Below, one piece after another: positions 1-64,000 of a stretch of DNA of 64,000 nucleotides. Both the position numbers and the translations under genes were made by a program. The notes beneath the pieces were generated by a model, which was given only the letters and a program-made list of their open reading frames with translations, was not told the origin of the DNA and searched no databases. Every line of letters starts with the position of its first letter. Positions within the stretch are counted from its first letter, which is position 1. The DNA lies in the NCBI RefSeq assembly GCF_002906165.1, contig NZ_PPCN01000002.1, positions 62,001-126,000 on the forward strand. The letters run 5' to 3'. This stretch comes from Roseibium marinum. Lineage in GTDB: Bacteria > Pseudomonadota > Alphaproteobacteria > Rhizobiales > Stappiaceae.

Positions 1-178
1 TTCAGCGCTCGACAGGGTGTCGGAAACGCAGCTTCTGGGCCTGATGAACGCCCATCTGGCGGCCGGCGGCCTGATCGTGACGGCGACCCATTCCGATCTG
101 GCGCTTGAAAAGACACTGATCCTGCACCTGCGGGCCGGCGACGCGGCCGCACCGTCTCCTGAGGAAGCGCTTCAATGA
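1..178 (+). CDS. ccmA: Heme ABC exporter ATP-binding protein CcmA (3' end only)
   Basis: Only the C-terminal 58 residues are in the window; the reading frame is already open at base 2 and ends at TGA 176-178. The visible part begins SALDRVSE, contains the H-loop region VTATHSDLAL typical of ABC ATPases, and ends EEALQ. CcmA is the ATPase of the CcmABCD complex that drives release of heme-loaded CcmE during cytochrome c maturation at the inner membrane. The stop overlaps the ccmB start (ATGA), so the two genes are translationally coupled. The assignment rests on this fragment plus the following ccmBCD-dsbE order. Confidence 0.9.
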   Translation, partial: SALDRVSETQLLGLMNAHLAAGGLIVTATHSDLALEKTLILHLRAGDAAAPSPEEALQ

Positions 179-846
179 GCACCTGGGCGCTCGCTCTTTT
201 CCAGCGTGATCTGCGCCTGTCCGTCCGGGTCGGCGGAAGCGCGCTTGTGGGGGTGCTGTTTTTCCTGGCCGTCGTCACCGTCATTCCCTTCGGTGTCGGC
301 CCGGATCTCAACCTTCTGTCGCGCATCGGGCCGGCGATTCTCTGGATCGGCGCCCTGCTCGCCACGCTGCTGGGGCTCGACCGGCTGTTCCAGGCCGACC
401 GGGACGACGGCACGCTCGACCTGATGCTGATGGCCGGACGGCCGCTGGAACTGGTGGTGCTGATCAAGTGCCTCGCGCATTGGGTGGCGACGGGTCTGCC
501 CCTCGTCGTCGCCGCGCCTCTGCTGGCCATATTCCTCAATCTCGAACCGGCCGCGATGGGTGCCGTCACCCTGACGCTTCTGGTCGGAACCCCGGCCCTC
601 ACGCTGATCGGGGCCATCGGCGCGGCGCTGACCGTTTCCCTGCGCCGGGGCGGGCTTCTGCTGGCCGTTCTCGTGGTGCCGCTGGCAATTCCGGTGCTTA
701 TCTTCGGCGTCAGCGCAGCCGACGCCGCCATTCACGATCCGGTGCCGTTTCTGACGCCGTTCCTGATCCTCTGCGCCCTCTCGCTGATCGCCGCCGTCAT
801 CGGCCCGATCGCCTCGGCCGCCGCGCTCCGTTTCGAATCAGACTGA
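175..846 (+). CDS. ccmB: Heme exporter protein CcmB
   Basis: A 223-residue polytopic membrane protein of the usual CcmB length. It shows about six hydrophobic segments, for example around residues 20-38, 45-65, 100-122, 128-150, 158-180 and 192-215. The N-terminal FQRDLRLSVRVGG and the segment LDRLFQADRDDGTLD are typical of CcmB. It is the membrane permease partner of CcmA in the CcmABCD complex that supports heme delivery to CcmE. The start ATG overlaps the ccmA stop. A gap of about 110 bases separates it from ccmC, so ccmC may have some independent translation control. Confidence 0.95.
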   Translation: MSTWALALFQRDLRLSVRVGGSALVGVLFFLAVVTVIPFGVGPDLNLLSRIGPAILWIGALLATLLGLDRLFQADRDDGTLDLMLMAGRPLELVVLIKCLAHWVATGLPLVVAAPLLAIFLNLEPAAMGAVTLTLLVGTPALTLIGAIGAALTVSLRRGGLLLAVLVVPLAIPVLIFGVSAADAAIHDPVPFLTPFLILCALSLIAAVIGPIASAAALRFESD

Positions 847-955
847 GGAAGCGGCTTCAAGATCATCCTTCCCGTCGGTGACTTGAGCGATCGCAATGCG
901 CCGCTGCGACCGTTCGGTACATTGATGGCAACGCAAGACTGCAGTAAAAGCAAAC

Positions 956-1723
956 ATGGCATTTTGGGATTACGCAAATCCGACGCGGTTTTTGAAGCTG
1001 GTCCAGGTGGTTCTTCCCTGGCTGACCGGCCTGTGCGTTCTGGCCTCCGCGGCCGGTCTCTACATGAGTTTCTTCATCGCGCCGGAAGACTACCAGCAGG
1101 GTCAGACGGTCCGCATCATGTACATCCACGTGCCCGCCGCCTGGCTGTCGATGATGTGCTATTCCATCATGGCCGTCTCCTCGCTCGGTACCCTGGTGTG
1201 GAAACACCCGCTCGCCGATGTCTCCGCCAAGGCGGCGGCCCCCATCGGCGCCGCCTTCACCTTCATGGCGCTGGTGACCGGTTCGCTCTGGGGCAAACCC
1301 ATGTGGGGCACCTATTGGGTCTGGGACGCCAGGCTGACGTCCGTGCTCGTGCTGCTGATCATGTATCTTGGCCTGATGACCCTGTGGCGCACAATGGAAG
1401 ACCCGATCAAGGCCGGCAAGGCAGCCGCCGTTCTGACTCTCGTCGGCGCTCTCAATCTGCCGGTCATCAAGTTTTCGGTCGACTGGTGGAACACGCTGCA
1501 TCAGCCTGCCAGCGTCATGCGCATGGACGGTCCGACCATTCACCCGGATATCCTCTGGCCTCTTCTGGTCATGGCGGTTGCCTTCACGCTGTTGTTTTTC
1601 GTGCTGCACCTGATGGCGATGCGCAACGAGATCATGCGCCGCCGCGTGCGCACGCTGCGCCTGCGGGCCGCCAGTGCCGCCCACCCCCGTTCCGCGGTCG
1701 CAACCGCACAGCCTGCGGAGTAA
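956..1723 (+). CDS. ccmC: Heme exporter / heme handling protein CcmC
   Basis: A 255-residue membrane protein with six predicted membrane helices. It carries the tryptophan-rich WWD motif (WGTYWVWDARLTS, about residues 120-132) and a conserved periplasmic His in YIHVPAAW (about residue 60); both are needed in this family to present heme to CcmE. CcmC belongs to the heme-handling protein family with CcmF and NrfE. It sits between ccmB and ccmD in the standard order. The C-terminal tail (about the last 25 residues) is Arg/Ala rich and probably cytoplasmic. Confidence 0.95.
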   Translation: MAFWDYANPTRFLKLVQVVLPWLTGLCVLASAAGLYMSFFIAPEDYQQGQTVRIMYIHVPAAWLSMMCYSIMAVSSLGTLVWKHPLADVSAKAAAPIGAAFTFMALVTGSLWGKPMWGTYWVWDARLTSVLVLLIMYLGLMTLWRTMEDPIKAGKAAAVLTLVGALNLPVIKFSVDWWNTLHQPASVMRMDGPTIHPDILWPLLVMAVAFTLLFFVLHLMAMRNEIMRRRVRTLRLRAASAAHPRSAVATAQPAE

Positions 1724-1727
1724 GATC

Positions 1728-1901
1728 ATGGACCTGGGCTCTCACGCCGGCTTCATCTTTGCCTCCTACGGCCTTTGTCTCCTGACCGTCCTCGGCCTGA
1801 TCGCCTGGGTCCGGATCGACAAGGCCAATCTGGAAAAGGCGCTCAAGGACCTGGCGGAGCAGGGTGTCTCCCGCCGGCGGCCGCAAGAAGGCGGTCGATA
1901 A
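1728..1901 (+). CDS. ccmD: Heme exporter protein CcmD
   Basis: A small 57-residue protein starting with ATG 1728, four bases after the ccmC stop. It begins MDLGSHAGFIFASYG, the usual CcmD opening, followed by one membrane helix (about residues 10-28) and a charged cytoplasmic tail containing WVRIDKANLEKAL. CcmD tethers the CcmABC complex and helps release holo-CcmE. Its length and position between ccmC and dsbE match the family. An in-frame start further upstream (1674) lies inside ccmC and is not needed. Confidence 0.92.
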   Translation: MDLGSHAGFIFASYGLCLLTVLGLIAWVRIDKANLEKALKDLAEQGVSRRRPQEGGR

Positions 1902-1906
1902 CCTAA

Positions 1907-2530
1907 ATGAGTGCTCAAGACACAAATGCAGGGCCCGGCAAGGATCCCCGTTCCGAAACGCCGAAACGCAGATTTCCCGTGCTTGTCCTGTTGCCGCTGG
2001 TGGTGTTCGCCGCGCTCGCCGGGCTGTTCCTGTTTCAGCTCACGCTTGGCGGCGATCCGCAAAAGATACCCTCCGCGCTCCTGAACAAGCCGGCTCCCGA
2101 CTTCACACTCGATGCCGTCCCCGGCCTCCTCAAGGACGATATGCCCGTCCCCGGCATCTCGCGGGCCGACCTGCTCGGCAAAGTGTCCGTGGTCAATATC
2201 TTTGCCTCCTGGTGCGTGCCCTGCCGTCAGGAACATCCGCTTCTGGAGGAACTGGCGACGGTGGAGGGCATCCAGCTTCTCGGCATCAACTACAAGGACA
2301 AGCCGGAAAACGCGCGCCGCTTCCTCGGCAGTCTCGGCAACCCCTACACACGTATCGGTGCGGATGACTCGGGCCGTACGGCCATCGAATGGGGTGTCTA
2401 TGGCGTACCGGAGACCTTCATTGTCGATGCCAGCGGCATGATCCGGTACAAGTTCATCGGCCCGCTCAGCCCTCAATCCTACCGGACTGTTTTTCTGCCT
2501 GAACTTCGGAAAATCCAGCAAGGCGGCTGA
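1907..2530 (+). CDS. ccmG: Thiol:disulfide interchange protein CcmG/DsbE
   Basis: A 207-residue membrane-anchored thioredoxin-fold protein. One N-terminal helix (about residues 23-45) anchors it, leaving the domain in the periplasm. The active site is WCVPC with cysteines at residues 103 and 106. KPAPDFTLDA is the family entry motif and GVYGVPETFIVD carries the cis-proline. It reduces apocytochrome c cysteines before heme attachment. It follows ccmD by five bases and closes the visible ccmABCDG operon; ccmE, ccmF and ccmH are not in this window. At 207 residues it is slightly longer than many homologues because of a longer cytoplasmic N-terminus. Confidence 0.94.
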   Translation: MSAQDTNAGPGKDPRSETPKRRFPVLVLLPLVVFAALAGLFLFQLTLGGDPQKIPSALLNKPAPDFTLDAVPGLLKDDMPVPGISRADLLGKVSVVNIFASWCVPCRQEHPLLEELATVEGIQLLGINYKDKPENARRFLGSLGNPYTRIGADDSGRTAIEWGVYGVPETFIVDASGMIRYKFIGPLSPQSYRTVFLPELRKIQQGG

Positions 2531-2654
2531 CGCACCGGGTTGCGGCAACGCTCGTCACATTTCCGCGATATACGGGAAAACCGGCCGTGGTCACCGCCTC
2601 GTGACTCGCGATTGACAGCGCGATTGCATATTTTATCGCCATCCAGAAGAGGAA

Positions 2655-3437
2655 TTGAACCAGATGGTGGGTGCAAAGCGCCGGAGAGCCGGGAAAGCTT
2701 TCCGGAAGGTTTTTATCGTCGTTGCCGGAATAGTCGCGCTTTCCGCTACCTGGGCTCGTGCCGAGGCTGAGCCTCGAAAGGTCGTTGAACTCTTCACCAG
2801 CCAGGGCTGCTCGTCCTGTCCGCCGGCCGACCGCCTTGCGGAACGCCTGGTCGGAGAGGAAAGCGATCTGCTGACGCTCGTCATGCCCGTGGATTACTGG
2901 GACTATCTCGGCTGGAAGGACACGCTCGCCAGCCCGGCCCATTCCCAGCGCCAGCGCGCTTACGCGGCCCGCCGTGGCGACCGTTCGGTCTATACCCCGC
3001 AAATGGTCGTCAATGGCAATGAACATGTTGTCGGCAGCCGCGAAAGTGATGTCCGCGCGGCCCTTGCCCGCACCGACCCTTTCACCGCAACGGTCGATCT
3101 GAAAATCTCCGACATGGTCGTGCAGGCCGCCGTGGACGGAACCCTGCCCGGGAACGCCGCGATGGCGACGGTCTATTTCGTGCGCATGCAGGAGGAGGCG
3201 GCGGTAGATATCGGCCGCGGGGAAAATGCCGGACGGAAAATCCGATATGTGAATGTCGTCCGCAATCTCCAGCCCATCGGCATGTGGTCGGGCGGCGCGG
3301 AAACCTTCCGCATGCCGAAATCCAAGCTGATGCTGAAAGGTGACGCCCGCTGCGCCATTTTGATCCAGGTGGAAGACCAGGACGGCCCGGGAGCCATTAT
3401 CGGCGCCACGGTTCTGGACTGGAAAGGCGGGTCCTGA
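2655..3437 (+). CDS. DUF1223 domain-containing secreted protein
   Basis: A 260-residue protein with an N-terminal signal sequence (hydrophobic stretch about residues 17-34 ending in ARAEAEP). The mature part opens with VVELFTSQGCSSCPPADRL, the hallmark of DUF1223 proteins, which resemble thioredoxin-fold proteins with a CxxC pair. The biochemical role of DUF1223 is not established. The start could be TTG 2655, directly after AGAGGAA, or the in-frame ATG 2664, which has better spacing from that site. It lies 124 bases after dsbE and is probably transcribed separately. Confidence 0.85.
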   Translation: MNQMVGAKRRRAGKAFRKVFIVVAGIVALSATWARAEAEPRKVVELFTSQGCSSCPPADRLAERLVGEESDLLTLVMPVDYWDYLGWKDTLASPAHSQRQRAYAARRGDRSVYTPQMVVNGNEHVVGSRESDVRAALARTDPFTATVDLKISDMVVQAAVDGTLPGNAAMATVYFVRMQEEAAVDIGRGENAGRKIRYVNVVRNLQPIGMWSGGAETFRMPKSKLMLKGDARCAILIQVEDQDGPGAIIGATVLDWKGGS

Positions 3438-3616
3438 AGCGTCTGGCGCCTCAGGATCGATCCCCCTTGCTTCCGGCTGGCGATCCCTTGCCCAGCGATT
3501 GCTGACCAAATTTCAAACGTTCTGCTGATTTCGCGGGAATAATCGCGCCGTGTGCCTTGTAACCCGCGCAAAAACTGCTACCCCTTGCCCCGGCTTGATC
3601 GGCACATCAGATCGAC

Positions 3617-3683
3617 AGACCTCCGATCGAAACGGACTGGAGGTCTAAAAGTTGATCGATTTTAAAGTGTTGGAGCATCTGGC
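3617..3683. repeat. Intergenic palindromic repeat, copy A
   Basis: This block contains the inverted repeat AGACCTCC (3617-3624) and GGAGGTCT (3639-3646), followed by ATTTTAAAGTGTTGGAGCAT and CTGGC. A diverged second copy lies at 8069-8130 with the same ACCTCC...GGAGGT stem and a matching tail. This suggests a dispersed extragenic repeat. The rest of the 346-base gap between 3438 and 3783 shows no gene. Confidence 0.6.
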
Positions 3684-3783
3684 CGCGTTCAATTGAACGC
3701 AGGAAACCTGGAATATCTTGGGTTTGATCGGCATTTCCGCCTTCGCGCGTTTTGTCCGGAGCGGATTGATCCGGGGGTATGGC

Positions 3784-4677
3784 ATGAACCTGAAGCGCAG
3801 GCTACGGATTGCCTTCTCAAGCATCGTGATCGGCATCGTCGTGCTCGGCCTCAAATTCGCCGCCTATTGGCTGACCGGATCCGTCGCCCTTTTCTCCGAT
3901 GCCCTGGAAACGACCGTCAATATCGCGGCCTCGATCGCAACCCTGGCGGCCGTATGGTTCGCGGCCAAACCCGCCGACAGCAATCATCCCTACGGTCACG
4001 ACAAGGCCGAATATTTCGCGGCCGTTCTGGTTGGCGTCATGATCGTCCTTGCGGCGATATCCATTTTTTATGCGTCCTGGATCGGCTTTACCAGTGGCCG
4101 CAGCCCGCATTATTCCCCGGCGGGTATCGCCATGAACCTGACCGCCGCCATCATCAACGCGCTCTGGGCACGCTATCTGATGTACTACGGCAAGAAGTCC
4201 AGGTCACCGGCGCTGCTGGCCGATGGCAGACACCTGATGACGGATGTCATAACGTCGGCCGGTGTGCTGACCGGCGTCGTTCTCGTGCTGATGACGGGTT
4301 GGAAGCTCCTCGATCCGGCTCTCGCCGCTCTTGTCGGCTTCGCTGTCCTCTGGTCCGGCTGGGGGCTGGTCAAGGAATCTGTCGGCGGTCTCATGGATGA
4401 AGCCGCCTCGGCTGACGTCCTGGACAAGATCCGCCTGCAGATTTCCGAACATGGCGAGGGTGCCCTGGAAGCCCATGACCTACGCTCCCGAATTGCCGGC
4501 AAGTCGACCTTCGTCGATTTTCATCTGGTCGTTCCAGGAGAAATGTCGGTTGAAGCCGCTCACGATATCTGCGACAGGATCGAGGTAGCCATCGCGGAAG
4601 ATGTACCCGGCGCCCGGGTCACCATTCATGTGGAACCCGAACACAAGGCGAAACATTCCGGTATTGTCGTTCTCTAG
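3784..4677 (+). CDS. Cation diffusion facilitator (CDF) family transporter
   Basis: A 297-residue membrane protein from ATG 3784, which is preceded by CCGGGGGTAT; a longer frame from TTG 3718 has no good ribosome site. It has the CDF core: SDALETTVN in helix 2, HPYGHDKAEYFAA in the loop after helix 2, and ADGRHLMTDVITSAGV in helix 5, followed by a cytoplasmic domain with HLVVPGEMSVEAAHDICD. CDF proteins export divalent metals such as Zn, Co, Fe or Mn using the proton gradient; the metal cannot be told from the sequence. The stop TAG at 4675-4677 is formed by the TA target of an inserted inverted-repeat element plus the element's first G, so the C-terminus may have been changed by the insertion. 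Confidence 0.92.
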   Translation: MNLKRRLRIAFSSIVIGIVVLGLKFAAYWLTGSVALFSDALETTVNIAASIATLAAVWFAAKPADSNHPYGHDKAEYFAAVLVGVMIVLAAISIFYASWIGFTSGRSPHYSPAGIAMNLTAAIINALWARYLMYYGKKSRSPALLADGRHLMTDVITSAGVLTGVVLVLMTGWKLLDPALAALVGFAVLWSGWGLVKESVGGLMDEAASADVLDKIRLQISEHGEGALEAHDLRSRIAGKSTFVDFHLVVPGEMSVEAAHDICDRIEVAIAEDVPGARVTIHVEPEHKAKHSGIVVL

Positions 4678-4946
4678 GGTCTGTGGACAATTAGGTTTAG
4701 GTCGCGGCGCGAGCCGGATTTCGGTGTCCGAACAGAAGGAAAGTCCGCAGTGGTGCCGCCCACCACAAGGACTTTCCGACGCAGTCGGGACCGAAATCCG
4801 CCGCGTCTCGAAGAGATTTGGCGCAAAACGCCCATTTCGGCGTCCCAATGTCTTGAAAGGGAACACCCTTCCTGCGACCTTGCTTCTTGAACTGGGCGTT
4901 TTGCATCCAAACCTCGACCAAATCCTTATTGTCCACAGACCCTAGA
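4673..4946. mobile_element. Miniature inverted-repeat element with internal hairpins
   Basis: Terminal inverted repeats are perfect over 19 bases: positions 4673-4691 pair with 4928-4946, with core TAGGGTCTGTGGACAAT. The flanking TA (or CTAG) looks like a target duplication. Inside are two further stem-loops. One pairs CCGGATTTCGGT and GGAAAGTCC (about 4720-4750) with GGACTTTCC and ACCGAAATCCG (about 4766-4800). The other pairs GCAAAACGCCCA (about 4822) with TGGGCGTTTTGC (about 4889). No transposase is encoded. It resembles a non-autonomous element mobilised in trans by an IS5- or IS630-type transposase; the family assignment is inference. Confidence 0.75.
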
Positions 4947-4980
4947 CGGTCGGAATATTTTTTAACAGGACGATCCGAAA

Positions 4981-5808
4981 ATGCCTTCCTGGCGGCGGTT
5001 TCACGCCCAGCTTGCAGATCATATCATTCTGATTGCCGGATCGCTCTTCATGGTGCTGCCGGTCTATTCCCTGTTCGCGGCGACAACCCACAAGGCTGGC
5101 ACTCCCATGATGCCGCGGCTGGATATGGGCGGCAGCGCGCTGGAGAACTACAGCCGTTTCCTGACATCGGGCTACGGCTTTTCCGGCGAGGTGACGGCGC
5201 TCACGATGCTGTGGAATTCTTTCCTGCTCGGCGCGGGCTTCGCCGGGTTGAAGGTGGTCCTTTCGCTCGTCACCGCCTATGCGCTGATCTATTTCCGCGT
5301 CCGCTTCGCAAACCTTATCTTCGCCGTTCTTCTGCTCACGCTCCTGCTGCCGCTGGAATCCCGTTTCCTGCCAACATATGACGTCGTCGCGGACCTCGGC
5401 CTGGTGAACACGCGTGCCGGGCTCATTTTCCCGCTTGTTGCTTCCGGCCTGGGAACGCTGTTCTTCCGTCAGTTCCTGCTGACGGTGCCGGACACGCTGA
5501 TGGAATCCGCGCGCCTGGACGGGGCCGGTCCCCTCAGGTTCTTCAGGGATATTCTGCTGCCGCTTTCCCTGCCGACGGCCGGAGCGCTGTTTCTGGTGCT
5601 GTTCGTCACCGGATGGAACCAGTATCTGTGGCCCGTCATGGTGACATCGAAGGAAAGCACCTACACGCTTGTCCGGGGCATGCAGTTTTTCGGCCGCGCC
5701 AGCCTGCCCGGATTGATGCTCGCGGTGTTGGCGGTGCTGCCCCCCGCACTGCTTGTCATCTTGTTTCAAAGACAAGTGGTTAAAGGTCTGTTCGACGGCT
5801 CACACTAG
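4981..5808 (+). CDS. Carbohydrate ABC transporter permease, UgpE-like (orphan)
   Basis: A 275-residue permease with six membrane segments and the binding-protein-dependent EAA loop ESARLDGAGPLRFFRDILLP (about residues 175-194). The opening (DHIILIAGSLFMVLPVYSLFAAT) and the WNQYLWPVMVTS segment resemble UgpE, the sn-glycerol-3-phosphate permease subunit. UgpE normally works with UgpA, UgpB and UgpC, none of which is here. The gene starts 35 bases after the inverted-repeat element, so it may be the remnant of a ugp operon broken by rearrangement. The reading frame itself looks intact. Confidence 0.85.
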   Translation: MPSWRRFHAQLADHIILIAGSLFMVLPVYSLFAATTHKAGTPMMPRLDMGGSALENYSRFLTSGYGFSGEVTALTMLWNSFLLGAGFAGLKVVLSLVTAYALIYFRVRFANLIFAVLLLTLLLPLESRFLPTYDVVADLGLVNTRAGLIFPLVASGLGTLFFRQFLLTVPDTLMESARLDGAGPLRFFRDILLPLSLPTAGALFLVLFVTGWNQYLWPVMVTSKESTYTLVRGMQFFGRASLPGLMLAVLAVLPPALLVILFQRQVVKGLFDGSH

Positions 5809-5862
5809 GGTACAGACTCAGGTTGCGACGCTCTGCCGGAACCGTTCGAAAGGTGAAAACCG

Positions 5863-6546
5863 ATGGCATTTGATGCGATCCTGTTCGATTGCGACGGCGT
5901 TCTGGTCGATTCTGAAAAAATCTATGTGGAAGTGGAACGCGAGCACCTGGCAAGGATCGGCCTTCATTACGATCTGAAAGACTATATGGACCGGTTCCAG
6001 GGCCTCGGCGGCACGGATTTCTGGGCCGCGGTGGAAAGCGACCATCATGCGCTCGGCAAGGGATCTTTGCCGGGCACATTCGCTCCGGATCTGGACGCCG
6101 CGACCCTTGAGCGGATCAACACCGAACTCACCGACATTGCGGGCATCAAGAACCTGCTGGAGGCGCATGGGGGAACGCGGGCAGTCGCATCCTCCTCCCG
6201 TCTGCACCGGCTGCACCACAAGCTGCGCCATACCGGTCTTCACGCCTATTTCGAGCCGCACATCTATTCAGGTGAACAGGTGGCGAACGGCAAACCGGCA
6301 CCGGATCTCTTTCTCTTCACTGCCGGCAAGCTGGGTGTGTCCCCGGCCGCGACACTTGTCATCGAAGACAGCACCAACGGGGTCAAGGCCGGACTGGCGG
6401 CGGGCATGACCGTCTGGGGGTTTGTCGGTGGCGGTCACAGCCATGACGGCCATGCCGGGCAGCTTGAGGCCGCCGGTGCTCACAGGATCGTCGACAGCCA
6501 TGACAATCTGGCCGCCATGCTGGCGGAAGCCGGACCGGTCGCTTAA
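5863..6546 (+). CDS. HAD-superfamily hydrolase (phosphoglycolate phosphatase / beta-PGM-like)
   Basis: A 227-residue protein with the HAD motif I FDCDGVLVDSE (residues 8-18, nucleophile Asp9), motif II Ser in VASSSR (about residue 110), the motif III lysine in NGKPAPDLF, and motif IV VIEDSTNGVKAG. A helical cap follows motif I, placing it in subfamily I with phosphoglycolate phosphatase and beta-phosphoglucomutase. The substrate is unknown. It follows the UgpE-like gene by 54 bases. In ugp loci a HAD phosphatase could act on glycerol phosphates, but this is speculative. Confidence 0.85.
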   Translation: MAFDAILFDCDGVLVDSEKIYVEVEREHLARIGLHYDLKDYMDRFQGLGGTDFWAAVESDHHALGKGSLPGTFAPDLDAATLERINTELTDIAGIKNLLEAHGGTRAVASSSRLHRLHHKLRHTGLHAYFEPHIYSGEQVANGKPAPDLFLFTAGKLGVSPAATLVIEDSTNGVKAGLAAGMTVWGFVGGGHSHDGHAGQLEAAGAHRIVDSHDNLAAMLAEAGPVA

Positions 6547-6573
6547 AGCACACGGCTGCCTCCCCATCCCTCC

Positions 6574-6594
6574 GTCCCGGCCTTGAGCCGGGAC
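6574..6594. repeat. REP-like palindrome between convergent genes
   Basis: A perfect 8-base stem, GTCCCGGC (6574-6581) and GCCGGGAC (6587-6594), with loop CTTGA lies between the convergent HAD and ammonium transporter genes. There is no T-run, so it is not a classic terminator. The sequence type (cccggccttgagccggg) resembles extragenic palindromes dispersed in alphaproteobacterial genomes; that comparison is from memory. Confidence 0.5.
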
Positions 6595-6645
6595 AGTGCG
6601 GTGCGACAACCCATAGGTCGCAAAACCGGACCCTGCCTTCGACCT

Positions 6646-7866
6646 TTACCTGCCCAGATCGCTTTCCGGATTGGCGCTGATCTTGTGGATGGAAAGATCC
6701 GCCCCCAGATGCTCTTCTTCCGCGGTCAGGCGCAGGCCCGTCACAGCCTTCAGAAGGCCATAGACGGCAAGGCCGGCACCAAACGCATAAACGGCGCCCA
6801 GCACGGTACCGGCAAGCTGCGCCAGTGGCGACACGCCGCCCAGACCGCCAAGCGCCTCGAGCCCGAAGAACCCGGCGGCAATGCCGCCCCAGGCGCCGCA
6901 GATGCCATGCAGCGGCCAGACTCCGAGAACGTCGTCGATTTTCAGCTTGTTCTGGCAGATCTCGAAGCCGGTCACGAAGATCCCTCCTGCGATACCACCG
7001 ACAACCAGACTTCCCGCGGGATGCATGATGTCCGAACCGGCGCACACGGCGACCAGACCGGCAAGCGCACCGTTGTGGACGAAACCCGGGTCGTTCTTCC
7101 CGACCACGAGGGCGGCGAGGATGCCGCCGGCCATGGCCATCAGCGAGTTGATCGCGACAAGACCGGAAACGCCCTCAAGCGACCCCGCCGTCATCACGTT
7201 GAAACCGAACCAGCCGACGCAAAGCATCCACGAACCCATGGCGAGCCAGGGCAGCGAGGAAGGCGGAATGCCGACCGGGCGGCCGTTGCGGTCGTAGCGG
7301 CCAAGGCGTGCGCCCAGCAGCAGCACGGCGGCCAGAGCGATCCAGCCCCCGACGGCATGGACCACCACGGATCCCGCGAAATCGTGGAAGGGCGCTCCGA
7401 AGGACGCTTCTAACCAGGTTTGAACACCGAAATTACCGTTCCAGATCACGCCTTCGAAAAGCGGATAGACAATGCCGACAAGCGCGACGGTCGCGAGGCA
7501 TTGCGGCCAGAACTTCATCCGCTCGGCGATACCGCCGGAGATAATCGCCGGAATGGCGGCGGCGAAGGTGGTCAGAAAGAAGAACTTCACAAGCGTCAGG
7601 CCCTGCAGCTCGAAACCTTCCCCGCCACCGGACAGATCCGCGGCATTCACCAGAAAGGTCGTGCCATAGGCGACGGCATAACCGACGAAGAAATAGGTCA
7701 CGGTCGACAACGCGAAGTCGACGAGAATCTTCACCAGTGCATTGACCTGGTTCTTTTGCCGCACGGTACCGACTTCGAGAAATGCGAAACCGCCATGCAT
7801 GGCGAAGACGAGAATAGCCCCCACAAGAACGAAAAAGACGTTCCCCCCAACCCCTGTTACACTCAT
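6646..7866 (-). CDS. amt: Ammonium transporter (Amt family), second copy
   Basis: A 406-residue Amt/Mep/Rh channel, taking ATG 7864-7866, which is preceded by GGGGGTCAGAA; the longer frame to 8016 is probably untranslated leader. It opens VGGNVFFVLVGAILVFAMHGG and contains AGSVVVHAVGG, DDVLGVWPLHGICGAWGG and GGIAERMKFW, all Amt signatures including the paired pore histidines. Unlike the first copy it has no cleavable signal peptide. It conducts ammonium across the inner membrane. It lies downstream of the glnK-amt operon but is separated from it by a terminator, so it should have its own promoter within 7867-8177. Confidence 0.93.
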   Translation of the reverse strand: MSVTGVGGNVFFVLVGAILVFAMHGGFAFLEVGTVRQKNQVNALVKILVDFALSTVTYFFVGYAVAYGTTFLVNAADLSGGGEGFELQGLTLVKFFFLTTFAAAIPAIISGGIAERMKFWPQCLATVALVGIVYPLFEGVIWNGNFGVQTWLEASFGAPFHDFAGSVVVHAVGGWIALAAVLLLGARLGRYDRNGRPVGIPPSSLPWLAMGSWMLCVGWFGFNVMTAGSLEGVSGLVAINSLMAMAGGILAALVVGKNDPGFVHNGALAGLVAVCAGSDIMHPAGSLVVGGIAGGIFVTGFEICQNKLKIDDVLGVWPLHGICGAWGGIAAGFFGLEALGGLGGVSPLAQLAGTVLGAVYAFGAGLAVYGLLKAVTGLRLTAEEEHLGADLSIHKISANPESDLGR

Positions 7867-8068
7867 TTCTGACCCCCAACCAGGCAATTTGCCGCTTGTT
7901 TGTGCTTTTGGAACCGCAAGCCATACAAGCCGCATGCCAATCGGGCAGAAGACTAAAAAATACGCAGAAATCAGCCGATCTATTGGGCATACCCGGAATC
8001 GGGTAACGTCGAACAAATTTGATAGTGATTATTTAATAGTCAAATGCCTAATTTTTAGATCGGCCTGA

Positions 8069-8130
8069 GAACCTCCGGTCAGCGCGATTGGAGGTGCGTC
8101 GATCTATTTTACAGTGTGAGAGCATCCGGC
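8069..8130. repeat. Intergenic palindromic repeat, copy B
   Basis: This is the second copy of the element at 3617-3683. ACCTCC (8071-8076) and GGAGGT (8090-8095) form the stem, followed by ATTTTACAGTGTGAGAGCAT and CCGGC. Stem spacing (13 versus 14 bases) and the conserved tail support common ancestry. It lies in the roughly 400-base gap between the two amt genes, which otherwise holds only the terminator at 8178-8208 and the upstream region of the second amt. Confidence 0.6.
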
Positions 8131-8177
8131 AATCAGCCGAACGCGGGATGCCCTGAGTTCCCTCTCCATCAGGACGC

Positions 8178-8208
8178 AAAAAAAAGCCCGGAGAGAACTC
8201 CGGGCTTT
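8178..8208 (-). terminator. Rho-independent terminator of glnK-amt operon
   Basis: Read on the minus strand, AAAGCCCGGAG, loop TTCT and CTCCGGGCTTT form an 11-base stem followed by a run of eight T. It sits about 60 bases after the stop of the first amt gene. Confidence 0.9.
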
Positions 8209-8266
8209 CCAAGTTTGCGGTCTGAGCCAATAGACCGCCTGGGAGATTTTGTTTCAGCGCGTCTTT

Positions 8267-9595
8267 TTAGAGGCGCTGGGAACCCACCCCGAATTCCGGA
8301 TAGGCTTCCACGCCGACTTCGACCTTGTCGAGCCCGAGCGCTTCCTCTTCTTCCGAAACCCGGATACCAATGGTGGCTTTCAGGATGAACCAGACGATTG
8401 CCGAAGCGACCAGCGTGAACACGCCGTAGGCAACGATACCGGTGATCTGAACGCCCCAGGAGGCATCGGTGTTGGAGAGCGGCACGATCAGGGTGCCCCA
8501 GATACCTGCCAGCAGGTGAACCGGGATGGCGCCGACCACGTCATCGATTTTCAGCTTGTCCAGCAACGGCACTGTGAAGACGACGATCGCTCCGCCGACA
8601 GCACCGATGAACACGGTCTGCCAGACACTCGGAGCCAGTGGCTCGGCGGTGATGGAAACGAGACCGGCAAGAGCGCCGTTCAGGGCCATCGTCACGTCGA
8701 CCTTCTTGTACAGGATCTGTGTGAGGATCACCGCCATTACCACGCCGGCCGCAGCCGCCATGTTGGTATTGGCGAAGATGCGGGAGACGTCGGAAACGTC
8801 GCTGATGGTGCCCATTGCGAGCTGGGACGCACCGTTAAAGCCGAACCAGCCGAGCCACAGGATGAACGTACCCAGGGTCGCCAGCGGCATGGAGGAACCG
8901 GGGAACGGATGGACCGAACCGTCGGCACCGTATTTGCCTTTGCGGGCACCCAGGATGAGAGCGCCGGCAAGAGCGGCCCAGCCACCGACGGAGTGAACCA
9001 GCGTGGAACCGGCGAAGTCGGAGAAGCCCATTTCAGAGAGCCAGCCCGCGCCCCACTGCCAGGAACCGGCGATCGGGTAGATGAAGCCGGTCAGCACAAC
9101 GGTGAACAGCAGGAAAGGCCACAGCTTGATACGCTCGGCCAGGGTGCCGGACACGATCGACGCGGTCGTCGCGCAGAACACCATCTGGAAGAACCAGTCG
9201 GATGCCGTGGAATAACCGGTGTCGAGCGCATCGCCGCCGACAGCGTCGAAGGCATAGGGACCGAAGGATCCCATGAACCCGCCGTCAACGCCGGTATACA
9301 TGAGATTGTAACCGGTGATCCAGTACATCAGGCCCGCAATGGAGTAGAGCGTGATGTTCTTCAGGCACTGCATGGAGACGTTTTTGGAACGGACCAGACC
9401 GGCTTCCAGCATGGCAAAGCCGGCAGCCATCCACATCACGAGGAAACCGCCGATCAGGAACAGCAGCGTGTTTAGAATGTAGGCGACTTCAGGGGACACG
9501 GGCGGAATAGCCACGGTGTCCTGGGCGAGGGCCGGCATCACCGAGAGGCTCAGCAAGGCCAGCGACGTCGCGCCCTTAGCGACAAGTTTTTTCAT
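8267..9595 (-). CDS. amtB: Ammonium transporter AmtB (glnK-linked)
   Basis: A 442-residue Amt channel from ATG 9595, preceded by AAGGAAACG. A clear signal peptide (MKKLVAKGATSLALLSLSVMPALAQ) places the mature N-terminus outside. Eleven membrane helices follow, with MWMAAGFAMLEAGLVRSKN, FAGSTLVHSVGGWAAL and DDVVGAIPVHLLAGIWGT carrying the family and pore-histidine signatures. GlnK from the upstream gene binds and blocks AmtB when nitrogen is plentiful. It follows glnK by 20 bases in one operon and ends before a strong terminator. Confidence 0.95.
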   Translation of the reverse strand: MKKLVAKGATSLALLSLSVMPALAQDTVAIPPVSPEVAYILNTLLFLIGGFLVMWMAAGFAMLEAGLVRSKNVSMQCLKNITLYSIAGLMYWITGYNLMYTGVDGGFMGSFGPYAFDAVGGDALDTGYSTASDWFFQMVFCATTASIVSGTLAERIKLWPFLLFTVVLTGFIYPIAGSWQWGAGWLSEMGFSDFAGSTLVHSVGGWAALAGALILGARKGKYGADGSVHPFPGSSMPLATLGTFILWLGWFGFNGASQLAMGTISDVSDVSRIFANTNMAAAAGVVMAVILTQILYKKVDVTMALNGALAGLVSITAEPLAPSVWQTVFIGAVGGAIVVFTVPLLDKLKIDDVVGAIPVHLLAGIWGTLIVPLSNTDASWGVQITGIVAYGVFTLVASAIVWFILKATIGIRVSEEEEALGLDKVEVGVEAYPEFGVGSQRL

Positions 9596-9615
9596 GATAC
9601 GTTTCCTTACCTGAA

Positions 9616-10128
<513 letters not shown>

Positions 10129-10377
10129 ACTTTTGAATCATGGATGGTTTTTCGCAGAAACCCGTGCGTTAACGACCGTTAACGAATGAAAGGTGGAACG
10201 AAGAAAATTTCGACTGACCGCTTTTAAGGCAGTCTTTTCGCCTAATTAATGTTCAAATCAAATATAGAAGATGAAAAAGTAGGCATAAAAAATTGCATTC
10301 CTGGCGTCGCATAAAAATTCGGCAGATCGGAAGCACGGACCGTCGGGCGGCCTGTTCGCTGTCCCGGACAGGCCGGA

Positions 10378-10929
10378 TCAGGCGGAAAACCCGCCGTCTT
10401 CCAGATACACCTGCTCCTGGGGCGTTGTGTCCCGTCCAAGCAATTTGTTGCGGTGGGGAAAGCGGCCGAAACGCCGGATGACATCCATGTGAATCAGCGC
10501 GTAGTGATAGAGTTCCTTGTCGCCGAGGGACCGGAACAGGTCCACCGACCGTTCCTGATGCGCCATGTCCTCCGAATGCTCGAAAGGCAGATAGAAAAAT
10601 CCACGGGCGGCTTTTGGAAAGGCACGGTCGAACCCTCGGGCTAGCGCATGCTCGGCCACGGTCAGGGCCTTGATATCCCCCTTGAAGGCGCCAGCCGTTC
10701 CGCGGAACACATTTCTTGTCATCTGGTCCAGCAGCAGAAGAAGCGCGAGCGAGCCGTCCGCGGTCTCCATCCAAGAGTCCAGACAGCCGGAAAGCGCGTC
10801 TTCGATCGCCGGCAGAAACCTCTCCCGGCAGCTGCGGTCGAACTTGTCGTCGCTGGCGAACCATTTTTCAGGACCGGCCTGCCACCAGAAATCAAGCACA
10901 TCCGGCGATGTAATCGGCTGATCGGTCAT
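10378..10929 (-). CDS. DUF924 family protein
   Basis: A 183-residue protein of the usual DUF924 length. It opens with VLDFWWQAGPEKWF and contains LLLLDQMTRNVFRGT, ARGFFYLPFEHSED and FGRFPHRNKLLGRDTTPQE, all strongly conserved in this family. The fold is helical and tetratricopeptide-like; the function is unknown. It stands alone on the minus strand. An inverted repeat GGCCTGT/ACAGGCC (10349-10374) just after the stop might be a weak termination signal. Confidence 0.88.
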   Translation of the reverse strand: MTDQPITSPDVLDFWWQAGPEKWFASDDKFDRSCRERFLPAIEDALSGCLDSWMETADGSLALLLLLDQMTRNVFRGTAGAFKGDIKALTVAEHALARGFDRAFPKAARGFFYLPFEHSEDMAHQERSVDLFRSLGDKELYHYALIHMDVIRRFGRFPHRNKLLGRDTTPQEQVYLEDGGFSA

Positions 10930-11001
10930 TTTGTGTCTTTCACGATTGCATTGAAACTGACCGCCCGAAGCGGCTACCCGCCAGGCCGTTGTAGCAAACT
11001 G

Positions 11002-11832
11002 CTATCGGCCACAGGCAAGTTTCTGCCAGCTGTCACGGATTTCGGCGAACGTCTTGTCGAAAAATCCGTTTTCCCTCAGCACGGCCATCTCCTGCCGGAA
11101 GGCCTCGACCAGTTCGGGGTCGCTTTCCTTGCTGAAGACGGCCCACAATGGCTGCGCAAGTGCCTCGATGAAAACCACCGGCTTCAGAAGCGCCCCGTCA
11201 TAGCCCATCCGGCAGGCCGAGGCTTCAGCCAGAAACGCCGTCAGCGGAACGAGATCGAGCCGGCCGAGATACAGCATTTCGATACCCTGATGGTAGTCGG
11301 TGATCGGCACCAGATTGCCATTGCCGCCAAAGCCGAGCTGTTCCAGATAGCTATGAAGATTGCCGCCGTCCTGGACGCCGATCCTCAGCTTGAGGGACAT
11401 GAGGTCTTCGATCCGGTCCACGGCGATCGCCGGCCGGGATTCGAGCTGATAGAAATACTGGCCATAGGGAGACACTTCGCCGAGCCACTCGAACTTGTCT
11501 TCGCGCTCCTGCGTCCGCGAGAGCGAAAAGAACAGAACATTCGGTTCCAGTTGCGCCGTCAGCATCGCCCTTTTCCAGGGCAGGAAGTCAAAGGAACCGA
11601 CCGAGACCGGCAGACGTTCCCTGACCCGGTCCACGACGGCAAGCATGAAGTCGGCGACATAGCCGTCCGGCTTGCCGTTGTTGTCCCATTGCAGCGGCGC
11701 GAAGTCCTGCGTCACGATATGGATCTGCCGGGAGGCGGCCTTGACCTGTGGGCTGTGCCACAAGCAAGCCGAAATCAACGCGCTTGCGAAGATCCACAAT
11801 CCTGGTTTCAATTGCCTGAGGTACGGAGCCAT
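11002..11832 (-). CDS. Periplasmic amino-acid-type solute-binding protein (SBP_bac_3)
   Basis: A 276-residue protein with a signal peptide (hydrophobic residues about 12-30, ending QVKAAS) and a type-3 periplasmic binding fold: IHIVTQDFAPLQW, GKPDGYVADFMLAVVDRV, LKLRIGVQDGGNLHSYLEQLG and the second-lobe helix at the C-terminus. No permease or ATPase gene is adjacent, so it may work with a distant transporter or as a free sensor-like protein. Ligand unknown. Upstream it faces the tusA-like gene across a gap of about 200 bases. Confidence 0.8.
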   Translation of the reverse strand: MAPYLRQLKPGLWIFASALISACLWHSPQVKAASRQIHIVTQDFAPLQWDNNGKPDGYVADFMLAVVDRVRERLPVSVGSFDFLPWKRAMLTAQLEPNVLFFSLSRTQEREDKFEWLGEVSPYGQYFYQLESRPAIAVDRIEDLMSLKLRIGVQDGGNLHSYLEQLGFGGNGNLVPITDYHQGIEMLYLGRLDLVPLTAFLAEASACRMGYDGALLKPVVFIEALAQPLWAVFSKESDPELVEAFRQEMAVLRENGFFDKTFAEIRDSWQKLACGR

Positions 11833-12041
11833 CTGACCGGTCCATCTTGCGGGAACCGCAAAACCCGCGAGATTTTCACGTTTTTAACGCTATTCGCACG
11901 TTCTGAAGTTTCCCGGAGCATCACGATCGTATAGTCAGCGTAAATTCGAACTGCTAATCTTACGTAAAGACCTGTAAATTCTTCCGATATCCCGACATCC
12001 CAAGCCACTGTTAAATCGCGCAATTTCAGGAACTGCAATCA

Positions 12042-12269
12042 TTGAATGAAACGACACTGGACCTGAAAGGCCTGAAATGCCCGCTGCCGGCTCTCAAGAC
12101 GCGCAAGGCCTTGCGCCGGCTTGCCTCTGGCGACCGGTTGACCGTGCTTACAACGGACCCGATGGCTGAAATCGACATTCCACATCTTTGCCGGGAGGAC
12201 GGTCACACCCTGCTGGCGACGGAAAAAACCGCGACTGGACACAGTTTCCTGCTTGCCAAGGGCGATTGA
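12042..12269 (+). CDS. TusA-family sulfurtransferase
   Basis: A 75-residue protein of TusA/SirA/YedF length. The opening LDLKGLKCPLPALKTRKAL carries the conserved Cys-Pro-x-Pro active site (Cys13). The start is TTG 12042, preceded by CAGGA; an overlapping ATG at 12046 is out of frame. Family members relay persulfide sulfur in tRNA thiolation, molybdenum cofactor synthesis or sulfur oxidation. The window gives no partner. It converges on the pterin dehydratase gene, ending 37 bases from it. Confidence 0.85.
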   Translation: MNETTLDLKGLKCPLPALKTRKALRRLASGDRLTVLTTDPMAEIDIPHLCREDGHTLLATEKTATGHSFLLAKGD

Positions 12270-12306
12270 AAGTCCGTTTTGGAGGTTTGTCGATCTTGCC
12301 GCCTCG

Positions 12307-12603
12307 TCAGGAGCGGTTGGCGACCCTGTCAATCTCTGCCGCCAGTTCCAGGTCCAGCGCGCTCAACCCGCCGACATCATGGGTCGCCAGCGTGATATCG
12401 ACGCTGCGGTAGACATTGAACCACTCCGGATGGTGGTTCATCTTTTCCGCCACCAGCGCGACCTCGGTCATGAACCCGAAGGCCTGCCGGAAATCCCGGA
12501 ACCTGAAGGATTTCGAAATGGCTTCGCGCCCCTCGCACAAATGCCAGTCCGTCAGAGCTTTCAGCCCCGCCGCACGGTCTTCCGGTTTCAGCCGCTCTGC
12601 CAT
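12307..12603 (-). CDS. phhB: 4a-hydroxytetrahydrobiopterin dehydratase
   Basis: A 98-residue protein of standard pterin-4a-carbinolamine dehydratase length. The active-site segment [28 protein letters not shown] contains the His-His-Pro-Glu-Trp and later His residues. It recycles the pterin cofactor of phenylalanine hydroxylase and can act as a molybdopterin-related dehydratase in some bacteria. No phenylalanine hydroxylase gene is near. Stand-alone gene on the minus strand. Confidence 0.92.
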
Positions 12604-12738
12604 TTGATCCTCCTTCGTATCGGCAACTCCCGATTATGGGTCCCCACCCTAACCCGATGACAAGGTGAAGGCGATGAGGTATCCCGTGACGACAAAGGTT
12701 TGCGTTGCCCTGCCGGACGCGCCGGTTGACCTCGTGAT

Positions 12739-13221
12739 ATGGCCGCCACTGCGGAGATTGCCGTGCCCCGTTCTGTCCTCTTCGTTTGCCTTGGCAACAT
12801 CTGCCGATCCCCGCTTGCCGAAGGCGTGTTCCGCAGCCTTGTCGGCGAAGCGGGACTGTCCGAACGCTTCACCATCGACTCCGCCGGAACCGGCGCCTGG
12901 CATATCGGCAATCCCCCGGACCCGCGCTCGATCGATATCGCCGCGAAATACGGGATCGATCTGTCCGCGCAGCGCGCCCGGCAGGTCGTCCCCGCGGACT
13001 TCACCCGTTTCGACACGATCCTGGCGATGGATGCAGACAACCTCTCGACGCTCAGGTCCGGGACAAGTTCCGGCACGGCGCGTATCCGTCTGTTGCTCGG
13101 CGACCCGCCGATGGACGTTCCCGATCCTTATTTTGGCGGGCCGGACGGGTTCGAACACGTCTACCGGCTCGTGCGCTCGGGCTGCGAGCAATTTCTGGAC
13201 ACGTTTGATCGGCCTGCATAA
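12739..13221 (+). CDS. Low molecular weight protein-tyrosine-phosphatase
   Basis: A 160-residue phosphatase with the P-loop VCLGNICRSPLAEGVF (CX5R, about residues 17-32) and the general-acid segment DVPDPYFGGPDGFEHVY (Asp-Pro-Tyr) near the C-terminus. LAMDADN is also typical. Such enzymes dephosphorylate tyrosine-phosphorylated proteins, often tied to exopolysaccharide control; no BY-kinase gene is adjacent. An 18-residue N-terminal extension precedes the core, and starting at ATG 12739 is the simplest reading. Confidence 0.92.
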   Translation: MAATAEIAVPRSVLFVCLGNICRSPLAEGVFRSLVGEAGLSERFTIDSAGTGAWHIGNPPDPRSIDIAAKYGIDLSAQRARQVVPADFTRFDTILAMDADNLSTLRSGTSSGTARIRLLLGDPPMDVPDPYFGGPDGFEHVYRLVRSGCEQFLDTFDRPA

Positions 13222-13352
13222 ATCCGAACCCGGACTGTGAGGGCAAAAGAGCGATTGCCTCCATCCGGCTCACCTTGACGGGCAGGGTTCATAAATACGT
13301 CTTGCAGACTGATGTATGGAGTCTTCTCCCTGAGACATTCCCCGGCCCAATC

Positions 13353-13613
13353 ATGAAACTTCTGTGGTGGTGTATTGCTGCGGTCCTCATTCTGCTCGGC
13401 CTGGCAACGGTATGGATGCCGATTCCGACCGGGGTGCCACTGCTTGCCCTCGGTCTGATCGTCATCATCGCCACAAGCAGAAGCGCGGCGCGGCTGCTGC
13501 GCAGCCGCCGGCGCAACACACCTCACCTGAATCACGCCATCACCTGGGTGGAGGACAGATCTCCGCTGCGCTTCGCCCGGATACTGAAGCGCACCCGGCC
13601 CCGCAAGAAATAA
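13353..13613 (+). CDS. Small two-helix membrane protein, unknown function
   Basis: An 86-residue protein from ATG 13353. One long or two short hydrophobic segments (about residues 3-22 and 27-46) surround a proline-containing turn MPIPTGVP, followed by a very basic C-terminus ending RTRPRKK. This layout recalls small PGPGW- or DUF454-like membrane proteins, but I cannot assign it firmly. A longer frame from 13275 lacks a convincing ribosome site. It converges with the PAP2 phosphatase gene. Confidence 0.6.
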   Translation: MKLLWWCIAAVLILLGLATVWMPIPTGVPLLALGLIVIIATSRSAARLLRSRRRNTPHLNHAITWVEDRSPLRFARILKRTRPRKK

Positions 13614-13619
13614 GACCGA

Positions 13620-14477
13620 TCAGTTTTCCGAAATTTTCCCGAGCACGCTCCGCGCGGCTCTCCTGATCCGCCTCAGGGATCTCCGCCCTGTCCGTTGCAG
13701 CCTGCGGCCGTTCACTGTGAACCATTCATCCAGCCGGATGTCGCTCACAAGCGGCGGCTCGTTGACGTAAAGCAGCCGGTGGATGGCCAGAATGAGCAAC
13801 AGGGTCAGGCCCCAGGAAATCAGCGTATCGGACAGGAAATGTCCTCCGAACGCGATCCTGTTGACGGAGAGAATGACACAGAGCGGCAGGATGAACGCCA
13901 GGGCGGGCTTGCGCCAGGAGACGGGGACCAGAAAGACTATCGAGACCAGCCACATACCCGCCGACGCCTCGCCGGAAACGAATGAACAGTTGCTGTCGCA
14001 ACTGTCAGTGATTTTCCAGACCGGCTGAAACGGCAGATCGCCTCCGAATTCCTCGACCGACCGCGGACGCGGACGCCCCCAGTTGTTCTTGAGAATGAGG
14101 TTCACCAGCACGCCGGGGCCCAGAATGAGGGTGCTGAGCAGAAAAACCGGCATGCGCAGCGGCAGCAGCGGCGGCCGTCCGGGCACCAGCAGCTTGATGA
14201 TGAGCACCGCCACGCAGACGATTGCGATCAGGCGGACGAGAAACGGACCCAGATGCCTCACATCCCGCAGGAACGCCACATCCTGGGCGGAAAACCCGGC
14301 ACTTGCGGAGTAGAACAGACCGCTTGCCAGGAAGTCGATCCCGGGAAAGACCAGGAAGAACAGCGAAACAAGAGCCACATAGAGGCTCACTGCGATCATC
14401 GGGTGCTGAATGCACCACGCGGCCGCCTTGCGCGACAATGACTTAAGTTTGTTTTCGCTGGAATCGACATGCTTCAT
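13620..14477 (-). CDS. PAP2-family membrane phosphatase (LpxE-like)
   Basis: A 285-residue membrane protein with the three acid-phosphatase motifs: KNNWGRPRP (KX6RP), CSFVSGEAS (PSGH-like, with Glu in place of His) and RIAFGGHFLSDT (RX5HX3D). Several membrane helices surround them. Proteins with this layout remove phosphate from lipid A or from phospholipid precursors on the periplasmic face. The change of PSGH to VSGE occurs in some LpxE-like proteins, so activity should not be ruled out. The substrate is not certain. Confidence 0.82.
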   Translation of the reverse strand: MKHVDSSENKLKSLSRKAAAWCIQHPMIAVSLYVALVSLFFLVFPGIDFLASGLFYSASAGFSAQDVAFLRDVRHLGPFLVRLIAIVCVAVLIIKLLVPGRPPLLPLRMPVFLLSTLILGPGVLVNLILKNNWGRPRPRSVEEFGGDLPFQPVWKITDSCDSNCSFVSGEASAGMWLVSIVFLVPVSWRKPALAFILPLCVILSVNRIAFGGHFLSDTLISWGLTLLLILAIHRLLYVNEPPLVSDIRLDEWFTVNGRRLQRTGRRSLRRIRRAARSVLGKISEN

Positions 14478-14591
14478 GGGCCCAAGATCTAGATCAACCC
14501 GCTATCTTATGGAACCACAGGAAGGCAGAAAAGTTGATCCGCCTCCAGATGGAAGCGCCCTGAAGGCGGTATAGCGGAACCGGCAACCCGC

Positions 14592-15755
14592 TCACTTGTC
14601 CTGTGAGCCGGAGCCACTGCGGCTCCGCAGCGCAAGCACCATGGCCTCATACAGCCCGACGGGAGACAGAGGTTTGGTGAGAATTTCCTGAAAGCCCACC
14701 TGCCGCAGGCGGTCGTCATCGACCGATTCCAGCGCCGCGGTCACGGCGATCAGCGGCAGCTCGGCTTCCGGCCGAAGATGTTTCAGTTCCTCGGCGGTTT
14801 CCACGCCGCTCATCCCGGGCATGTGCAGATCCAGAAGCACCGCATCGAAGGTGCTTTTCCCGACCAGGCCGATGGCCTGTTCACCCGACTTGGCGATTTC
14901 CGAGGAGATGCCGAAGGATTCCAGCAACGCTTCCAGCAACCGGCAATTCGTATCGTTGTCGTCGACAATAAGCACATGCGCGGAAAGCCCGCTTGCCGAC
15001 GGAGACTGTTGCCGGACAGCCGCAGACGGAGTGGAATTGCCAACATCCCTGTCTCCGGCCTCCTCTCCTTCGGCAGGGATCCGCACCTCGAACCGGCTGC
15101 CGCCGGTCTCCGCGCGGGTCAACCGCAGTTGACCGCCCATTTCCTGCAGCAACTGTTGCGTACCCCACAGACCAAGACCCGTCCCCGGCCCGGTCTCGCG
15201 GCCGTGACGGCCCCGGACAAACGGCCGGAAGAGCCGCGCCTGTTCCTCCGGATCAATACCCGGACCGCTGTCGTCAACGCTCAGGGCCACCATCTCCTGC
15301 TCCCCGGAACCTTCGGCGGGGATGAAACGTACAGTGACCGCGATACCCCCCTCCGGCGTATATTTGACCGCATTGTCGAGAAGTGTCGTCAACACCCGGC
15401 GCAGCGCACCGCCATGGCCGGTGAAGATATCCTTCACTGGCTCCTCGACCGAAACTTTGAAAGACAGATCTTTTACTTCTGCGGCGATCCGGAAAAGACC
15501 GGCGACATCGGATACGATATCGGCGATCCGGATCCGTGCATTTTGGGCCCCGGACCCGGTAGAAGGGATCAGATCACCGGTTAGCTGCGTCAAAGCATCG
15601 ATGGACCGGATTAGGATCGACAGGTGTTCCCGTTGGGTGTCGTCAAGCGGACCGTTGCCAATGAGTTCGGCGGTAAGGCGCATCGCCGCCAGCGGCGTTC
15701 TCAGATCGTGGGCCAGAAGCGCAATTTTGACGCTGTCGTCGTCAGGATCTGCCAT
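14592..15755 (-). CDS. Hybrid histidine kinase without sensor domain
   Basis: A 387-residue protein. An H-box ALLAHDLRTPLAAMRL begins at about residue 12, followed by a HATPase domain with N-box LDNAVKYTPEGG and G-boxes DDSGPGIDPEEQ and GTGLGLWGTQQLL. A receiver domain follows (about residues 255-375), with acidic patch VDDND and phospho-acceptor Asp in VLLDLHMPGMSG. There is no transmembrane or PAS region, so it must get its input from another protein. No partner regulator is adjacent. Confidence 0.88.
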   Translation of the reverse strand: MADPDDDSVKIALLAHDLRTPLAAMRLTAELIGNGPLDDTQREHLSILIRSIDALTQLTGDLIPSTGSGAQNARIRIADIVSDVAGLFRIAAEVKDLSFKVSVEEPVKDIFTGHGGALRRVLTTLLDNAVKYTPEGGIAVTVRFIPAEGSGEQEMVALSVDDSGPGIDPEEQARLFRPFVRGRHGRETGPGTGLGLWGTQQLLQEMGGQLRLTRAETGGSRFEVRIPAEGEEAGDRDVGNSTPSAAVRQQSPSASGLSAHVLIVDDNDTNCRLLEALLESFGISSEIAKSGEQAIGLVGKSTFDAVLLDLHMPGMSGVETAEELKHLRPEAELPLIAVTAALESVDDDRLRQVGFQEILTKPLSPVGLYEAMVLALRSRSGSGSQDK

Positions 15756-15948
15756 GGAGCCTGGATTCCTCCGCCAGAATGGATATCAACAGGGCTTGCC
15801 AGACCGGCACCAAAAAGCCACTTTGACCTTTGCTGTCCTTAACCCGGCGCCTGGCCCCTGTCCATCCGGTCGCATTCCGGTTGCCCGAACCGCCAGTCTC
15901 CTGTTCCGAACCTGCAAGATCTGATTCAGCCAGAGGCCGACGCTTCCT

Positions 15949-16923
15949 ATGCTTGGACAAACCCTTTCCATTGTCGCCCCGGTCTTCGTTCTGATCGGTA
16001 TCGGCTATGCCCTGGCGAAGTTTCAGGTTCTCAAACAGAACGCCAGCGAGGCCCTCGGACATTTTGTCTTTGTCGTCTCCATCCCCGTTCTGCTTTTCCG
16101 CACGCTGATTGGCGCGGATCTCAGCTCCGGCGTGCCTGTTGCCCTGTGGGCCAGTTATTTCCTTGGGGTCGGCATCGCCTGGGCGCTCGGAGCCCTGATC
16201 ATCCGGAAGGGATTCGCGCGCGATGCCCGCGCCGGAGCCATCGGCGGTATCTCGGCGGCTTTCGCCAACGGCATCATGGTCGGATTGCCGCTGATCTCCG
16301 CCGTCTACGGCGTAGACGGTCTGGTCCCCCTGCTCCTGATCATCTCGATCCACCTGGCCGTGATGACCATCCTGATGGCGGTCGCCATGGAACGCGCCGC
16401 CGCAATCGACAGCGGCACAGCCACACCCCCGCTCGGAGACCTTCTCAAGGGCGCCGCCAAAAACCTGGCCAAGAACCCGCTCATCGTTTCCATCGTCATT
16501 GCCTTCCTCTGGCGCCAGACAAGCCTCGAGATTCCCGAGATCGGCATGGACGTGCTGGACCGCATCGCCGCGACAGCCCTGCCCCTGGCGCTGTTGTCAC
16601 TCGGCATGAGCCTGGTGCAGTACGGAATGCGCGGCAACGTGCTGCCCGGCTTGCTGCTCGCCACCGTGAAGATGCTGGTCATGCCTGTCGTCGTCTTTAT
16701 CGCCGCGGCTTTCGTCTTCCAGCTACCGCCCCTTTGGACCGCTGTCGCAACCCTGACGGCCAGTTGCCCGACCGGCGCCAACGCCTATATCTTCGCCAAT
16801 CGCTATGGCACCGGCCATGCCATGTCGGCCAACGCGATCACCGTGACGACCTTGAGCGCCATTATCACCACGAGCCTGTGGATCTGGTTTCTGGACATGT
16901 GGTTCGGGCCAGGTCTGCGCTAG
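15949..16923 (+). CDS. AEC-family transporter (auxin efflux carrier-like)
   Basis: A 324-residue protein with about ten membrane helices in two inverted halves. The opening TLSIVAPVFVLIGIGYALAK and the C-terminal half with ALPLALLSLGMSL and CPTGANAYIFANRYG are characteristic of the AEC (PF03547) family, which includes malonate and amino-acid carriers. Substrate unknown. Its stop TAG (16921-16923) is directly followed by GGTGTGGACTCA, similar to the ends of the element at 4673. Confidence 0.88.
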   Translation: MLGQTLSIVAPVFVLIGIGYALAKFQVLKQNASEALGHFVFVVSIPVLLFRTLIGADLSSGVPVALWASYFLGVGIAWALGALIIRKGFARDARAGAIGGISAAFANGIMVGLPLISAVYGVDGLVPLLLIISIHLAVMTILMAVAMERAAAIDSGTATPPLGDLLKGAAKNLAKNPLIVSIVIAFLWRQTSLEIPEIGMDVLDRIAATALPLALLSLGMSLVQYGMRGNVLPGLLLATVKMLVMPVVVFIAAAFVFQLPPLWTAVATLTASCPTGANAYIFANRYGTGHAMSANAITVTTLSAIITTSLWIWFLDMWFGPGLR

Positions 16924-16955
16924 GGTGTGGACTCATAAATGAAGCCGAAATGGCA

Positions 16956-17840
16956 TCAAAGACCGATCCGTTTGCGCAGCTGCGCATGGGTCATGCCGGC
17001 CGCGCGCAGGGACCTGAGGCTGGTGTCGCTGTTCGATTTCGACAATTTGCGGCCGTCGTCGCCCAGTATCAGCCGGTGATGCCGATAGCGCGGGACCGGC
17101 AGGGCGAGCAATTCCTGCAGGACCCGGTGCACGCTGGTGGCATGATAGAGATCTTGCCCCCGCAATACGTCCGTAATTCCCTGTCTTGCATCGTCGACCA
17201 CGACCGACAGATGATAACTCGTCGGCGTATCCTTGCGCGCGAGCACCACGTCGCCCCATGCTGAAGCGTCCACGGCGATCTTCCGGGCCGGTTCGAACAA
17301 CGCCGGCCCCTCGGCGCCCAGTTCCTCCCAGAAGAGCTGCTTTCCGATCCGCTCCTGCGCCTTTTTCATGTCGAGACGCAAGGCGAAGGAAGCGCCGCTC
17401 GCCGCGCGCCGCTCGCGTTTTTCTTCAATAAGAACCGCGGCGTCCCCCGGATAAAGCGGCGCGCCGTCCGGGTCGCGCGGCCAGCTCGCGCCCTCGGCCT
17501 CCCGGTCGGACACGAAGGTCTTGATTTCCGCCCGCGTCAGATAGGCCGGATAAACCAGTCCCGTATCCTGCAGCCGCTCCAGAGCCTCACGGTAGAACGC
17601 AAAGCAATCCGACTGGCGCACGACCGGTTGCTCCCACCGAAGCCCCAGCCAGGCCAGGTCCTGGAACATGTCCCGTTCCAGTTCCGGCGTGCAGCGGGTC
17701 TGATCGATATCCTCCACCCGCACCAGCAACCGCCCGCCGAGCGCCACCGCTGCACGGGCGTTGAGCAGCGCCGACAGCGCATGGCCGAGATGCAGATGGC
17801 CGTTGGGCGACGGTGCGAAGCGGAAGACGGGTTTTGACAT
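16956..17840 (-). CDS. gluQ: Glutamyl-Q tRNA(Asp) synthetase
   Basis: A 294-residue truncated class I glutamyl-tRNA synthetase. The HIGH-like motif is in FAPSPNGHLHLGHALSALLN (residues 7-26) and the KMSKS-like motif is KLSKSNSDT (about residue 270). It lacks the anticodon-binding domain, which is the mark of GluQ, the enzyme that attaches glutamate to queuosine in tRNA(Asp). Its length matches the family. The gene converges with the AEC carrier. Confidence 0.92.
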   Translation of the reverse strand: MSKPVFRFAPSPNGHLHLGHALSALLNARAAVALGGRLLVRVEDIDQTRCTPELERDMFQDLAWLGLRWEQPVVRQSDCFAFYREALERLQDTGLVYPAYLTRAEIKTFVSDREAEGASWPRDPDGAPLYPGDAAVLIEEKRERRAASGASFALRLDMKKAQERIGKQLFWEELGAEGPALFEPARKIAVDASAWGDVVLARKDTPTSYHLSVVVDDARQGITDVLRGQDLYHATSVHRVLQELLALPVPRYRHHRLILGDDGRKLSKSNSDTSLRSLRAAGMTHAQLRKRIGL

Positions 17841-17958
17841 GCTGCCGGGTTGACGCGGGAGAACAGAACTTACAAGACCTTTCCTACCACTCCCGCGCCT
17901 TCACGCAAGAGGGCACCGTGCGGCATTCGCGAACACTTCAAACCTCGGGCCCGGCCTC

Positions 17959-18600
17959 ATGAAACCGATTGCGACAGAAGAGGACATCCAGGCGGGACTG
18001 GCGGCGCTGGTCGCGGCGGACACCCGATTGGCCAGGATCGCCGATCTGGCCGGCCCGGTGCCTTTGCGCCGACGCGCGGCGGATTTCGAGGGCCTCGCCC
18101 AGATTGTCACCGGACAGCAGGTCTCCGTTGCCAGTGCGTCCGCCATTTTCCAACGGCTTCAGACGCTGGTAGCGCCTCTCACCGCCGAGCAGATGCAAAG
18201 CTTTTCCGACGAGGACCTCGCGGGCGCGGGCCTCTCCCGTCCCAAGATACGGACATTGCGCGCGATCGCGGCCGCCTGCCGGGACGGGCTCGATCTTGCT
18301 CACCTTGCCGAAGCCCCGGCGGAAGAGGCCCATGCGCGCCTGTGCGCCATCAAGGGCATCGGCCGCTGGACGGCCGATATCTTTCTATTGTTCTGCGCCG
18401 GGCATCCCGATGTCTTTCCCAGCGGCGATCTCGCCCTGCGGATCGCCGTCCGCGATGCCTTGGAACTGACCGAAAAACCGGACCCGGCGACCCTGGATGA
18501 CATCTCGGCGCTCTGGTCACCGCACCGGGCTGTCGCCGCCCGCCTCTTCTGGTCCTGGTACAAGGTGCAGAAGCAGGGGCGTGACACGATGCCGGTCTGA
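17959..18600 (+). CDS. DNA-3-methyladenine glycosylase (AlkA-type, HhH-GPD)
   Basis: A 213-residue HhH-GPD protein. The helix-hairpin-helix is KGIGRWTADIFLLF (about residues 132-145) with the catalytic Asp in GDLALRIA (about residue 156). QIVTGQQVSVASA is the conserved N-terminal segment. It lacks the extra N-terminal domain of E. coli AlkA and matches the shorter alphaproteobacterial form. It excises alkylated bases. It stands divergent from gluQ and converges on the alpha/beta hydrolase. Confidence 0.9.
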   Translation: MKPIATEEDIQAGLAALVAADTRLARIADLAGPVPLRRRAADFEGLAQIVTGQQVSVASASAIFQRLQTLVAPLTAEQMQSFSDEDLAGAGLSRPKIRTLRAIAAACRDGLDLAHLAEAPAEEAHARLCAIKGIGRWTADIFLLFCAGHPDVFPSGDLALRIAVRDALELTEKPDPATLDDISALWSPHRAVAARLFWSWYKVQKQGRDTMPV

Positions 18601-18605
18601 CACGC

Positions 18606-19379
18606 CTAGGCGCCGGACATATCCGCGACCACGCGCAGAAGCAGTTCGATATCCTGCGGCCGCGACAGGCGGTGATCGCCATCCGGCACGAGGGAAAAGG
18701 TGACATCGTCGAGCGGCAGCGCCTCGACCAGCCGCCGGGCATGGCTCGCGGGCACATCCGGGTCCTCGGCCCCCTGCAGGATCGTGATCGGCGCACCGAT
18801 CTGCAGCGGACCGCCGAACAGCAGATGCTTGCGGCCATCCTCGATCAGCTTGCGCGTGATGACATAGGGCTCATCGCCATAGGCCGAGGGCTGCGCCCAG
18901 CGACCTTCGGACAGGATCGTCCGGCGGATTTCATCCGTAAAGCGTTGCGTCCACATCAGTTCCTCGGTGAAATCCACCGCCGGAGCAATCAGCACAAGTC
19001 CCCTGATCTTGCCGGCCGCCCTGCGGCTCAACGCCAGGAGCAACGCGATCCATCCCCCCATCGAGGACCCGACGAGGATGGTTTCGCCCGGACAGAACCG
19101 GTCCAACACGGCTTCCGCCTCCTCCAGCCAGTGGGAAACGCAGGCGTCCTCGAAATCGCCCCCCGATTGGCCGTGGCCGGAATAGTCGAACCGGACGACC
19201 GCCTGCCCGCGCGCCGCGCCGAATTCGACAAGCGCCGCGGCTTTGGTGCCGGTCATGTCCGATTTGAACCCCGGAAGCCAAAGGAGCGCCGGAGATTTTC
19301 CCGGCGTTTCCAGCACCGCGATCCGGCGTTCCCGAGCGTTTTTTCCGACCTGGATGAATTGCGGTTCGCACGCGCCCAT
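18606..19379 (-). CDS. Alpha/beta hydrolase
   Basis: A 257-residue alpha/beta hydrolase. The nucleophile elbow is GSSMGGW (about residues 102-108), the acid lies in GAEDPDVPASHA and the His in PDGDHRLSRPQDIE. LLWLPGFKSDMTGTKA contains the oxyanion-hole region. Similar proteins are annotated as carboxylesterases or palmitoyl-thioesterase-like (ABHD10-type) hydrolases; the substrate is unknown. It is divergent from the glycosyltransferase gene with a 77-base gap. Confidence 0.87.
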   Translation of the reverse strand: MGACEPQFIQVGKNARERRIAVLETPGKSPALLWLPGFKSDMTGTKAAALVEFGAARGQAVVRFDYSGHGQSGGDFEDACVSHWLEEAEAVLDRFCPGETILVGSSMGGWIALLLALSRRAAGKIRGLVLIAPAVDFTEELMWTQRFTDEIRRTILSEGRWAQPSAYGDEPYVITRKLIEDGRKHLLFGGPLQIGAPITILQGAEDPDVPASHARRLVEALPLDDVTFSLVPDGDHRLSRPQDIELLLRVVADMSGA

Positions 19380-19456
19380 ATTATGGCTCTCGTTCTGCTA
19401 ACTATAGGCAGCTCACATACCGGCCTTGCATCGAAAAGGCCACCCGGAGGTAAGAC

Positions 19457-20629
19457 TTGGACCGATTGCCCCCCGCCACAACAGTACTGCAAGTCATTCC
19501 GGATCTGAATTCCGGCGGCGCGGAGCGGACGACCCTGGATGTGGCGCGGGCGGTCGTGGAAGCCGGTGGAACCGCGCTGGTCGTCAGCCAGGGTGGCCAG
19601 ATGGAAAGCGGTCTCGCGGAGGCCGGCGCGGAACATATCCTCATGCCGGTCAAATCCAAGAACCCGTTGACGCTCTGGAAAAACGCCGGGCGGCTCGCCG
19701 CCCTGATCGCCGAGCGCAATGTCAGCATCGTTCATGCCCGAAGCCGTGCTCCCGCGTGGTCGGCCCTTCAAGCTGCCCGCAGCGCGAAGGTTCCCTTCGT
19801 CACGACCTACCACGGCACCTATAATCAGTCGAACGCCCTGAAAGCGTTCTACAATTCCGTCATGGCGCGCGGCGACACGGTCATCGCCAACTCCCACTTC
19901 ATTGCCCGGCTCATTGCCGACAGGCATCCGTTTGCCAGGGACCGGATCACCGTGATCCAACGTGGTTCGGACCTGAACGGCCTCGACCCGGCCAATGTCA
20001 GCGCGCTTCGCCAGCAGGCGCTGAAAGACCAGTGGGGTATCCCGGCGGGACACCCGATTATTGTGAACATGGCCCGGCTGACCGCCTGGAAGGGCCAAAA
20101 GATCGTCATTGAAGCCATGGCGCGGCTGAAGAACACCGACGGCGCCGATCCCATTGCGATCCTGGCCGGCGACCCCCAGGGACGCGAGAGCTATGTTGCC
20201 GACCTGAAAAAACTGATTGCCGACAACGATCTGCATGACCGGGTGCGGCTGGTCGGACATTGCACGGACGTTCCGGCGGCAATGGCGCTGGCGGATCTGG
20301 CGGTCGTCGCCTCGACGGAGCCGGAAGCCTTCGGCCGGGCCGCGGTCGAAGCTCAGGCCGCATCGGTTCCCGTCATCGTCTCGGACCTTGGAGCGGTTCC
20401 GGAAACCGTACTGGCCCCACCCGAGGTTGCCGAAAATCAGCGGACCGGCTGGCGTGTTCCGCCGGCGGACCCGGGCGCACTTGCCGATGCGATCTCGATG
20501 GCGCTGCGCCAGGATCCGGAAAACCGCAAGCAGCTGACCGACCGGGCGCTTGCCCATGTCCGGCAAAACTTTTCCGTCGAAACCATGTGCGCGAAGACGC
20601 TGGCCGTCTATGCCGGGCTCCTGAGCTAA
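19457..20629 (+). CDS. Glycosyltransferase family 4 protein
   Basis: A 390-residue GT-B glycosyltransferase from TTG 19457, preceded at good distance by GGAGG. N-terminal domain: VIPDLNSGGAERTTLDVARA. C-terminal domain: VNMARLTAWKGQ, LAGDPQGRESYV and the donor-binding STEPEAFGRAAVEAQA (EX7E). Such enzymes build lipopolysaccharide core or exopolysaccharide. No other polysaccharide genes are nearby, which fits an LPS-core or glycolipid role. Its stop overlaps the end of thpR by four bases, tail to tail. Confidence 0.9.
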   Translation: MDRLPPATTVLQVIPDLNSGGAERTTLDVARAVVEAGGTALVVSQGGQMESGLAEAGAEHILMPVKSKNPLTLWKNAGRLAALIAERNVSIVHARSRAPAWSALQAARSAKVPFVTTYHGTYNQSNALKAFYNSVMARGDTVIANSHFIARLIADRHPFARDRITVIQRGSDLNGLDPANVSALRQQALKDQWGIPAGHPIIVNMARLTAWKGQKIVIEAMARLKNTDGADPIAILAGDPQGRESYVADLKKLIADNDLHDRVRLVGHCTDVPAAMALADLAVVASTEPEAFGRAAVEAQAASVPVIVSDLGAVPETVLAPPEVAENQRTGWRVPPADPGALADAISMALRQDPENRKQLTDRALAHVRQNFSVETMCAKTLAVYAGLLS

Positions 20630-21162
20630 GCTGCGAGCGGATAGGCCTCTTCAACCAGGTAAGGCCCGCCACCGACGCTGGCTTTCGCCGAGAACAGCAC
20701 GAAGCGACCGGCAATGAAGGGCGGCGCCTGAAAATTCCCCCGCTCGCTCAGCCATTTCGCCACATCCTCGTTGGTTGAGGTCTTGCAACGGGCCACGGTC
20801 ACATGCGGGATGTATTTGCGCCGTTCGGGCGGCAGATGGATACGCTGAAGGATACGCTCCTGCTCAGCCTGCAGCTCGGCGAGCTGCGCGACCGGCTCGA
20901 CGCGGGCCCACACGGCATGCGGCCTGCCGTTGCCGAACGAGCCCAGACCGGTCAGCCGGATCTCGATGGGATCCCGGCGGATCCGGTCGAGCGCGGCCAC
21001 GACCTCATCGGCGGTACGGTCGTCTATGTCGCCGATGAAACGCAAGGTGAGGTGGTAGTTTTCCGGGTCGATCCAGCGGGCGCCCCGAAGGCCTCCCCGG
21101 AGCATCGAAAGCATGAGCGCCGTCTGGGACGGAATCTCAAGGCCTGTAAAAAGGCGCGGCAT
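20626..21162 (-). CDS. thpR: RNA 2',3'-cyclic phosphodiesterase
   Basis: A 178-residue 2H phosphoesterase from ATG 21162, which follows GGAGGGAAAACCC; a longer frame to 21309 is not supported. The two catalytic H-x-T motifs are HLTLRFIG (about residue 38) and HVTVARCK (about residue 121). The family, once called 2'-5' RNA ligase LigT, opens 2',3'-cyclic phosphates on RNA. It is converged upon by the glycosyltransferase gene. Confidence 0.92.
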   Translation of the reverse strand: MPRLFTGLEIPSQTALMLSMLRGGLRGARWIDPENYHLTLRFIGDIDDRTADEVVAALDRIRRDPIEIRLTGLGSFGNGRPHAVWARVEPVAQLAELQAEQERILQRIHLPPERRKYIPHVTVARCKTSTNEDVAKWLSERGNFQAPPFIAGRFVLFSAKASVGGGPYLVEEAYPLAA

Positions 21163-21274
21163 GGGTTTTCCCTCCGCTGTCGCTGATGAATCCCATGAGG
21201 AATCAACTTCATGAAATTCGCAAGACAAAATTGTAAGTTTCTGACTTCGTGACGATTTCCCTTGTGAACAGATG

Positions 21275-21315
21275 AAAAATGCCGGATCGGCGAAGGGCTG
21301 ATCCGGCATTTTTAT
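21275..21315 (-). terminator. Rho-independent terminator of aldo/keto reductase gene
   Basis: ATGCCGGATC (21279-21288) pairs with GATCCGGCAT (21300-21309) around an 11-base loop, with T-runs on both strands (ATTTTT). On the minus strand it lies about 55 bases after the aldo/keto reductase stop and before thpR. It may also act in the other direction. Confidence 0.85.
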
Positions 21316-21366
21316 GCGAATTGATTCTTGTCGGCGCTGGCTTCGGAGCAGCTTCGGATTGAGGCT

Positions 21367-22419
21367 TTATGGAGCCGGGTTGCCGAACTCCTGATGCAGA
21401 GCATCGATTTTTTCCAGAACGTCGTCACTCAACTTCAGCTCCGCAGCCGCGATATCCGTCTTGAGCTGGTCCATCCGGGTCGCCCCGAGGATCACCGAGG
21501 TCATGAAGCTGCGCGACATGGCAAAGGCGAGCGCCATCTGCGAGGGGTCGAGACCCGCTTCCTTCGCAAGATCCACATAGGCATCGAAAGCCTGGATCGC
21601 GCGCGGATCCTCATAGCGCTGGAGGCGGTTGAATAGGGTTTTCCTGGCGCCGGCCGGCAGCGCTCCGTCACGGTACTTGCCGGTGAGATATCCCTGCGCC
21701 AGCGCCGAATAGCCCAGAAGACCGATGTCTTCCCTGTGCGCGACTTCCGCCAGGTTCGTCTCGAAAGTCCGGTTCACCAGGGAATAGGCGTTCTGGATCG
21801 AGACGATACGCGGCAGACCGTGACGCTCTGCGGCCGTGACATAGCGCATCGCCCCCCACGAACTTTCGTTGGAGATGCCGATGTGCCGGATCTTGCCCGC
21901 TTTCACCAGATCGGCCAGTACCTCCAGCGTGGAGTCGATGCTGTTTTCATCCTCCGCCGGCTCCACGTATTTCCAGCGTGTCGGGTTCGAGCCGAAACCG
22001 GAGGTGCGCCGGTCGGGCCAATGGATCTGGTAAAGGTCGATATGGTCCGTCTGGAGGTTTTTCAGGCTCCGGTCGACCGCGAATTCGATCTGCGGACGGG
22101 TAAGCCGGCCGTGCTCGCCGTTTTCCCGAAACCAGTCCATGTCGGTGCGGCCGACAATCTTGGTTGCGACGACCACCTTGTCGCGGTTGCCGGATTTCGC
22201 GAGCCATGTCCCGATGATACGCTCGGTGCGCCCCTGGGTCTCCCTGTTCGGCGGGATTGGATAGAGTTCTGCGGCGTCGAAAAAATTGATGCCCTTTTCC
22301 AGGGCGTAATCCATTTGCGCATGGCCTTCGGCTTCCGAGTTCTGTTCTCCGAAGGTCATGGTTCCAAGGCACAGGGCGCTTACATGCACATCCGTGCGGC
22401 CGAGACGGCGTTGTTCCAT
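21367..22419 (-). CDS. Aldo/keto reductase
   Basis: A 350-residue (beta/alpha)8 NADPH reductase from ATG 22419, preceded by AAAGGAAATCCTG. MEQRRLGRTDVHVSALCLGTMTFG opens it. The catalytic tetrad includes the Asp and Tyr in NFFDAAELYP and the Lys in VVVATKIVG, with the His in DLYQIHWPDRR. It belongs to the YeaE/Tas-like branch. Physiological substrate unknown. It has its own terminator. Confidence 0.9.
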   Translation of the reverse strand: MEQRRLGRTDVHVSALCLGTMTFGEQNSEAEGHAQMDYALEKGINFFDAAELYPIPPNRETQGRTERIIGTWLAKSGNRDKVVVATKIVGRTDMDWFRENGEHGRLTRPQIEFAVDRSLKNLQTDHIDLYQIHWPDRRTSGFGSNPTRWKYVEPAEDENSIDSTLEVLADLVKAGKIRHIGISNESSWGAMRYVTAAERHGLPRIVSIQNAYSLVNRTFETNLAEVAHREDIGLLGYSALAQGYLTGKYRDGALPAGARKTLFNRLQRYEDPRAIQAFDAYVDLAKEAGLDPSQMALAFAMSRSFMTSVILGATRMDQLKTDIAAAELKLSDDVLEKIDALHQEFGNPAP

Positions 22420-22489
22420 CAGGATTTCCTTTATTTTTAGCAAGGGCGGTCCGGAAGCGGCAAGGCCGAAGGCCTTCGCTCCCTGCCCC

Positions 22490-23119
22490 TCAAGACGACT
22501 GGGCTTTGGCCAAAAGCTCTTCCACTTTCAGCAGAATGTTTTCGACGATCACAGCGACCCCGTCCGCATTGGGGTGCATACCGTCAGAAAGATTGAGATC
22601 CGGATCCAGAGCCACCCCGTCCAGAAAGAAGGGATAAAGCAGAGTATGCTGGGTAATTGCAATATCCGCATAGATCGGATCGAACGCATCCGCGTATTCC
22701 GGTCCCAGATTGCGGGGTGCCAGCATACCGGCAAGCAGCACCTCGATGCCCCGATCCTTCAGGCGTCTGGTGATTTCCTCGAGGTTTTTTCGGGTGATTT
22801 CCGGCGAGATGCCCCTGAGCGCGTCGTTCGCGCCCAGTTCCACGATCACGGCGTCGGTGTCAGGACCGACGGACCAGTCAAGCCGGGAAAGACCGCCGGA
22901 GGTCGTATCGCCGGACACGCCCGCATTGACGACCTCCACCGAATGCCCACGCGCATCCAGCTCTCTTTGCAGCTGTTCGGGAAATCCTTCTTCAGGAGCG
23001 AGCTGATATCCGGCGGACAGGCTGTCGCCCAGAACCACCAGCTTCAGATCCGCAGATTGAGCCGCGACGGGAAGAAGGAAAAAGACGACAACACCTAGAA
23101 GGGTAATTAACCGGTTCAC
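22490..23119 (-). CDS. tesA: Arylesterase / SGNH-hydrolase (TesA-like), secreted
   Basis: A 209-residue SGNH esterase. A signal peptide (residues about 1-22, ending AAQSADL) leads into block I GDSLSAGYQL, block III GANDALRG and block V DGMHPNADGV, with the catalytic Ser, Asn, Asp and His. It is the size of TesA/ArsE arylesterases. It is divergent from the ABC ATPase at 23240; this tesA next to a ybbA-ybbP-type pair is a common arrangement in Proteobacteria and supports both assignments. Confidence 0.92.
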   Translation of the reverse strand: MNRLITLLGVVVFFLLPVAAQSADLKLVVLGDSLSAGYQLAPEEGFPEQLQRELDARGHSVEVVNAGVSGDTTSGGLSRLDWSVGPDTDAVIVELGANDALRGISPEITRKNLEEITRRLKDRGIEVLLAGMLAPRNLGPEYADAFDPIYADIAITQHTLLYPFFLDGVALDPDLNLSDGMHPNADGVAVIVENILLKVEELLAKAQSS

Positions 23120-23239
23120 GCTAACCCTCTTTCAGGACTGGAAGACGCGTCACATCAGGCCCATATGGTCGCAAAGCGTCCCAATGTCGAGGGCATGCGA
23201 TTGTCAGGAAGACGATCGCACGCCTGTTGTAAAGGTCAG

Positions 23240-23959
23240 ATGATGACAAATTCGCCCGCGATCGCCCTGAAAAATGTCCACCTGACCCTCGGAGACGGAG
23301 CCGGCCGGGTACATATTCTCAAGGGGATCGATCTGCGGATTGAAAAAGGCTCGTCCGTCGGCCTCGTCGGCCCGTCCGGCTCGGGAAAATCGACGCTCCT
23401 GATGGTCATGGCCGGCCTGGAGCGGGCCGATGAAGGCACCGTCCAGGTTGCCGGCTCTGAACTCGGACCGCTCTCGGAAGACAAGCTGGCGCAATTCAGG
23501 GGCCGCAATGTCGGTATCATCTTCCAGTCCTTCCATCTTGTTCCCAACATGACCGCCCTGGAAAACGTCGCCGTGCCGCTGGAGCTTTCCGGCGACCCGG
23601 CCGCTTTCGGCAAGGCCAAAGCGGAACTCGACGCGGTCGGGCTCGGCCACCGCATGCACCATTATCCGGCGCAGATGTCGGGAGGCGAGCAGCAACGCGT
23701 CGCGGTCGCCCGCGCCCTGGTGGTGGAACCGGAAATCCTCATCGCCGACGAACCGACCGGCAATCTGGATGACTCCACCGGTGGCCAGATCGTCGACCTC
23801 ATGTTCGCGGCCCAGCGCGAACGCAAGACGACACTCGTTCTGGTGACCCACGACCCGGCCCTTGCGGAGAGATGCGACCGCGTGATTCGCGTCCGGTCCG
23901 GTGAAATCGAGGAAACCGGAACCGCAGGCGCCGGCGCGCAGCAAGAGGTCTCCGCATGA
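23240..23959 (+). CDS. ybbA: ABC transporter ATP-binding protein (YbbA/LolD-like)
   Basis: A 239-residue ATPase from ATG 23240 (or the adjacent ATG 23243), after AAAGGTCAG. It has Walker A GPSGSGKST, Q-loop IIFQSFHLVPNMTALENV, signature MSGGEQQRVAVARAL, Walker B ILIADEPTGNLD and H-loop VTHD. These match the MacB/LolD/YbbA group that energises FtsX-type permeases. Its stop overlaps the start of the permease gene, indicating a stoichiometric pair. The pairing with an adjacent tesA-like gene favours YbbA over LolD. Confidence 0.9.
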   Translation: MMTNSPAIALKNVHLTLGDGAGRVHILKGIDLRIEKGSSVGLVGPSGSGKSTLLMVMAGLERADEGTVQVAGSELGPLSEDKLAQFRGRNVGIIFQSFHLVPNMTALENVAVPLELSGDPAAFGKAKAELDAVGLGHRMHHYPAQMSGGEQQRVAVARALVVEPEILIADEPTGNLDDSTGGQIVDLMFAAQRERKTTLVLVTHDPALAERCDRVIRVRSGEIEETGTAGAGAQQEVSA

Positions 23960-26538
23960 GCGGCTTCGTTCCCGGGCATGGCCGCGCCGGCAACCAGACC
24001 TTCGCCCTGGCGGCCCGCTTCGCGCTGCGCGAACTGCGCGGCGGCCTCAAGGGGTTCTATATATTCATCGCCTGTATCGCGCTCGGTGTTGCAGCGATTG
24101 CCGGGGTAACCTCGGTTTCCCGCGCGCTCACCGAAGGGATTTCCCGGGAGGGCCAGGCCATTCTGGGCGGCGACCTCTCCTTCTCCCTGATCCACCGGGA
24201 GGCCGAACCGGAGCAGATCGATTTCCTGAAATCTCTGGGAACCGTGTCACGGGCCGCTACGTTGCGTGCCATGTCCCGCAAGGCCGACAGCAGCGACCAG
24301 GCGCTGGTCGAACTGAAGGCTGTCGACGGCGCCTATCCGCTCTACGGCTCCATCGATCTCGCCTCCGGCCAGACGCTGGAGGCAGCGTTGTCCAAACAGG
24401 ATGGCATCTGGGGCGCCGCAGCGGACCTTGCGCTGCTGGCACGCCTCGATGTCGCCGTCGGCGAAACTCTGGCCCTCGGACGGACAACGGTGCGTATCAC
24501 CGATGTCATCGAAGCCGAACCCGACAAGCTGTCAGGGGGACTGGAATTCGGTCCGCGCCTGATGATTTCCGACGCGGCGATTGCCGACACCGGGCTCATC
24601 CAGCCCGGCAGTCTGGTGCGCTGGCATTACCGCGTCCGCATGAACCCGGCGCCCGGTATTCAGGCTTTGGAAACAATCGTCGAAAACGCGGAGCGCGAAT
24701 ACCCCGATGCGGGCTGGCGGGTGCGCTCGCGCGCCAACGCCTCGCCCGGCCTGCAGCGCAGCATCGGGCGCTTCGCGCAGTTCCTGACCCTTGTCGGCCT
24801 GACGGCGCTGGTCGTTGGCGGCGTTGGCGTCGCCAATGCCATCCGCGCCTATCTGGAAACCAAGCGCGAAGTCATCGCCAGTTTCAAATGCCTCGGCGCG
24901 ACCGGCGGTTTCGTCTTCCAGATCTACCTGGTCCAAATGCTGATCCTGGCCCTGATCGGCATCGGTATCGGCATTTTTATTGGCGCACTGCTTCCCTTCG
25001 CCGCCGCCGCCGCCCTGTCCGGTGTGCTGCCGATACAGCTCGCGGCGAGTATATATCCGGCGGAACTGGGTCTCGGCCTTGTCTACGGCCTGCTGACGGC
25101 GCTCGCCTTCGCGCTCTGGCCCCTCGGCCGGGCGCATGACGTGCCGCCGACCGCCCTGTTCCGCGACATCGTGACCGGGGGACCGAAACTTCCGCGCAAG
25201 CGCTATCTGGCCGCGACCCTGGTCACCGTCATCGCCCTTGCGGCAATCGCCATTGTGCTGTCCCACGACCAGCGCATGGCGGGCATCTATATCGCCGCCA
25301 CCGCCGGGGCCTTCGTCCTCCTCGTCGCAGTTGCCCGCCTGATCATGTTTGCCGCCCGGCGCCTGCCGCATGTCCGCTCGACGGAACTGCGGTTGGCCAT
25401 CGCCAATATCCACCGCCCCGGTGCGCTGACGCCTTCGGTTGTCCTGTCCCTCGGTCTCGGCCTGTCGCTGCTGGTGGCGCTTGCGCTGATCGACGGCAAC
25501 CTGCGCCGCGAACTGACCGCGACCATCGCCGATCAGGCCCCGAGTTTCTTCTTCGTCGACATACAGAGCCACGAGCGCGATGCCTTCGAGGCGCTTTTGC
25601 AGAAGGAGGCCCCGGACGCGGCCCTGCAGAGCGTGCCGATGCTGCGCGGACGGATCATTAACCTGAACGGTGTCCCGGCGGACGAGTTCACCCCGGCGCG
25701 GGACGGCTCCGGCTGGGTTCTGCGCGGCGACCGCGGCATCACCTATCAGGCGGAGATACCGGAGAACTCGAAACTGGCGGCAGGCTCCTGGTGGCCGCGG
25801 GACTATGCCGGGCCACCCCTGCTGTCCTTCGACGCGGAAGCCGCCGCGGATCTTGGCCTCAGCATCGGCGACAAGATTACCGTCAACGTTCTCGGGCGCG
25901 AACTGACAGCCGAGATTGCCAATTTCCGGGACGTGGAATGGCAGTCGCTGGCCATCAATTTTGTCATGGTGTTCTCACCGAACACCTTCGCGGGCGCTCC
26001 GCATGCCCATTTGATGACCCTCGGCTGGGACCGCGACGTTCCGCAGGAAACCGAGCTGGAGATTCTGAAGGCCGTCTCCAACGTCTTCCCGACAGTCACC
26101 GCCATTCGCGTCAAGGATGCGATTTCCCAGGTGAACGATCTGGTGGCGCAACTGGCCTGGGCCATCCGCGGCGCGAGCTCGATCACCCTGATCGCCAGCG
26201 TGCTGGTGCTGGCGGGGGCGCTTGCCGCCGGCCACCGCAGCCGAATCTATGACGCCGTCATCCTGAAGACCCTTGGGGCGACCAGAACCCGGTTGATCGT
26301 TGCCTACGGACTGGAATACGCCATATTGGGATTGGTGACCGCATTGTTCGCGCTGGTCGCCGGCGGCATCGCCGCCTGGTACGTGATCACGCAGATCATG
26401 GGCGGATCTTTTGTGCTGATGCCGGTGACCGCCGCGGGTGCGGCCCTCATCGCACTGGTTCTGACCGTTGGCTTCGGCCTTGTCGGCACATGGCGGATCC
26501 TCGGTGAAAAACCCGCGCCTGTTCTCAGAAACCTGTGA
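23956..26538 (+). CDS. ybbP: FtsX-like ABC transporter permease (YbbP-like)
   Basis: An 860-residue permease with an N-terminal helix (about residues 36-58), a large periplasmic domain, two FtsX blocks (about residues 275-400 and 735-850) and a second periplasmic region between them. It has the ten-helix YbbP layout. YbbAP-TesA systems are proposed to move hydrophobic compounds or lipids across the envelope, by MacB-like mechanotransmission. ATG overlaps the ATPase stop. Confidence 0.92.
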   Translation: MSGFVPGHGRAGNQTFALAARFALRELRGGLKGFYIFIACIALGVAAIAGVTSVSRALTEGISREGQAILGGDLSFSLIHREAEPEQIDFLKSLGTVSRAATLRAMSRKADSSDQALVELKAVDGAYPLYGSIDLASGQTLEAALSKQDGIWGAAADLALLARLDVAVGETLALGRTTVRITDVIEAEPDKLSGGLEFGPRLMISDAAIADTGLIQPGSLVRWHYRVRMNPAPGIQALETIVENAEREYPDAGWRVRSRANASPGLQRSIGRFAQFLTLVGLTALVVGGVGVANAIRAYLETKREVIASFKCLGATGGFVFQIYLVQMLILALIGIGIGIFIGALLPFAAAAALSGVLPIQLAASIYPAELGLGLVYGLLTALAFALWPLGRAHDVPPTALFRDIVTGGPKLPRKRYLAATLVTVIALAAIAIVLSHDQRMAGIYIAATAGAFVLLVAVARLIMFAARRLPHVRSTELRLAIANIHRPGALTPSVVLSLGLGLSLLVALALIDGNLRRELTATIADQAPSFFFVDIQSHERDAFEALLQKEAPDAALQSVPMLRGRIINLNGVPADEFTPARDGSGWVLRGDRGITYQAEIPENSKLAAGSWWPRDYAGPPLLSFDAEAAADLGLSIGDKITVNVLGRELTAEIANFRDVEWQSLAINFVMVFSPNTFAGAPHAHLMTLGWDRDVPQETELEILKAVSNVFPTVTAIRVKDAISQVNDLVAQLAWAIRGASSITLIASVLVLAGALAAGHRSRIYDAVILKTLGATRTRLIVAYGLEYAILGLVTALFALVAGGIAAWYVITQIMGGSFVLMPVTAAGAALIALVLTVGFGLVGTWRILGEKPAPVLRNL

Positions 26539-26712
26539 AATTGGAACCGGAATCTTAATTATATTGGTATTTCTTGCAGTCCACAGGCCGGAATAACGAA
26601 AATTTCAGAATTCCCGGCTTGTGCTTGGCCTCGCAATTTCCCATATGTTGAGGGAGTTGTGTTGCCTGCGATATCGCATGCAATCTCTATCTAAGAGGGG
26701 ATCTTAACGACC

Positions 26713-27495
26713 ATGTCGACCTTTGACCGTCAACCTCAAGGCGCCTACCAGGTCGCCGGCACACGCGCAGAGGCCGGCATCGACCAGGGCCTGCGGACCT
26801 ATATGCTGGGCGTCTATAACTACATGACCATCGGCCTCGCGCTGACCGGCTTCCTGGCGTTGCTGACCGCAATGATGGCAACCACCACCGATCAGGGTGC
26901 CGCCGTCGCCAGCCTCGGCAACGGACGCATGCTGACCCAGCTTGGCGTCGCCATCTACGGCAGCCCGCTGAAGTGGCTCGTGATGCTGGCACCGCTCGGT
27001 ATGGTGATGTGGCTGTCTTTCCGGATTCAGTCCATGAGCGCCTCCGCCGCGCGGACCCTGTTCCTGGTCTACTCGGCCGTGATGGGTATTTCCCTGTCCT
27101 CGATCTTCCTGATCTATACGCCGGGCTCGATCGCACAGGTGTTCTTCATCACCGCCGCGTCATTCGGCGCCCTGAGCCTTTACGGCTACACCACGAAAAA
27201 GGACCTGTCCGCCATGGGCAAGTTCCTTTTCATGGGCCTGATCGGCATCATCATTGCGATGGTCGTCAACTGGTTCATGGCGTCCGCCGCGCTTCAGTTC
27301 GCTATCTCCGTGATCGGCGTGCTGATTTTCGCCGGCCTGACTGCCTATGACACGCAGCAGATCAAGTCGATGTACTATGAAGGTGACAACAGCGAAGTTT
27401 CCACCAAGAAGTCCGTGATGGGCGCCCTGCGCCTCTACCTCGACTTCATCAACATGTTCCTGTTCATGCTGCAGCTGTTCGGAAATCGCAACTGA
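26713..27495 (+). CDS. Bax inhibitor-1 / YccA family membrane protein
   Basis: A 260-residue protein with seven hydrophobic segments and the BI-1 elements VYNYMTIGLALTG, SSIFLIYT, SLYGYTTKKDLSAMG and, at the C-terminus, AYDTQQIKSMYY and LYLDFINMFLFMLQLFG. Bacterial members behave as pH-dependent calcium leak channels or interact with FtsH. It is a single-gene unit with its own upstream region of about 170 bases and a clear terminator downstream. Confidence 0.94.
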   Translation: MSTFDRQPQGAYQVAGTRAEAGIDQGLRTYMLGVYNYMTIGLALTGFLALLTAMMATTTDQGAAVASLGNGRMLTQLGVAIYGSPLKWLVMLAPLGMVMWLSFRIQSMSASAARTLFLVYSAVMGISLSSIFLIYTPGSIAQVFFITAASFGALSLYGYTTKKDLSAMGKFLFMGLIGIIIAMVVNWFMASAALQFAISVIGVLIFAGLTAYDTQQIKSMYYEGDNSEVSTKKSVMGALRLYLDFINMFLFMLQLFGNRN

Positions 27496-27526
27496 TCCGG
27501 CAGACGCATCAGAGCAAGTCTTGTAG

Positions 27527-27555
27527 AAAGGCCCGGCATTCGCCGGGCCTTTTTC
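27527..27555 (+). terminator. Rho-independent terminator of BI-1 family gene
   Basis: AAAGGCCCGGC, loop ATTC (27538-27541), GCCGGGCCTTTTT: an 11-base stem with a T-run, 32 bases after the stop. Confidence 0.93.
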
Positions 27556-27647
27556 GCTATGTACCAAAAGCTGCTTTGACTGAATGGACAATTTCTGATT
27601 AGCATCCCTTCCACGAATTTTGACCCTGCCAATTTTCCGGATTTCCG

Positions 27648-29690
27648 ATGCGCAAATTCCTGTGTCACTCGGCCACCATTGTGCCGGCGGTCGCCTGCCT
27701 GGTCCCCGGGTCGGGTTTCGCCGACGAGTTTTCCAATCAGTATGGCCTCGCACTGATCTATGCGGAGGCTGCGTTTCAGGCCGGTTACACGGGCAGCAGT
27801 GTCAATATCGGCATTGTCGATAGCGGCATCACGGTCGATCACCCGGATCTTGCACCGAACCTGAGCAGCTTTTCCCTCGATGGAAATACGCTCGGCCCCG
27901 TCACCGAAGACCCGAACGGTCACGGCACGCATGTCGCCGGCATAATCGGTGCGGCGCGAAACGGCTTCGGCATGATGGGTGTCGCTCCGGACGCGAAACT
28001 GACCGCGCTCGCGATATTCGACGAGGACGGCGATGCCGAAGACGAGGAACTGGAAATCGCCGTTCCGCGCGTCTACGAATACGGCCTCGGCAAGGGCATC
28101 GAATTCTTCAACAACTCCTGGGGTGGAGAGTCTGTCGATCCTGAAGACGAGGAAGATATCGAGGAAGGCCGCGCCTACATCCGGAAAAACATGCCGAAGC
28201 AGCTGGGCGCATTTCGCAATGCCGCGAACCAGGGTGCCGTGCTTGTCTGGGCCACCGGGAATGACAGCGAAACAGACCCGTCCCTGGAATCCCAGTTGCC
28301 GGTCTATTTTTCCGAGCTGACGTCAAGCTGGCTCGCCGTCACGGCGGTCGGGCGCGATGGCAAGATCACCGACTATGCGAACTGGTGCGGCGTTGCGGCG
28401 AACTGGTGCCTGGCAGCCCCGGGCGGCGGTGACGACGAGGACCAGGACGGGATTTATTCCGCCGCCAACGACGGAGGTTATGTCCGTTACTCCGGCACCT
28501 CGATGGCTGCACCGCATGTCACAGGCGCCCTGGCCATTGCCCGGGAGATGTATCCGAACGCAGCGGCAACGGATCTGGCCCAACTGGTCCTGCAGACCTC
28601 GAGCGACATCGGCGCCGGCGGGATAGACAAGGTCTATGGCTGGGGTCTGCTCAACATCGGCAATCTGGTCGCCACCAGACAGGTCGAGACGGCAACTTTC
28701 CCGGCCCAGAATATCTGGGCCCAGGCGGACATTCTCAATCAGATCATCGACCTGACCCGGCGCGGTCCCGGCCTTTCCGGCACAGGCTCAGACACCGGCA
28801 ATGGCGTTCTGGTTTCCACACACGGAGCGAACGAGGCGCCGGCGCTCGAAAAAAGGATCACCGTTCAACCGATCGTGGCCAACAGCAAGCTTGCGGGAAG
28901 CGGTTCGCAAAGCGGCGCGACCTCCTGGTCGGGTGGCGTGCTCGGCAGCATGGAGCTGCTTCGCACCGACACCGCCACGCTCGGTGCGGCCCTCGGGTTC
29001 ACCGGCTCGCGCGTCGATGCGGGCGGCAACCGGGCGGACGTGACCGGATACCATCTGGCGATCTTCGGCGCCTATGACGATCAACGCCTTTTCGCGGATG
29101 CCGCCGCAGGTTTCAGTGCCTTCCGCACACATCAGACCCGTAAGGATATTTCGGGAACGAACGGCACCATCCTGGGAGCCTCCGGCCTGACCGCAAGCAG
29201 CGAAAGCACCGATCTCGGCGGCTGGCTGGCGGCGAGGGCCGGCTCCAGCTTCGAGACGCGCGCCGGGGCGCTCAGACCCTATGTGCACGGCCGCCTCGTC
29301 CACCAGTGGATGGGATCCTACGATGAGAGCGGCGCCGGAGTGTTCAATCTTTCCGCTTCGGCCGACAGCACCACCGGGACGACGGCCGGAATAGGGCTTA
29401 ACATGCGCCCGCATGCCGCCGACTTCAGCTTCGCGACGCTTCATGCCCAACTCGATGTCGCCTATGCCCGCGCCATCGGACCGGACCAGTACACACGCGA
29501 AGTCCAGCTGCTCGGCTCCAACTTGACAGGCGCCACGGCCGAAATCGGCCGGGACATCGCAATGGTCAGCGCCGGAATGGAACTTGATTTCACGGATTCA
29601 GGCCTCAAAAGCTCGCTCGGCTATTCAGGCGCCTATCGTGAGAACGCCGACAGCCACATGGTCAGCTTCAAGCTTTCCCTGCGGTTCTGA
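27648..29690 (+). CDS. S8 serine peptidase autotransporter
   Basis: A 680-residue secreted subtilase. After a signal peptide (about residues 1-25) the peptidase domain shows the triad Asp58 (IVDSGITVDH), His92 (NGHGTHVAG) and Ser285 (SGTSMAAPHV), with the oxyanion Asn in WATGNDS. An acidic insert (residues about 125-175) is rich in Asp and Glu. The C-terminal 270 residues form an autotransporter beta-barrel ending in SFKLSLRF, the terminal-phenylalanine signal for outer-membrane insertion. It probably stays surface-exposed or is released. It has its own short upstream region after the terminator. Confidence 0.92.
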   Translation: MRKFLCHSATIVPAVACLVPGSGFADEFSNQYGLALIYAEAAFQAGYTGSSVNIGIVDSGITVDHPDLAPNLSSFSLDGNTLGPVTEDPNGHGTHVAGIIGAARNGFGMMGVAPDAKLTALAIFDEDGDAEDEELEIAVPRVYEYGLGKGIEFFNNSWGGESVDPEDEEDIEEGRAYIRKNMPKQLGAFRNAANQGAVLVWATGNDSETDPSLESQLPVYFSELTSSWLAVTAVGRDGKITDYANWCGVAANWCLAAPGGGDDEDQDGIYSAANDGGYVRYSGTSMAAPHVTGALAIAREMYPNAAATDLAQLVLQTSSDIGAGGIDKVYGWGLLNIGNLVATRQVETATFPAQNIWAQADILNQIIDLTRRGPGLSGTGSDTGNGVLVSTHGANEAPALEKRITVQPIVANSKLAGSGSQSGATSWSGGVLGSMELLRTDTATLGAALGFTGSRVDAGGNRADVTGYHLAIFGAYDDQRLFADAAAGFSAFRTHQTRKDISGTNGTILGASGLTASSESTDLGGWLAARAGSSFETRAGALRPYVHGRLVHQWMGSYDESGAGVFNLSASADSTTGTTAGIGLNMRPHAADFSFATLHAQLDVAYARAIGPDQYTREVQLLGSNLTGATAEIGRDIAMVSAGMELDFTDSGLKSSLGYSGAYRENADSHMVSFKLSLRF

Positions 29691-29874
29691 TCGTGACGGT
29701 AAAATCCTGCCCATTCAGGCATCCACCTCTCGCAGGTGTTTTTCTCATATACCTTGAGAATCCGGGCATGACCGCAACGGCGCAGGATCCCGCAGCCGGT
29801 GGCAACACCCGGACATGCGCCTTCGCACCGGATGAGGTCCCGTCCACTTTTCCGCAAGCGGCAATCAAGGCCTG

Positions 29875-30528
29875 ATGCACGCCAATCTGAAGCAGATCAC
29901 ACAGCTCAACACGTTGACGGCGCTGCTGCTGGAAAAGATGCAGCACAACGACATCACGATAGCAGCCGTCAGCGGCTTCGCCGGCGCTGGAAAAACCACG
30001 CTCTGCCGGTCGATCTTGAAAGCTCTTCCGAATACGGCGCACCATTTCGAATGCGACCGGTTTTCCCGCCACAGTTTCAATGAACGCGAAAAACGCATTG
30101 CAGAACATAGGGCCGACATCGACACGTGCACCGACGAGGCGAACCCGAGGCACTGGTACGACTGGAGCGAAATTGAAAAGGCGCTCCATGCTCTGCGCAA
30201 GGGACGGCGACTCGATTTCAGCCGTGCCTGGAACCCGAAATCAGGGGAGTTGAACGCGCATTACACGTTGCACCTCGGGGAGGCCGGACCGGTCCTCGTG
30301 CTGTGCGACGGCATCTTCCTGTTGCACGAGCCTGTCAGAGACTGGTTCGATGCAACCATATTCGTCGACTGCCCCGCGCCGCTTCGGCACTCCCGTGGCC
30401 AGCGCCGGACAAAGGATCCTGATCGGCATGCCTATATGAGGCACCTGGAACGGACCTATTGTGAGCCTTACTTCCGGGAATTCACATCGCGCGCGGATGT
30501 CGTTTACAGGAACCATGCTTCAACCTGA
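29875..30528 (+). CDS. P-loop kinase, uridine kinase-like, unknown substrate
   Basis: A 217-residue P-loop protein. The Walker A motif is GFAGAGKT (residues 34-41). A likely substrate-binding acidic motif is FECDRFSRHSFN (about residues 58-69), and WYDWSEIEKAL and CDGIFLLHEPVRDWFD follow the pattern of uridine kinase/phosphoribulokinase-type proteins (W-P/YD-W and DGxF). The substrate is not known. It is a single gene ending 11 bases from the convergent DUF2794 gene. Confidence 0.75.
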   Translation: MHANLKQITQLNTLTALLLEKMQHNDITIAAVSGFAGAGKTTLCRSILKALPNTAHHFECDRFSRHSFNEREKRIAEHRADIDTCTDEANPRHWYDWSEIEKALHALRKGRRLDFSRAWNPKSGELNAHYTLHLGEAGPVLVLCDGIFLLHEPVRDWFDATIFVDCPAPLRHSRGQRRTKDPDRHAYMRHLERTYCEPYFREFTSRADVVYRNHAST

Positions 30529-30538
30529 GACGCGGCCA

Positions 30539-30928
30539 TCAAGCCCTGACGACCCGCAGGTGTTTCTTTTTCTCGAGAACCTTGAGAACCTGCGCGAGGT
30601 CATGGCCGCGCTTGAGGATCACACCTCCCGTGGCGACAACCGAATAGGCACCCTGGCGCTTCGCCAGTTTCGGGTCTTTTTCAACCCGGTAAAGCGGCAT
30701 CTCCGAAGACCGCCGGAACACCGAGAAAACGGCCCTGTCTGTCAGAAGATCGATGGCATAGTCCCGCCACTCGCCATCCGCGACCATGCGACCATAAAGT
30801 CTGAGGATCGTATCGAGTTCGCGCCGGTTGAAGGCAACGACGGGTTTTGGAGGGGGAGCCGGTTGGCCTTGCGGCAACGGGTTGCCACCCGCACCGCGAT
30901 GAAACGCGCTGTCATCGGCTTCGCTCAT
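30539..30928 (-). CDS. DUF2794 domain-containing protein
   Basis: A 129-residue protein from ATG 30928, preceded by GGAGGCGGA; an ATG at 30958 is too far upstream. The conserved block is VVAFNRRELDTILRLYGRMV, then EWRDYAIDLL, SEMPLYRVEKDPKLAKRQGAYSVV and GGVILKRGHDLAQVLKVLE. DUF2794 occurs widely in Alphaproteobacteria with no known function; the high share of basic residues at the C-terminus suggests nucleic-acid or protein contacts. The N-terminus is Pro/Gly rich and probably disordered. Confidence 0.88.
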   Translation of the reverse strand: MSEADDSAFHRGAGGNPLPQGQPAPPPKPVVAFNRRELDTILRLYGRMVADGEWRDYAIDLLTDRAVFSVFRRSSEMPLYRVEKDPKLAKRQGAYSVVATGGVILKRGHDLAQVLKVLEKKKHLRVVRA

Positions 30929-31216
30929 TCCGCCTCCATTCCGTTTGCGGTTTCGCAATGGTCAGGAATGTCCTCCCGGAAAGGGCCTCCTGTCACCTGT
31001 CTGTCATGATGCGTTGGCTTTTGCCCCGATGGCAAGTCCGCAAATCCGGAATGGAGCTTTCCGGCCCCGATATCGGCAAACTTGCCATATAATTTCCTGC
31101 GGAGAACGGCAAAAACGGACGTAACGGCACTTTGCCCAGAAAGAATGCGCACATTTCCTTGATTTTGCCGCAATGCAGCCCTTGGCCAGCCATTTTAACT
31201 TACCATATTAGGTTCA

Positions 31217-31352
31217 TACCCTGATGGGTATGGTCAGTGGAAGCTGCGGAATGCATTAGCCCCCCAGCCCCCCGTGGTTTCTTACCGGCCAGCCAGATTT
31301 TATGAGTCAAACATCAGGGCAACTGAAGGGCCGGCGTCAGCCGGCCCTTTTC
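31217..31352 (+). ncRNA. Candidate small RNA with C-rich unpaired region
   Basis: In the 30929-31395 gap there is no gene, but there is a possible transcription unit. A possible promoter has TTGGCC (31182-31187), 17 bases, then ATATTA (31205-31210). A hairpin CATACCC-TGAT-GGGTATG (31215-31232) follows, then a C-rich stretch CCCCCCAGCCCCCC (about 31261-31274) and a strong terminator at 31327-31352. The C-rich stretch could pair with Shine-Dalgarno regions, as in several alphaproteobacterial sRNAs. The promoter is weak and no transcript is shown. Confidence 0.4.
31325..31352 (+). terminator. Rho-independent terminator (plus strand)
   Basis: AGGGCCGGC (31327-31335), loop GTCA, GCCGGCCCT (31340-31348) then TTT. 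The T-run is on the plus strand, and no plus-strand gene precedes it for about 800 bases, which is why a small RNA is suspected. It may also end transcripts of the minus-strand MocR gene. Confidence 0.8.
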
Positions 31353-31395
31353 ATTTGTACGGATCGCGCCATCGGGCGGCCTGCTGATTCAGACA

Positions 31396-32802
31396 TTACC
31401 GAGCTTCCGTACCGCCCAGAAAATCCTGTAGAAACTCGATAAATCTCGGATCTGTTCCATGGGCCACGTTGACGCGCATGGCGGCCCGCCCGCGGCTTTT
31501 GCGGTTCGGATAAAAGACGGATCCCGGAGAAATGAAAATGCTCCGTTTGCTCGCCTGCGCGCACAGCTCCTGCTCGTCGACATGCTCCGGAAACTCGACC
31601 CACAGATAAAACCCGGGAATGGAGCTCTCCATGAGGGAGAGCCCGAGCCTTTCCATCTCTTCGAAAGTGGCCTTGCAAGCCTCCTCGACCCGCCCTCTCA
31701 GGCGCCTGAGATGGCGCAGGTAATGTCCGGCCTGGATAAGATTGAAGACGAACCGTTCGACATGTTCGGAGGAATTGACCAGCGTGACCATCTTGATATC
31801 CGCCAGACGGCGGACGATCTCGGGTGCCCCGGCAACATAGCCGCACCTGAGGCTCGCGGACAGAGTCTTCGAGAAGGACCCGAGATAAAGCACACGGTTC
31901 AACTGGTCGAGCGCGGCAAGCCGCGGCAGTGTGGATGGCAGGATATCGGCCAGTGCATCGTTTTCCACCAGAAGAAAACCCCAGCGCTCGGCGAGCTGCA
32001 TCAGCCCGAAGGAACGCGATGGCGACAGGGACCCGCCGGTCGGATTATGACCGTGGGACTGCGTGACGAACATCTTGGGACGGTGCAGCGCGAGCTTTGC
32101 GGTAAGGTCCTCCAGGTCCGGCCCGTCCCGGTCCCGGCGGATACCGACAATCTGGACCTTCGCAAAGGTCAGCTTGGAGAACAGCGGGTAATATCCGGGT
32201 TCGTCGACGAAGACGGTATCGCCCGGTTCGGTCAGATGACGGATGATCAGGTCCAGCCCGTGATTGACACCGTGAGTCAGGAGCAGGCCATCCGGCTGAA
32301 CGGGAATGGAGCGGTCGAGAAGCTGAACCCTCAAGCGTTCCCGCAACGGGCCATACCCCCAGCAACTGCCGTAGCCGAACTGAATGGCCTCCGGATAGGG
32401 CGCCTTGGCATTGGCGAAATGGCGCCTGAGTTCCGAGCCTTCCATCCATAACGGCGGAGGCCGTCCGTCTCCCGGCCGCACCTCGTAATGCTTTTCAAGC
32501 TGCTCGCGCAACAGGGAGACGCCATCGACCGCGGCAGCTACATGAGGCGCCGGCGACAAAGGCGCCGAGATCCGGATCTGGGCCATGTAGTAACCCGAAC
32601 CGGCGCGGGCTTCGAGAAGACCGCGGGCAACGAGCCGGTCATAGGCTTCGGCCATGGTATTTTTCGAAACGCCGTTCTCGCGCGCGGCCTGGCGTATGGA
32701 GGGCAGTCGCTCGAAGGTCTTGTAGGCCCCTGCCTCCAGCATGAGAGCCACTTTCTCAACGATCTGGTCGACACGGGAAAGGCGTCGGCTGCCATCGCTC
32801 AT
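31396..32802 (-). CDS. MocR-type regulator (GntR HTH + aminotransferase fold)
   Basis: A 468-residue protein. An N-terminal winged helix (about residues 8-78) has LPSIRQAARENGVSKNTMAEAYDRL and GLLEARAGSGYY. A fold-type-I aminotransferase domain follows, with the PLP lysine in LGSFSKTLSASLRCGYV (about residue 300) and YGSCWGYGPLRERL. MocR proteins sense metabolites through PLP or its domain. It is divergent from the TRAP/HMG-CoA reductase operon, and repeats of TGATTGTCCC lie between, so it probably controls that operon and itself. Confidence 0.9.
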   Translation of the reverse strand: MSDGSRRLSRVDQIVEKVALMLEAGAYKTFERLPSIRQAARENGVSKNTMAEAYDRLVARGLLEARAGSGYYMAQIRISAPLSPAPHVAAAVDGVSLLREQLEKHYEVRPGDGRPPPLWMEGSELRRHFANAKAPYPEAIQFGYGSCWGYGPLRERLRVQLLDRSIPVQPDGLLLTHGVNHGLDLIIRHLTEPGDTVFVDEPGYYPLFSKLTFAKVQIVGIRRDRDGPDLEDLTAKLALHRPKMFVTQSHGHNPTGGSLSPSRSFGLMQLAERWGFLLVENDALADILPSTLPRLAALDQLNRVLYLGSFSKTLSASLRCGYVAGAPEIVRRLADIKMVTLVNSSEHVERFVFNLIQAGHYLRHLRRLRGRVEEACKATFEEMERLGLSLMESSIPGFYLWVEFPEHVDEQELCAQASKRSIFISPGSVFYPNRKSRGRAAMRVNVAHGTDPRFIEFLQDFLGGTEAR

Positions 32803-32804
32803 CG

Positions 32805-32872
32805 TGATTGTCCCTATCTCTATACTGGGACAGTGACCTCATTTTTGCCGCTATCCGTCCCTTGATTGTCCC
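32805..32872. promoter_or_regulatory. Candidate MocR operator region
   Basis: The intergenic region holds a direct repeat TGATTGTCCC at 32805-32814 and 32863-32872, with an inverted GGGACA at 32827-32832 between them and an extra CGTCCC near 32856. MocR regulators typically bind direct repeats ahead of the divergent target gene. The spacing of 58 bases and the position between the two start codons fit. No confident -10 was found. Confidence 0.6.
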
Positions 32873-32935
32873 AAAATTTTTTATGACAGTCACGACCATT
32901 AAACCAGAAAGCGACAGCTTCCTAGGGAGGAACAC

Positions 32936-33976
32936 ATGACCAGATTGAATAGACGCGGACTTATTGCGGGCGCGGCCTTCAGTGCGGCGGCACTGGCGGC
33001 ATTGACAGTACCGGGCACGGTACAGGCTCAGGAAGCCGTCGAATGGCGCATGCAGGCCCTGTGGGATGCAGGCACGACCCCGTTCGAATATGAAAAGAAA
33101 TTCGTTGAGCGCGTCAGCGAGCTGACCGACGGCAAATTCGACATCAAGCTGTTTTCGGCCGGACAGCTCGTCCCGGCGAACCAGGCATTCGATGCCGTTC
33201 GCGCCGGCGCCTTCGAAATGATGAAAACCTTTGACGGTTACGAAGCCGGCAAGATCCCGGCCTTCGCCTTCACCTCGACCGTTCCTTTCGGTTTTCCCGA
33301 TTCCGATCAGTACGAAGCCTGGTTCTATGAACTCGGCGGACTGGATCTGGCGCGCGAAGCCTATGCCAAGGCGGGCCTCTTCTACATCGCACCATCCGTC
33401 TACGGCGAAGAGCCGATCCACTCCACCGTGAAGATGGAAACCATCGCGGACATGGCCGACAAGAAAGGCCGTTTCGTCGGCCTGGCCTCGGCCGTCATGG
33501 CTGAAATGGACGTCGCAGTGACCCCGATGGCAACCGGTGAAGTTTACACCGCGCTTGAAAAGGGCCTGATCGACTTCGCTGACCGGGGCGATCTGACCGC
33601 GAACTACGAAGCCGGTCTGGCCGAAGTCGCCAAGTTCATCATCCTGCCCGGCGTTCACCAGCCGACCACCGCCACCAGCTATGTCGCCAATCAGGCGGCC
33701 TACGAAGCGCTTCCGGAGGCCTACAAGGCCGCCCTTGCGGTCGCGGCTCGCGAAGTGTCCGGCGCGCTGCGTCAGCATATCCTGGTCCAGAACGTCGAAA
33801 TTCTGGAGAAATACCAGGAAAAGGGCGTTGAAGTGATCTACCTCGATCCGGCCGACGTCGCCGCCAATCGTCTCAAAGCCGTGGAAGCCTGGAAGAAGGC
33901 AACCAAAGGCGACGACCTGGCGACCCGGGTGCTCAACAGCCAGGTTGACTTCATGACTGCTCTGGGTCTGCTTTAA
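32936..33976 (+). CDS. TRAP transporter substrate-binding protein (DctP family)
   Basis: A 346-residue periplasmic protein with a twin-arginine-like signal (NRRGLIAGAAFSAAALAAL, residues about 5-24) and a cleavage region near TVQAQE. The DctP fold shows EWRMQALWDAGTTPFEYEKKFVERV, GKFDIKLFSAGQLVPANQAFDAV and FADRGDLTANYEAGL. TRAP proteins of this branch carry carboxylates; the adjoining HMG-CoA reductase gene points to mevalonate. It follows AGGGAGGAACAC at good distance and begins the operon. Confidence 0.93.
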   Translation: MTRLNRRGLIAGAAFSAAALAALTVPGTVQAQEAVEWRMQALWDAGTTPFEYEKKFVERVSELTDGKFDIKLFSAGQLVPANQAFDAVRAGAFEMMKTFDGYEAGKIPAFAFTSTVPFGFPDSDQYEAWFYELGGLDLAREAYAKAGLFYIAPSVYGEEPIHSTVKMETIADMADKKGRFVGLASAVMAEMDVAVTPMATGEVYTALEKGLIDFADRGDLTANYEAGLAEVAKFIILPGVHQPTTATSYVANQAAYEALPEAYKAALAVAAREVSGALRQHILVQNVEILEKYQEKGVEVIYLDPADVAANRLKAVEAWKKATKGDDLATRVLNSQVDFMTALGLL

Positions 33977-34058
33977 GACCTTCCTCCCGCCGCACGGCGA
34001 CCGGTGTCTCGGCACCGGTCGCCGTGCGGTTGCCTTTTCATTTCGGCTCCGCAGCTTC

Positions 34059-34565
34059 ATGAAACAGATCTGTTCACTCATCACAGGTATCAACCGGGTG
34101 TTTTTCCTCGCAGCCGCCGCGCTGATTTTCGCCGTGGTGCCCATGCTGCTCTTCGAGGTCGTCGCCCGTTACGCGTTCAATGCCCCGACGGTCTGGGCGA
34201 TGGAGGCAAGCACGCTTGTCTTCGGCCCCCACTTCCTGCTCGCGGGTCCCTACCTGCTGCATCTCAAGGGTCATGTCGCGGTCGACATATTCAGCGAGAA
34301 GCTGCAGGGCAGAGCGAAAATCGCGTCCGAGGTGTTTACCTATCTTGTGGTCGCGGTCTTCGCCGGCGTCTTCGCCGTGGTGAGCTGGCCGCTGGCCATG
34401 AATTCCTATGGCATGGCCGAAACGAGCTTTTCCGCCTGGAACCCGCCGATCTGGTGGCTGAAATTCGTCGTCCCTCTCTCCTTCGCCATGCTTTTCGCAC
34501 AGGCGCTCGCCGAGACGATTCATGCATTGTTTCTCTCCGGGAATGAGATCGGAGCGGACGCATGA
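34059..34565 (+). CDS. TRAP transporter small permease (DctQ family)
   Basis: A 168-residue protein with four membrane helices. ARYAFNAPTVWAMEASTLVFG is the DctQ signature, followed by LKGHVAVDIFSEKL and a C-terminal helix pair. It pairs with the large permease to form the sodium-driven translocation unit. It starts 82 bases after dctP and overlaps dctM by four bases (ATGA). Confidence 0.93.
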   Translation: MKQICSLITGINRVFFLAAAALIFAVVPMLLFEVVARYAFNAPTVWAMEASTLVFGPHFLLAGPYLLHLKGHVAVDIFSEKLQGRAKIASEVFTYLVVAVFAGVFAVVSWPLAMNSYGMAETSFSAWNPPIWWLKFVVPLSFAMLFAQALAETIHALFLSGNEIGADA

Positions 34566-35875
34566 GTTCCGAATTCGTCCTCGCCATCATGTTCGCAAGC
34601 CTCATCGGCCTGCTTCTGACCGGTGTGCCGCTCGCCTTCACGCTCGGCGCTCTGGCCCTGCTCTTCACCTTGCTGCTGTGGGGGTCCGCCGCCCTGTCGG
34701 TGACGATCCTCAATCTCTATTCCACCATGACATCGGAAGCGCTGCTCGCAATTCCGCTCTACGTCATGATGGCCAGCACACTGCAACGCTCCGGCGTCAT
34801 CGAAAGTCTTTACCGGGCAATGGAACTGTGGTCGCGCCGCCTTCCGGGCGGACTGGCGGTCGGCACCATCGTGATCTGCACGATCATCGCCGCGATGACC
34901 GGCATAGTCGGTGCCGCGGTCGCGGCCATGGGCATGCTGGCGCTGCCGTCCATGCTGAAGCGCAAATACAGCCCGGAACTGGCGATCGGCACCATCTGCG
35001 CCGGCGGAACCCTCGGCATTCTCATCCCCCCGTCGGTCATCACCATCGTCTATGCGGTGACCGCGCAGGCCTCGATCGGCCAGATGTTCATCGCCGGGGT
35101 CGTTCCCGGCCTGCTGCTGGCCTCGCTCTACATCGGCTACATTGTGTTGCGCGCCGCGCTCGATCCTTCCGTCGCGCCCCGCCCCGACGCCGACGAAGCC
35201 GCCACATGGGACGAGCGGATCGCCTCGCTGAAATCCCTGGTGCTGCCGCTGCTGATCATCGTCGGCGTCCTCGGCACGATCTACATGGGCATCGCCACCC
35301 CGACGGAAGCCGCCGCTGTCGGCGTGTTCCTCGCCTTCATCTCGGCAGTGATCGAGCGGCGTCTCGGCTGGGAGCTCGTCTCGGGCGTCGCGCTCGACGT
35401 GGTCAAGGTCACGGCCATGATCCTGTGGATCACCATCGGTGCGAGGGCGTTCGTGGCGATCTTCACCGGAACCGGCGGCGCCGACTTCCTGCTGGACTTC
35501 ATTCAGAACCTGGACGCAAACCGCTGGGTCGTGCTGGCGGTGATGCTGGGGATGCTTTTCCTCCTCGGCATGTTCCTGGACGAGATCGGTATCATCTTGC
35601 TGTGCGTGCCGGTCTTTCTGCCGGTGATCGACTTCCTGGACTTCGATCGGCTCTGGTTCGGCATCCTCTTCCTGGTTTCCGCCCAGATGGCCTATATCTC
35701 GCCGCCCTTCGGCTACACGCTTTTCTACATGAAAGGTGTGCTGCCGGCCGGGATAGGCATGGGGACCGTCTACCGCGCCATCATTCCCTTCATCCTTCTC
35801 CAGGCCCTCGGCATCTTCATCTGCGCTCTTTTCCCGGAGCTGGTGCTGTGGCTTCCCAATTCAATGATCAACTAA
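34562..35875 (+). CDS. TRAP transporter large permease (DctM family)
   Basis: A 437-residue protein with about twelve membrane segments. It has the DctM landmarks LLTGVPLAFTLGALALLF, AMTGIVGAAVAAMGMLALP, GTLGILIPPSVITIVYAV, YMGIATPTEAAAVGVFLA and GMFLDEIGIILLCVPVFLP. It forms the transport pathway for the substrate delivered by the DctP protein. Start overlaps the dctQ stop. Confidence 0.95.
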   Translation: MSSEFVLAIMFASLIGLLLTGVPLAFTLGALALLFTLLLWGSAALSVTILNLYSTMTSEALLAIPLYVMMASTLQRSGVIESLYRAMELWSRRLPGGLAVGTIVICTIIAAMTGIVGAAVAAMGMLALPSMLKRKYSPELAIGTICAGGTLGILIPPSVITIVYAVTAQASIGQMFIAGVVPGLLLASLYIGYIVLRAALDPSVAPRPDADEAATWDERIASLKSLVLPLLIIVGVLGTIYMGIATPTEAAAVGVFLAFISAVIERRLGWELVSGVALDVVKVTAMILWITIGARAFVAIFTGTGGADFLLDFIQNLDANRWVVLAVMLGMLFLLGMFLDEIGIILLCVPVFLPVIDFLDFDRLWFGILFLVSAQMAYISPPFGYTLFYMKGVLPAGIGMGTVYRAIIPFILLQALGIFICALFPELVLWLPNSMIN

Positions 35876-35890
35876 CATGCAGGACATCCG

Positions 35891-37168
35891 ATGAGCGACG
35901 ACACATCGTCCCGAATTGAAGGCTTTCACAAAATGGCTCCGGATGCCCGGCTCCAGGCCGTGGCGCGCCAGGCGAAGCTCGGCAACGAAGCCGTCGCCAC
36001 TCTCGCGGATGCCGCCTCCGGCCAGATAGAGCTGGCCGACCGCCTTGTCGAAAATGCCATCACCAGCATGGCCATTCCGGTCGGGATCGCCACCAACGTC
36101 ACCGTCGACGGAAGGGACGTGCTGGTGCCGATGGCGACGGAAGAATCCTCCGTCATTGCCGCGGTCTGCAATTCCGCCAAGCGCTGCCGGTCCACCGGTG
36201 GCTTCAGGACCTCCACAAGCGGCCCGGTGATGGCTGCCCAGATTCAGCTTCTGGGCGCCAGCGATCCGGAAAACGTCCGCCTGAAGGTTCTGGAGCGCAT
36301 CGGCGAAATCAAGGCGATCTGCGACGAGACCGATCCGCTCCTGCTGAAATTCGGCGGCGGGTTCCGTGAACTCGACATTCGCGTGATCGACACGGCCGAG
36401 GGGCCGATGACCGTGGTGCATATCATTGTCGACACCCGCGACGCCATGGGCGCCAACGCCGTCAACAGCATGGCGGAGGCCCTGGCCCCGAAGCTGGAGG
36501 AATGGACCGGAGCCCGCAGCCTGCTGCGCATCCTGACCAACCTGGCCGACCGCCGTCTCGCCCGCGTGCGCGCTGTCTGGCCGGTCGAGGAAATCGGCGG
36601 CGAGCAGGTGCGTGACGACATGCTGTCGGCCTATCATTTCGCCGATGCCGACCCCTATCGGGCCGCCACCCACAACAAGGGCATCATGAACGGCATCAGC
36701 GCGGTGGTGCTGGCGACGGGCAACGACACCCGCGCCATCGAGGCGGGCGCCCACGCCTATGCGGCAAAGGACGGCTGGTACCGCTCCATGACCCGCTGGG
36801 AAAAGGACGGCGACGGCAATCTCGTCGGCATCCTTGAAATGCCGCTGGCGGTCGGGCTGATCGGCGGCGCCACGAAGATCCACCCGACGGCGCAGGCCAA
36901 CCTGAAGATCCTCGGCGTCAAGACCGCCGACGAACTGGCCCGCATCATTGTCTCAGTCGGCCTTGCCCAGAACTTCGGCGCCATGCGCGCCCTGGCGACC
37001 ACCGGCATCCAGAAAGGCCACATGGCCCTGCATGCCCAGAACGTCGCCCTGATGGTCGGTGCCGTCGGCGCGGAAATCGACAAGGTGGCGGAAGAGCTGA
37101 AGGCGCTTGGCAAGGTGCGTCAGGATCTCGCCGAAGGCATTCTGGCGCGTCTGCGCAGCGAAGCCTGA
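35891..37168 (+). CDS. mvaA: Hydroxymethylglutaryl-CoA reductase, degradative (class II)
   Basis: A 425-residue class II HMG-CoA reductase, the length of the Pseudomonas mevalonii enzyme. Catalytic segments are PMATEESSVIAA (Glu near 84), HNKGIMNGISAVVLATGNDTRAIEAGAH (Lys and Asp) and TTGIQKGHMALHAQNVALM (His). In degradative organisms it oxidises mevalonate plus CoA to HMG-CoA. It lies 15 bases after dctM and ends the operon, so the cluster is read as mevalonate uptake and oxidation. HMG-CoA lyase, needed for the next step, is not in the window. A biosynthetic role is unlikely since no other mevalonate-pathway gene is present. Confidence 0.95.
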   Translation: MSDDTSSRIEGFHKMAPDARLQAVARQAKLGNEAVATLADAASGQIELADRLVENAITSMAIPVGIATNVTVDGRDVLVPMATEESSVIAAVCNSAKRCRSTGGFRTSTSGPVMAAQIQLLGASDPENVRLKVLERIGEIKAICDETDPLLLKFGGGFRELDIRVIDTAEGPMTVVHIIVDTRDAMGANAVNSMAEALAPKLEEWTGARSLLRILTNLADRRLARVRAVWPVEEIGGEQVRDDMLSAYHFADADPYRAATHNKGIMNGISAVVLATGNDTRAIEAGAHAYAAKDGWYRSMTRWEKDGDGNLVGILEMPLAVGLIGGATKIHPTAQANLKILGVKTADELARIIVSVGLAQNFGAMRALATTGIQKGHMALHAQNVALMVGAVGAEIDKVAEELKALGKVRQDLAEGILARLRSEA

Positions 37169-37320
37169 CGAAGAGGGCAAACTCTTCCGTAAAATTGCCG
37201 AGCCTGCGGCCCTGAGCGGGCATTTCAGATCTGTGTCCGGCCCGGCAGCCGCCGATTTTCTCTGCTTTGGATGAGATTGCCTCTTTTCCAATCGGTTGCT
37301 TGTTGTATCCTTTTTGCAGG

Positions 37321-37839
37321 ATGACAACGGACCTGATCGATCTGCGCGCGGCCCGGACCGCGGACTGCGAAGCGCTAGCCGGCATTCACTGCGAAGCCTG
37401 GCTCGGCGCCTATCGGGGCGTGCTGCACGGCGTCGACCTGCAGAAGATGGTCTCCCGCCGGGGCGCAAGCTGGTGGCGCGGCGCCCTCGCGCGCGGGGTC
37501 GACATCAAGATCCTCAGCATCGCCGAGGTTCCCGCCGGATACGCGACCTACGGCCCCTGCCGCCTGCGCGATACGGGCATGGAGGGCGAGATATACGAAC
37601 TCTATCTGAAACCTGAATATCAGGGCCTGGGCTTCGGCCGCACGCTGTTCGGCAATGTCAGGGAAACACTGTCGGCCAAAAACCTTCCAGGCCTCGCGGT
37701 TCAGGTCCTCAGCGACAACCAGCCCGCCCGCGCCTTTTACAAGGCGCTTGACGGACGGCTGGCGGCGAAATCCTGGTACCGTCTGGGTGGCAAACGGATG
37801 GAACTGTCCATCTACGCCTGGCCGGAAAAGAGCGTCTGA
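37321..37839 (+). CDS. GNAT-family N-acetyltransferase
   Basis: A 172-residue GNAT protein from ATG 37321. The acetyl-CoA-binding motif is EIYELYLKPEYQGLGFGRTLF (Q/RxxGxG/A type) and VQVLSDNQPARAFYKALDGRL is motif B. Target unknown. The ribosome site GCAGG sits very close to the ATG, so translation may start at a nearby alternative codon. It follows the HMG-CoA reductase by about 150 bases and is probably independent. Confidence 0.85.
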   Translation: MTTDLIDLRAARTADCEALAGIHCEAWLGAYRGVLHGVDLQKMVSRRGASWWRGALARGVDIKILSIAEVPAGYATYGPCRLRDTGMEGEIYELYLKPEYQGLGFGRTLFGNVRETLSAKNLPGLAVQVLSDNQPARAFYKALDGRLAAKSWYRLGGKRMELSIYAWPEKSV

Positions 37840-38117
37840 AGCAGACCCCGCCCGGGCCTGTCCGCAGCGGCTTCTAGTCGACGACGGTTTGTATAGGACA
37901 CTCCGCAAGCCTTGCCTGACGCCGTTGCGCCACGAAGTCTTTCGGTTTTGAAAGCCGGTTCGCGATGCCCGAACCTAATGTGTCCCAGGGTCCGGACCCT
38001 GAAATTCCAAGAGTAAAGAACCACGCGGCAGGACTGTTTCAGCACAGCTTCTTCGATGAACAAAGATCGATATCAAATTTCTCCACAAATCGAAATTTAA
38101 ATTACTAATTTGAAACT

Positions 38118-38169
38118 CGTCTCAATTTTGATATTTTTCTTGACATTTAGATCGACCGTTTTCTATCGT
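38118..38169 (+). promoter_or_regulatory. Shared 20-bp operator and promoter ahead of nucleobase ABC operon
   Basis: CGTCTCAATTTTGATATTTT (38118-38137) is followed two bases later by TTGACA (38140-38145) and, 18 bases on, TATCGT (38164-38169). The same 20 bases occur in reverse at 51825-51844 upstream of the TRAP operon. The location immediately upstream of the -35 box suggests an activator site. The leader to the first gene would be about 225 bases and contains a hairpin GAAGTCT/AGACTTC (38260-38283). The rest of the 37840-38399 gap is AT-rich with no gene. Confidence 0.7.
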
Positions 38170-38399
38170 ATATTTTACGGATGATCGGGAAGGTTCAAGG
38201 TCGGCAAAAAAAGCCACCCTGTAACTGAATTGAATAGTTTTTAATACTCTTCCAAATCGGAAGTCTGCCGGACGGAAGACTTCAAGTCACAGTCAATACG
38301 ATGAAATATCTAAGTGGAATGGGCAACCGGCCGGAAGCTGATCGCGTTTCGTTTTTATAATAAACGCAAAAACCACACGTCCGTGGCGATGAGGAAATC

Positions 38400-39146
38400 T
38401 TGATCAGGATCGAACAGGTATCAAAGACTTTTGGTCAGGGAAAGAACAGCGTTGTGGCTCTCGCTCCCCTCGACCAATTCATCGGCGAAGGTGAGTTTAT
38501 CGCAATCGTCGGGCCATCAGGCTGTGGCAAATCTACACTCCTTCGCATCGTGGCTGGACTGGAAACCGCAACGGAGGGCCGGATTACCCTGGGAACGTCG
38601 CAGCTCAAGCGGCCGGTCGGATTTGTTTTTCAAGATGCCGTTCTCCTGCCGTGGAAGACAGTTGCCGGAAATATCCGTTTTCCACTGGACACCTCAGGCG
38701 TGCCGCGCAAGGTCGGCGACCGGAAAGTCGAGGAACTTGTCGAGCTCGTCGGCCTTCAGGGCTTCGAAAACGCCTTGCCGAAACAACTTTCCGGCGGAAT
38801 GAAGCAACGTACGGCAATTGCCCGCGCCCTCGCCGACGATCCTGCCATACTGCTGATGGACGAACCGTTTTCGGCGGTCGACCTCATGACACGCGAAGGC
38901 CTCAACGACGAGCTGCTGCGGATATGGCAAGCGACCGGAAAAACAATCCTGCTGGTGACCCATTCCGTCGAAGAGGCGGCCTATCTGGGGACGAAAGTCA
39001 TGGTCATGAGCGCCCGGCCCGGGCGTTTGAGAAAAACCTATGACGTCGCTCTTCCCTCACCGAGAACCGAGGAAACAAAGACAAGCGCCGACTATCTCGA
39101 TCTCGTCGGCGAACTGAAACACATGATGCGGGACGCGGACCGATGA
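38400..39146 (+). CDS. ABC transporter ATP-binding protein (nitrate/sulfonate/pyrimidine type)
   Basis: A 248-residue SsuB/TauB/ThiZ-type ATPase from TTG 38400, preceded by GAGGAAATC. Walker A is GPSGCGKST (38-46), the Q-loop is VFQDAVLLPWKTV, the signature is LSGGMKQRTAIARAL and Walker B is AILLMDEPFSAVD. It energises the two permeases in the same operon. It overlaps the next gene (ATGA). The binding protein here is NMT1-like, so thiamine-precursor, sulfonate or nucleobase substrates are possible; the nucleoside phosphorylase in the operon favours a pyrimidine or nucleoside. Confidence 0.92.
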   Translation: MIRIEQVSKTFGQGKNSVVALAPLDQFIGEGEFIAIVGPSGCGKSTLLRIVAGLETATEGRITLGTSQLKRPVGFVFQDAVLLPWKTVAGNIRFPLDTSGVPRKVGDRKVEELVELVGLQGFENALPKQLSGGMKQRTAIARALADDPAILLMDEPFSAVDLMTREGLNDELLRIWQATGKTILLVTHSVEEAAYLGTKVMVMSARPGRLRKTYDVALPSPRTEETKTSADYLDLVGELKHMMRDADR

Positions 39147-39910
39147 CCCGCGCCAGCCGTGCAATCGCCGAATATGGTGCGATCCTCGCGGTGTTTCTTT
39201 TCGTGTGGTGGTACGCCAGCGGTCCTTACGGCATGCCCCAATACCTGCTGCCTTCTCCGCAAGCAGTCGCAAGTACCCTCTGGAAAATGTTGCTGGCGGG
39301 AGATCTGCTGCCCCACCTGTCTTTCACGGCACGAAATATTCTGGTCGGTCTTGCGGTAAGTACGGTCTTTGGTGTGGCCTTCGCTTATCTGGTCTACAAA
39401 TTTCCGGTTCTGAGCGAAACGCTGGAGGGACCGATCGTCGTACTTCAAACGGCGCCGAAGATCGCGCTTGCCCCTTTGGTCATCATCTGGTTCGGGCTGG
39501 GTCTTACCGCGAAGATCGTTCTCATATTCAGTCTCGCCTTTTTCCCTATATTCGCCGGGTGTCTCGCCGGTCTCCGCGCGATGGACAGCAGGTTGCAGGA
39601 TCTTGCGGTTTTGCTGAACCTCGGCGCGCTTCAGCGGTTTGTCCGAATTGACCTTCCCGCCTCTTTGCCCGGAGTTTTCGTCGGCCTGAAAGTCGGCGCC
39701 GTCCAGGCATTGGTCGGAGCGGTGCTGGCTGAATGGATGTCGGGCGATCAGGGCCTCGGATACCTGATGACCTTCGCAACCGCCACTTACAAAACCCCGA
39801 TGCTGTTCGGCGCCGTGCTTTTGACAGCGCTGCTCGGTATCGCGCTGCACGGCTCGCTGAATGAACTTGAGGCAAGATTTTTGTCATGGAATTCTTCCGA
39901 TGAGCACTAA
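39143..39910 (+). CDS. ABC transporter permease (SsuC/ThiX-like), first copy
   Basis: A 255-residue permease with about six membrane segments and the EAA-type loop LAVLLNLGALQRFVRIDLPA before LPGVFVGLKVGAVQALVGAVLAEWMSG. LQTAPKIALAPLVIIWFG is typical of this group. A second, different permease lies at 41716, so the transporter probably has a heterodimeric membrane part. The C-terminus overlaps the next gene by 11 bases. Confidence 0.92.
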   Translation: MTRASRAIAEYGAILAVFLFVWWYASGPYGMPQYLLPSPQAVASTLWKMLLAGDLLPHLSFTARNILVGLAVSTVFGVAFAYLVYKFPVLSETLEGPIVVLQTAPKIALAPLVIIWFGLGLTAKIVLIFSLAFFPIFAGCLAGLRAMDSRLQDLAVLLNLGALQRFVRIDLPASLPGVFVGLKVGAVQALVGAVLAEWMSGDQGLGYLMTFATATYKTPMLFGAVLLTALLGIALHGSLNELEARFLSWNSSDEH

Positions 39911-40730
39911 TGCGCCGCCCACAGCGTTGAAACCTCATGTCGACGGCCGGCCTCCGCACCTGCCCTGCGGACCAGGGGATGTTGCTCAGGATGTTCTTAT
40001 CCCGGGCGATCCGGATCGGGTGGGTTTGCTGACCGATATGCTGGAAGACGTCGTGGATCTCGGCCGCCGGCGGGAATTCGCCATGGTGTCGGGCCGCTAC
40101 AAGGGGCACCCGATTACAATTTGCTCCAGCGGAATTGGCGGGCCTTCCACTGAAATCGCTTTGGTCGAACTGGCCATGCTCGGTGCGAAACGCGTTGTCC
40201 GGATCGGCGGAACAGCCTCGCTTGTTGCGGCCATGCCAGTCGGGTCCTTCCTGTGTGTGGACGAAGCCATCGGGTCGAGCGGTGCTGCCAGGTTCTATTG
40301 CGCCCCGGACGCAAAGACCCGGGCGGATCCCGAATTACGCACGGCATTGCTGGAGGCAGCCCAGGCGGCAGGCTTCACCGCCAGGGTCGGCACGGTCGCG
40401 ACAAGCGACAGTTACTATCTGGGCCAGGACCGGCCCATTGAGGTCAACGGAGTGGCAATGCCCCTGGACGGCAGCGTCCTGGAAGGATTCCGAAAGGCGG
40501 GAGCCCACAGCGTCGATATGGAAAGTCAGGTTGTCTTGTCAGTCGGTAAAAGACTGGGATTGAAAGCAGCATGTCTCTTGGGGGTCCACGCCAACCGGGC
40601 CACGAATGAATGGCTGACCGACTACGAGGCGACACAACGAGGACTGTTCACGATCGCCAGCCAGGCGCTGATTGCATCTTTTTCTGAAAGCAGCAATGAA
40701 AAGGAGACTGAACATGTACGCCAAACTTAG
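39900..40730 (+). CDS. Nucleoside phosphorylase (uridine phosphorylase-like)
   Basis: A 276-residue NP-I family enzyme from ATG 39900, within the permease end. DVLIPGDPDRVGLLTDML carries the phosphate-binding region; SSGIGGPSTEIALVELAMLGAKRVVRIGGTASL and SVDMESQVVLSVGKRLG (nucleoside-binding Met-Glu) match uridine phosphorylase. It splits a pyrimidine nucleoside with phosphate to free base and ribose phosphate. An enzyme embedded between transport genes suggests that the imported compound is a nucleoside or is processed on entry. It overlaps the binding-protein gene by 17 bases. Confidence 0.9.
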   Translation: MSTNAPPTALKPHVDGRPPHLPCGPGDVAQDVLIPGDPDRVGLLTDMLEDVVDLGRRREFAMVSGRYKGHPITICSSGIGGPSTEIALVELAMLGAKRVVRIGGTASLVAAMPVGSFLCVDEAIGSSGAARFYCAPDAKTRADPELRTALLEAAQAAGFTARVGTVATSDSYYLGQDRPIEVNGVAMPLDGSVLEGFRKAGAHSVDMESQVVLSVGKRLGLKAACLLGVHANRATNEWLTDYEATQRGLFTIASQALIASFSESSNEKETEHVRQT

Positions 40731-41709
40731 AAATTATCTCACAGCATTTGCAGCAATCGCAGCCACTTTGATGGCACCCGAAGCAATGGCCAAAGACAAG
40801 GTGGTCTTCCAGATAGATGGCAACGTCGTGCCATTTTACGCTCCTCTTTACGCCGGAGTGGAAAACGGCTTCTTCGAAGAACAGGATATCGAAGTCGAGT
40901 TCCTCTATGCCGGCGCATCGGATATTCTTACAAACATTGCCGCGGGCAACGTCGATTTCGGATTTCCGAACGGCGACGCGGTTGTTGCGGCGGCTGCCAG
41001 CGGCCTGCCGGTAAAAGTCGTTCACACGACGTACCAGCGCGGCATAGGAGCGCTACTTGCCAAGTCCGAAAGCGGGATTGAAACCTACGCGGACCTGAAA
41101 GGCAAAACGGTTGCCGTTACCTCGCTCGGCAGCCCGAACTATCTGCAGCTCCAGGTGGGCCTCATACAGGCAGGCCTGACCATAGACGATGTCAAAGTCG
41201 AGGTGGTCTCATCAGGTGCCATCGTGCAAACCCTGCAAAGCGATGACGTCGACGCCATTGTCTTCTCCGAATTGCGGAAATACGTCCTTGAGGCGGGCGG
41301 ATTCAAGGTCAACATGATCCTGTCGAATGATTTCCTCCCCTCCTTTGGCAACGTGGTGGTCACAAGCGCCGAAACCCTTGCCGACAACCCTGACCTGGTC
41401 AAACGCTTTACGGCGGCGGTGACCAAGTCGTATCAATGGGTAATAGACGGCAATGTCGATGCGGCGCTGCAGATCTCGATGGATAAATACACGCCGACCT
41501 GGGCCGACCAGATGCCTATCTTGTCCACGGCATTCACGAACACATTCGTGGCCTCCGTCTGGCAGAGCCCGCTGACCGCCGAACGTGGACTGGGTGCCGC
41601 CAACCTCGAAGCGTGGCAGAAGAATGCGGATATCCTGGCGGAATACGATGTGATCGATACGGCGCCCAATGCGGCCGATTTTGTCGTCGATCCTTCCGAC
41701 ATCAAGTAA
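40714..41709 (+). CDS. ABC transporter substrate-binding protein (NMT1/THI5-like)
   Basis: A 331-residue protein from ATG 40714, after AAAAGGAGACTGAAC. A signal peptide (about residues 1-26, ending EAMAKD) precedes an NMT1/THI5/SsuA-like domain: VVFQIDGNVVPFYAPLYAGVE, GFFEEQDIEVEFLYAG, GNVDFGFPNGDAVVAAAASG and LKGKTVAVTSLGSPNYLQLQ. Members bind hydroxymethylpyrimidine, sulfonates, riboflavin or related small ring compounds. Here a pyrimidine ligand is inferred from neighbours only. Confidence 0.9.
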   Translation: MYAKLRNYLTAFAAIAATLMAPEAMAKDKVVFQIDGNVVPFYAPLYAGVENGFFEEQDIEVEFLYAGASDILTNIAAGNVDFGFPNGDAVVAAAASGLPVKVVHTTYQRGIGALLAKSESGIETYADLKGKTVAVTSLGSPNYLQLQVGLIQAGLTIDDVKVEVVSSGAIVQTLQSDDVDAIVFSELRKYVLEAGGFKVNMILSNDFLPSFGNVVVTSAETLADNPDLVKRFTAAVTKSYQWVIDGNVDAALQISMDKYTPTWADQMPILSTAFTNTFVASVWQSPLTAERGLGAANLEAWQKNADILAEYDVIDTAPNAADFVVDPSDIK

Positions 41710-41715
41710 GATATC

Positions 41716-42453
41716 ATGTTCCTTAGAAGTCTTTTGGGACTGGCCGGTTTCGTCGCGCTCTGGGGCGCGGCGGTTCCGGTGTTCAATATCCCGTCCTACC
41801 TTCTTCCCGGACCGATTGAGGTCTTCGACCGGATCTGCTTTCTTTTCGAACGCGCCGAGCTCGCCGGGCACATCCAGGTGACGGTTCTGGAGATCTTCTG
41901 GGGCTTTCTTCTCGGGACCTTTACGGGAATTGTCTCTGCAATCGTGTTCGCGCGCATTCCCGTTTTGCTGCGTATTTTCACACCCCTGATATTATTGCTG
42001 CAAACCGTTCCCAAGATAGCGATAGCACCGCTTCTTCTGCTCTGGCTCGGCTTGGGACTCGCCCCCAAAGTCGTCCTGGTGGCGATCGTTTCGTATTTCC
42101 CGGTCATGACCGCAATGCTTTCCGGGCTCAGGTACATCGACAAATCCTTCACGGATCTGGCAGGCGTCCTCCGGCTCACGCCCTGGCAGCGGTTCTGGCA
42201 CGTGGAACTTCCCTCCGCGTTACCCGGATTGTTCGCCGGCGCCACGGTTGCCTCGACGCTTGCGATGACCGCAGCGGTGATCGGAGAATTGATGGGCGCC
42301 AACAAGGGAATGGGGTTCATGCTCGCGACGGGTCAGGAAAACGCTGACACGGCTACCGTCATCGGCATGGTCATTCTGCTTGCTTTCCTCGGCTGGGCAT
42401 TCTTTTCGATGCTCGAATATCTGCGCAAGCGGATGGAAGATCGCTTTTCGTAA
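41716..42453 (+). CDS. ABC transporter permease (SsuC/ThiX-like), second copy
   Basis: A 245-residue permease, six bases after the binding-protein gene. It has LLQTVPKIAIAPLLLLWLGLG, then the loop LAGVLRLTPWQRFWHVELPSALP and LAMTAAVIGELMGANKGMG. It is related to, but clearly different from, the permease at 39143. It ends the plus-strand operon, 31 bases from the convergent btpA remnant. Confidence 0.92.
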   Translation: MFLRSLLGLAGFVALWGAAVPVFNIPSYLLPGPIEVFDRICFLFERAELAGHIQVTVLEIFWGFLLGTFTGIVSAIVFARIPVLLRIFTPLILLLQTVPKIAIAPLLLLWLGLGLAPKVVLVAIVSYFPVMTAMLSGLRYIDKSFTDLAGVLRLTPWQRFWHVELPSALPGLFAGATVASTLAMTAAVIGELMGANKGMGFMLATGQENADTATVIGMVILLAFLGWAFFSMLEYLRKRMEDRFS

Positions 42454-42484
42454 CCCCCCAACATCTCAATCCGGCCGCGAAGGT

Positions 42485-43063
42485 CTATCGGCCGGGGCCC
42501 GCACGCAAGGCCTCCACCAGGGATTTGGTCTTGGCAAGACTGATCAAGGCATCCGGCCCCTTGCCTTCCTTCAAGGAGGTCCCGACAATCAAGCCGTCCG
42601 AGACACCGGCAAGCTCTCCGATCGTCGCCTCCGAAACGCCGCTTCCAACCATAACCGGCACACCGATTTTTCCGCGCAGCTTCGAAAGATGCGACTCCTG
42701 GATCGGCACACCTGTTGCCGCCCCGGTCACGATCACCACATCGGCGTGGGAGCGGGTGACAAGGTCGGCAGCATCGCGTTCAAGGGAATAATGCGGCGAA
42801 AGGGCATAGGAGTGTTTGATGTCGACATCCGCCCAGATGCGGATGTCCGTCTGCAGGCGGGCGCGATCCCGCAGCAATTCCGCCGCCGTGCCTTCGATCA
42901 GCCCCTGATCGGTCACCCGCGGAGACCCCAGGATGCAAACACGGATGAAGCGGGCATCGATCGCATGTGCGACCGCAAGCGCGGCCCTTGCATCGTTGCG
43001 CAAAATGCAAACCCCGAGCGGCACATCGACTTTCCGTTGAATTTCGGTACCGATGCGGGAAGT
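42485..43063 (-). pseudogene. BtpA/SgcQ family protein, 5'-truncated
   Basis: The frame encodes the C-terminal two-thirds of a BtpA-family TIM-barrel protein: PLGVCILRNDARAALAVAHA, FIRVCILGSPRVTDQGLIEG, IWADVDIKHSYAL and VMVGSGVSEATIGELAGVSDGLIVGTSLK. Family-like sequence continues upstream to TSRIGTEIQRKVDV, then meets an in-frame stop near 43064. About 75-80 N-terminal residues, including the usual GVDGIIVENF region, are missing in all frames. A GTG at 43022 could start a 179-residue product. It is the last gene of the minus-strand pyr operon. Confidence 0.65.
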
Positions 43064-43171
43064 CTATTGGGATTCCAAGTTGAAAGTAGACCGGGCATTG
43101 CCGGTTGAACGCCACCTGTCGCTCGAGAAACTGATCGCGCGAAAACCGCAATAGCAAAGGCGTTTCAGGGC

Positions 43172-44110
43172 TTACAGGATATCCTCGACAGCTTTGATGT
43201 GTCGCTCGAGCTGATCGGTGAAAGCCGCAGTCCATTTCTGGTAGGGACTGTCATGCTCGCCTTGCGGAAAGAGAGTTGCCCGCGATGAGCTTATCAATCC
43301 GCCTTCCAGCTTCGAGGGGCCTGGAACGAGAGCGGAGGTTATGCGTGTGATATCGCCTTTTTGATAGCCGTAGCCTGGGAGCAGATACAGCGCTTTTGGC
43401 AGGATTTCCCTGATTTTGGCACTCTCCGCCGGCGCGGTCGCACCGACAACCACACCGAGCGATGACCAACCCGTCTGCGCTCCGCAAAGATCTTCCGTCA
43501 GAGGCCTCAGATTTTCAGCGATGACCTCATATACGGTTCCTCCTTCCGATCGCAGATCCTGAAAGGCACCAGCGCCCGGATTGCTCGTCCGCAGAACAAC
43601 ATATACGCCTTTGCCGTGTTTCCTGCTGAGGTCCAGATACGGCTCTATCGTATCCAGCCCCATATACGGATTAACGGTCAGCGCATCGACTGGATTCGGG
43701 CTGTCCGGTGCAAGATAGGCGCGCGCATAGGCCTCGGCGGTCGCGGCGATATCGCCGCGCTTCGCGTCGAGCAGAACCAGTCCCCCACGCTCATGTATAT
43801 AGGCAACAAGCCGCTCAAGCAGATTGATCCCTGCCGATCCCATAGCCTCGTACATGGCGCTTTGGGGCTTGTAAGCGACCACCCGATGGGAGGTCCTGTC
43901 GATGACCTCGAGAAGGAATTTTTCCGTGGCGCTGACTGTCGCCGGATTGCCGGGATGCATATCGCCGGCACGGAAGGCTTCCGGGATCATCGATAAATGC
44001 GGATCGAGACCCAGGCAGAAGCAATGGCCAAGGCTCCGGGCGCACTCTATGACCGCATCGCCAAAATGAGATTCTGTTTCAAAAGACTTCGTATTGGGGG
44101 CCTTGCTCAT
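43172..44110 (-). CDS. pyrF: Orotidine 5'-phosphate decarboxylase, type 2
   Basis: A 312-residue OMP decarboxylase of the longer type 2 group. The active-site block is VLLDAKRGDIAATAEAYARAYL (Asp-x-Lys-x-x-Asp), with LGLDPHL near the N-terminus, TVNPYMGLDTIEPYL, VVVGATAPAESAKIRE and LLPGYGYQKGD (phosphate-binding). It decarboxylates OMP to UMP. Most Alphaproteobacteria use the short type 1 enzyme (about 230 residues), so this copy looks acquired or specialised. It follows the 108-residue ORF by 24 bases. Confidence 0.93.
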   Translation of the reverse strand: MSKAPNTKSFETESHFGDAVIECARSLGHCFCLGLDPHLSMIPEAFRAGDMHPGNPATVSATEKFLLEVIDRTSHRVVAYKPQSAMYEAMGSAGINLLERLVAYIHERGGLVLLDAKRGDIAATAEAYARAYLAPDSPNPVDALTVNPYMGLDTIEPYLDLSRKHGKGVYVVLRTSNPGAGAFQDLRSEGGTVYEVIAENLRPLTEDLCGAQTGWSSLGVVVGATAPAESAKIREILPKALYLLPGYGYQKGDITRITSALVPGPSKLEGGLISSSRATLFPQGEHDSPYQKWTAAFTDQLERHIKAVEDIL

Positions 44111-44134
44111 GGTCTTTCGCGTATTTCAGTCACT

Positions 44135-44461
44135 TCAGCTATTGACCGGCTCGTCCGCAAGTTTTGCCGCGACCGCGTTGAGCGCCGCGATCCGCTCCGC
44201 CGCGGACCCCTCGGCATAAGCCTGATCCAGCAGGCCGACAATTTCGCTGAATCTTTCCAGCTCTTTTCCGGCAGCTTCCACGGTCAGCGGCTGATCGTCA
44301 TAAGAGTCGACGAACTTCTGCGCCGTCACGGATATGAGAAACAAGGCCGCGGCATTGTCGTCGTCATGGCCAATTTGTTCTCGAGCCACAGTCGCACATT
44401 CGCGATACGCACGGACGCCTGCGCCTTTTTCTCTCAAGACATTTACAAAGCTCTCATACAT
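44135..44461 (-). CDS. Unknown 108-residue protein between pyrE and pyrF
   Basis: A 108-residue, probably all-helical soluble protein from ATG 44461, preceded by AGGGACAAATC, nine bases after the pyrE stop. It has no signal, no membrane segment and no motif I recognise. Its sequence is Ala/Glu/Asp rich with a single Cys (CATVAREQ). Tight packing between pyrE and pyrF supports that it is a real gene and that it acts in the same process, perhaps as an enzyme accessory subunit; that is inference. Confidence 0.7.
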   Translation of the reverse strand: MYESFVNVLREKGAGVRAYRECATVAREQIGHDDDNAAALFLISVTAQKFVDSYDDQPLTVEAAGKELERFSEIVGLLDQAYAEGSAAERIAALNAVAAKLADEPVNS

Positions 44462-44470
44462 GATTTGTCC

Positions 44471-45175
44471 CTAGCCGTTGTGTTTAGGCAGTTCCGAAAT
44501 CCCGCCATGGTTGGCCGACCACTTGACCGGGTCGGTCAAAAAACTCTCAACCTCAGACAGCGCAGCCGGTGAAAACCGGTTCTGTGATTTGCAAACTTCC
44601 AATATATTCCACCACGTTGCAAGATAGTGCAGCCGGATCCCCGCATCCTTGAGTCTTTGCGGCGTGTCGGGAAAAATGTCATAATAAAAGACCGCAAAAG
44701 TATCGGTCACACGGGCTCCGGTACGTGCGACCGCTTCCGCGAATTTCAGCTTGCTGCCACCGTCCGTCGTCAGATCCTCGACAAGCAGAACGCGCGCGCC
44801 TTCCGCCAGCGTGCCTTCAATCTGGGCATCCCGTCCAAACCCTTTGGGTTTCTTGCGGACATATTGCATCGGCAGGCTCATGCGGTCAGACAGCCACGCC
44901 GCGAAGGGTATGCCGGCCGTTTCCCCGCCGGCGACCGCATCGAACTGTTCGAATCCCACTCGTCTGAAAATGATCGAAGCAGCGAAGTCCATGATCGCCG
45001 ATCGTATCCGTGGATAGGATATCAGTTTGCGGCAGTCGATATAGACGGGGCTCGCGAGCCCCGATGTAAACGTGAAAGGCTTGTCCTGCTGAAAGTGCAC
45101 AGCCTCAATTTCCAGAAGCATCTTGGCGACTGTTTCCGAGATGACATCATAGTCAGGGAAAGTATTGGAAAACAC
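44471..45175 (-). CDS. pyrE: Orotate phosphoribosyltransferase
   Basis: A 234-residue PRTase of the alphaproteobacterial PyrE type, starting at GTG 45175 with AGGA in the preceding gene's stop region. [59 protein letters not shown] (flexible loop) and the PRPP loop [14 protein letters not shown] are present. It converts orotate and PRPP to OMP, feeding pyrF two genes on. Whether another pyrE exists elsewhere in the genome cannot be seen. Confidence 0.94.
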
Positions 45176-45179
45176 TGTT

Positions 45180-45422
45180 TCATCCTGCCAATTGAACGGG
45201 AGTCCTTGCTAGCAATTTCTTCCCGGCGCCACTAGGCTTTTGTGAAACAATATGGTGGATGGGCACCCATCCGGCACCGAACTCTCCGGCGGTAGCGTCA
45301 CCTGGGTACAAATCCGTAAGTGTCCATATTTGACAGGCCCGGCCGGCGGCCCGCGCAAGGCTTGCCGCGTGGCGGATTTCCTTGGAGAGGCAACAATTCG
45401 CGCTGCCGGGTCCTGCGGTCAT
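45180..45422 (-). CDS. Unknown 80-residue ORF, coupled to the amidase gene
   Basis: An 80-residue frame whose ATG (45422) overlaps the amidase stop (ATGA) and whose stop lies four bases before pyrE, so the spacing is as expected for a real operon gene. Two adjacent cysteines (ANCCLSKE) and the segment [20 protein letters not shown] stand out; I do not recognise a family. It could be a small partner protein or an eroded gene end. Its protein has no signal or membrane segment. Confidence 0.5.
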
Positions 45423-46699
45423 GAATCCCTCATGAGATACTCGTACATCACGTTTGTGGCGGCGATGAAATCGCTCAGGTCCATTGCCTCCTGAGGGTTA
45501 TGGGAGCCATTGGCGTTACGGACGAAAATCATCGCGGAAGGAACGCCCGCGGATGCGAAAACGGCTGCGTCGTGTCCGCCGCCGCTGGGCATGACGAAAG
45601 GTTCCTCTCCGGCCCGGTCCATGGCCGAAAGCAGACCCGACACCATTTCCTGATCGCAACGCGCCGGTTCGACACGCATTTCTGTGTCGAGTTTGAATTT
45701 GACGCCGCGATCTTTTTCAACCTGGCGCATTTCAGCGGCAAGCAGTTGATGCATTTCATCAAGGGTTTTCGCACTTTGACTGCGAATATCGAGGCTGAAG
45801 CTAACGGAATCCGGAATACGGGAGATGGCGTGTTTTTCCGGATCGGTGGAAACGATCCCGCTTGTGAGCACCAGATCGTCTCCCTTGTTCAGGATCGTCT
45901 GCCAGCTTTCATCGAGACGGACGAACAAATCCGCCATAGCCAGAACCGGATCCTTTCTGTACGCCCGCGGAACAGCTCCTGAATGACCGGCTTCCCCGAT
46001 GCACACTACCTGCCTGTGCCGGATGTTTCCCCGAATGCCGGAAACCGTCGCAACGGGCAGATCCCGCCCGATAAGCAAAGGTCCCTGCTCGATGTGAAGT
46101 TCCAGATAGGCCTCGATCCGGGACAGGTCGACGAGAGGCAAACCCGCCCGCACCTTGTCCATATCGATCCCTGTATCGATCATATGCTCGGCAAGCTCGC
46201 GGTCGTCGCCACTGTGCCTGGCGGCGAGCTCGGATGGCGTCAAGGAGCCCGTCAAGGCTTTGGAGCCTATGTAACAGGGGCCGAACCATGCGCTTTCTTC
46301 ACCCCGGAGCGCCAGTACATGCACCGGCTTTCGAAATTGAACCCGATCGCGCTTTGCCCGCAACAGGCAAAGCAAGCCGGCAACCACACCGGCAAGGCCA
46401 TCAAAATTACCTCCGAACGGGACGCTGTCGACATGGGATCCCACGACAACGAACCGATCCGCCATCTTGTCGGCCTGCAAGGCGAAATTCGCGTTGCAAC
46501 CCGCGTCCTCCCACACCGCCAGACCGGCCGCCTCCGCGAAGGATTTAAGAAAAGCCAGGGTTTCCGTCTCGATTTTCGAATAGGCTGGCCTGCTGACGCC
46601 CTGAACATCGGAGGTTCTTTCCGCGATGGTCTCAAACAGTTCCTTGGCGATCTCCAGATCGCTTTCCAACTGATGCGTGGCGGCGGCAGGCGCATTCAC
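45419..46699 (-). CDS. M20-family amidase (hydantoinase/carbamoylase type)
   Basis: A 426-residue Zn-dependent amidase starting at GTG 46699, overlapping pyrD (GTGA). Metal-binding residues appear in VVGSHVDSVPFGGNFDGLAG (His89, Asp100) and LRGEESAWFG (Glu134/135), with PSGGGHDAAVFASAG further on. The family includes beta-ureidopropionase, N-carbamoyl-L-amino-acid hydrolase and allantoate amidohydrolase. Between pyrD and pyrE a role on N-carbamoyl-L-aspartate (ureidosuccinase), or on another carbamoyl product of pyrimidine ring opening, is the best inference. It could link dihydroorotate to aspartate plus ammonia. No dihydroorotase is present in the window. Confidence 0.88.
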   Translation of the reverse strand: MNAPAAATHQLESDLEIAKELFETIAERTSDVQGVSRPAYSKIETETLAFLKSFAEAAGLAVWEDAGCNANFALQADKMADRFVVVGSHVDSVPFGGNFDGLAGVVAGLLCLLRAKRDRVQFRKPVHVLALRGEESAWFGPCYIGSKALTGSLTPSELAARHSGDDRELAEHMIDTGIDMDKVRAGLPLVDLSRIEAYLELHIEQGPLLIGRDLPVATVSGIRGNIRHRQVVCIGEAGHSGAVPRAYRKDPVLAMADLFVRLDESWQTILNKGDDLVLTSGIVSTDPEKHAISRIPDSVSFSLDIRSQSAKTLDEMHQLLAAEMRQVEKDRGVKFKLDTEMRVEPARCDQEMVSGLLSAMDRAGEEPFVMPSGGGHDAAVFASAGVPSAMIFVRNANGSHNPQEAMDLSDFIAATNVMYEYLMRDS

Positions 46700-47640
46700 G
46701 GCGCGGACTCCATGAATACGAGACCTTCGCTTTGCTCGCCGTCGTTGATCGAACCGATCAGTTCATCCATCGACGAGACATCGTTGCGGACCATCCATGC
46801 CACAAGTTCGTCGACAATCCTGATCATTGCGGTTGGATTGAGGAACGAAGCCGTTCCAACTTGCACCGCGGAAGCTCCGGCGATGAGATATTCTATGACA
46901 TCTTCTGCCGTAGAAACGCCGCCGCAGCCGATAACCGGAATATTCGTTGCCTTGGCGCATTGGTAAGCCATGCGCAAGGAAATCGGCTTGAGACAGGGAC
47001 CCGATAATCCACCCATCAGATTTCCCAATCGCGGCTTCCGGGAGTCAATGTCGATCGCCATGGACAAAATGGTGTTGGCAACCACCAAAGCGTCGGCGCC
47101 GCCCTCCTCCGCGGCCCGCGCAACCTCCGGGGTCTCGCCCGTATTCGGCGTGAGTTTCGCCCACAGGGGAAGGTCCGTGGCCTTGCGCAGTTTGCGCATC
47201 ACCTCATAGGTCGTGCTCGGACGGATAGCATAAGCCTTTCCATCCTCTTCGATATTCGGGCAGGAGATATTCACCTCGATGGCATCGACGCCGTCGACGG
47301 ATATGTCCGCGCACAAGGCTGCGAACTCATCTGCCGTATTTCCCGAAATACTGACGACGAGCGGCGCGGCGTATTGGCGGTAAAACGGAATCGTGTTTTC
47401 CAGGAAGGCCTGGATGCCCTTGCTGGGAATTCCTATGGAATTCAGCATGGAACCGCTGATTTCACATACGCGTGGCGTCGGATTGCCATTGCGCCAGTCA
47501 CGCGTGATCGTCTTGGTCACATGGGCGCCCAAACGCTCCAGATCGAACACTTCGGCGAGCTCTTCCGAAAACGTTCCTGATGCCGGCATGATCGGGTTGA
47601 TGAGCTTCAGGCCGCCGATATCTACTGAAAGATCTACCAT
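46696..47640 (-). CDS. pyrD: Dihydroorotate dehydrogenase, class 1 (catalytic subunit, 1B type)
   Basis: A 314-residue FMN enzyme from ATG 47640, overlapping pyrK by seven bases. LSVDIGGLKLINPIMPASGTF opens it. EVNISCPNIEEDGK carries the catalytic Cys of class 1 (class 2 has Ser), and VIGCGGVSTAEDVIEYLIAGASAVQVGTA is the FMN phosphate site. With pyrK next to it, this is the NAD-linked class 1B enzyme interconverting dihydroorotate and orotate. Most Alphaproteobacteria use the quinone-linked class 2 enzyme, so this copy probably has a special role. Confidence 0.94.
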   Translation of the reverse strand: MVDLSVDIGGLKLINPIMPASGTFSEELAEVFDLERLGAHVTKTITRDWRNGNPTPRVCEISGSMLNSIGIPSKGIQAFLENTIPFYRQYAAPLVVSISGNTADEFAALCADISVDGVDAIEVNISCPNIEEDGKAYAIRPSTTYEVMRKLRKATDLPLWAKLTPNTGETPEVARAAEEGGADALVVANTILSMAIDIDSRKPRLGNLMGGLSGPCLKPISLRMAYQCAKATNIPVIGCGGVSTAEDVIEYLIAGASAVQVGTASFLNPTAMIRIVDELVAWMVRNDVSSMDELIGSINDGEQSEGLVFMESAP

Positions 47641-48479
47641 GCCAGCGCCGCCTGAAGATCGAAAACCGGCCCTTCCCGGCACACCCGGAGATTCACGATC
47701 TGCCCGTTTTGTTCGAAAGGACGCACGCAACAATGACACATGCCCAGACCGCAGGCCATTTGCTGCTCCAAAGCGATCTGCCCCGGTATGGAATGACGCT
47801 TTCCGATTTTCTTCAAAAGCGTCAAAATACGGTTGGAGCCGCAGGTGTAAAAGACGTCCGCCTTCCCCTGCTGGACAAGATCTTCCAGCAATCGTTCCAG
47901 ATGATCCACATCTGACGTTCCTTCGGCGTCGGTTATGGCAATGACATCCGCACCGAGGTCTTTGAAATAGTCGATCGACAGCAGGTAATCGCGATGGCGC
48001 GCGCTGCAGATAGCGGTCAACTTGCGATCAAGCCGGTGTGCCTCAAGCGCCAGAGGCGCGAGCGTCGCCAGACCAACGCCCCGGGCCACGAGCACGAGGT
48101 GCTGCCAGGAGTCCTCGATTTCAAACGGTTTCCCCAAAGGACCGGCGACGCTTAACCGGTCACCCGGCTGAAGCGTTGCCAGCGCGCGCGTTCCGGTGCC
48201 GGTTACCTTGAACAGGAAGTGCAGTTCGCCGCTTTGCGGATAAAACCCGTAAATGCTCATCGGCCGGCGCAGGAACGGTCTGTGGTCAGCAGTCTGCGGA
48301 CAGAGCAGGTGAAAGAACTGTCCCGCCCGGCAACGGTCGAGCAAATCGGCCGGCGCCGCGAGGATGAGCTGGCGATATTCGTGATTGACTGGCTCGTTGG
48401 ATTTAACAAGCAGATCCAATTCGGAAATCGGGTAATCTGACTTTCTGTCAAAAGAGTCTGTTTGCTCAAATACAGTCAT
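47634..48479 (-). CDS. pyrK: Dihydroorotate dehydrogenase electron-transfer subunit
   Basis: A 281-residue ferredoxin-reductase-like protein with FAD-binding RRPMSIYGF, the NAD domain from about residue 125 (LVARGVGLATLAPLA) and the [2Fe-2S] cysteines at residues 243, 248, 251 and 267 (CX4CX2CX15C). It passes electrons between NAD and the PyrD flavin. It begins one base inside the TRAP large-permease stop (TGATG). A PyrK encoded right after a transporter points to processing of an imported pyrimidine. Confidence 0.93.
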   Translation of the reverse strand: MTVFEQTDSFDRKSDYPISELDLLVKSNEPVNHEYRQLILAAPADLLDRCRAGQFFHLLCPQTADHRPFLRRPMSIYGFYPQSGELHFLFKVTGTGTRALATLQPGDRLSVAGPLGKPFEIEDSWQHLVLVARGVGLATLAPLALEAHRLDRKLTAICSARHRDYLLSIDYFKDLGADVIAITDAEGTSDVDHLERLLEDLVQQGKADVFYTCGSNRILTLLKKIGKRHSIPGQIALEQQMACGLGMCHCCVRPFEQNGQIVNLRVCREGPVFDLQAALAW

Positions 48480-49765
48480 CAGTTGAACACCATATTAGGC
48501 AGGAACGTCGAAATACCAGGAATGTAAGTAATTATCATTAGAACAATTATATTTGTTATGACAAACGGCCACACGCCCGCAATTATATCCACTACCGGTT
48601 TTGACAATGTCGATGAGGCGACAAATATATCCAGACCAAACGGTGGCGTTATCATTCCGATAGATATGTTCAACGTAACGATCATTCCAAAATGCACCGG
48701 ATCGATGCCGAGCGCGGTTGCAACCGGAAAAAGCGGCGGGACAAGAATAAGAAGCGCCGAGTTGGGGTCGATGAACATGCCCGCGATCAGGAAACAGATG
48801 TTTATGATCATCAAAAACAGCACCGGGCCGGCGTCGATTACATCGAGGAAATTTATGATCGCCATCGGCACCTGGGCGAGGGTGATGAAGTAGCCAAGAA
48901 GCCCGCCCATCGCCAGGAGTATGAATATGATCGCCGTAGAGATGGCCGCACGTTCTGTCACCGCCACGAGCTTTGAAAGGGAGAGCTCCCGGAAGACAAT
49001 CGTTTCAACAAAGATCGCGTAGACCACGCTCACCGCGGCGGCTTCCGTCGGCGTGAAGATGCCGCAGTAAATGCCACCCAGGATAATGACGGGCATGCCG
49101 AGTGCCCAGAAGGAGTCCTTTATGGCCACCCAGCGTTCCCGCCAGCTGCGCCGGACACCGCGCTCAATACCGCAGCGCCGGGCTTCAATGGCAACCATTA
49201 TGGAAAAGGCAAGGCCGAGAACAACGCCAACCGCCAGACCGCCAATGAAGAGCTTGGCGATGGACGTCCCGGTCATCCATCCGTAGATGATGAACGTGAT
49301 GGAAGGCGGAATAAGCAGCGCGGTCTCCGCACTGGATATGATCAGCCCGAGGGTGAACTTTTTGCTGAAACCGGCGCTGCGCATTTCACCGTAGACGAGA
49401 CGCGCGGTGGCAGCGACCGTTGCCGGAGCTGAACCAGAGACAGATCCAAACGCCATGGATCCGCCAACGGCGGTGTATCCCATCCCCCCGCGCCGATGAC
49501 CGATGAGCGCGGTAACCAGTCCGGTCAGGCGCCGGGCAATCTGACCGGCACCCATCAATTCGGCCGCAAGTATGAAAAATGGAATCGCAAGAAGCGTGGT
49601 GTGATTGATGCCGCCGAGAATTTTCTGGGCGATTACCGGATCGGGCAAGGATCCGTAAAAGAATTCCTTGACCATCAGTGCCGGAACACCAAGGACGAGA
49701 AACATCTCAAAGCCGCAGACCAGCAGAATTGCAGCGACAGCGATTATCAGGACCAGAAGGATCAT
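48479..49765 (-). CDS. TRAP transporter large permease (DctM), pyrimidine locus
   Basis: A 428-residue permease from ATG 49765 after GGAGGAAGC, overlapping dctQ (ATGA). It has the DctM segments LVLGVPALMVKEFFYGSL, GMGYTAVGGSMAFGSVSGSAPATVAA, IPPSITFIIYGWMTG, IFTPTEAAAVSVVYAIFV and MITPPFGLDIFVASS. Coupled directly to pyrK, it is the transport pathway of the proposed pyrimidine or carboxylate substrate. A carboxylated pyrimidine such as orotate would suit the TRAP family. Confidence 0.94.
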   Translation of the reverse strand: MILLVLIIAVAAILLVCGFEMFLVLGVPALMVKEFFYGSLPDPVIAQKILGGINHTTLLAIPFFILAAELMGAGQIARRLTGLVTALIGHRRGGMGYTAVGGSMAFGSVSGSAPATVAATARLVYGEMRSAGFSKKFTLGLIISSAETALLIPPSITFIIYGWMTGTSIAKLFIGGLAVGVVLGLAFSIMVAIEARRCGIERGVRRSWRERWVAIKDSFWALGMPVIILGGIYCGIFTPTEAAAVSVVYAIFVETIVFRELSLSKLVAVTERAAISTAIIFILLAMGGLLGYFITLAQVPMAIINFLDVIDAGPVLFLMIINICFLIAGMFIDPNSALLILVPPLFPVATALGIDPVHFGMIVTLNISIGMITPPFGLDIFVASSTLSKPVVDIIAGVWPFVITNIIVLMIITYIPGISTFLPNMVFN

Positions 49766-50286
49766 GCTTCCTCCCCGACCTGGCTGCTGAACCGATCGAT
49801 CAGGTTCGCGAAACTCAAGGCGTATCGCAACGCCGCCAAGCAGAACCCGATCGTCGGGGCAAGATAAATCCAGAAGACGGGAATTCCCAGCGTCGGGCTT
49901 TTCTGGCCCATGGAATGGACAAAGACGGTCATTTCCGCACTGAGCCAAACCAGATAGACACAGAAGAAAAAGCCCACGAAATCGATGATTTTTCTAATCG
50001 GAAAACCGATACGCGCGGCTATACGGTCGCGCCAGCTATGGACACCGGCATGACGTCCTTTTTCCAGCGCCAGACCGATTGTCATGAACACGAGAAACAG
50101 GTTCATCAGGCGCACGGCCTCTTCCACCCAGGCAAACTGCGACGCAAATGTTCCACCGACCTGCCGAGACAATACATTGAAGAAAAACAACGCAACCATC
50201 AGAAGGAATACGCTAACGGCAAATGTCCGCTCAGTTGTTCGAACCAATGCAAGTGCTTTTGAAATCATTATTCGCTTGTCTTCCAT
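49762..50286 (-). CDS. TRAP transporter small permease (DctQ), pyrimidine locus
   Basis: A 174-residue, four-helix protein. VLSRQVGGTFASQFAWVEEAVRLMNLFLVFMTIG is the DctQ region, then LEKGRHAGVHSW. The start may be ATG 50286 or the in-frame ATG 50268, which has GGAAG at better spacing. A 425-base gap with stable alternative hairpins separates it from dctP, probably to lower permease relative to binding-protein expression. Confidence 0.9.
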   Translation of the reverse strand: MEDKRIMISKALALVRTTERTFAVSVFLLMVALFFFNVLSRQVGGTFASQFAWVEEAVRLMNLFLVFMTIGLALEKGRHAGVHSWRDRIAARIGFPIRKIIDFVGFFFCVYLVWLSAEMTVFVHSMGQKSPTLGIPVFWIYLAPTIGFCLAALRYALSFANLIDRFSSQVGEEA

Positions 50287-50339
50287 ATCAGCTTTTCAAG
50301 CTGGAATTCTTTTCGTGCCGGATTTTCAGGAGCAGTGAT

Positions 50340-50367
50340 TTTGCCGGCTATCCGGCAAACCGGATAG
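50340..50367 (-). other. Mutually exclusive hairpins in the dctP-dctQ gap
   Basis: TTTGCCGG (50340-50347) pairs with CCGGCAAA (50352-50359), while CTATCCGG (50348-50355) pairs with CCGGATAG (50360-50367). Each stem has eight perfect pairs, four-base loops, and they share 50348-50359, so only one can form at a time. It lies about 55 bases before dctQ, fitting an attenuator or mRNA-processing switch. Confidence 0.65.
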
Positions 50368-50633
50368 TCTTAAAACCGCAGCAGTTGCTATGCTGCGAAA
50401 ACCCGGCCGGATCGCCTCCATTCCTACACACCTTCCCAACAACCCGCATATGTATCGCTTCGGCTTGCGTCCACATCCTTACACTTGGAAATCGCGAGGA
50501 TTTTCGGAAAGTAAAGCCGTATTCCTGCTCGGCGAATTCATAAAACCTGGTATTTGGCACGTCCGTGAGCGGACACCGGATCATCGATCTGCCCGGCGGG
50601 TTTTCCAGACGCCGCCGGTTTCCATTCTGTAGA

Positions 50634-50685
50634 GCCGGGGGCAGCAGGGTTCCGATCCTTTTTATCAATCGGACCGGAACCCGGC
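50634..50685 (-). other. Stable hairpin just after dctP
   Basis: GCCGGG (50634-50639) pairs with CCCGGC (50680-50685), and inside it GGGTTCC (50647-50653) pairs with GGAACCC (50676-50682), two alternatives that overlap at the right arm. There is no T-run on the minus strand. It starts about 27 bases after the dctP stop and could protect the dctP message from 3' decay or cause partial termination. Confidence 0.5.
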
Positions 50686-50711
50686 GCTATACGAAGCTGG
50701 GCGCGAGCGTC

Positions 50712-51743
50712 TTACTGCACCGCCGCATCATATTCGCTCTCATAGACCGCTATGAGTTTTTCGCCGGTCTCGCCCGTGCGTTCGATGAATGCGGCCTTTG
50801 CAGCCGGATACATTTTCTCGCGGAAAGCCGCCTTTTCCTCATCGCTCAAGTTGCGAATGTTGATATCCGACGCTTTGATCTCTTCGAGAGCCGAAGCGAC
50901 GGACGCAGCCTTATGCCCGATCAGTTCGGGAATGACTTCCTCGAATGCACCGGTAATAGCGCTCTTGTATTCGTCTGGAAGACTGGACCAGGCCGCCGGG
51001 TTGAACAGGATCACGTCTTCCATCGCACCATGTTCGGAAAGCACCAGGTAATCCTGGACTTCGTAGAATTTCATCCGCTGTATCGTGTCGAGAGGATTTT
51101 CCTCCCCGTCAACGACACCTGTCTGCAGCGCGGTGTAGAGCTCGCCGAACGGCAACGCGATCGCCGAGGCCCCGAGAGCGTTGAACTGCTCGATCAGAAT
51201 ATTGGAATCCATGACACGGAATTTCTGATCGACGAAGTCGTCGATGGATCCCATCGGTTTGTTCGATGTGAAGTTCTTTCGGCCATTCGGCCACAGTCCG
51301 ATACAGGTCAGGCCTTTCGAGGTGAAGGAAGCGCACAACTCTTCACCGAATTTCCCCCCACGGACTTTCTGAGCGGCCTCATCGCCCTGCGGAAGAAGGA
51401 ACGGTATGTCCAATATCGAGATCGCGGGGTTGAAGCCACCCAGGAACGCTGCCGGCGCCACTGTGGCTTCCAAAGCCCCAAGCTGGACGCCCTCGGTCAT
51501 CTCACGCTGATTGCCAAGCTGACCGGACGGGAAAATCTGGAACTCGACAGCGCCATTCGTGCGCTCTTTCACGAGCTCCGCCACCTTCAGCAGGTGGACA
51601 TGGCGGGATTGTTTGTCGGACTCAAGATGTCCGATTTTCATGGTGAAGTCCGCGGCCATGCCAATCGTCGACGACAGCATGAACACGCCGCCGAGAATGG
51701 CCGGAACTAAGCTGAATTTTGATGCTCTGAATAAATTGTTCAT
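50712..51743 (-). CDS. TRAP transporter substrate-binding protein (DctP), pyrimidine locus
   Basis: A 343-residue periplasmic protein with a signal peptide (about residues 1-31, cleavage near GMAADF). DctP features are MKIGHLESDKQSRHVHLL, GAVEFQIFPSGQLGNQREMTEGVQLGA, KFRVMDSNILIEQFNALGASAIALPFGELYTALQTGVVDGEENPL, the last containing the conserved carboxylate-binding region. Ligand unknown; the operon points to orotate, dihydroorotate or carbamoylaspartate. Its promoter carries the operator shared with the ABC operon. Ribosome site GGAAGGGG. Confidence 0.93.
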   Translation of the reverse strand: MNNLFRASKFSLVPAILGGVFMLSSTIGMAADFTMKIGHLESDKQSRHVHLLKVAELVKERTNGAVEFQIFPSGQLGNQREMTEGVQLGALEATVAPAAFLGGFNPAISILDIPFLLPQGDEAAQKVRGGKFGEELCASFTSKGLTCIGLWPNGRKNFTSNKPMGSIDDFVDQKFRVMDSNILIEQFNALGASAIALPFGELYTALQTGVVDGEENPLDTIQRMKFYEVQDYLVLSEHGAMEDVILFNPAAWSSLPDEYKSAITGAFEEVIPELIGHKAASVASALEEIKASDINIRNLSDEEKAAFREKMYPAAKAAFIERTGETGEKLIAVYESEYDAAVQ

Positions 51744-51791
51744 TTTAACCCCTTCCGGAAGAACGTTCGGTTCTTTCTATTTTTCAAATGT

Positions 51792-51844
51792 AGTAGTGCG
51801 GATCACCCACATGCTGTCAAGGGCAAAATATCAAAATTGAGACG
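51792..51844 (-). promoter_or_regulatory. Shared 20-bp operator and promoter of the TRAP-pyr operon
   Basis: Read on the minus strand, CGTCTCAATTTTGATATTTT (51844-51825) is followed four bases later by TTGACA (51820-51815); a -10 of TACTAC type lies near 51793. It is identical to 38118-38137 over 20 bases. The start site would be about 35 bases before dctP. Confidence 0.7.
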
Positions 51845-52499
51845 AACCTCGCATTTCCGAGTGCCGCGAATACGCCTTTTCAAGTTTGCCGTCATTCGAA
51901 AGTCAGAAAATCTCCCTGGCATCCGAAAGAACATGAGAGACAAGTTGAGTGGAAGGCGGGCTCTTGATGTGGCGCGCGTTTTCGGTTTTTCAGGATCAAT
52001 TTTAAAGATCAGCGCAGTTAACAGACTAATTTATATAGATTTTTACGATATCGGCTTACACCGCCCGCAGCTCAGAACGCGCTTTTTCATCTTGACCGAT
52101 ACGCCTGCCGGTCGTTTTCGCAACCAGAACCAGCCTGTCAACTGTCTTCCTCAATCTATCCGATAACCGATTGTTCCGGCAGAGAGAAGCACCGCCTGCG
52201 CGGACTCTGATTTAGAGAAGGGCAACCCTGCTCAAGGAGCAATTCACCCCCGAGACTAACCAATCTCGCAAAATTTGAGAAGTTTTTGATATTTATCTCA
52301 TTTTAGAAACTATTTTCGTCAATATGCGTGATGTGTGCCCTGTTAGCCAGGTCGTCGTCAGGAAGCCTAGCCGGTCTTCCATCAAGCAATGTGCCAGGAG
52401 ATCGCTGCCAGGCTGCCTCCCGATTGGCTTGGGCCGCGCCTAGCCCTCGGCTGAGATCGACTGGGAGTTTAGAAGGTGTTTTTATAGGTAAGAGCTCTC
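51845..52499. other. Long non-coding stretch with a palindromic operator-like site
   Basis: No convincing gene lies here. At 52274-52303 an inverted repeat TTTGAGA...TCTCATTT surrounds TTTTTGATATTT, a variant of the shared operator, about 430 bases upstream of the dctP promoter. The block 52330-52480 is richer in GC than its surroundings and looks like an eroded coding remnant, but I could not identify it. Confidence 0.5.
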
Positions 52500-53399
52500 T
52501 CATCCCACTCCGAAAGCACTCATGATTTCTTCGAGGGACTTGGCAGCCTGTTCGCCCTTCTCCGCTTCGCTCCACAGTTCCTCGGCAATCTTCTCGTGAA
52601 GGGTCAATGCCTCCGGCGCCCCTGTGATCAGACCCACACCAATGCGCGTGTTCGGCTGGTCACCGAGCCGGAATGGACTGACCGCAACCAGGGAGCGCGA
52701 TTCCTGCCGGAAGATCTGAAAGCTCGTTGTAGGGATAGGTTCGCGGACCAGACCGATCTGAACGCCTATTTCCGGAGACCGGAACATTCCAAGGATACGT
52801 TCGGTTTCCGCGTAAGCCACCTGGCGTCGCTTTTCGACGGTTTTTGGATCGAGATCGTGTCGGCCGACAACGCCGAAAATGAGAAATCTCTCAATATCCA
52901 TTAGCGAAATGATACTCGCGATGAGAGGCCGGCGCAGATGAAAGGAGGTTTTCCGTTTTTTGAGAATCTCCATCAGAAGGTCGATATCGTTCCTCAGTTC
53001 CACCTTGTCGCCACGGTTCCTGGATATCGATTCCAACAGAGCTTCATAGAGCATGCTGTCGTACTGATCGGAGGTCAGCAAATACGAAACCGGGCTGAAC
53101 ATCCCGATAAGCTGCTGAGATTCCTCCTCTATTTGACGCATCCTTTCGAAAAACGATATCGACGTGCTCAGATATTCAACCTCGACGCCCATCAAGCTTG
53201 TCAGAGAAACACCAAGCACGTCCGCAATGCTTGTCAGCATCTCAATTTTGCGGATCTCGCCTTTTTCCGCACGGTAGAGCGCGGCACGTGAAATTTTTAG
53301 AGTTTTTGCAAGTTGATCGGGGGTCATCCCCTTTCCTAAACGGTGCGCCCTGAGACGTGCACCAATGTCTTGAAAACTCTTTGAACTGGTTAGCGGCAC
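52500..53399 (-). CDS. XRE-type transcriptional regulator with large effector domain
   Basis: A 299-residue protein starting at GTG 53399 after GGGAAGAACGTT. An XRE-type helix-turn-helix (about residues 10-68) has LRAHRLGKGMTPDQLAKTLKISRAALYRAEKGEI. The remaining 230 residues, including EIGVQIGLVREPIPTTSFQIFRQESRSLVAVSPFRLGDQPN, have no motif I recognise; they may sense a metabolite. It lies upstream of the TRAP-pyr operon and its own promoter has a half-site of the shared operator, so it is the best candidate regulator of this locus. Confidence 0.85.
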   Translation of the reverse strand: MPLTSSKSFQDIGARLRAHRLGKGMTPDQLAKTLKISRAALYRAEKGEIRKIEMLTSIADVLGVSLTSLMGVEVEYLSTSISFFERMRQIEEESQQLIGMFSPVSYLLTSDQYDSMLYEALLESISRNRGDKVELRNDIDLLMEILKKRKTSFHLRRPLIASIISLMDIERFLIFGVVGRHDLDPKTVEKRRQVAYAETERILGMFRSPEIGVQIGLVREPIPTTSFQIFRQESRSLVAVSPFRLGDQPNTRIGVGLITGAPEALTLHEKIAEELWSEAEKGEQAAKSLEEIMSAFGVG

Positions 53400-53428
53400 A
53401 ACGTTCTTCCCGATGAAAATATGACCTC

Positions 53429-53469
53429 ATATCAAGCATCCACCGTATATTTGTCAATTCATCTCAAAT
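53429..53469 (-). promoter_or_regulatory. Promoter of the XRE-type regulator with operator half-site
   Basis: On the minus strand TTTGAGATGAA is followed at once by TTGACA (53457-53452), 17 bases, and TGATAT (53434-53429), a near-consensus sigma-70 promoter. The start site is about 25 bases before the GTG. TTTGAGAT resembles the TTGAGAC part of the shared operator, suggesting autoregulation. The rest of 53470-53913 is AT-rich and shows no gene. Confidence 0.65.
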
Positions 53470-53913
53470 AAATTTAAATTAAAAAAACACAGGAGCACAT
53501 AACTGCTCATTGAATGAGCCATTAGTGATACAAGTTGAGCAGTAATAAACTCTCAAGAATTAACTTATCTACCAAATTCAAAATAGGAACAATCATTCCG
53601 AATACGGCAAGGCGCATCGAATTCATCTGATGCTTGTCAAAGCAATCGCATAATTCCAGACAAAATCTCTACACAAAGAACTTTGAAAGCGTCCTGCCAT
53701 CACCAAGAGAGTATGTTCTGAAGTGTCTGCGTCGAACCGCATTCAATATCGGCTGGCCATGGTATCTCGAATATCGTTCAGACCTTCGTACCGGCACGAA
53801 TCCGCCCATCCCACAAACAAGATCAGCACCTTTCGTTCATATGCAATGAACGAACGCGGCCGGCAAGAGGTCCCGTCTGCAGAGGCGGCGGCGACGCAAA
53901 GGGCGGCCGGATC

Positions 53914-54492
53914 TCAGTAAAGCATCCCCGGAGTACCCATGACGGCCGGCGGATTGGAACAGTCGAAGGAGCCGGCCATGGTGTCCGCCGCCTGACGGGC
54001 CAGGACATTGGCGTCCTTGTTGGCCTGCGCGTCGATCCGGGCGATCTGGCAGGTGCCCCCGCCGGGGCGCAATTGGGTGACGATCAGCACGCTGCCGGTC
54101 TTGCCGCTCTCATCCACGCTTGGAAACCACCGCAGGATGGTCGCGAAGGGCACGCCGTCGCGCAACCGCCACTCGAGCGTCTCGTTGACGGTGTTGAAAT
54201 TCGGCAGTGTCTGGCCGGCGGCCGGCTCGTCCGCCGCTGTCGGGCCGAAGGAGACGAACATGCGCAGATCGCCTTCTGCGACATAGACCGGCTGGCCCTT
54301 GTATCCGGCGCATTGCCAGGCGCCGCCGAAAGTTCCCTCTTCCGCGTCGGCCGCGGAAATCTGCGTGCAGGCCTCAAGCCGGATCTTGGTATAGTCGCTG
54401 GCGATACCTGTCGCGGCGGCTTCCGGCACGAAGGGAAAGGCCGTGACGAGGAAGGCGAGACCTAATGCCAAAGAGCGTTGATTATGACTCAT
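53914..54492 (-). CDS. Secreted protein of unknown function
   Basis: A 192-residue protein from ATG 54492; the longer frame upstream to 54894 is not credible. A signal peptide covers about residues 1-27 (LALGLAFLVTAFPFVPEAAATG). The mature part has paired cysteines (EACTQIS, WQCAGYKG, GGTCQIAR, FDCSNP) that could form disulfides, and resembles small alphaproteobacterial envelope proteins without a named domain. It is divergent from ppa by about 400 bases. Confidence 0.7.
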   Translation of the reverse strand: MSHNQRSLALGLAFLVTAFPFVPEAAATGIASDYTKIRLEACTQISAADAEEGTFGGAWQCAGYKGQPVYVAEGDLRMFVSFGPTAADEPAAGQTLPNFNTVNETLEWRLRDGVPFATILRWFPSVDESGKTGSVLIVTQLRPGGGTCQIARIDAQANKDANVLARQAADTMAGSFDCSNPPAVMGTPGMLY

Positions 54493-54893
54493 CTGACCTG
54501 TTTTGGAGGGTTTCCGGCCAGCAGTTCGTCGCAGTGCGATCCGGGGTATCGGACAAGACGTGCGACGCCGTCCGAAAACCTTCCAAAGCCGGCCTCCGGT
54601 GGTCAATTCCCGCCCACCGGACTTCGTTGCGCTGCTTGTCCGGTCAATCAGGTCGTGCTGCGCAACGCGCCTCGCCGGCGACCGGGAATGGACCATCAGA
54701 TGGGTCGTAATCAACACTCTTTGGGATAAAGCTCCCGCCAGTTGAAAGGCAAACCGGCGCATCTGCGCTCCTCCGGACGAATTGACTTGCCGGATAGAGC
54801 CACGATCATCCTTTGGGTGCAATGCAAAATAAAGGACTTGAACTTCTCCGGCGGGATTGCGATAGACCCTGCAACGAAAAACAGGAGTGTGCA

Positions 54894-55439
54894 ATGCGTA
54901 TCGACGCCGTGCCGATTGGCAAGAACCCGCCGGAAGACGTCAACGTCATCATCGAGGTGTCCGTTGGCGGCGAACCGATCAAATACGAAATGGATAAGGA
55001 AGCCGGCGCGATGTATGTCGACCGCTTTCTCTATACTCCGATGCGCTATCCGGGCAATTACGGTTTCGTTCCCCATACCCTGTGCGGCGATGGCGACCCG
55101 ATTGACGTCGTCGTTGCCAACCAGCGCCCGGTTGTGCCCGGCGCGATCATGAACTGCCGTCCGATCGGCGTGCTGCTGATGGAAGACGAGTCCGGCCAGG
55201 ACGAGAAGATCATCGCCGTGCCGTCCCGCAAGCTGACCATGCGCTACGACAACATCAACGACATTGCCGATCTGCCGGACATCACCATGGCCCAGGTCAA
55301 GCACTTCTTCGAACACTACAAGGATCTGGAGCCCGGCAAATGGGTGAAGATCACCGGCATCGAGGGGGCCGAGGCGGCGAAGCGGATGATTACCGAGTCG
55401 ATCGAGCGCGCCCGGGTGGAAGCGGCAGGCAGGCCTTGA
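54894..55439 (+). CDS. ppa: Inorganic pyrophosphatase
   Basis: A 181-residue family I soluble pyrophosphatase from ATG 54894, preceded by [59 protein letters not shown] (the metal-binding Asp cluster) and DDESG-like [14 protein letters not shown] are present. It hydrolyses PPi, pulling biosynthetic reactions forward, including PRPP-transferases such as PyrE. Independent gene. Confidence 0.96.
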
Positions 55440-55452
55440 TTTTTTGCAGACT

Positions 55453-55902
55453 TCAATCGAGGCCGCAATCCGCCGCGGCCTCGATCCGTTCCATGTCCTG
55501 ATCCGAAAGCCCGAAATGGTGGCCGATCTCATGGATCAGCACATGGGCGACGACATCTCCCAACGTCTCGTCCATGGCCGCCCAGTAGTCCAGGATGGGT
55601 CTTCTGAACAGCCAGATCCGGTTGGGCAGCCGGCCGGTCCCGGCCACGTCCTCCCCGTCGATCAGGCCGTTTCCCTCAAACAGTCCCAGAAGCTCATGCG
55701 GGTCGTCGATGGACAGCGCATCGAGAACGTCGTCCGGCGCATATTCCGACATATTGATCTGCACATGCCCGCAGCGCAGCAGAAGATCGTCCGGAAGACC
55801 GGCCAGCGTTTCACTCGCCATGACCTCGAAATCGGCAAGGTCGGGAGCCTTCAGCTCTGACCAGTCACTCCGGCTGACCGGATGGATCGACGCCATACTC
55901 AT
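55453..55902 (-). CDS. Zincin-like metallopeptidase family protein
   Basis: A 149-residue protein with the zinc motif LIHEIGHHFGLSD (HExxHxxxxxxD, about residues 121-133), the mark of the DUF1025/minigluzincin-like family. DDVLDALSIDDPHELLGLFEG and RLPNRIWLFRRPILDYW are conserved neighbours. Peptidase activity has not been shown for most members. It converges with ppa, 13 bases apart. Confidence 0.88.
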   Translation of the reverse strand: MSMASIHPVSRSDWSELKAPDLADFEVMASETLAGLPDDLLLRCGHVQINMSEYAPDDVLDALSIDDPHELLGLFEGNGLIDGEDVAGTGRLPNRIWLFRRPILDYWAAMDETLGDVVAHVLIHEIGHHFGLSDQDMERIEAAADCGLD

Positions 55903-55926
55903 TCCTTTGGCCGCTCAAACTTGTCG

Positions 55927-56205
55927 TTATCGGCCTAACACGTAAGTAACAAAAAGATAAACCGCCAGTCCTATCGCAAAAACAAGTCCCAGGCCGCGCC
56001 CGACACGGGTGCCCCACACTTCGATCCGGTCGTCCTCGTCCTTGTCGCCGGCGCTCATGTGGTTCCTGGCCCGGTCGGCCATGCGCACGAAAGTCGACCC
56101 GACGATGGTCTCGCTTTCAGCCTCGACCCGGTCGAGCGCCCGCAAAGCCTCTTCGCGCTGCTTTTCTTTCGGGTGCCCGTTCTCTTGATGCCCTGAACCG
56201 CTCAT
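55927..56205 (-). CDS. Small tail-anchored membrane protein, unknown
   Basis: A 92-residue protein whose ATG overlaps the dsbB stop (ATGA). A charged N-terminal part (about residues 1-65, Glu/Arg rich, likely helical) precedes a single C-terminal membrane helix (LGLVFAIGLAVYLFVTYVL). Coupling to dsbB suggests a shared unit; function unknown. Confidence 0.7.
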   Translation of the reverse strand: MSGSGHQENGHPKEKQREEALRALDRVEAESETIVGSTFVRMADRARNHMSAGDKDEDDRIEVWGTRVGRGLGLVFAIGLAVYLFVTYVLGR

Positions 56206-56729
56206 CCCCCTACACTTACCCTGTTCCGGCGCTGTTTCAACAGCAACGCCGAAATCAGGGCCAGTCCGGCAAGCCCGGCGGAAGCGACGGCATTCCAGCC
56301 CGCGAAGGACAGGCCAAGCATCCGCCAGCTTGCTTCCGTGCAACTGACCACCCGGGTGGACTGCAGCGCCTGCAGCATGTCGGCGGCCTTGGCCGGAGCC
56401 CCGCTGCCGCCGCCACAATCGCCGGGTCCTGCCCAGAACTGCCATTCGGCCCCCGCCTGATAGACCCCGAGACCCGCGCCATAGGCAAACACCGCAGCGG
56501 CCACCAGAAGAATCAGCATGGCGACCCCGGACCGCGCCCGGATCATAACGATCAGCGCCAGGGCCGTCAGAGGCAGGCCGATATAATAGGGAACCCGTTG
56601 TTCGAGGCAGAGCTTGCACGGCACGTAGCCGCCGATCAGCTGAAAGCCCCAGGCCGCCGCGATGACGGCCAGACCGCCGATCAGCGCCAGCCCCGTCAAG
56701 TATTTCGCCAGTCGCTCTGCAGACATCAT
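56202..56729 (-). CDS. dsbB: Disulfide bond formation protein B
   Basis: A 175-residue protein with four membrane helices. The first redox pair is in YVPCKLCLEQRVPYY, next to the quinone-binding Arg, and the second pair (GPGDCGGGS and TRVVSCTEAS) lies in the second periplasmic loop. It reoxidises DsbA using quinone. It follows the YqaA gene by 12 bases. Confidence 0.93.
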   Translation of the reverse strand: MMSAERLAKYLTGLALIGGLAVIAAAWGFQLIGGYVPCKLCLEQRVPYYIGLPLTALALIVMIRARSGVAMLILLVAAAVFAYGAGLGVYQAGAEWQFWAGPGDCGGGSGAPAKAADMLQALQSTRVVSCTEASWRMLGLSFAGWNAVASAGLAGLALISALLLKQRRNRVSVGG

Positions 56730-56741
56730 GGCCCCCGAAAA

Positions 56742-57320
56742 TCAGATATAGCGAAGCAGAATGAACCCGCCGACCAGCAGGACCACGAATATGGTGAACA
56801 TGAGGCCGAGGCGCTTTTCGATAAAGGTCTTGATGGGCGGTCCGAACAGATACAGCAGGCCGGCGACGGCGAAGAAACGGATCCCGCGCGAAACGATGCT
56901 CGCGAAGATGAAGACCGGCAGGCTGAGCCCCGCGACGCCCGAGGCGATGGTGATCACCTTGTATGGAAACGGCGTCAGCCCGGCGATGAAGACGAACCAC
57001 CAGCCATACTGGTTGAAGATGGTCTTGAATTCCGCCAGCCAGTTCATCTTGCCGTAGAAGGTCAGCACCGGCACGGCCACCTGCTCGAACAGGAACATGC
57101 CGATCATATAGCCCAGGATGCCGCCCAGGACCGACGTCAGGGTGCACAGGAAGGCATACCACCAGGCCTTCTCCCGCCGCGCGATCACCATCGGGATCAG
57201 CAGGATATCCGGCGGGATCGGAAACACCGAACTTTCGATAAAGGAAACCGCCCCCAGCGCGACAGGCGCGCGCGGTCCGGCGGCAAGGGACAGGGTCCAG
57301 TCATAAAGACGTCTGATCAT
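56742..57320 (-). CDS. YqaA/DedA-family membrane protein
   Basis: A 192-residue protein from ATG 57320 (preceded by GGGAAGCGCC; the longer frame to 57356 is less likely). ESSVFPIPPDILLIPMVIARREKAW, GGILGYMIGMFLFE and AGLTPFPYKVITIASGVAG are SNARE-associated (DedA/YqaA) signatures. Family members are implicated in lipid-carrier recycling or membrane homeostasis. It opens the YqaA-dsbB-small-protein operon. Confidence 0.9.
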   Translation of the reverse strand: MIRRLYDWTLSLAAGPRAPVALGAVSFIESSVFPIPPDILLIPMVIARREKAWWYAFLCTLTSVLGGILGYMIGMFLFEQVAVPVLTFYGKMNWLAEFKTIFNQYGWWFVFIAGLTPFPYKVITIASGVAGLSLPVFIFASIVSRGIRFFAVAGLLYLFGPPIKTFIEKRLGLMFTIFVVLLVGGFILLRYI

Positions 57321-57615
57321 GGCGCTTCCCATAGCGGGCGCGGCGGGAAAAGTCATCAGGGGAATTCGGGAAAGCTATAAGTCGCTGGCAGTTGTGCCGG
57401 TTTTGGCAAATCTCGAGCCCCAGCAAACCTCCTTTGCTTCGCTCCGCGAAGAACTGGGCGGTCTTTGTAAACCTCTCTCCTCCCGGAGCAGGCGGTTTTT
57501 CTGCGAAGCTCCACTATCTCCTTTTCAAGGTCAGATTGTGTAGCCTGGCAAGAAGCCGCATTGTCGGCAGCCATCTGAGGCGGGGTCGTAATCCTTGACC
57601 GCGCCCGTTGGCAGT

Positions 57616-58500
57616 TTAGGCGACGCTACCGTTACGCGCCTCTTTCATCAGCGCGGACAGAACGGGTGTGCGGGGGACACGATGCGGCATGATCAGACCA
57701 ACCGTCTGCTGCTGCGCCGTGCTTTCAAGGGGAATCAGGGCGAGGTCTTTGCCGCCCGAAAGAAAGTTCGCGATATCTGCGGGCAGAACCGTAACGCAAT
57801 GTCCCGAGGCCACGCTGGCGACCAGTGCGATGATCGAGTTGGACTCGATACAGGTAGCGAGGGGCACCCCGACCTCTTCGAATAGCTGATTGATGATCCG
57901 GCGGTTCTGCATATCCGGTGTCAAAAGGGCTAGCGGCTGACCTTCCAGATCAGACCAGGCAATGCTCGCCTTCTTTGCGAAGGGAGAGGACCGCGCACAG
58001 ACAAGGAGATAGCTTTCGACATAAAGCTCGGCCGTTTCGACCCGGCCCAACGGTTCGTTCGCGAGGTAGGAAATCCCTGCATCGGCCTCGAAATCTTCGA
58101 GCATTTGCAGGATTTCGCGCGAGTTTCGCGACAGGATCGTAAAGCGGACATTGGGGTGGCGTTCCGCGAAGACGGTGCAAAGCCGTCCCGCCCATGTCTG
58201 CGCGGTGGGGATCACGGCCAGACGGACTTCGCCGGAAAGCCCCCGGCGGCTCGACCGCATTTCATCCCGAAGTTGCCTCGCATCGCAGGTGATGCGCTTG
58301 GCCCAGGCGAGCGTCGTCTGCCCCTCAGGCGTCAGCCCCCCGAACCGCGAGCCGCGATGCACGAGTTGAACGCCAAGCTGCTCCTCAAGTTGCTTGATAC
58401 CGGCGGATAAGGTCGGTTGTGCGATGTTCAAACGCTCGGCGGCGCGCCCGAAGTGGCCCTCCTTGGCGAGCGCGATGAACATCTCCAGTTTGTCGAGCAT
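57616..58500 (-). CDS. LysR-family transcriptional regulator
   Basis: A 294-residue LTTR. The helix-turn-helix is GHFGRAAERLNIAQPTLSAGIKQLEEQLG (residues about 15-43); the effector domain starts near residue 90 (GEVRLAVIPTAQTW). It sits downstream of the OFA carrier gene on the same strand, after a terminator. LysR proteins of this sub-branch are often found with formate or oxalate genes. Target not proven; a near-palindrome GTATATCATATAC at 60433-60445 upstream of the carrier is one candidate. Confidence 0.93.
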   Translation of the reverse strand: MLDKLEMFIALAKEGHFGRAAERLNIAQPTLSAGIKQLEEQLGVQLVHRGSRFGGLTPEGQTTLAWAKRITCDARQLRDEMRSSRRGLSGEVRLAVIPTAQTWAGRLCTVFAERHPNVRFTILSRNSREILQMLEDFEADAGISYLANEPLGRVETAELYVESYLLVCARSSPFAKKASIAWSDLEGQPLALLTPDMQNRRIINQLFEEVGVPLATCIESNSIIALVASVASGHCVTVLPADIANFLSGGKDLALIPLESTAQQQTVGLIMPHRVPRTPVLSALMKEARNGSVA

Positions 58501-58557
58501 GATCGAATTCCCCTATCGTGAGAGCGGATTAAAGTCGACCAATCCGAAATGGGGTAA

Positions 58558-58581
58558 AGGGGCGCCTGTAAGGGCGCCCCT
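58558..58581 (-). terminator. Terminator-like hairpin after OFA carrier gene
   Basis: AGGGGCGCC (58558-58566) pairs with GGCGCCCCT (58573-58581); on the minus strand it is followed by TTTACCCC, a short T-run. It begins nine bases after the carrier stop. Confidence 0.75.
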
Positions 58582-58590
58582 CCAAAAGCG

Positions 58591-60312
58591 TCACTCTACG
58601 GGAACGGCCCGCAGCTCCGCTTCATCGTGATGGTGATGCTCCTTCACCGGGCGCATCACCAGGTTGGCGAAGAACGCGACCACCAGCAACGCCGCCATGC
58701 AGTACATGGTGGTGTTGTAGAGGCTCGGCGTCGGGTCGATGGTGCCCGCCGGTGCGATCTCCATCAGCTTGGCGATGGTCACCGTCTTTGCCGCCACCAG
58801 CTGATCAAGCTGGGCGAGCGGCGCGCCGAACTTCTCGGTGAAGGCGGCCGGATTGACCCGGGTGGCCAGATCGTTGATCGCATTGTTCACCGAAAGCTGC
58901 CGCAGCGAGGTGATGGCGAGCGGCCCCAGCACCCCGGCGGTCGACCAGGCGGTCAGCAGCCGGCCGTGGATGCCGCCCACATGCATGGTGCCGAACATAT
59001 CCGCCAGATAGGCCGGGACGGTCGCAAAGCCCCCGCCATACATCGAGAAGATGATCATCGTCGCCGCATAGAAGCCGATCAGATAGATCAGCGCCGGGTT
59101 GGTTGCCACGGCCGAGGCAAAATAGGGGATCGACAGATACAGGACCGTACCCAGCACGAAGAAGCACATATAGGTGGCCTTGCGCCCGATATAGTCGGAG
59201 GCAGACGCCCAGAAGAATCGGCCCACCATGTTGAAGACCGAGATCATCAGGACATAGGTCGAGGCGAAGCTTGCGGTGACCACCAGCGGCATGCCGGTGC
59301 CGAAGATCTCGGACATCATGGTTTTGGCGACACCGATCACGCCGATCCCGGCGGTCACGTTGAAGCACAGCATGATCCAGAGCTGCCAGAATTGCGGCGT
59401 CTTCAGCGCCTGATCGATATGCACGTTCTGCTGCGTGACAAGGCCCGAGGCCACCGGCTTCGGCTCCCAGCCCGCCGGTTTCCAGCCCTCGGCCGGCACG
59501 CGATACTGGAAAGATGCCAGGATCATCACCACGAAATAGACGATGCCCAGCGTCAGGAAGGTCTGCGCCGCGCCGGTGTTGCCGGTGCCGACCACATAGA
59601 CCCCGGCCTCGCCGCCGAAGGGCGCCGCCTGCGCGGCAGTGGCGAGCACCACCTCGACCTTGCCAGCGGCGGTTTCAGCGAACACCCGGCCGCCTTCGAC
59701 CACGGTTGCGACCGCGTCCCGCGCGCCGAGGTAGTCCGGCGCCCTCTGGTAGAGGGTCAGCAGCCAGCCCTTGACCGGGGCCGCGATCATCGCGCCGCCG
59801 CCGAAACCCATGATTGCCATGCCGGTGGCCATGCCCCGGCGGTCAGGAAACCATCGGATCAGTGTCGATACGGGGGAAACATAGCCAAGCCCCAGTCCGC
59901 AGCCGCCGAGCACGCCGTAGCCGAGATAGATCAGCCAGAGTTGATGCGTGGCGATGCCGAAGGAGCCGATCATGAAACCGCCGCCCCAGCAGCACGCCGC
60001 GACCACGCCCACCATGCGCGGACCGACCTCTTCCAGCCATTTACCGGCGAAGGCGGCCGAAAGGCCAAGGAACACGATCGCCACCGAAAAGATCCAGACC
60101 ACGGAACTGAGGCTCCAGTCGTCGGCGGCGGGCGCCACCACGCCGAGCTGGCGGGTCAGCGCCGGATTGAACACCGACCAGGCATAGACCGAGCCGATGC
60201 ACAGATGGATGGCGATGGATGCCGGCGGCACACGCCAACGGTTGAAACCGGGTTCGGCGACGATGTGGCTCTTATACAAGAACCCCAGCGCACCGCTTGC
60301 AGCGTTGCTCAT
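58591..60312 (-). CDS. OFA-family MFS transporter (oxalate/formate antiporter-like)
   Basis: A 573-residue MFS carrier from ATG 60312, after GGGAGGAGAAATA. IHLCIGSVYAWSVFNPAL and GLGLGYVSPVSTLIRWFPDRRGMATG are OFA signatures. It is about 150 residues longer than OxlT. The extra length is a roughly 55-residue loop near residues 235-290 and a roughly 65-residue stretch near 480-545, plus a C-terminal HHHHDE tail. Substrate could be formate, oxalate or another small carboxylate. The DctB/NtrC-like pair upstream probably controls it. Confidence 0.92.
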   Translation of the reverse strand: MSNAASGALGFLYKSHIVAEPGFNRWRVPPASIAIHLCIGSVYAWSVFNPALTRQLGVVAPAADDWSLSSVVWIFSVAIVFLGLSAAFAGKWLEEVGPRMVGVVAACCWGGGFMIGSFGIATHQLWLIYLGYGVLGGCGLGLGYVSPVSTLIRWFPDRRGMATGMAIMGFGGGAMIAAPVKGWLLTLYQRAPDYLGARDAVATVVEGGRVFAETAAGKVEVVLATAAQAAPFGGEAGVYVVGTGNTGAAQTFLTLGIVYFVVMILASFQYRVPAEGWKPAGWEPKPVASGLVTQQNVHIDQALKTPQFWQLWIMLCFNVTAGIGVIGVAKTMMSEIFGTGMPLVVTASFASTYVLMISVFNMVGRFFWASASDYIGRKATYMCFFVLGTVLYLSIPYFASAVATNPALIYLIGFYAATMIIFSMYGGGFATVPAYLADMFGTMHVGGIHGRLLTAWSTAGVLGPLAITSLRQLSVNNAINDLATRVNPAAFTEKFGAPLAQLDQLVAAKTVTIAKLMEIAPAGTIDPTPSLYNTTMYCMAALLVVAFFANLVMRPVKEHHHHDEAELRAVPVE

Positions 60313-60432
60313 TATTTCTCCTCCCTTGAATGCCCTCGGTAAAGCCCCCTCCATGGACCTGACCGAGACATGCAGTCGCATGCAGCACAAGCAAAGCCCG
60401 TGTGGACCTTGCGCTGTCAAGGCAAAATTATT

Positions 60433-60445
60433 ATGTATATCATAT
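60433..60445. promoter_or_regulatory. Near-palindrome GTATATCATATAC
   Basis: A near-perfect palindrome about 120 bases upstream of the OFA carrier ATG, in an AT-rich patch within GC-rich DNA. It could be a binding site for the neighbouring LysR protein or a GntR-type regulator; no direct proof. Confidence 0.35.
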
Positions 60446-60515
60446 ACTTAGTGGAAATTCTGTCCGACTTTACACCCAATTTTCAGGCAGATTGCGTCAA
60501 TCTATCCGGCGACCC

Positions 60516-60531
60516 TGCAACCGGCACGCCT
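60516..60531 (-). promoter_or_regulatory. Candidate sigma-54 promoter of the OFA carrier
   Basis: On the minus strand AGGCGTGCCGGTTGCA keeps the -24 GG, the -12 TTGCA and the exact 12-base G-to-G spacing of sigma-54 promoters, with two mismatches in the -24 box. It overlaps the kinase stop codon and gives a leader of about 190 bases. The adjacent NtrC-type activator makes a sigma-54 promoter here plausible. Confidence 0.45.
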
Positions 60532-62513
60532 TATTGGGACATTTTGTCCAATTCGGGCGGTTCGGATTTTTTTACGGCGGGCAGCCGTATGTGGAAGCTG
60601 CTCCCTTTGCCGAGGGTGGAGGTCGCCGAAATTTGCCCCCCGACCCGACTCACGATCTGCCGGCTGATCGACAGGCCAAGGCCGGTACCTTGCGCCTGCT
60701 TGGTTGTGAAGAAGGGATCGAAGATGCGCGAAAGTATGTCCGGGGCAATGCCGGTCCCGGTGTCCTCGAAATTCAGGACGACCTCTCCCGCTTCGTCATA
60801 GGACTCGATCCGCAGGTCGCCGCCCTCGGGCATGGCCTGAACCGCGTTCAGGATGAGATTGACGAACACCTGCTGCAACTCGGTCCGCGACATGTGGACC
60901 TTTTCCCGGCTGTTCAGGTTCGCCTCGCAGGAAATCTCCGCAATCTCGATCTGGTGGTGGGTCAGAACGAGGCAGTCCCGCGCGACTTCGGTCGGGTCAA
61001 TGTGGTTGTCAGCGCCCGAATATTCTTCGGGCCGTGCAAATTGCAGCAGTTTCGAAACAATCACGCTGATACGATAGACCTGATCGTCGATCAGGCGGAA
61101 CTCCTCCTGCGCGTGCTGCACCGCCTCCCCCAGATTGCTGCGCGCCAGATCCAGGTTGCCCTGGATCACGGCCACCGGGTTGTTGATCTCATGGGCGACC
61201 GACGCGGTGATTTCGCCCACCGCGGCCAGTTTTTCCGAGATGATCAGCCGCTCGGTGGTCTTTTCCAGGCGCTGGTTGGCGGCCCGCAATTCGCTGGTGC
61301 GCTCCTCGACCCGATGTTCCAGGGCCTCGCCCCATTCCCGCAACTCCCGGTCGCGTTCCTCAAGAAGATCCAGCAAGCTGTCGAAGTGCCGCGCGACCTG
61401 TGTGATCTCACCGTCATCCTCGAACGGCATGTTGCGGGAGGTCATGTCGCCGCTTTCGACCCTGCGGATGGTGCGCATCATGCCTTCGAGCGGACGAAAG
61501 ATATGCCCGGCCCATCGCAGAAAAACCGGAACCGAGGCCAGCGCGATCAGCAGGAAGGCGACGGTCAGGGTTATGACGGAATTGCGCTTGGCGGCGCTGA
61601 AGGGCGTTTCGAGAAAGCCGACATAGAGCATGCCGACCGGCGCGCTGAAGCTGTCGATGATCGGCTCGTAAGCCGAGATATACCAGTCATTCACGACAAA
61701 GGCGCGGTCCAGCCAGATCTCGCCTTCCTGCAGCACCTGGGCGCGCACCTCCGCGGACACCCGCGTTCCAAGCGCGCGGACGTTTTCGAACAGACGGACG
61801 TTGGTCGAGATGCGCACATCTTCGAGGAACAGGGTCGCCGTTCCCTGGCTGCCCTCCGGCAGGCTCTGCTCGCGGTAGACCAGATCGTTGATCGTATCGA
61901 TGAAGTCGAGGTTCCGGTTCAGTAACACGCCCCCAACCAATGCCGCCCGCGTGCCGTCCGGCATGGTCACTGAAGCTGCGGAATGGATCACCATACCACG
62001 TGTCTCGACAGTGCGTTCCGTCGGCACGGCACCGTGCGTTGGAACAAGCGGGATCTCGGCCCGCGCGACAAGATCGGGCGAAAGTGCGTCGAGATCATCG
62101 CGCGTAAAGATATCGATCGCACTTTGCCAGCGCCCGTCCAGGGCACTGCTTATGACCGGCCACTCTTCAGCCTCGGCCCCGACGCGCACGATACGAAGAA
62201 AATCCAGGCCAAGCCGTTCTTCTTCCCCCGCAAGAAAATCAGCCCCGGTATCCGCCTCAAGCGCCTGGCGTAAATCGATCGACCGGGCGATCGCGTCAAT
62301 CTGTTCTCCGGAAGTCTCGATCAACTTCGCCAAATATTGATCGGCGATGGTCAGATCCCCGGTAACCTTGTTCACCAGCAGGGCATCAACCTTGCCTGAC
62401 CAGCGCCAGATCGTGCCGCCCAGCAGAACCGGCAACAAGACCAGCATCGGCAGCAATGCGATGACCAGCAGGCGCACTCGGACCGAGCGCATGAAGGTGT
62501 GAAGGCGCGACAT
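60531..62513 (-). CDS. Sensor histidine kinase (double-helix periplasmic sensor, DctB-like)
   Basis: A 660-residue kinase. A membrane helix (about residues 12-33), a periplasmic Cache-like sensor (about 35-310), a second helix (315-337), HAMP (338-390), a coiled coil and the H-box VGEITASVAHEINNPVAVIQGNL (His near 440) are followed by a HATPase with NLILNAVQAMPEGG, DTGTGIAPDI and GTGLGLSISRQIV. The layout matches DctB-type carboxylate sensors. It is three bases downstream of the sigma-54 activator gene and upstream of the OFA carrier it probably regulates. Confidence 0.93.
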   Translation of the reverse strand: MSRLHTFMRSVRVRLLVIALLPMLVLLPVLLGGTIWRWSGKVDALLVNKVTGDLTIADQYLAKLIETSGEQIDAIARSIDLRQALEADTGADFLAGEEERLGLDFLRIVRVGAEAEEWPVISSALDGRWQSAIDIFTRDDLDALSPDLVARAEIPLVPTHGAVPTERTVETRGMVIHSAASVTMPDGTRAALVGGVLLNRNLDFIDTINDLVYREQSLPEGSQGTATLFLEDVRISTNVRLFENVRALGTRVSAEVRAQVLQEGEIWLDRAFVVNDWYISAYEPIIDSFSAPVGMLYVGFLETPFSAAKRNSVITLTVAFLLIALASVPVFLRWAGHIFRPLEGMMRTIRRVESGDMTSRNMPFEDDGEITQVARHFDSLLDLLEERDRELREWGEALEHRVEERTSELRAANQRLEKTTERLIISEKLAAVGEITASVAHEINNPVAVIQGNLDLARSNLGEAVQHAQEEFRLIDDQVYRISVIVSKLLQFARPEEYSGADNHIDPTEVARDCLVLTHHQIEIAEISCEANLNSREKVHMSRTELQQVFVNLILNAVQAMPEGGDLRIESYDEAGEVVLNFEDTGTGIAPDILSRIFDPFFTTKQAQGTGLGLSISRQIVSRVGGQISATSTLGKGSSFHIRLPAVKKSEPPELDKMSQ

Positions 62514-62516
62514 GAG

Positions 62517-63869
62517 CTACAGACCCCAGGCCGCGCATTTCCGGTCAATAGTCTTGCGCGACAAGCCCAGACGCCGCGCGGCTTCCGAGCGATTTCCATC
62601 CAGTGCCTCAAGAGCAAGCAGGATCTCGCGCTTTTCCGTGTCCTTCAGTGGCGCGATTTCATCGACCAACGCTACCTTGCCCAGGGTTTCCAGGGGAAAG
62701 CGCCCGAAGATCAGCGCCCGCTCGATGAAATTGTGCAATTCCCGGATATTTCCCGGCCAGTCATAGCGCAGCATTGCAGACCTGGCGGCCGCAGACATTT
62801 CGACCTTTGGCAGGTTCAATGCCACCGAGATTTCCGCTTGGAACAAGTCCGCCAGTTCCAGAACATCGGTGCCACGATCTTTCAACGGCGGCATCTCGAG
62901 CTCAACCACGTTGGTGCGAAACAGCAGGTCTTCGCGGAACCGTCCCGCTTCGACCTCAGCTTGCAGCGGTTTCGTCGAAGCAATGACGAACCGAAGATCA
63001 AGCTGCACGTCACGTCCCGTCCCCATTGGTCGGATCACGCCGTCTTCCAGCACGCGTAGAAAGGCTGTCTGCGCGCTTGCATTCAACTCACTCACGTCAT
63101 CGAGAAAGACGGTGCCGCCGGAGGCTTGAGTCAGCAGCCCTTCACGCCCGGACTGTGCCCCCGGAAAGGCGCCCGCTCCATGGCCGAACAACTCATACTG
63201 GATCATGTCCGCTTGAATCGCGCCGCATTGGATCGGCACGAAGGGAGCCTCGCCGCGCCCCGAATGGCCGTGAATATGCCGTGCAGCCACCTCTTTTCCG
63301 GACCCGGACGGCCCGGTGATCAAGACAGGCGTGGTCAGCGGGGCGACTCGTTCCAATAGATTTCGCACTTCGGCAATTGCGCTGGACCTTCCGATCAGCT
63401 CCCGGCGGCGATTACCGCTGGTTACAGTATCCAACTCACGCCTCAGAAGAGAATTCTCACGTTTCAGCCGGGAAAGCTCGAGGCACTTTCGTATCGCGTT
63501 CAGAACCTGGTTGGACCGGAAAGGCTTGATCAGAAAATCCGAAGCACCGGCCCGCATCGCGTCTATGGCAGTCTGAAGATCAGCATAGGCTGTAATCAGG
63601 ATCGTGTCGGTGAAACCACCGTTCTCCCGCTGATCCTTCAGCCATTCCAGGCCCTTCTGCCCAGGCATAATGTTATCGAGTATCATCACGTCGTACTGGT
63701 ATGACGACAAGAGAACTTCGGCGGAACGAGCGTCCTGCGCCTCGTCCACATGCCGACATATCGGTTGCAGCGTCTTGACCAGGAAGTGCCGCATGCCGGG
63801 TTCGTCATCAACGACAAGAATTCTCGCGGAGGCAAGCGGATTGCTTCGTTCGCTTGATCCCGCCTGCAT
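62517..63869 (-). CDS. Sigma-54-dependent response regulator, NtrC family, with GAFPGA
   Basis: A 450-residue regulator. Receiver domain (about 14-130) with VDDEPGMRHF and the phospho-acceptor Asp in VMILDNIMPG; AAA+ domain (about 165-385) with Walker A GPSGSGKEV, Walker B GGTVFLDDVSEL and an altered L1 loop GAFPGA, where most members have GAFTGA; C-terminal helix-turn-helix NRSEAARRLGLSRKTIDRK. The L1 Thr contacts sigma-54, so the Pro change is notable. It forms a pair with the next gene. Confidence 0.92.
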   Translation of the reverse strand: MQAGSSERSNPLASARILVVDDEPGMRHFLVKTLQPICRHVDEAQDARSAEVLLSSYQYDVMILDNIMPGQKGLEWLKDQRENGGFTDTILITAYADLQTAIDAMRAGASDFLIKPFRSNQVLNAIRKCLELSRLKRENSLLRRELDTVTSGNRRRELIGRSSAIAEVRNLLERVAPLTTPVLITGPSGSGKEVAARHIHGHSGRGEAPFVPIQCGAIQADMIQYELFGHGAGAFPGAQSGREGLLTQASGGTVFLDDVSELNASAQTAFLRVLEDGVIRPMGTGRDVQLDLRFVIASTKPLQAEVEAGRFREDLLFRTNVVELEMPPLKDRGTDVLELADLFQAEISVALNLPKVEMSAAARSAMLRYDWPGNIRELHNFIERALIFGRFPLETLGKVALVDEIAPLKDTEKREILLALEALDGNRSEAARRLGLSRKTIDRKCAAWGL

Positions 63870-64000
63870 CTGCCACCGCTTGTCCTATGACCCCACAATC
63901 GGGAAACCCTAGCAAGAATACGTAAAAAGTTGCAAGGCTGGACTTGCAACGGAAAGAGTCTCCTCTTGGCTCGAGGGAGTTGTCACGTAAACCACCGCCG

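Follow-up and report, generated by a model that had tools for sequence, protein, structure and literature searches.

The divergent gene cluster at positions 31396 to 37168 of the window (the whole 64-kb stretch of DNA analyzed here) is very likely a mevalonate-catabolic locus, apparently under the control of a MocR-type regulator. Mevalonate, a building block and central intermediate of isoprenoids, would be imported by a DctPQM TRAP transporter and, together with CoA, converted to HMG-CoA by a class II HMG-CoA reductase (HMGR), probably with NAD+ as the oxidant; an HMG-CoA lyase encoded elsewhere in the genome would then cleave HMG-CoA to acetoacetate and acetyl-CoA. The divergently encoded MocR protein would bind the TGTMCC/GGKACA boxes arrayed in the intergenic region between its own gene and the operon and, whether by repression or by activation, would control both in response to mevalonate or a product of it. 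Pathways of this kind are known; the new part is the MocR link, together with its predicted operator and proposed sensing chemistry.

Locus organization

A preliminary description of this DNA had read a divergent MocR gene, a TRAP transporter and a class II HMGR as one unit. Its coordinates proved exact and its family assignments were confirmed; the ORF list, Pfam, and NCBIfam agree that the MocR gene diverges from DctP-DctQ-DctM-HMGR. The genes and the predicted operator boxes between them are as follows.

31396..32802, minus strand: MocR/GabR-type regulator with PLP lysine K312 (GntR winged helix and aminotransferase-fold domain)
32809..32814, plus strand: predicted operator box 1, TGTCCC
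32827..32832, minus strand: predicted operator box 2, GGGACA, inverted, 12 nt after box 1
32856..32861, plus strand: predicted operator box 3, CGTCCC, one mismatch, 23 nt after box 2
32867..32872, plus strand: predicted operator box 4, TGTCCC, 11 nt start-to-start after box 3; also in close relatives
32883..32888, minus strand: predicted operator box 5, ATGACA, a weak inverted box
32936..33976, plus strand: DctP-type TRAP solute-binding protein, probable ligand mevalonate (PF03480, 149.4 bits)
34059..34565, plus strand: DctQ small TRAP permease (PF04290, 84.7 bits)
34562..35875, plus strand: DctM large TRAP permease (PF06808, 271.5 bits; TIGR00786, 318.7 bits, above cut-off)
35891..37168, plus strand: class II degradative HMGR (TIGR00532, above cut-off)

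The order of MocR facing DctPQM-HMGR recurs in close relatives, and the arrangement is therefore not a product of chance. The earlier characterization of the locus as "complete," however, was too strong: HMG-CoA lyase is absent from the HMGR locus of the window, which thus departs from the mvaAB clustering of the Pseudomonas mevalonii type. More broadly, sequence comparison lends good support to the interpretation first offered.

HMG-CoA reductase, HMG-CoA lyase and the direction of the pathway

The HMGR scores 423.2 bits against TIGR00532, the "degradative" equivalog (cut-off 259.95); among solved structures it matches best the P. mevalonii enzyme, 1qax (451.5 bits). Residues E85, K263, D279, and H377, presumably the catalytic Glu, Lys, Asp, and His as judged from P. 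mevalonii positions, are identical in all 106 aligned rows, comprising the window and 105 of 108 fetched rows (three were removed by a length and score filter). In the genome to which the window belongs (G000; 6.06 Mb in 29 contigs), dxs of the MEP pathway scores above its cut-off, and neither HMG-CoA synthase (PF08540) nor mevalonate kinase (TIGR00549) has a match; the HMGR of this locus is therefore very probably catabolic. This genomic context suggests that the enzyme would oxidize mevalonate in vivo. Biosynthetic mevalonate genes elsewhere in the genome had been named at the outset as evidence that would count against a degradative role, and the two families tested, HMG-CoA synthase and mevalonate kinase, gave no match.

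The missing cleavage step can probably be assigned to a second locus; the preliminary description had proposed a search for a lyase elsewhere. The best HMG-CoA lyase of the genome (L001, about 457.5–457.7 bits) lies at G000:C6:74432-75283, among genes for a carboxyl transferase, a biotin carboxylase with a methylcrotonyl-CoA carboxylase domain, an acyl-CoA ligase, and an enoyl-CoA hydratase; by these annotations, the cluster is a methylcrotonyl-CoA-carboxylase cluster of the leucine type. Within the family, the lyase is found inside the HMGR cluster in 14 of the 28 genomes with HMGR (one of the 14 being a broken copy). The pathway of the window's genome very probably closes outside the locus, and the presence of a lyase, whether distant here or clustered in relatives, agrees with the degradative direction originally proposed. 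A second HMG-CoA-lyase-like gene (L002) scores 260.7 bits, barely above its cut-off of 246, and was set aside as the pathway lyase because L001 scores far higher (457.5) and sits in the methylcrotonyl-CoA-carboxylase-type cluster. A scan of the lyase cluster (L151) for the boxes described below returned no convincing operator (best score 19 of 27); control of the lyase by MocR in this genome was dropped on that ground.

The leucine-type setting of the lyase has a further bearing on direction. HMG-CoA is an intermediate of leucine breakdown, and the HMGR could in principle act reductively, making mevalonate from HMG-CoA derived from leucine. This role is very improbable, however: the genome carries dxs, its searches for HMG-CoA synthase and mevalonate kinase gave no match, the enzyme itself scores as the degradative type, and an importer is encoded alongside it.

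TRAP transporter and binding protein

All three TRAP subunits exceed the cut-offs of their Pfam families (DctP, PF03480; DctQ, PF04290; DctM, PF06808). The binding protein falls below the cut-off of the DctP-family model TIGR00787 (65.4 bits, cut-off 175.05) and above that of the broader NF037995 (93.3 bits, cut-off 50). Its best solved match is the lactate-binding TRAP protein TTHA0766 (215.9 bits), with which it aligns over its full length, though the match does not settle the ligand. With a pLDDT of 52, its AlphaFold model was not reliable enough to use. The gene partners of DctP suggest that it binds mevalonate.

The likeness to TTHA0766 also leaves room for a transporter that imports some other hydroxy or keto acid and adjoins HMGR for a different reason. 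We regard this as improbable, given that, unlike TTHA0766, the DctP orthologues in the present surveys occur only beside HMGR: in 27 of 27 cases in the family and three of three in a sample of the class (the window's own genome being counted in both), and in two different gene orders. Mevalonate is thus retained as the probable substrate.

Co-occurrence and gene order across genomes

The genes of this locus are closely associated across genomes. Among 87 genomes of the family, HMGR (E <= 1e-20) is present in 28, the MocR orthologue (at least 361 bits, with the next best match in any genome at 296) in 27, and the DctP orthologue (at least 441 bits, with nothing else at 1e-50) in 27; in this survey and in that of the class, scoring was confined to each genome's top candidates from an initial pass. 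The same genomes carry MocR and DctP, and together with a single further genome (G047) they make up the HMGR set. MocR lies beside the HMGR cluster in 26 of the 28 genomes, is found elsewhere in one (G001), and is absent from G047. The co-occurrence of MocR and HMGR within the family corresponds to a Fisher p of 1.2e-21, a value that ignores kinship, related genomes not being independent. Two gene orders are found in the family, MocR facing either DctPQM-HMGR or HMGR-DctPQM.

A similar association is recovered at greater distance. Of 240 genomes drawn from across the class, six have MocR (1e-90), seven have HMGR (1e-90), and five have both (p 2e-8); in the four of these five other than the window's own, the two genes are divergent neighbors, 164–231 bp apart as aligned. 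DctP (1e-70) is present in three of the 240, the window's own genome included, and in each case lies beside HMGR. Exceptions occur in both directions: one genome (G268) carries the group's MocR (42% identity) without HMGR, adjoining a prpB-like lyase and a LeuD-like gene, and two (G087 and G280) carry HMGR without this MocR.

A scan of genome contigs with HMGR covered the best 80 of 590 relatives, with numerous archaeal and Chloroflexi sequences among them, and recovered a MocR relative in the same stretch in 21 of the 80. Nine of these 21 loci have no TRAP transporter of this kind and instead encode a TctA-type membrane protein (PF01970 in the five tested by Pfam, the other four assigned by BLAST). 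These nine, in which MocR faces HMGR and the TctA-type transporter, come from Pseudomonas, Variovorax, Achromobacter, Rhizobium, Halomonas, and Vreelandella, and seven of them also encode a relative of a small protein that matches no Pfam family. It appears, therefore, that the MocR gene stays while the transporter changes. There is also a kind of locus without MocR (L022, L141, L254), where HMGR is accompanied by distant TRAP genes with DctP 25–29% identical; a further locus (L027) has close TRAP genes with HMGR, no MocR in the stretch examined, and no operator (best score 18).

The intergenic box array

The intergenic region of the window contains TGATTGTCCC twice, along with inverted copies of the same box. 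The pattern that recurs among related regions is TGTMCC, 12 nt, GGKACA, 23 nt, TGTMCC, and the first gene beyond it may be DctP, HMGR, or the TctA-type gene; the array with its fixed spacing is found in several proteobacterial groups. At the level of sequence, the predicted operator of the window shows TGT-core boxes in direct and inverted orientation, as a MocR survey describes for the MocR family (PMC5320631).

Scoring was applied to 35 of 47 regions, cut to 450 bases where long, with 11 close family relatives and a broken copy (L143, operator score 21) left out. In 26 of the 35, the best three-box score is higher than any obtained from 100 dinucleotide shuffles of that region. The nine regions that fail include six of the Pseudomonas/Variovorax/Achromobacter group, which have TGTACC-type boxes at other spacing, two in which the middle box is degenerate (L145 and L146), and one in which MocR is not divergent from HMGR (L020). 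Since the scored regions had also served to define the boxes, the comparison with shuffles establishes a genuine array in each sequence but does not amount to confirming a prior prediction.

The boxes also follow the regulator where gene order has been broken. In Breoghania (G001; L007 and L132, counted as one genome), the MocR gene lies ~245 kb from the operon, and boxes are found at both places, scoring 24 of 27 before dctP and 22 before mocR, the mocR copy having a decayed first box. No box array is present in G047 (best score 17), which has HMGR but lacks MocR. In 17 loci without MocR, drawn from 16 genomes and including two short contigs, the best scores are 16–19; the place scoring 19 in one of these (L013), ~140 nt before the HMGR match, may be a decayed site. 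Within the 64-kb window, the operator scores 22 and the second best place 20 (at 37810). When the genome is searched with the pattern at up to three mismatches, there is a single site, in front of this operon, with one mismatch; the reversed control pattern gives two matches. A promoter scan of the intergenic region found no sigma-70-type site, and a promoter reading of the region was dropped for that reason. Taken with the co-occurrence of the genes, the conserved boxes support the suggestion of the preliminary description that a MocR protein controls the mevalonate locus, presumably by binding to this array.

The MocR regulator and its possible signal

The regulator has the MocR architecture, with a GntR domain (PF00392, 41.2 bits) and an aminotransferase class I/II domain (PF00155, 94 bits), both above cut-off. 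It scores 223.6 bits against the PdxR equivalog NF052282, below the cut-off of 320, and likewise falls below the NCBIfam cut-offs of GabR, EhuR, YczR, rhizopine MocR, and PtsJ. Its structural model (pLDDT 81.5) matches aminotransferases, GabR, and PdxR. For comparison, 47 MocR neighbors were assembled, 21 from the loci of HMGR relatives and 25 from family genomes, in addition to that of the window. K312, N253, D282, and R443 are kept in all 45 HMGR-linked MocRs that passed a filter of >400 aa and >150 bits, the window's included (a broken sequence, L143, and a split one, L086, were removed), and the PLP-binding lysine, K312, is thus present at sequence level throughout.

The 20 nearest other MocRs compared from the family genomes share 33–38% identity with the type found in the window. 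All 20 adjoin an EamA permease and none is near HMGR, whereas no EamA permease stands beside the HMGR-linked MocRs in any of 21 loci. Thirteen positions are invariant in all 46 mevalonate-type MocRs, Breoghania included, and absent or nearly absent from the 20 EamA-linked ones; they include N48 in the winged-helix domain and Y205, P206, F208, K210, and R223 in the sensor domain (five distant paralogues from the window's own genome, L230–L234, were left out of this comparison). The tree does not bear out a single clade of HMGR-linked MocRs. The 20 EamA-linked sequences share a long branch placed within the HMGR-linked ones, a join that the program warns may be false, and mapping the label (HMGR-linked or not) onto the tree takes three changes; the Breoghania MocR, labeled unlinked, accounts for one.

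Mevalonate has no amine, yet its putative regulator retains a PLP-binding lysine. It is conceivable, and we propose it tentatively, that this MocR lineage is a dedicated mevalonate regulator that carries PLP on its lysine and is triggered by an amine-free acid, either mevalonate or a CoA or acid product. The carboxylate of such a ligand might sit on R443, non-covalently, beside the internal aldimine. If true, an amine-free trigger would be a sensing mode not described in the MocR literature examined, and the regulator would be a natural mevalonate-responsive switch. It is also possible, though rather unlikely, that the protein senses vitamin B6 (PLP) or an amine as known members do, and that mevalonate use is merely tied to that state. 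The preservation of the PLP lysine, N253, D282, and R443 in 45 of 45 regulators would suit such a role, as would published precedents: the inducers of EnuR are PLP-reactive primary amines (PMC8739950), OapR responds to beta-alanine (PMC7057948), and PLP metabolism is the commonest MocR regulon, in 31 of 86 groups (PMC5320631). Against it, the annotated partners of the HMGR-linked MocRs include HMGR, HMG-CoA lyase, acid transporters, and CoA-transferase, with no PLP enzyme or amine gene among them, and the single site in the window's genome lies before the mevalonate operon. Control by mevalonate or a product of it remains the preferred reading of the locus.

Comparison with known systems

Mevalonate catabolism in P. 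mevalonii proceeds by an HMGR, MvaA, and an HMG-CoA lyase, MvaB. MvaT is reportedly the activator of P. mevalonii mvaAB, as attributed to Rosenthal and Rodwell in 1998. The window resembles this system in the type of its HMGR and in having an HMG-CoA lyase in the genome, which lies beside HMGR in relatives. Unlike in P. mevalonii, however, the operon of the window is led by a TRAP transporter, the lyase is elsewhere, and the neighboring regulator is a MocR. For mevalonate, the locus offers two candidates, a specific importer and a natural regulator. A designed mevalonate-responsive regulator is said to have been obtained by Tang and Cirino in 2011. With respect to import, one report describes a yeast lactate-type transporter that was evolved into a mevalonate importer and states that several bacterial species possess systems for taking up mevalonate (PMC12405511); the importer may therefore be less new than the regulator.

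The preliminary description had regarded a MocR protein governing mevalonate use as unusual, and the searchable literature agrees. No link between MocR and mevalonate was found among the papers listed in searches of the open-licence PMC literature, nor did such searches return reports pairing mevalonate with a TRAP transporter or binding protein, degradative HMGR with a TRAP transporter, or mevalonate catabolism with the lyase. Mevalonate is not mentioned in the main text of a survey of 825 MocR regulators (PMC5320631), and a term search of a MocR classification paper (PMC6677901) did not recover it. As far as the searched literature shows, then, the MocR–mevalonate link is new. MocR control of TRAP transporters is already known: according to the survey just cited, EutR is associated with TeaABC, and TauR2, also a MocR, has been linked to TRAP transporters of unknown specificity (PMC5320631).

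GabR, PdxR, and EnuR/EhuR share with the regulator of the window their domain architecture, PLP lysine, and fold. In contrast to those systems, the pathway adjoining this regulator involves no amine, and its annotated partners include no PLP enzyme; the EamA-paired MocRs of the family, in turn, differ from it in both gene partners and signature positions. The comparison raises a question for the MocR family as a whole, namely whether a PLP-carrying sensor can respond to an amine-free compound, and the conserved boxes and signature residues described here make that question testable.

Transporters and accessory genes in related loci

A large TctA-type membrane protein, found in nine loci where the same MocR type adjoins the HMG-CoA reductase gene (L018, L023, L061, L063, L066, L069, L080, L083 and L086), is a candidate for a second kind of mevalonate transporter; seven of these nine also encode a relative of one small protein that has no Pfam match. 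Some MocR–reductase clusters, including two of the TctA-type loci, additionally contain a class III CoA-transferase:

L080 10341-11579, class III CoA-transferase (Pfam)
L083 10204-11430, class III CoA-transferase (BLAST)
L252 8145-9383, class III CoA-transferase (BLAST)

In L143, from genome G003, the matches to MocR, DctM, the reductase and HMG-CoA lyase are each broken up among several reading frames, a product of decay or of assembly error.

Features within and beside the window locus

33989-34030, stem-loop in the dctP–dctQ gap (19-pair stem, 4-base loop, short T-rich tail)
37267-37839, GNAT acetyltransferase, the next gene after the reductase
38400-42453, ABC transporter ATPase, NMT1-like binding protein, uridine-phosphorylase-like gene (scoring under its equivalog cut-off) and two membrane-protein-like ORFs

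The stem-loop may lower expression of the permease relative to that of the binding protein. Homologues of the acetyltransferase occupy the equivalent position in 8 of the 27 fetched family loci (L124-L128 and L133-L135), and the genes at 38400-42453 constitute a separate uptake system.

A MocR relative apart from the reductase

L248 (genome G268) 6891-8534, MocR relative (42%)

This gene occurs without the reductase, close to one gene for a prpB-like lyase and another that resembles LeuD; perhaps it encodes a further MocR protein governing the use of an amine-free acid.
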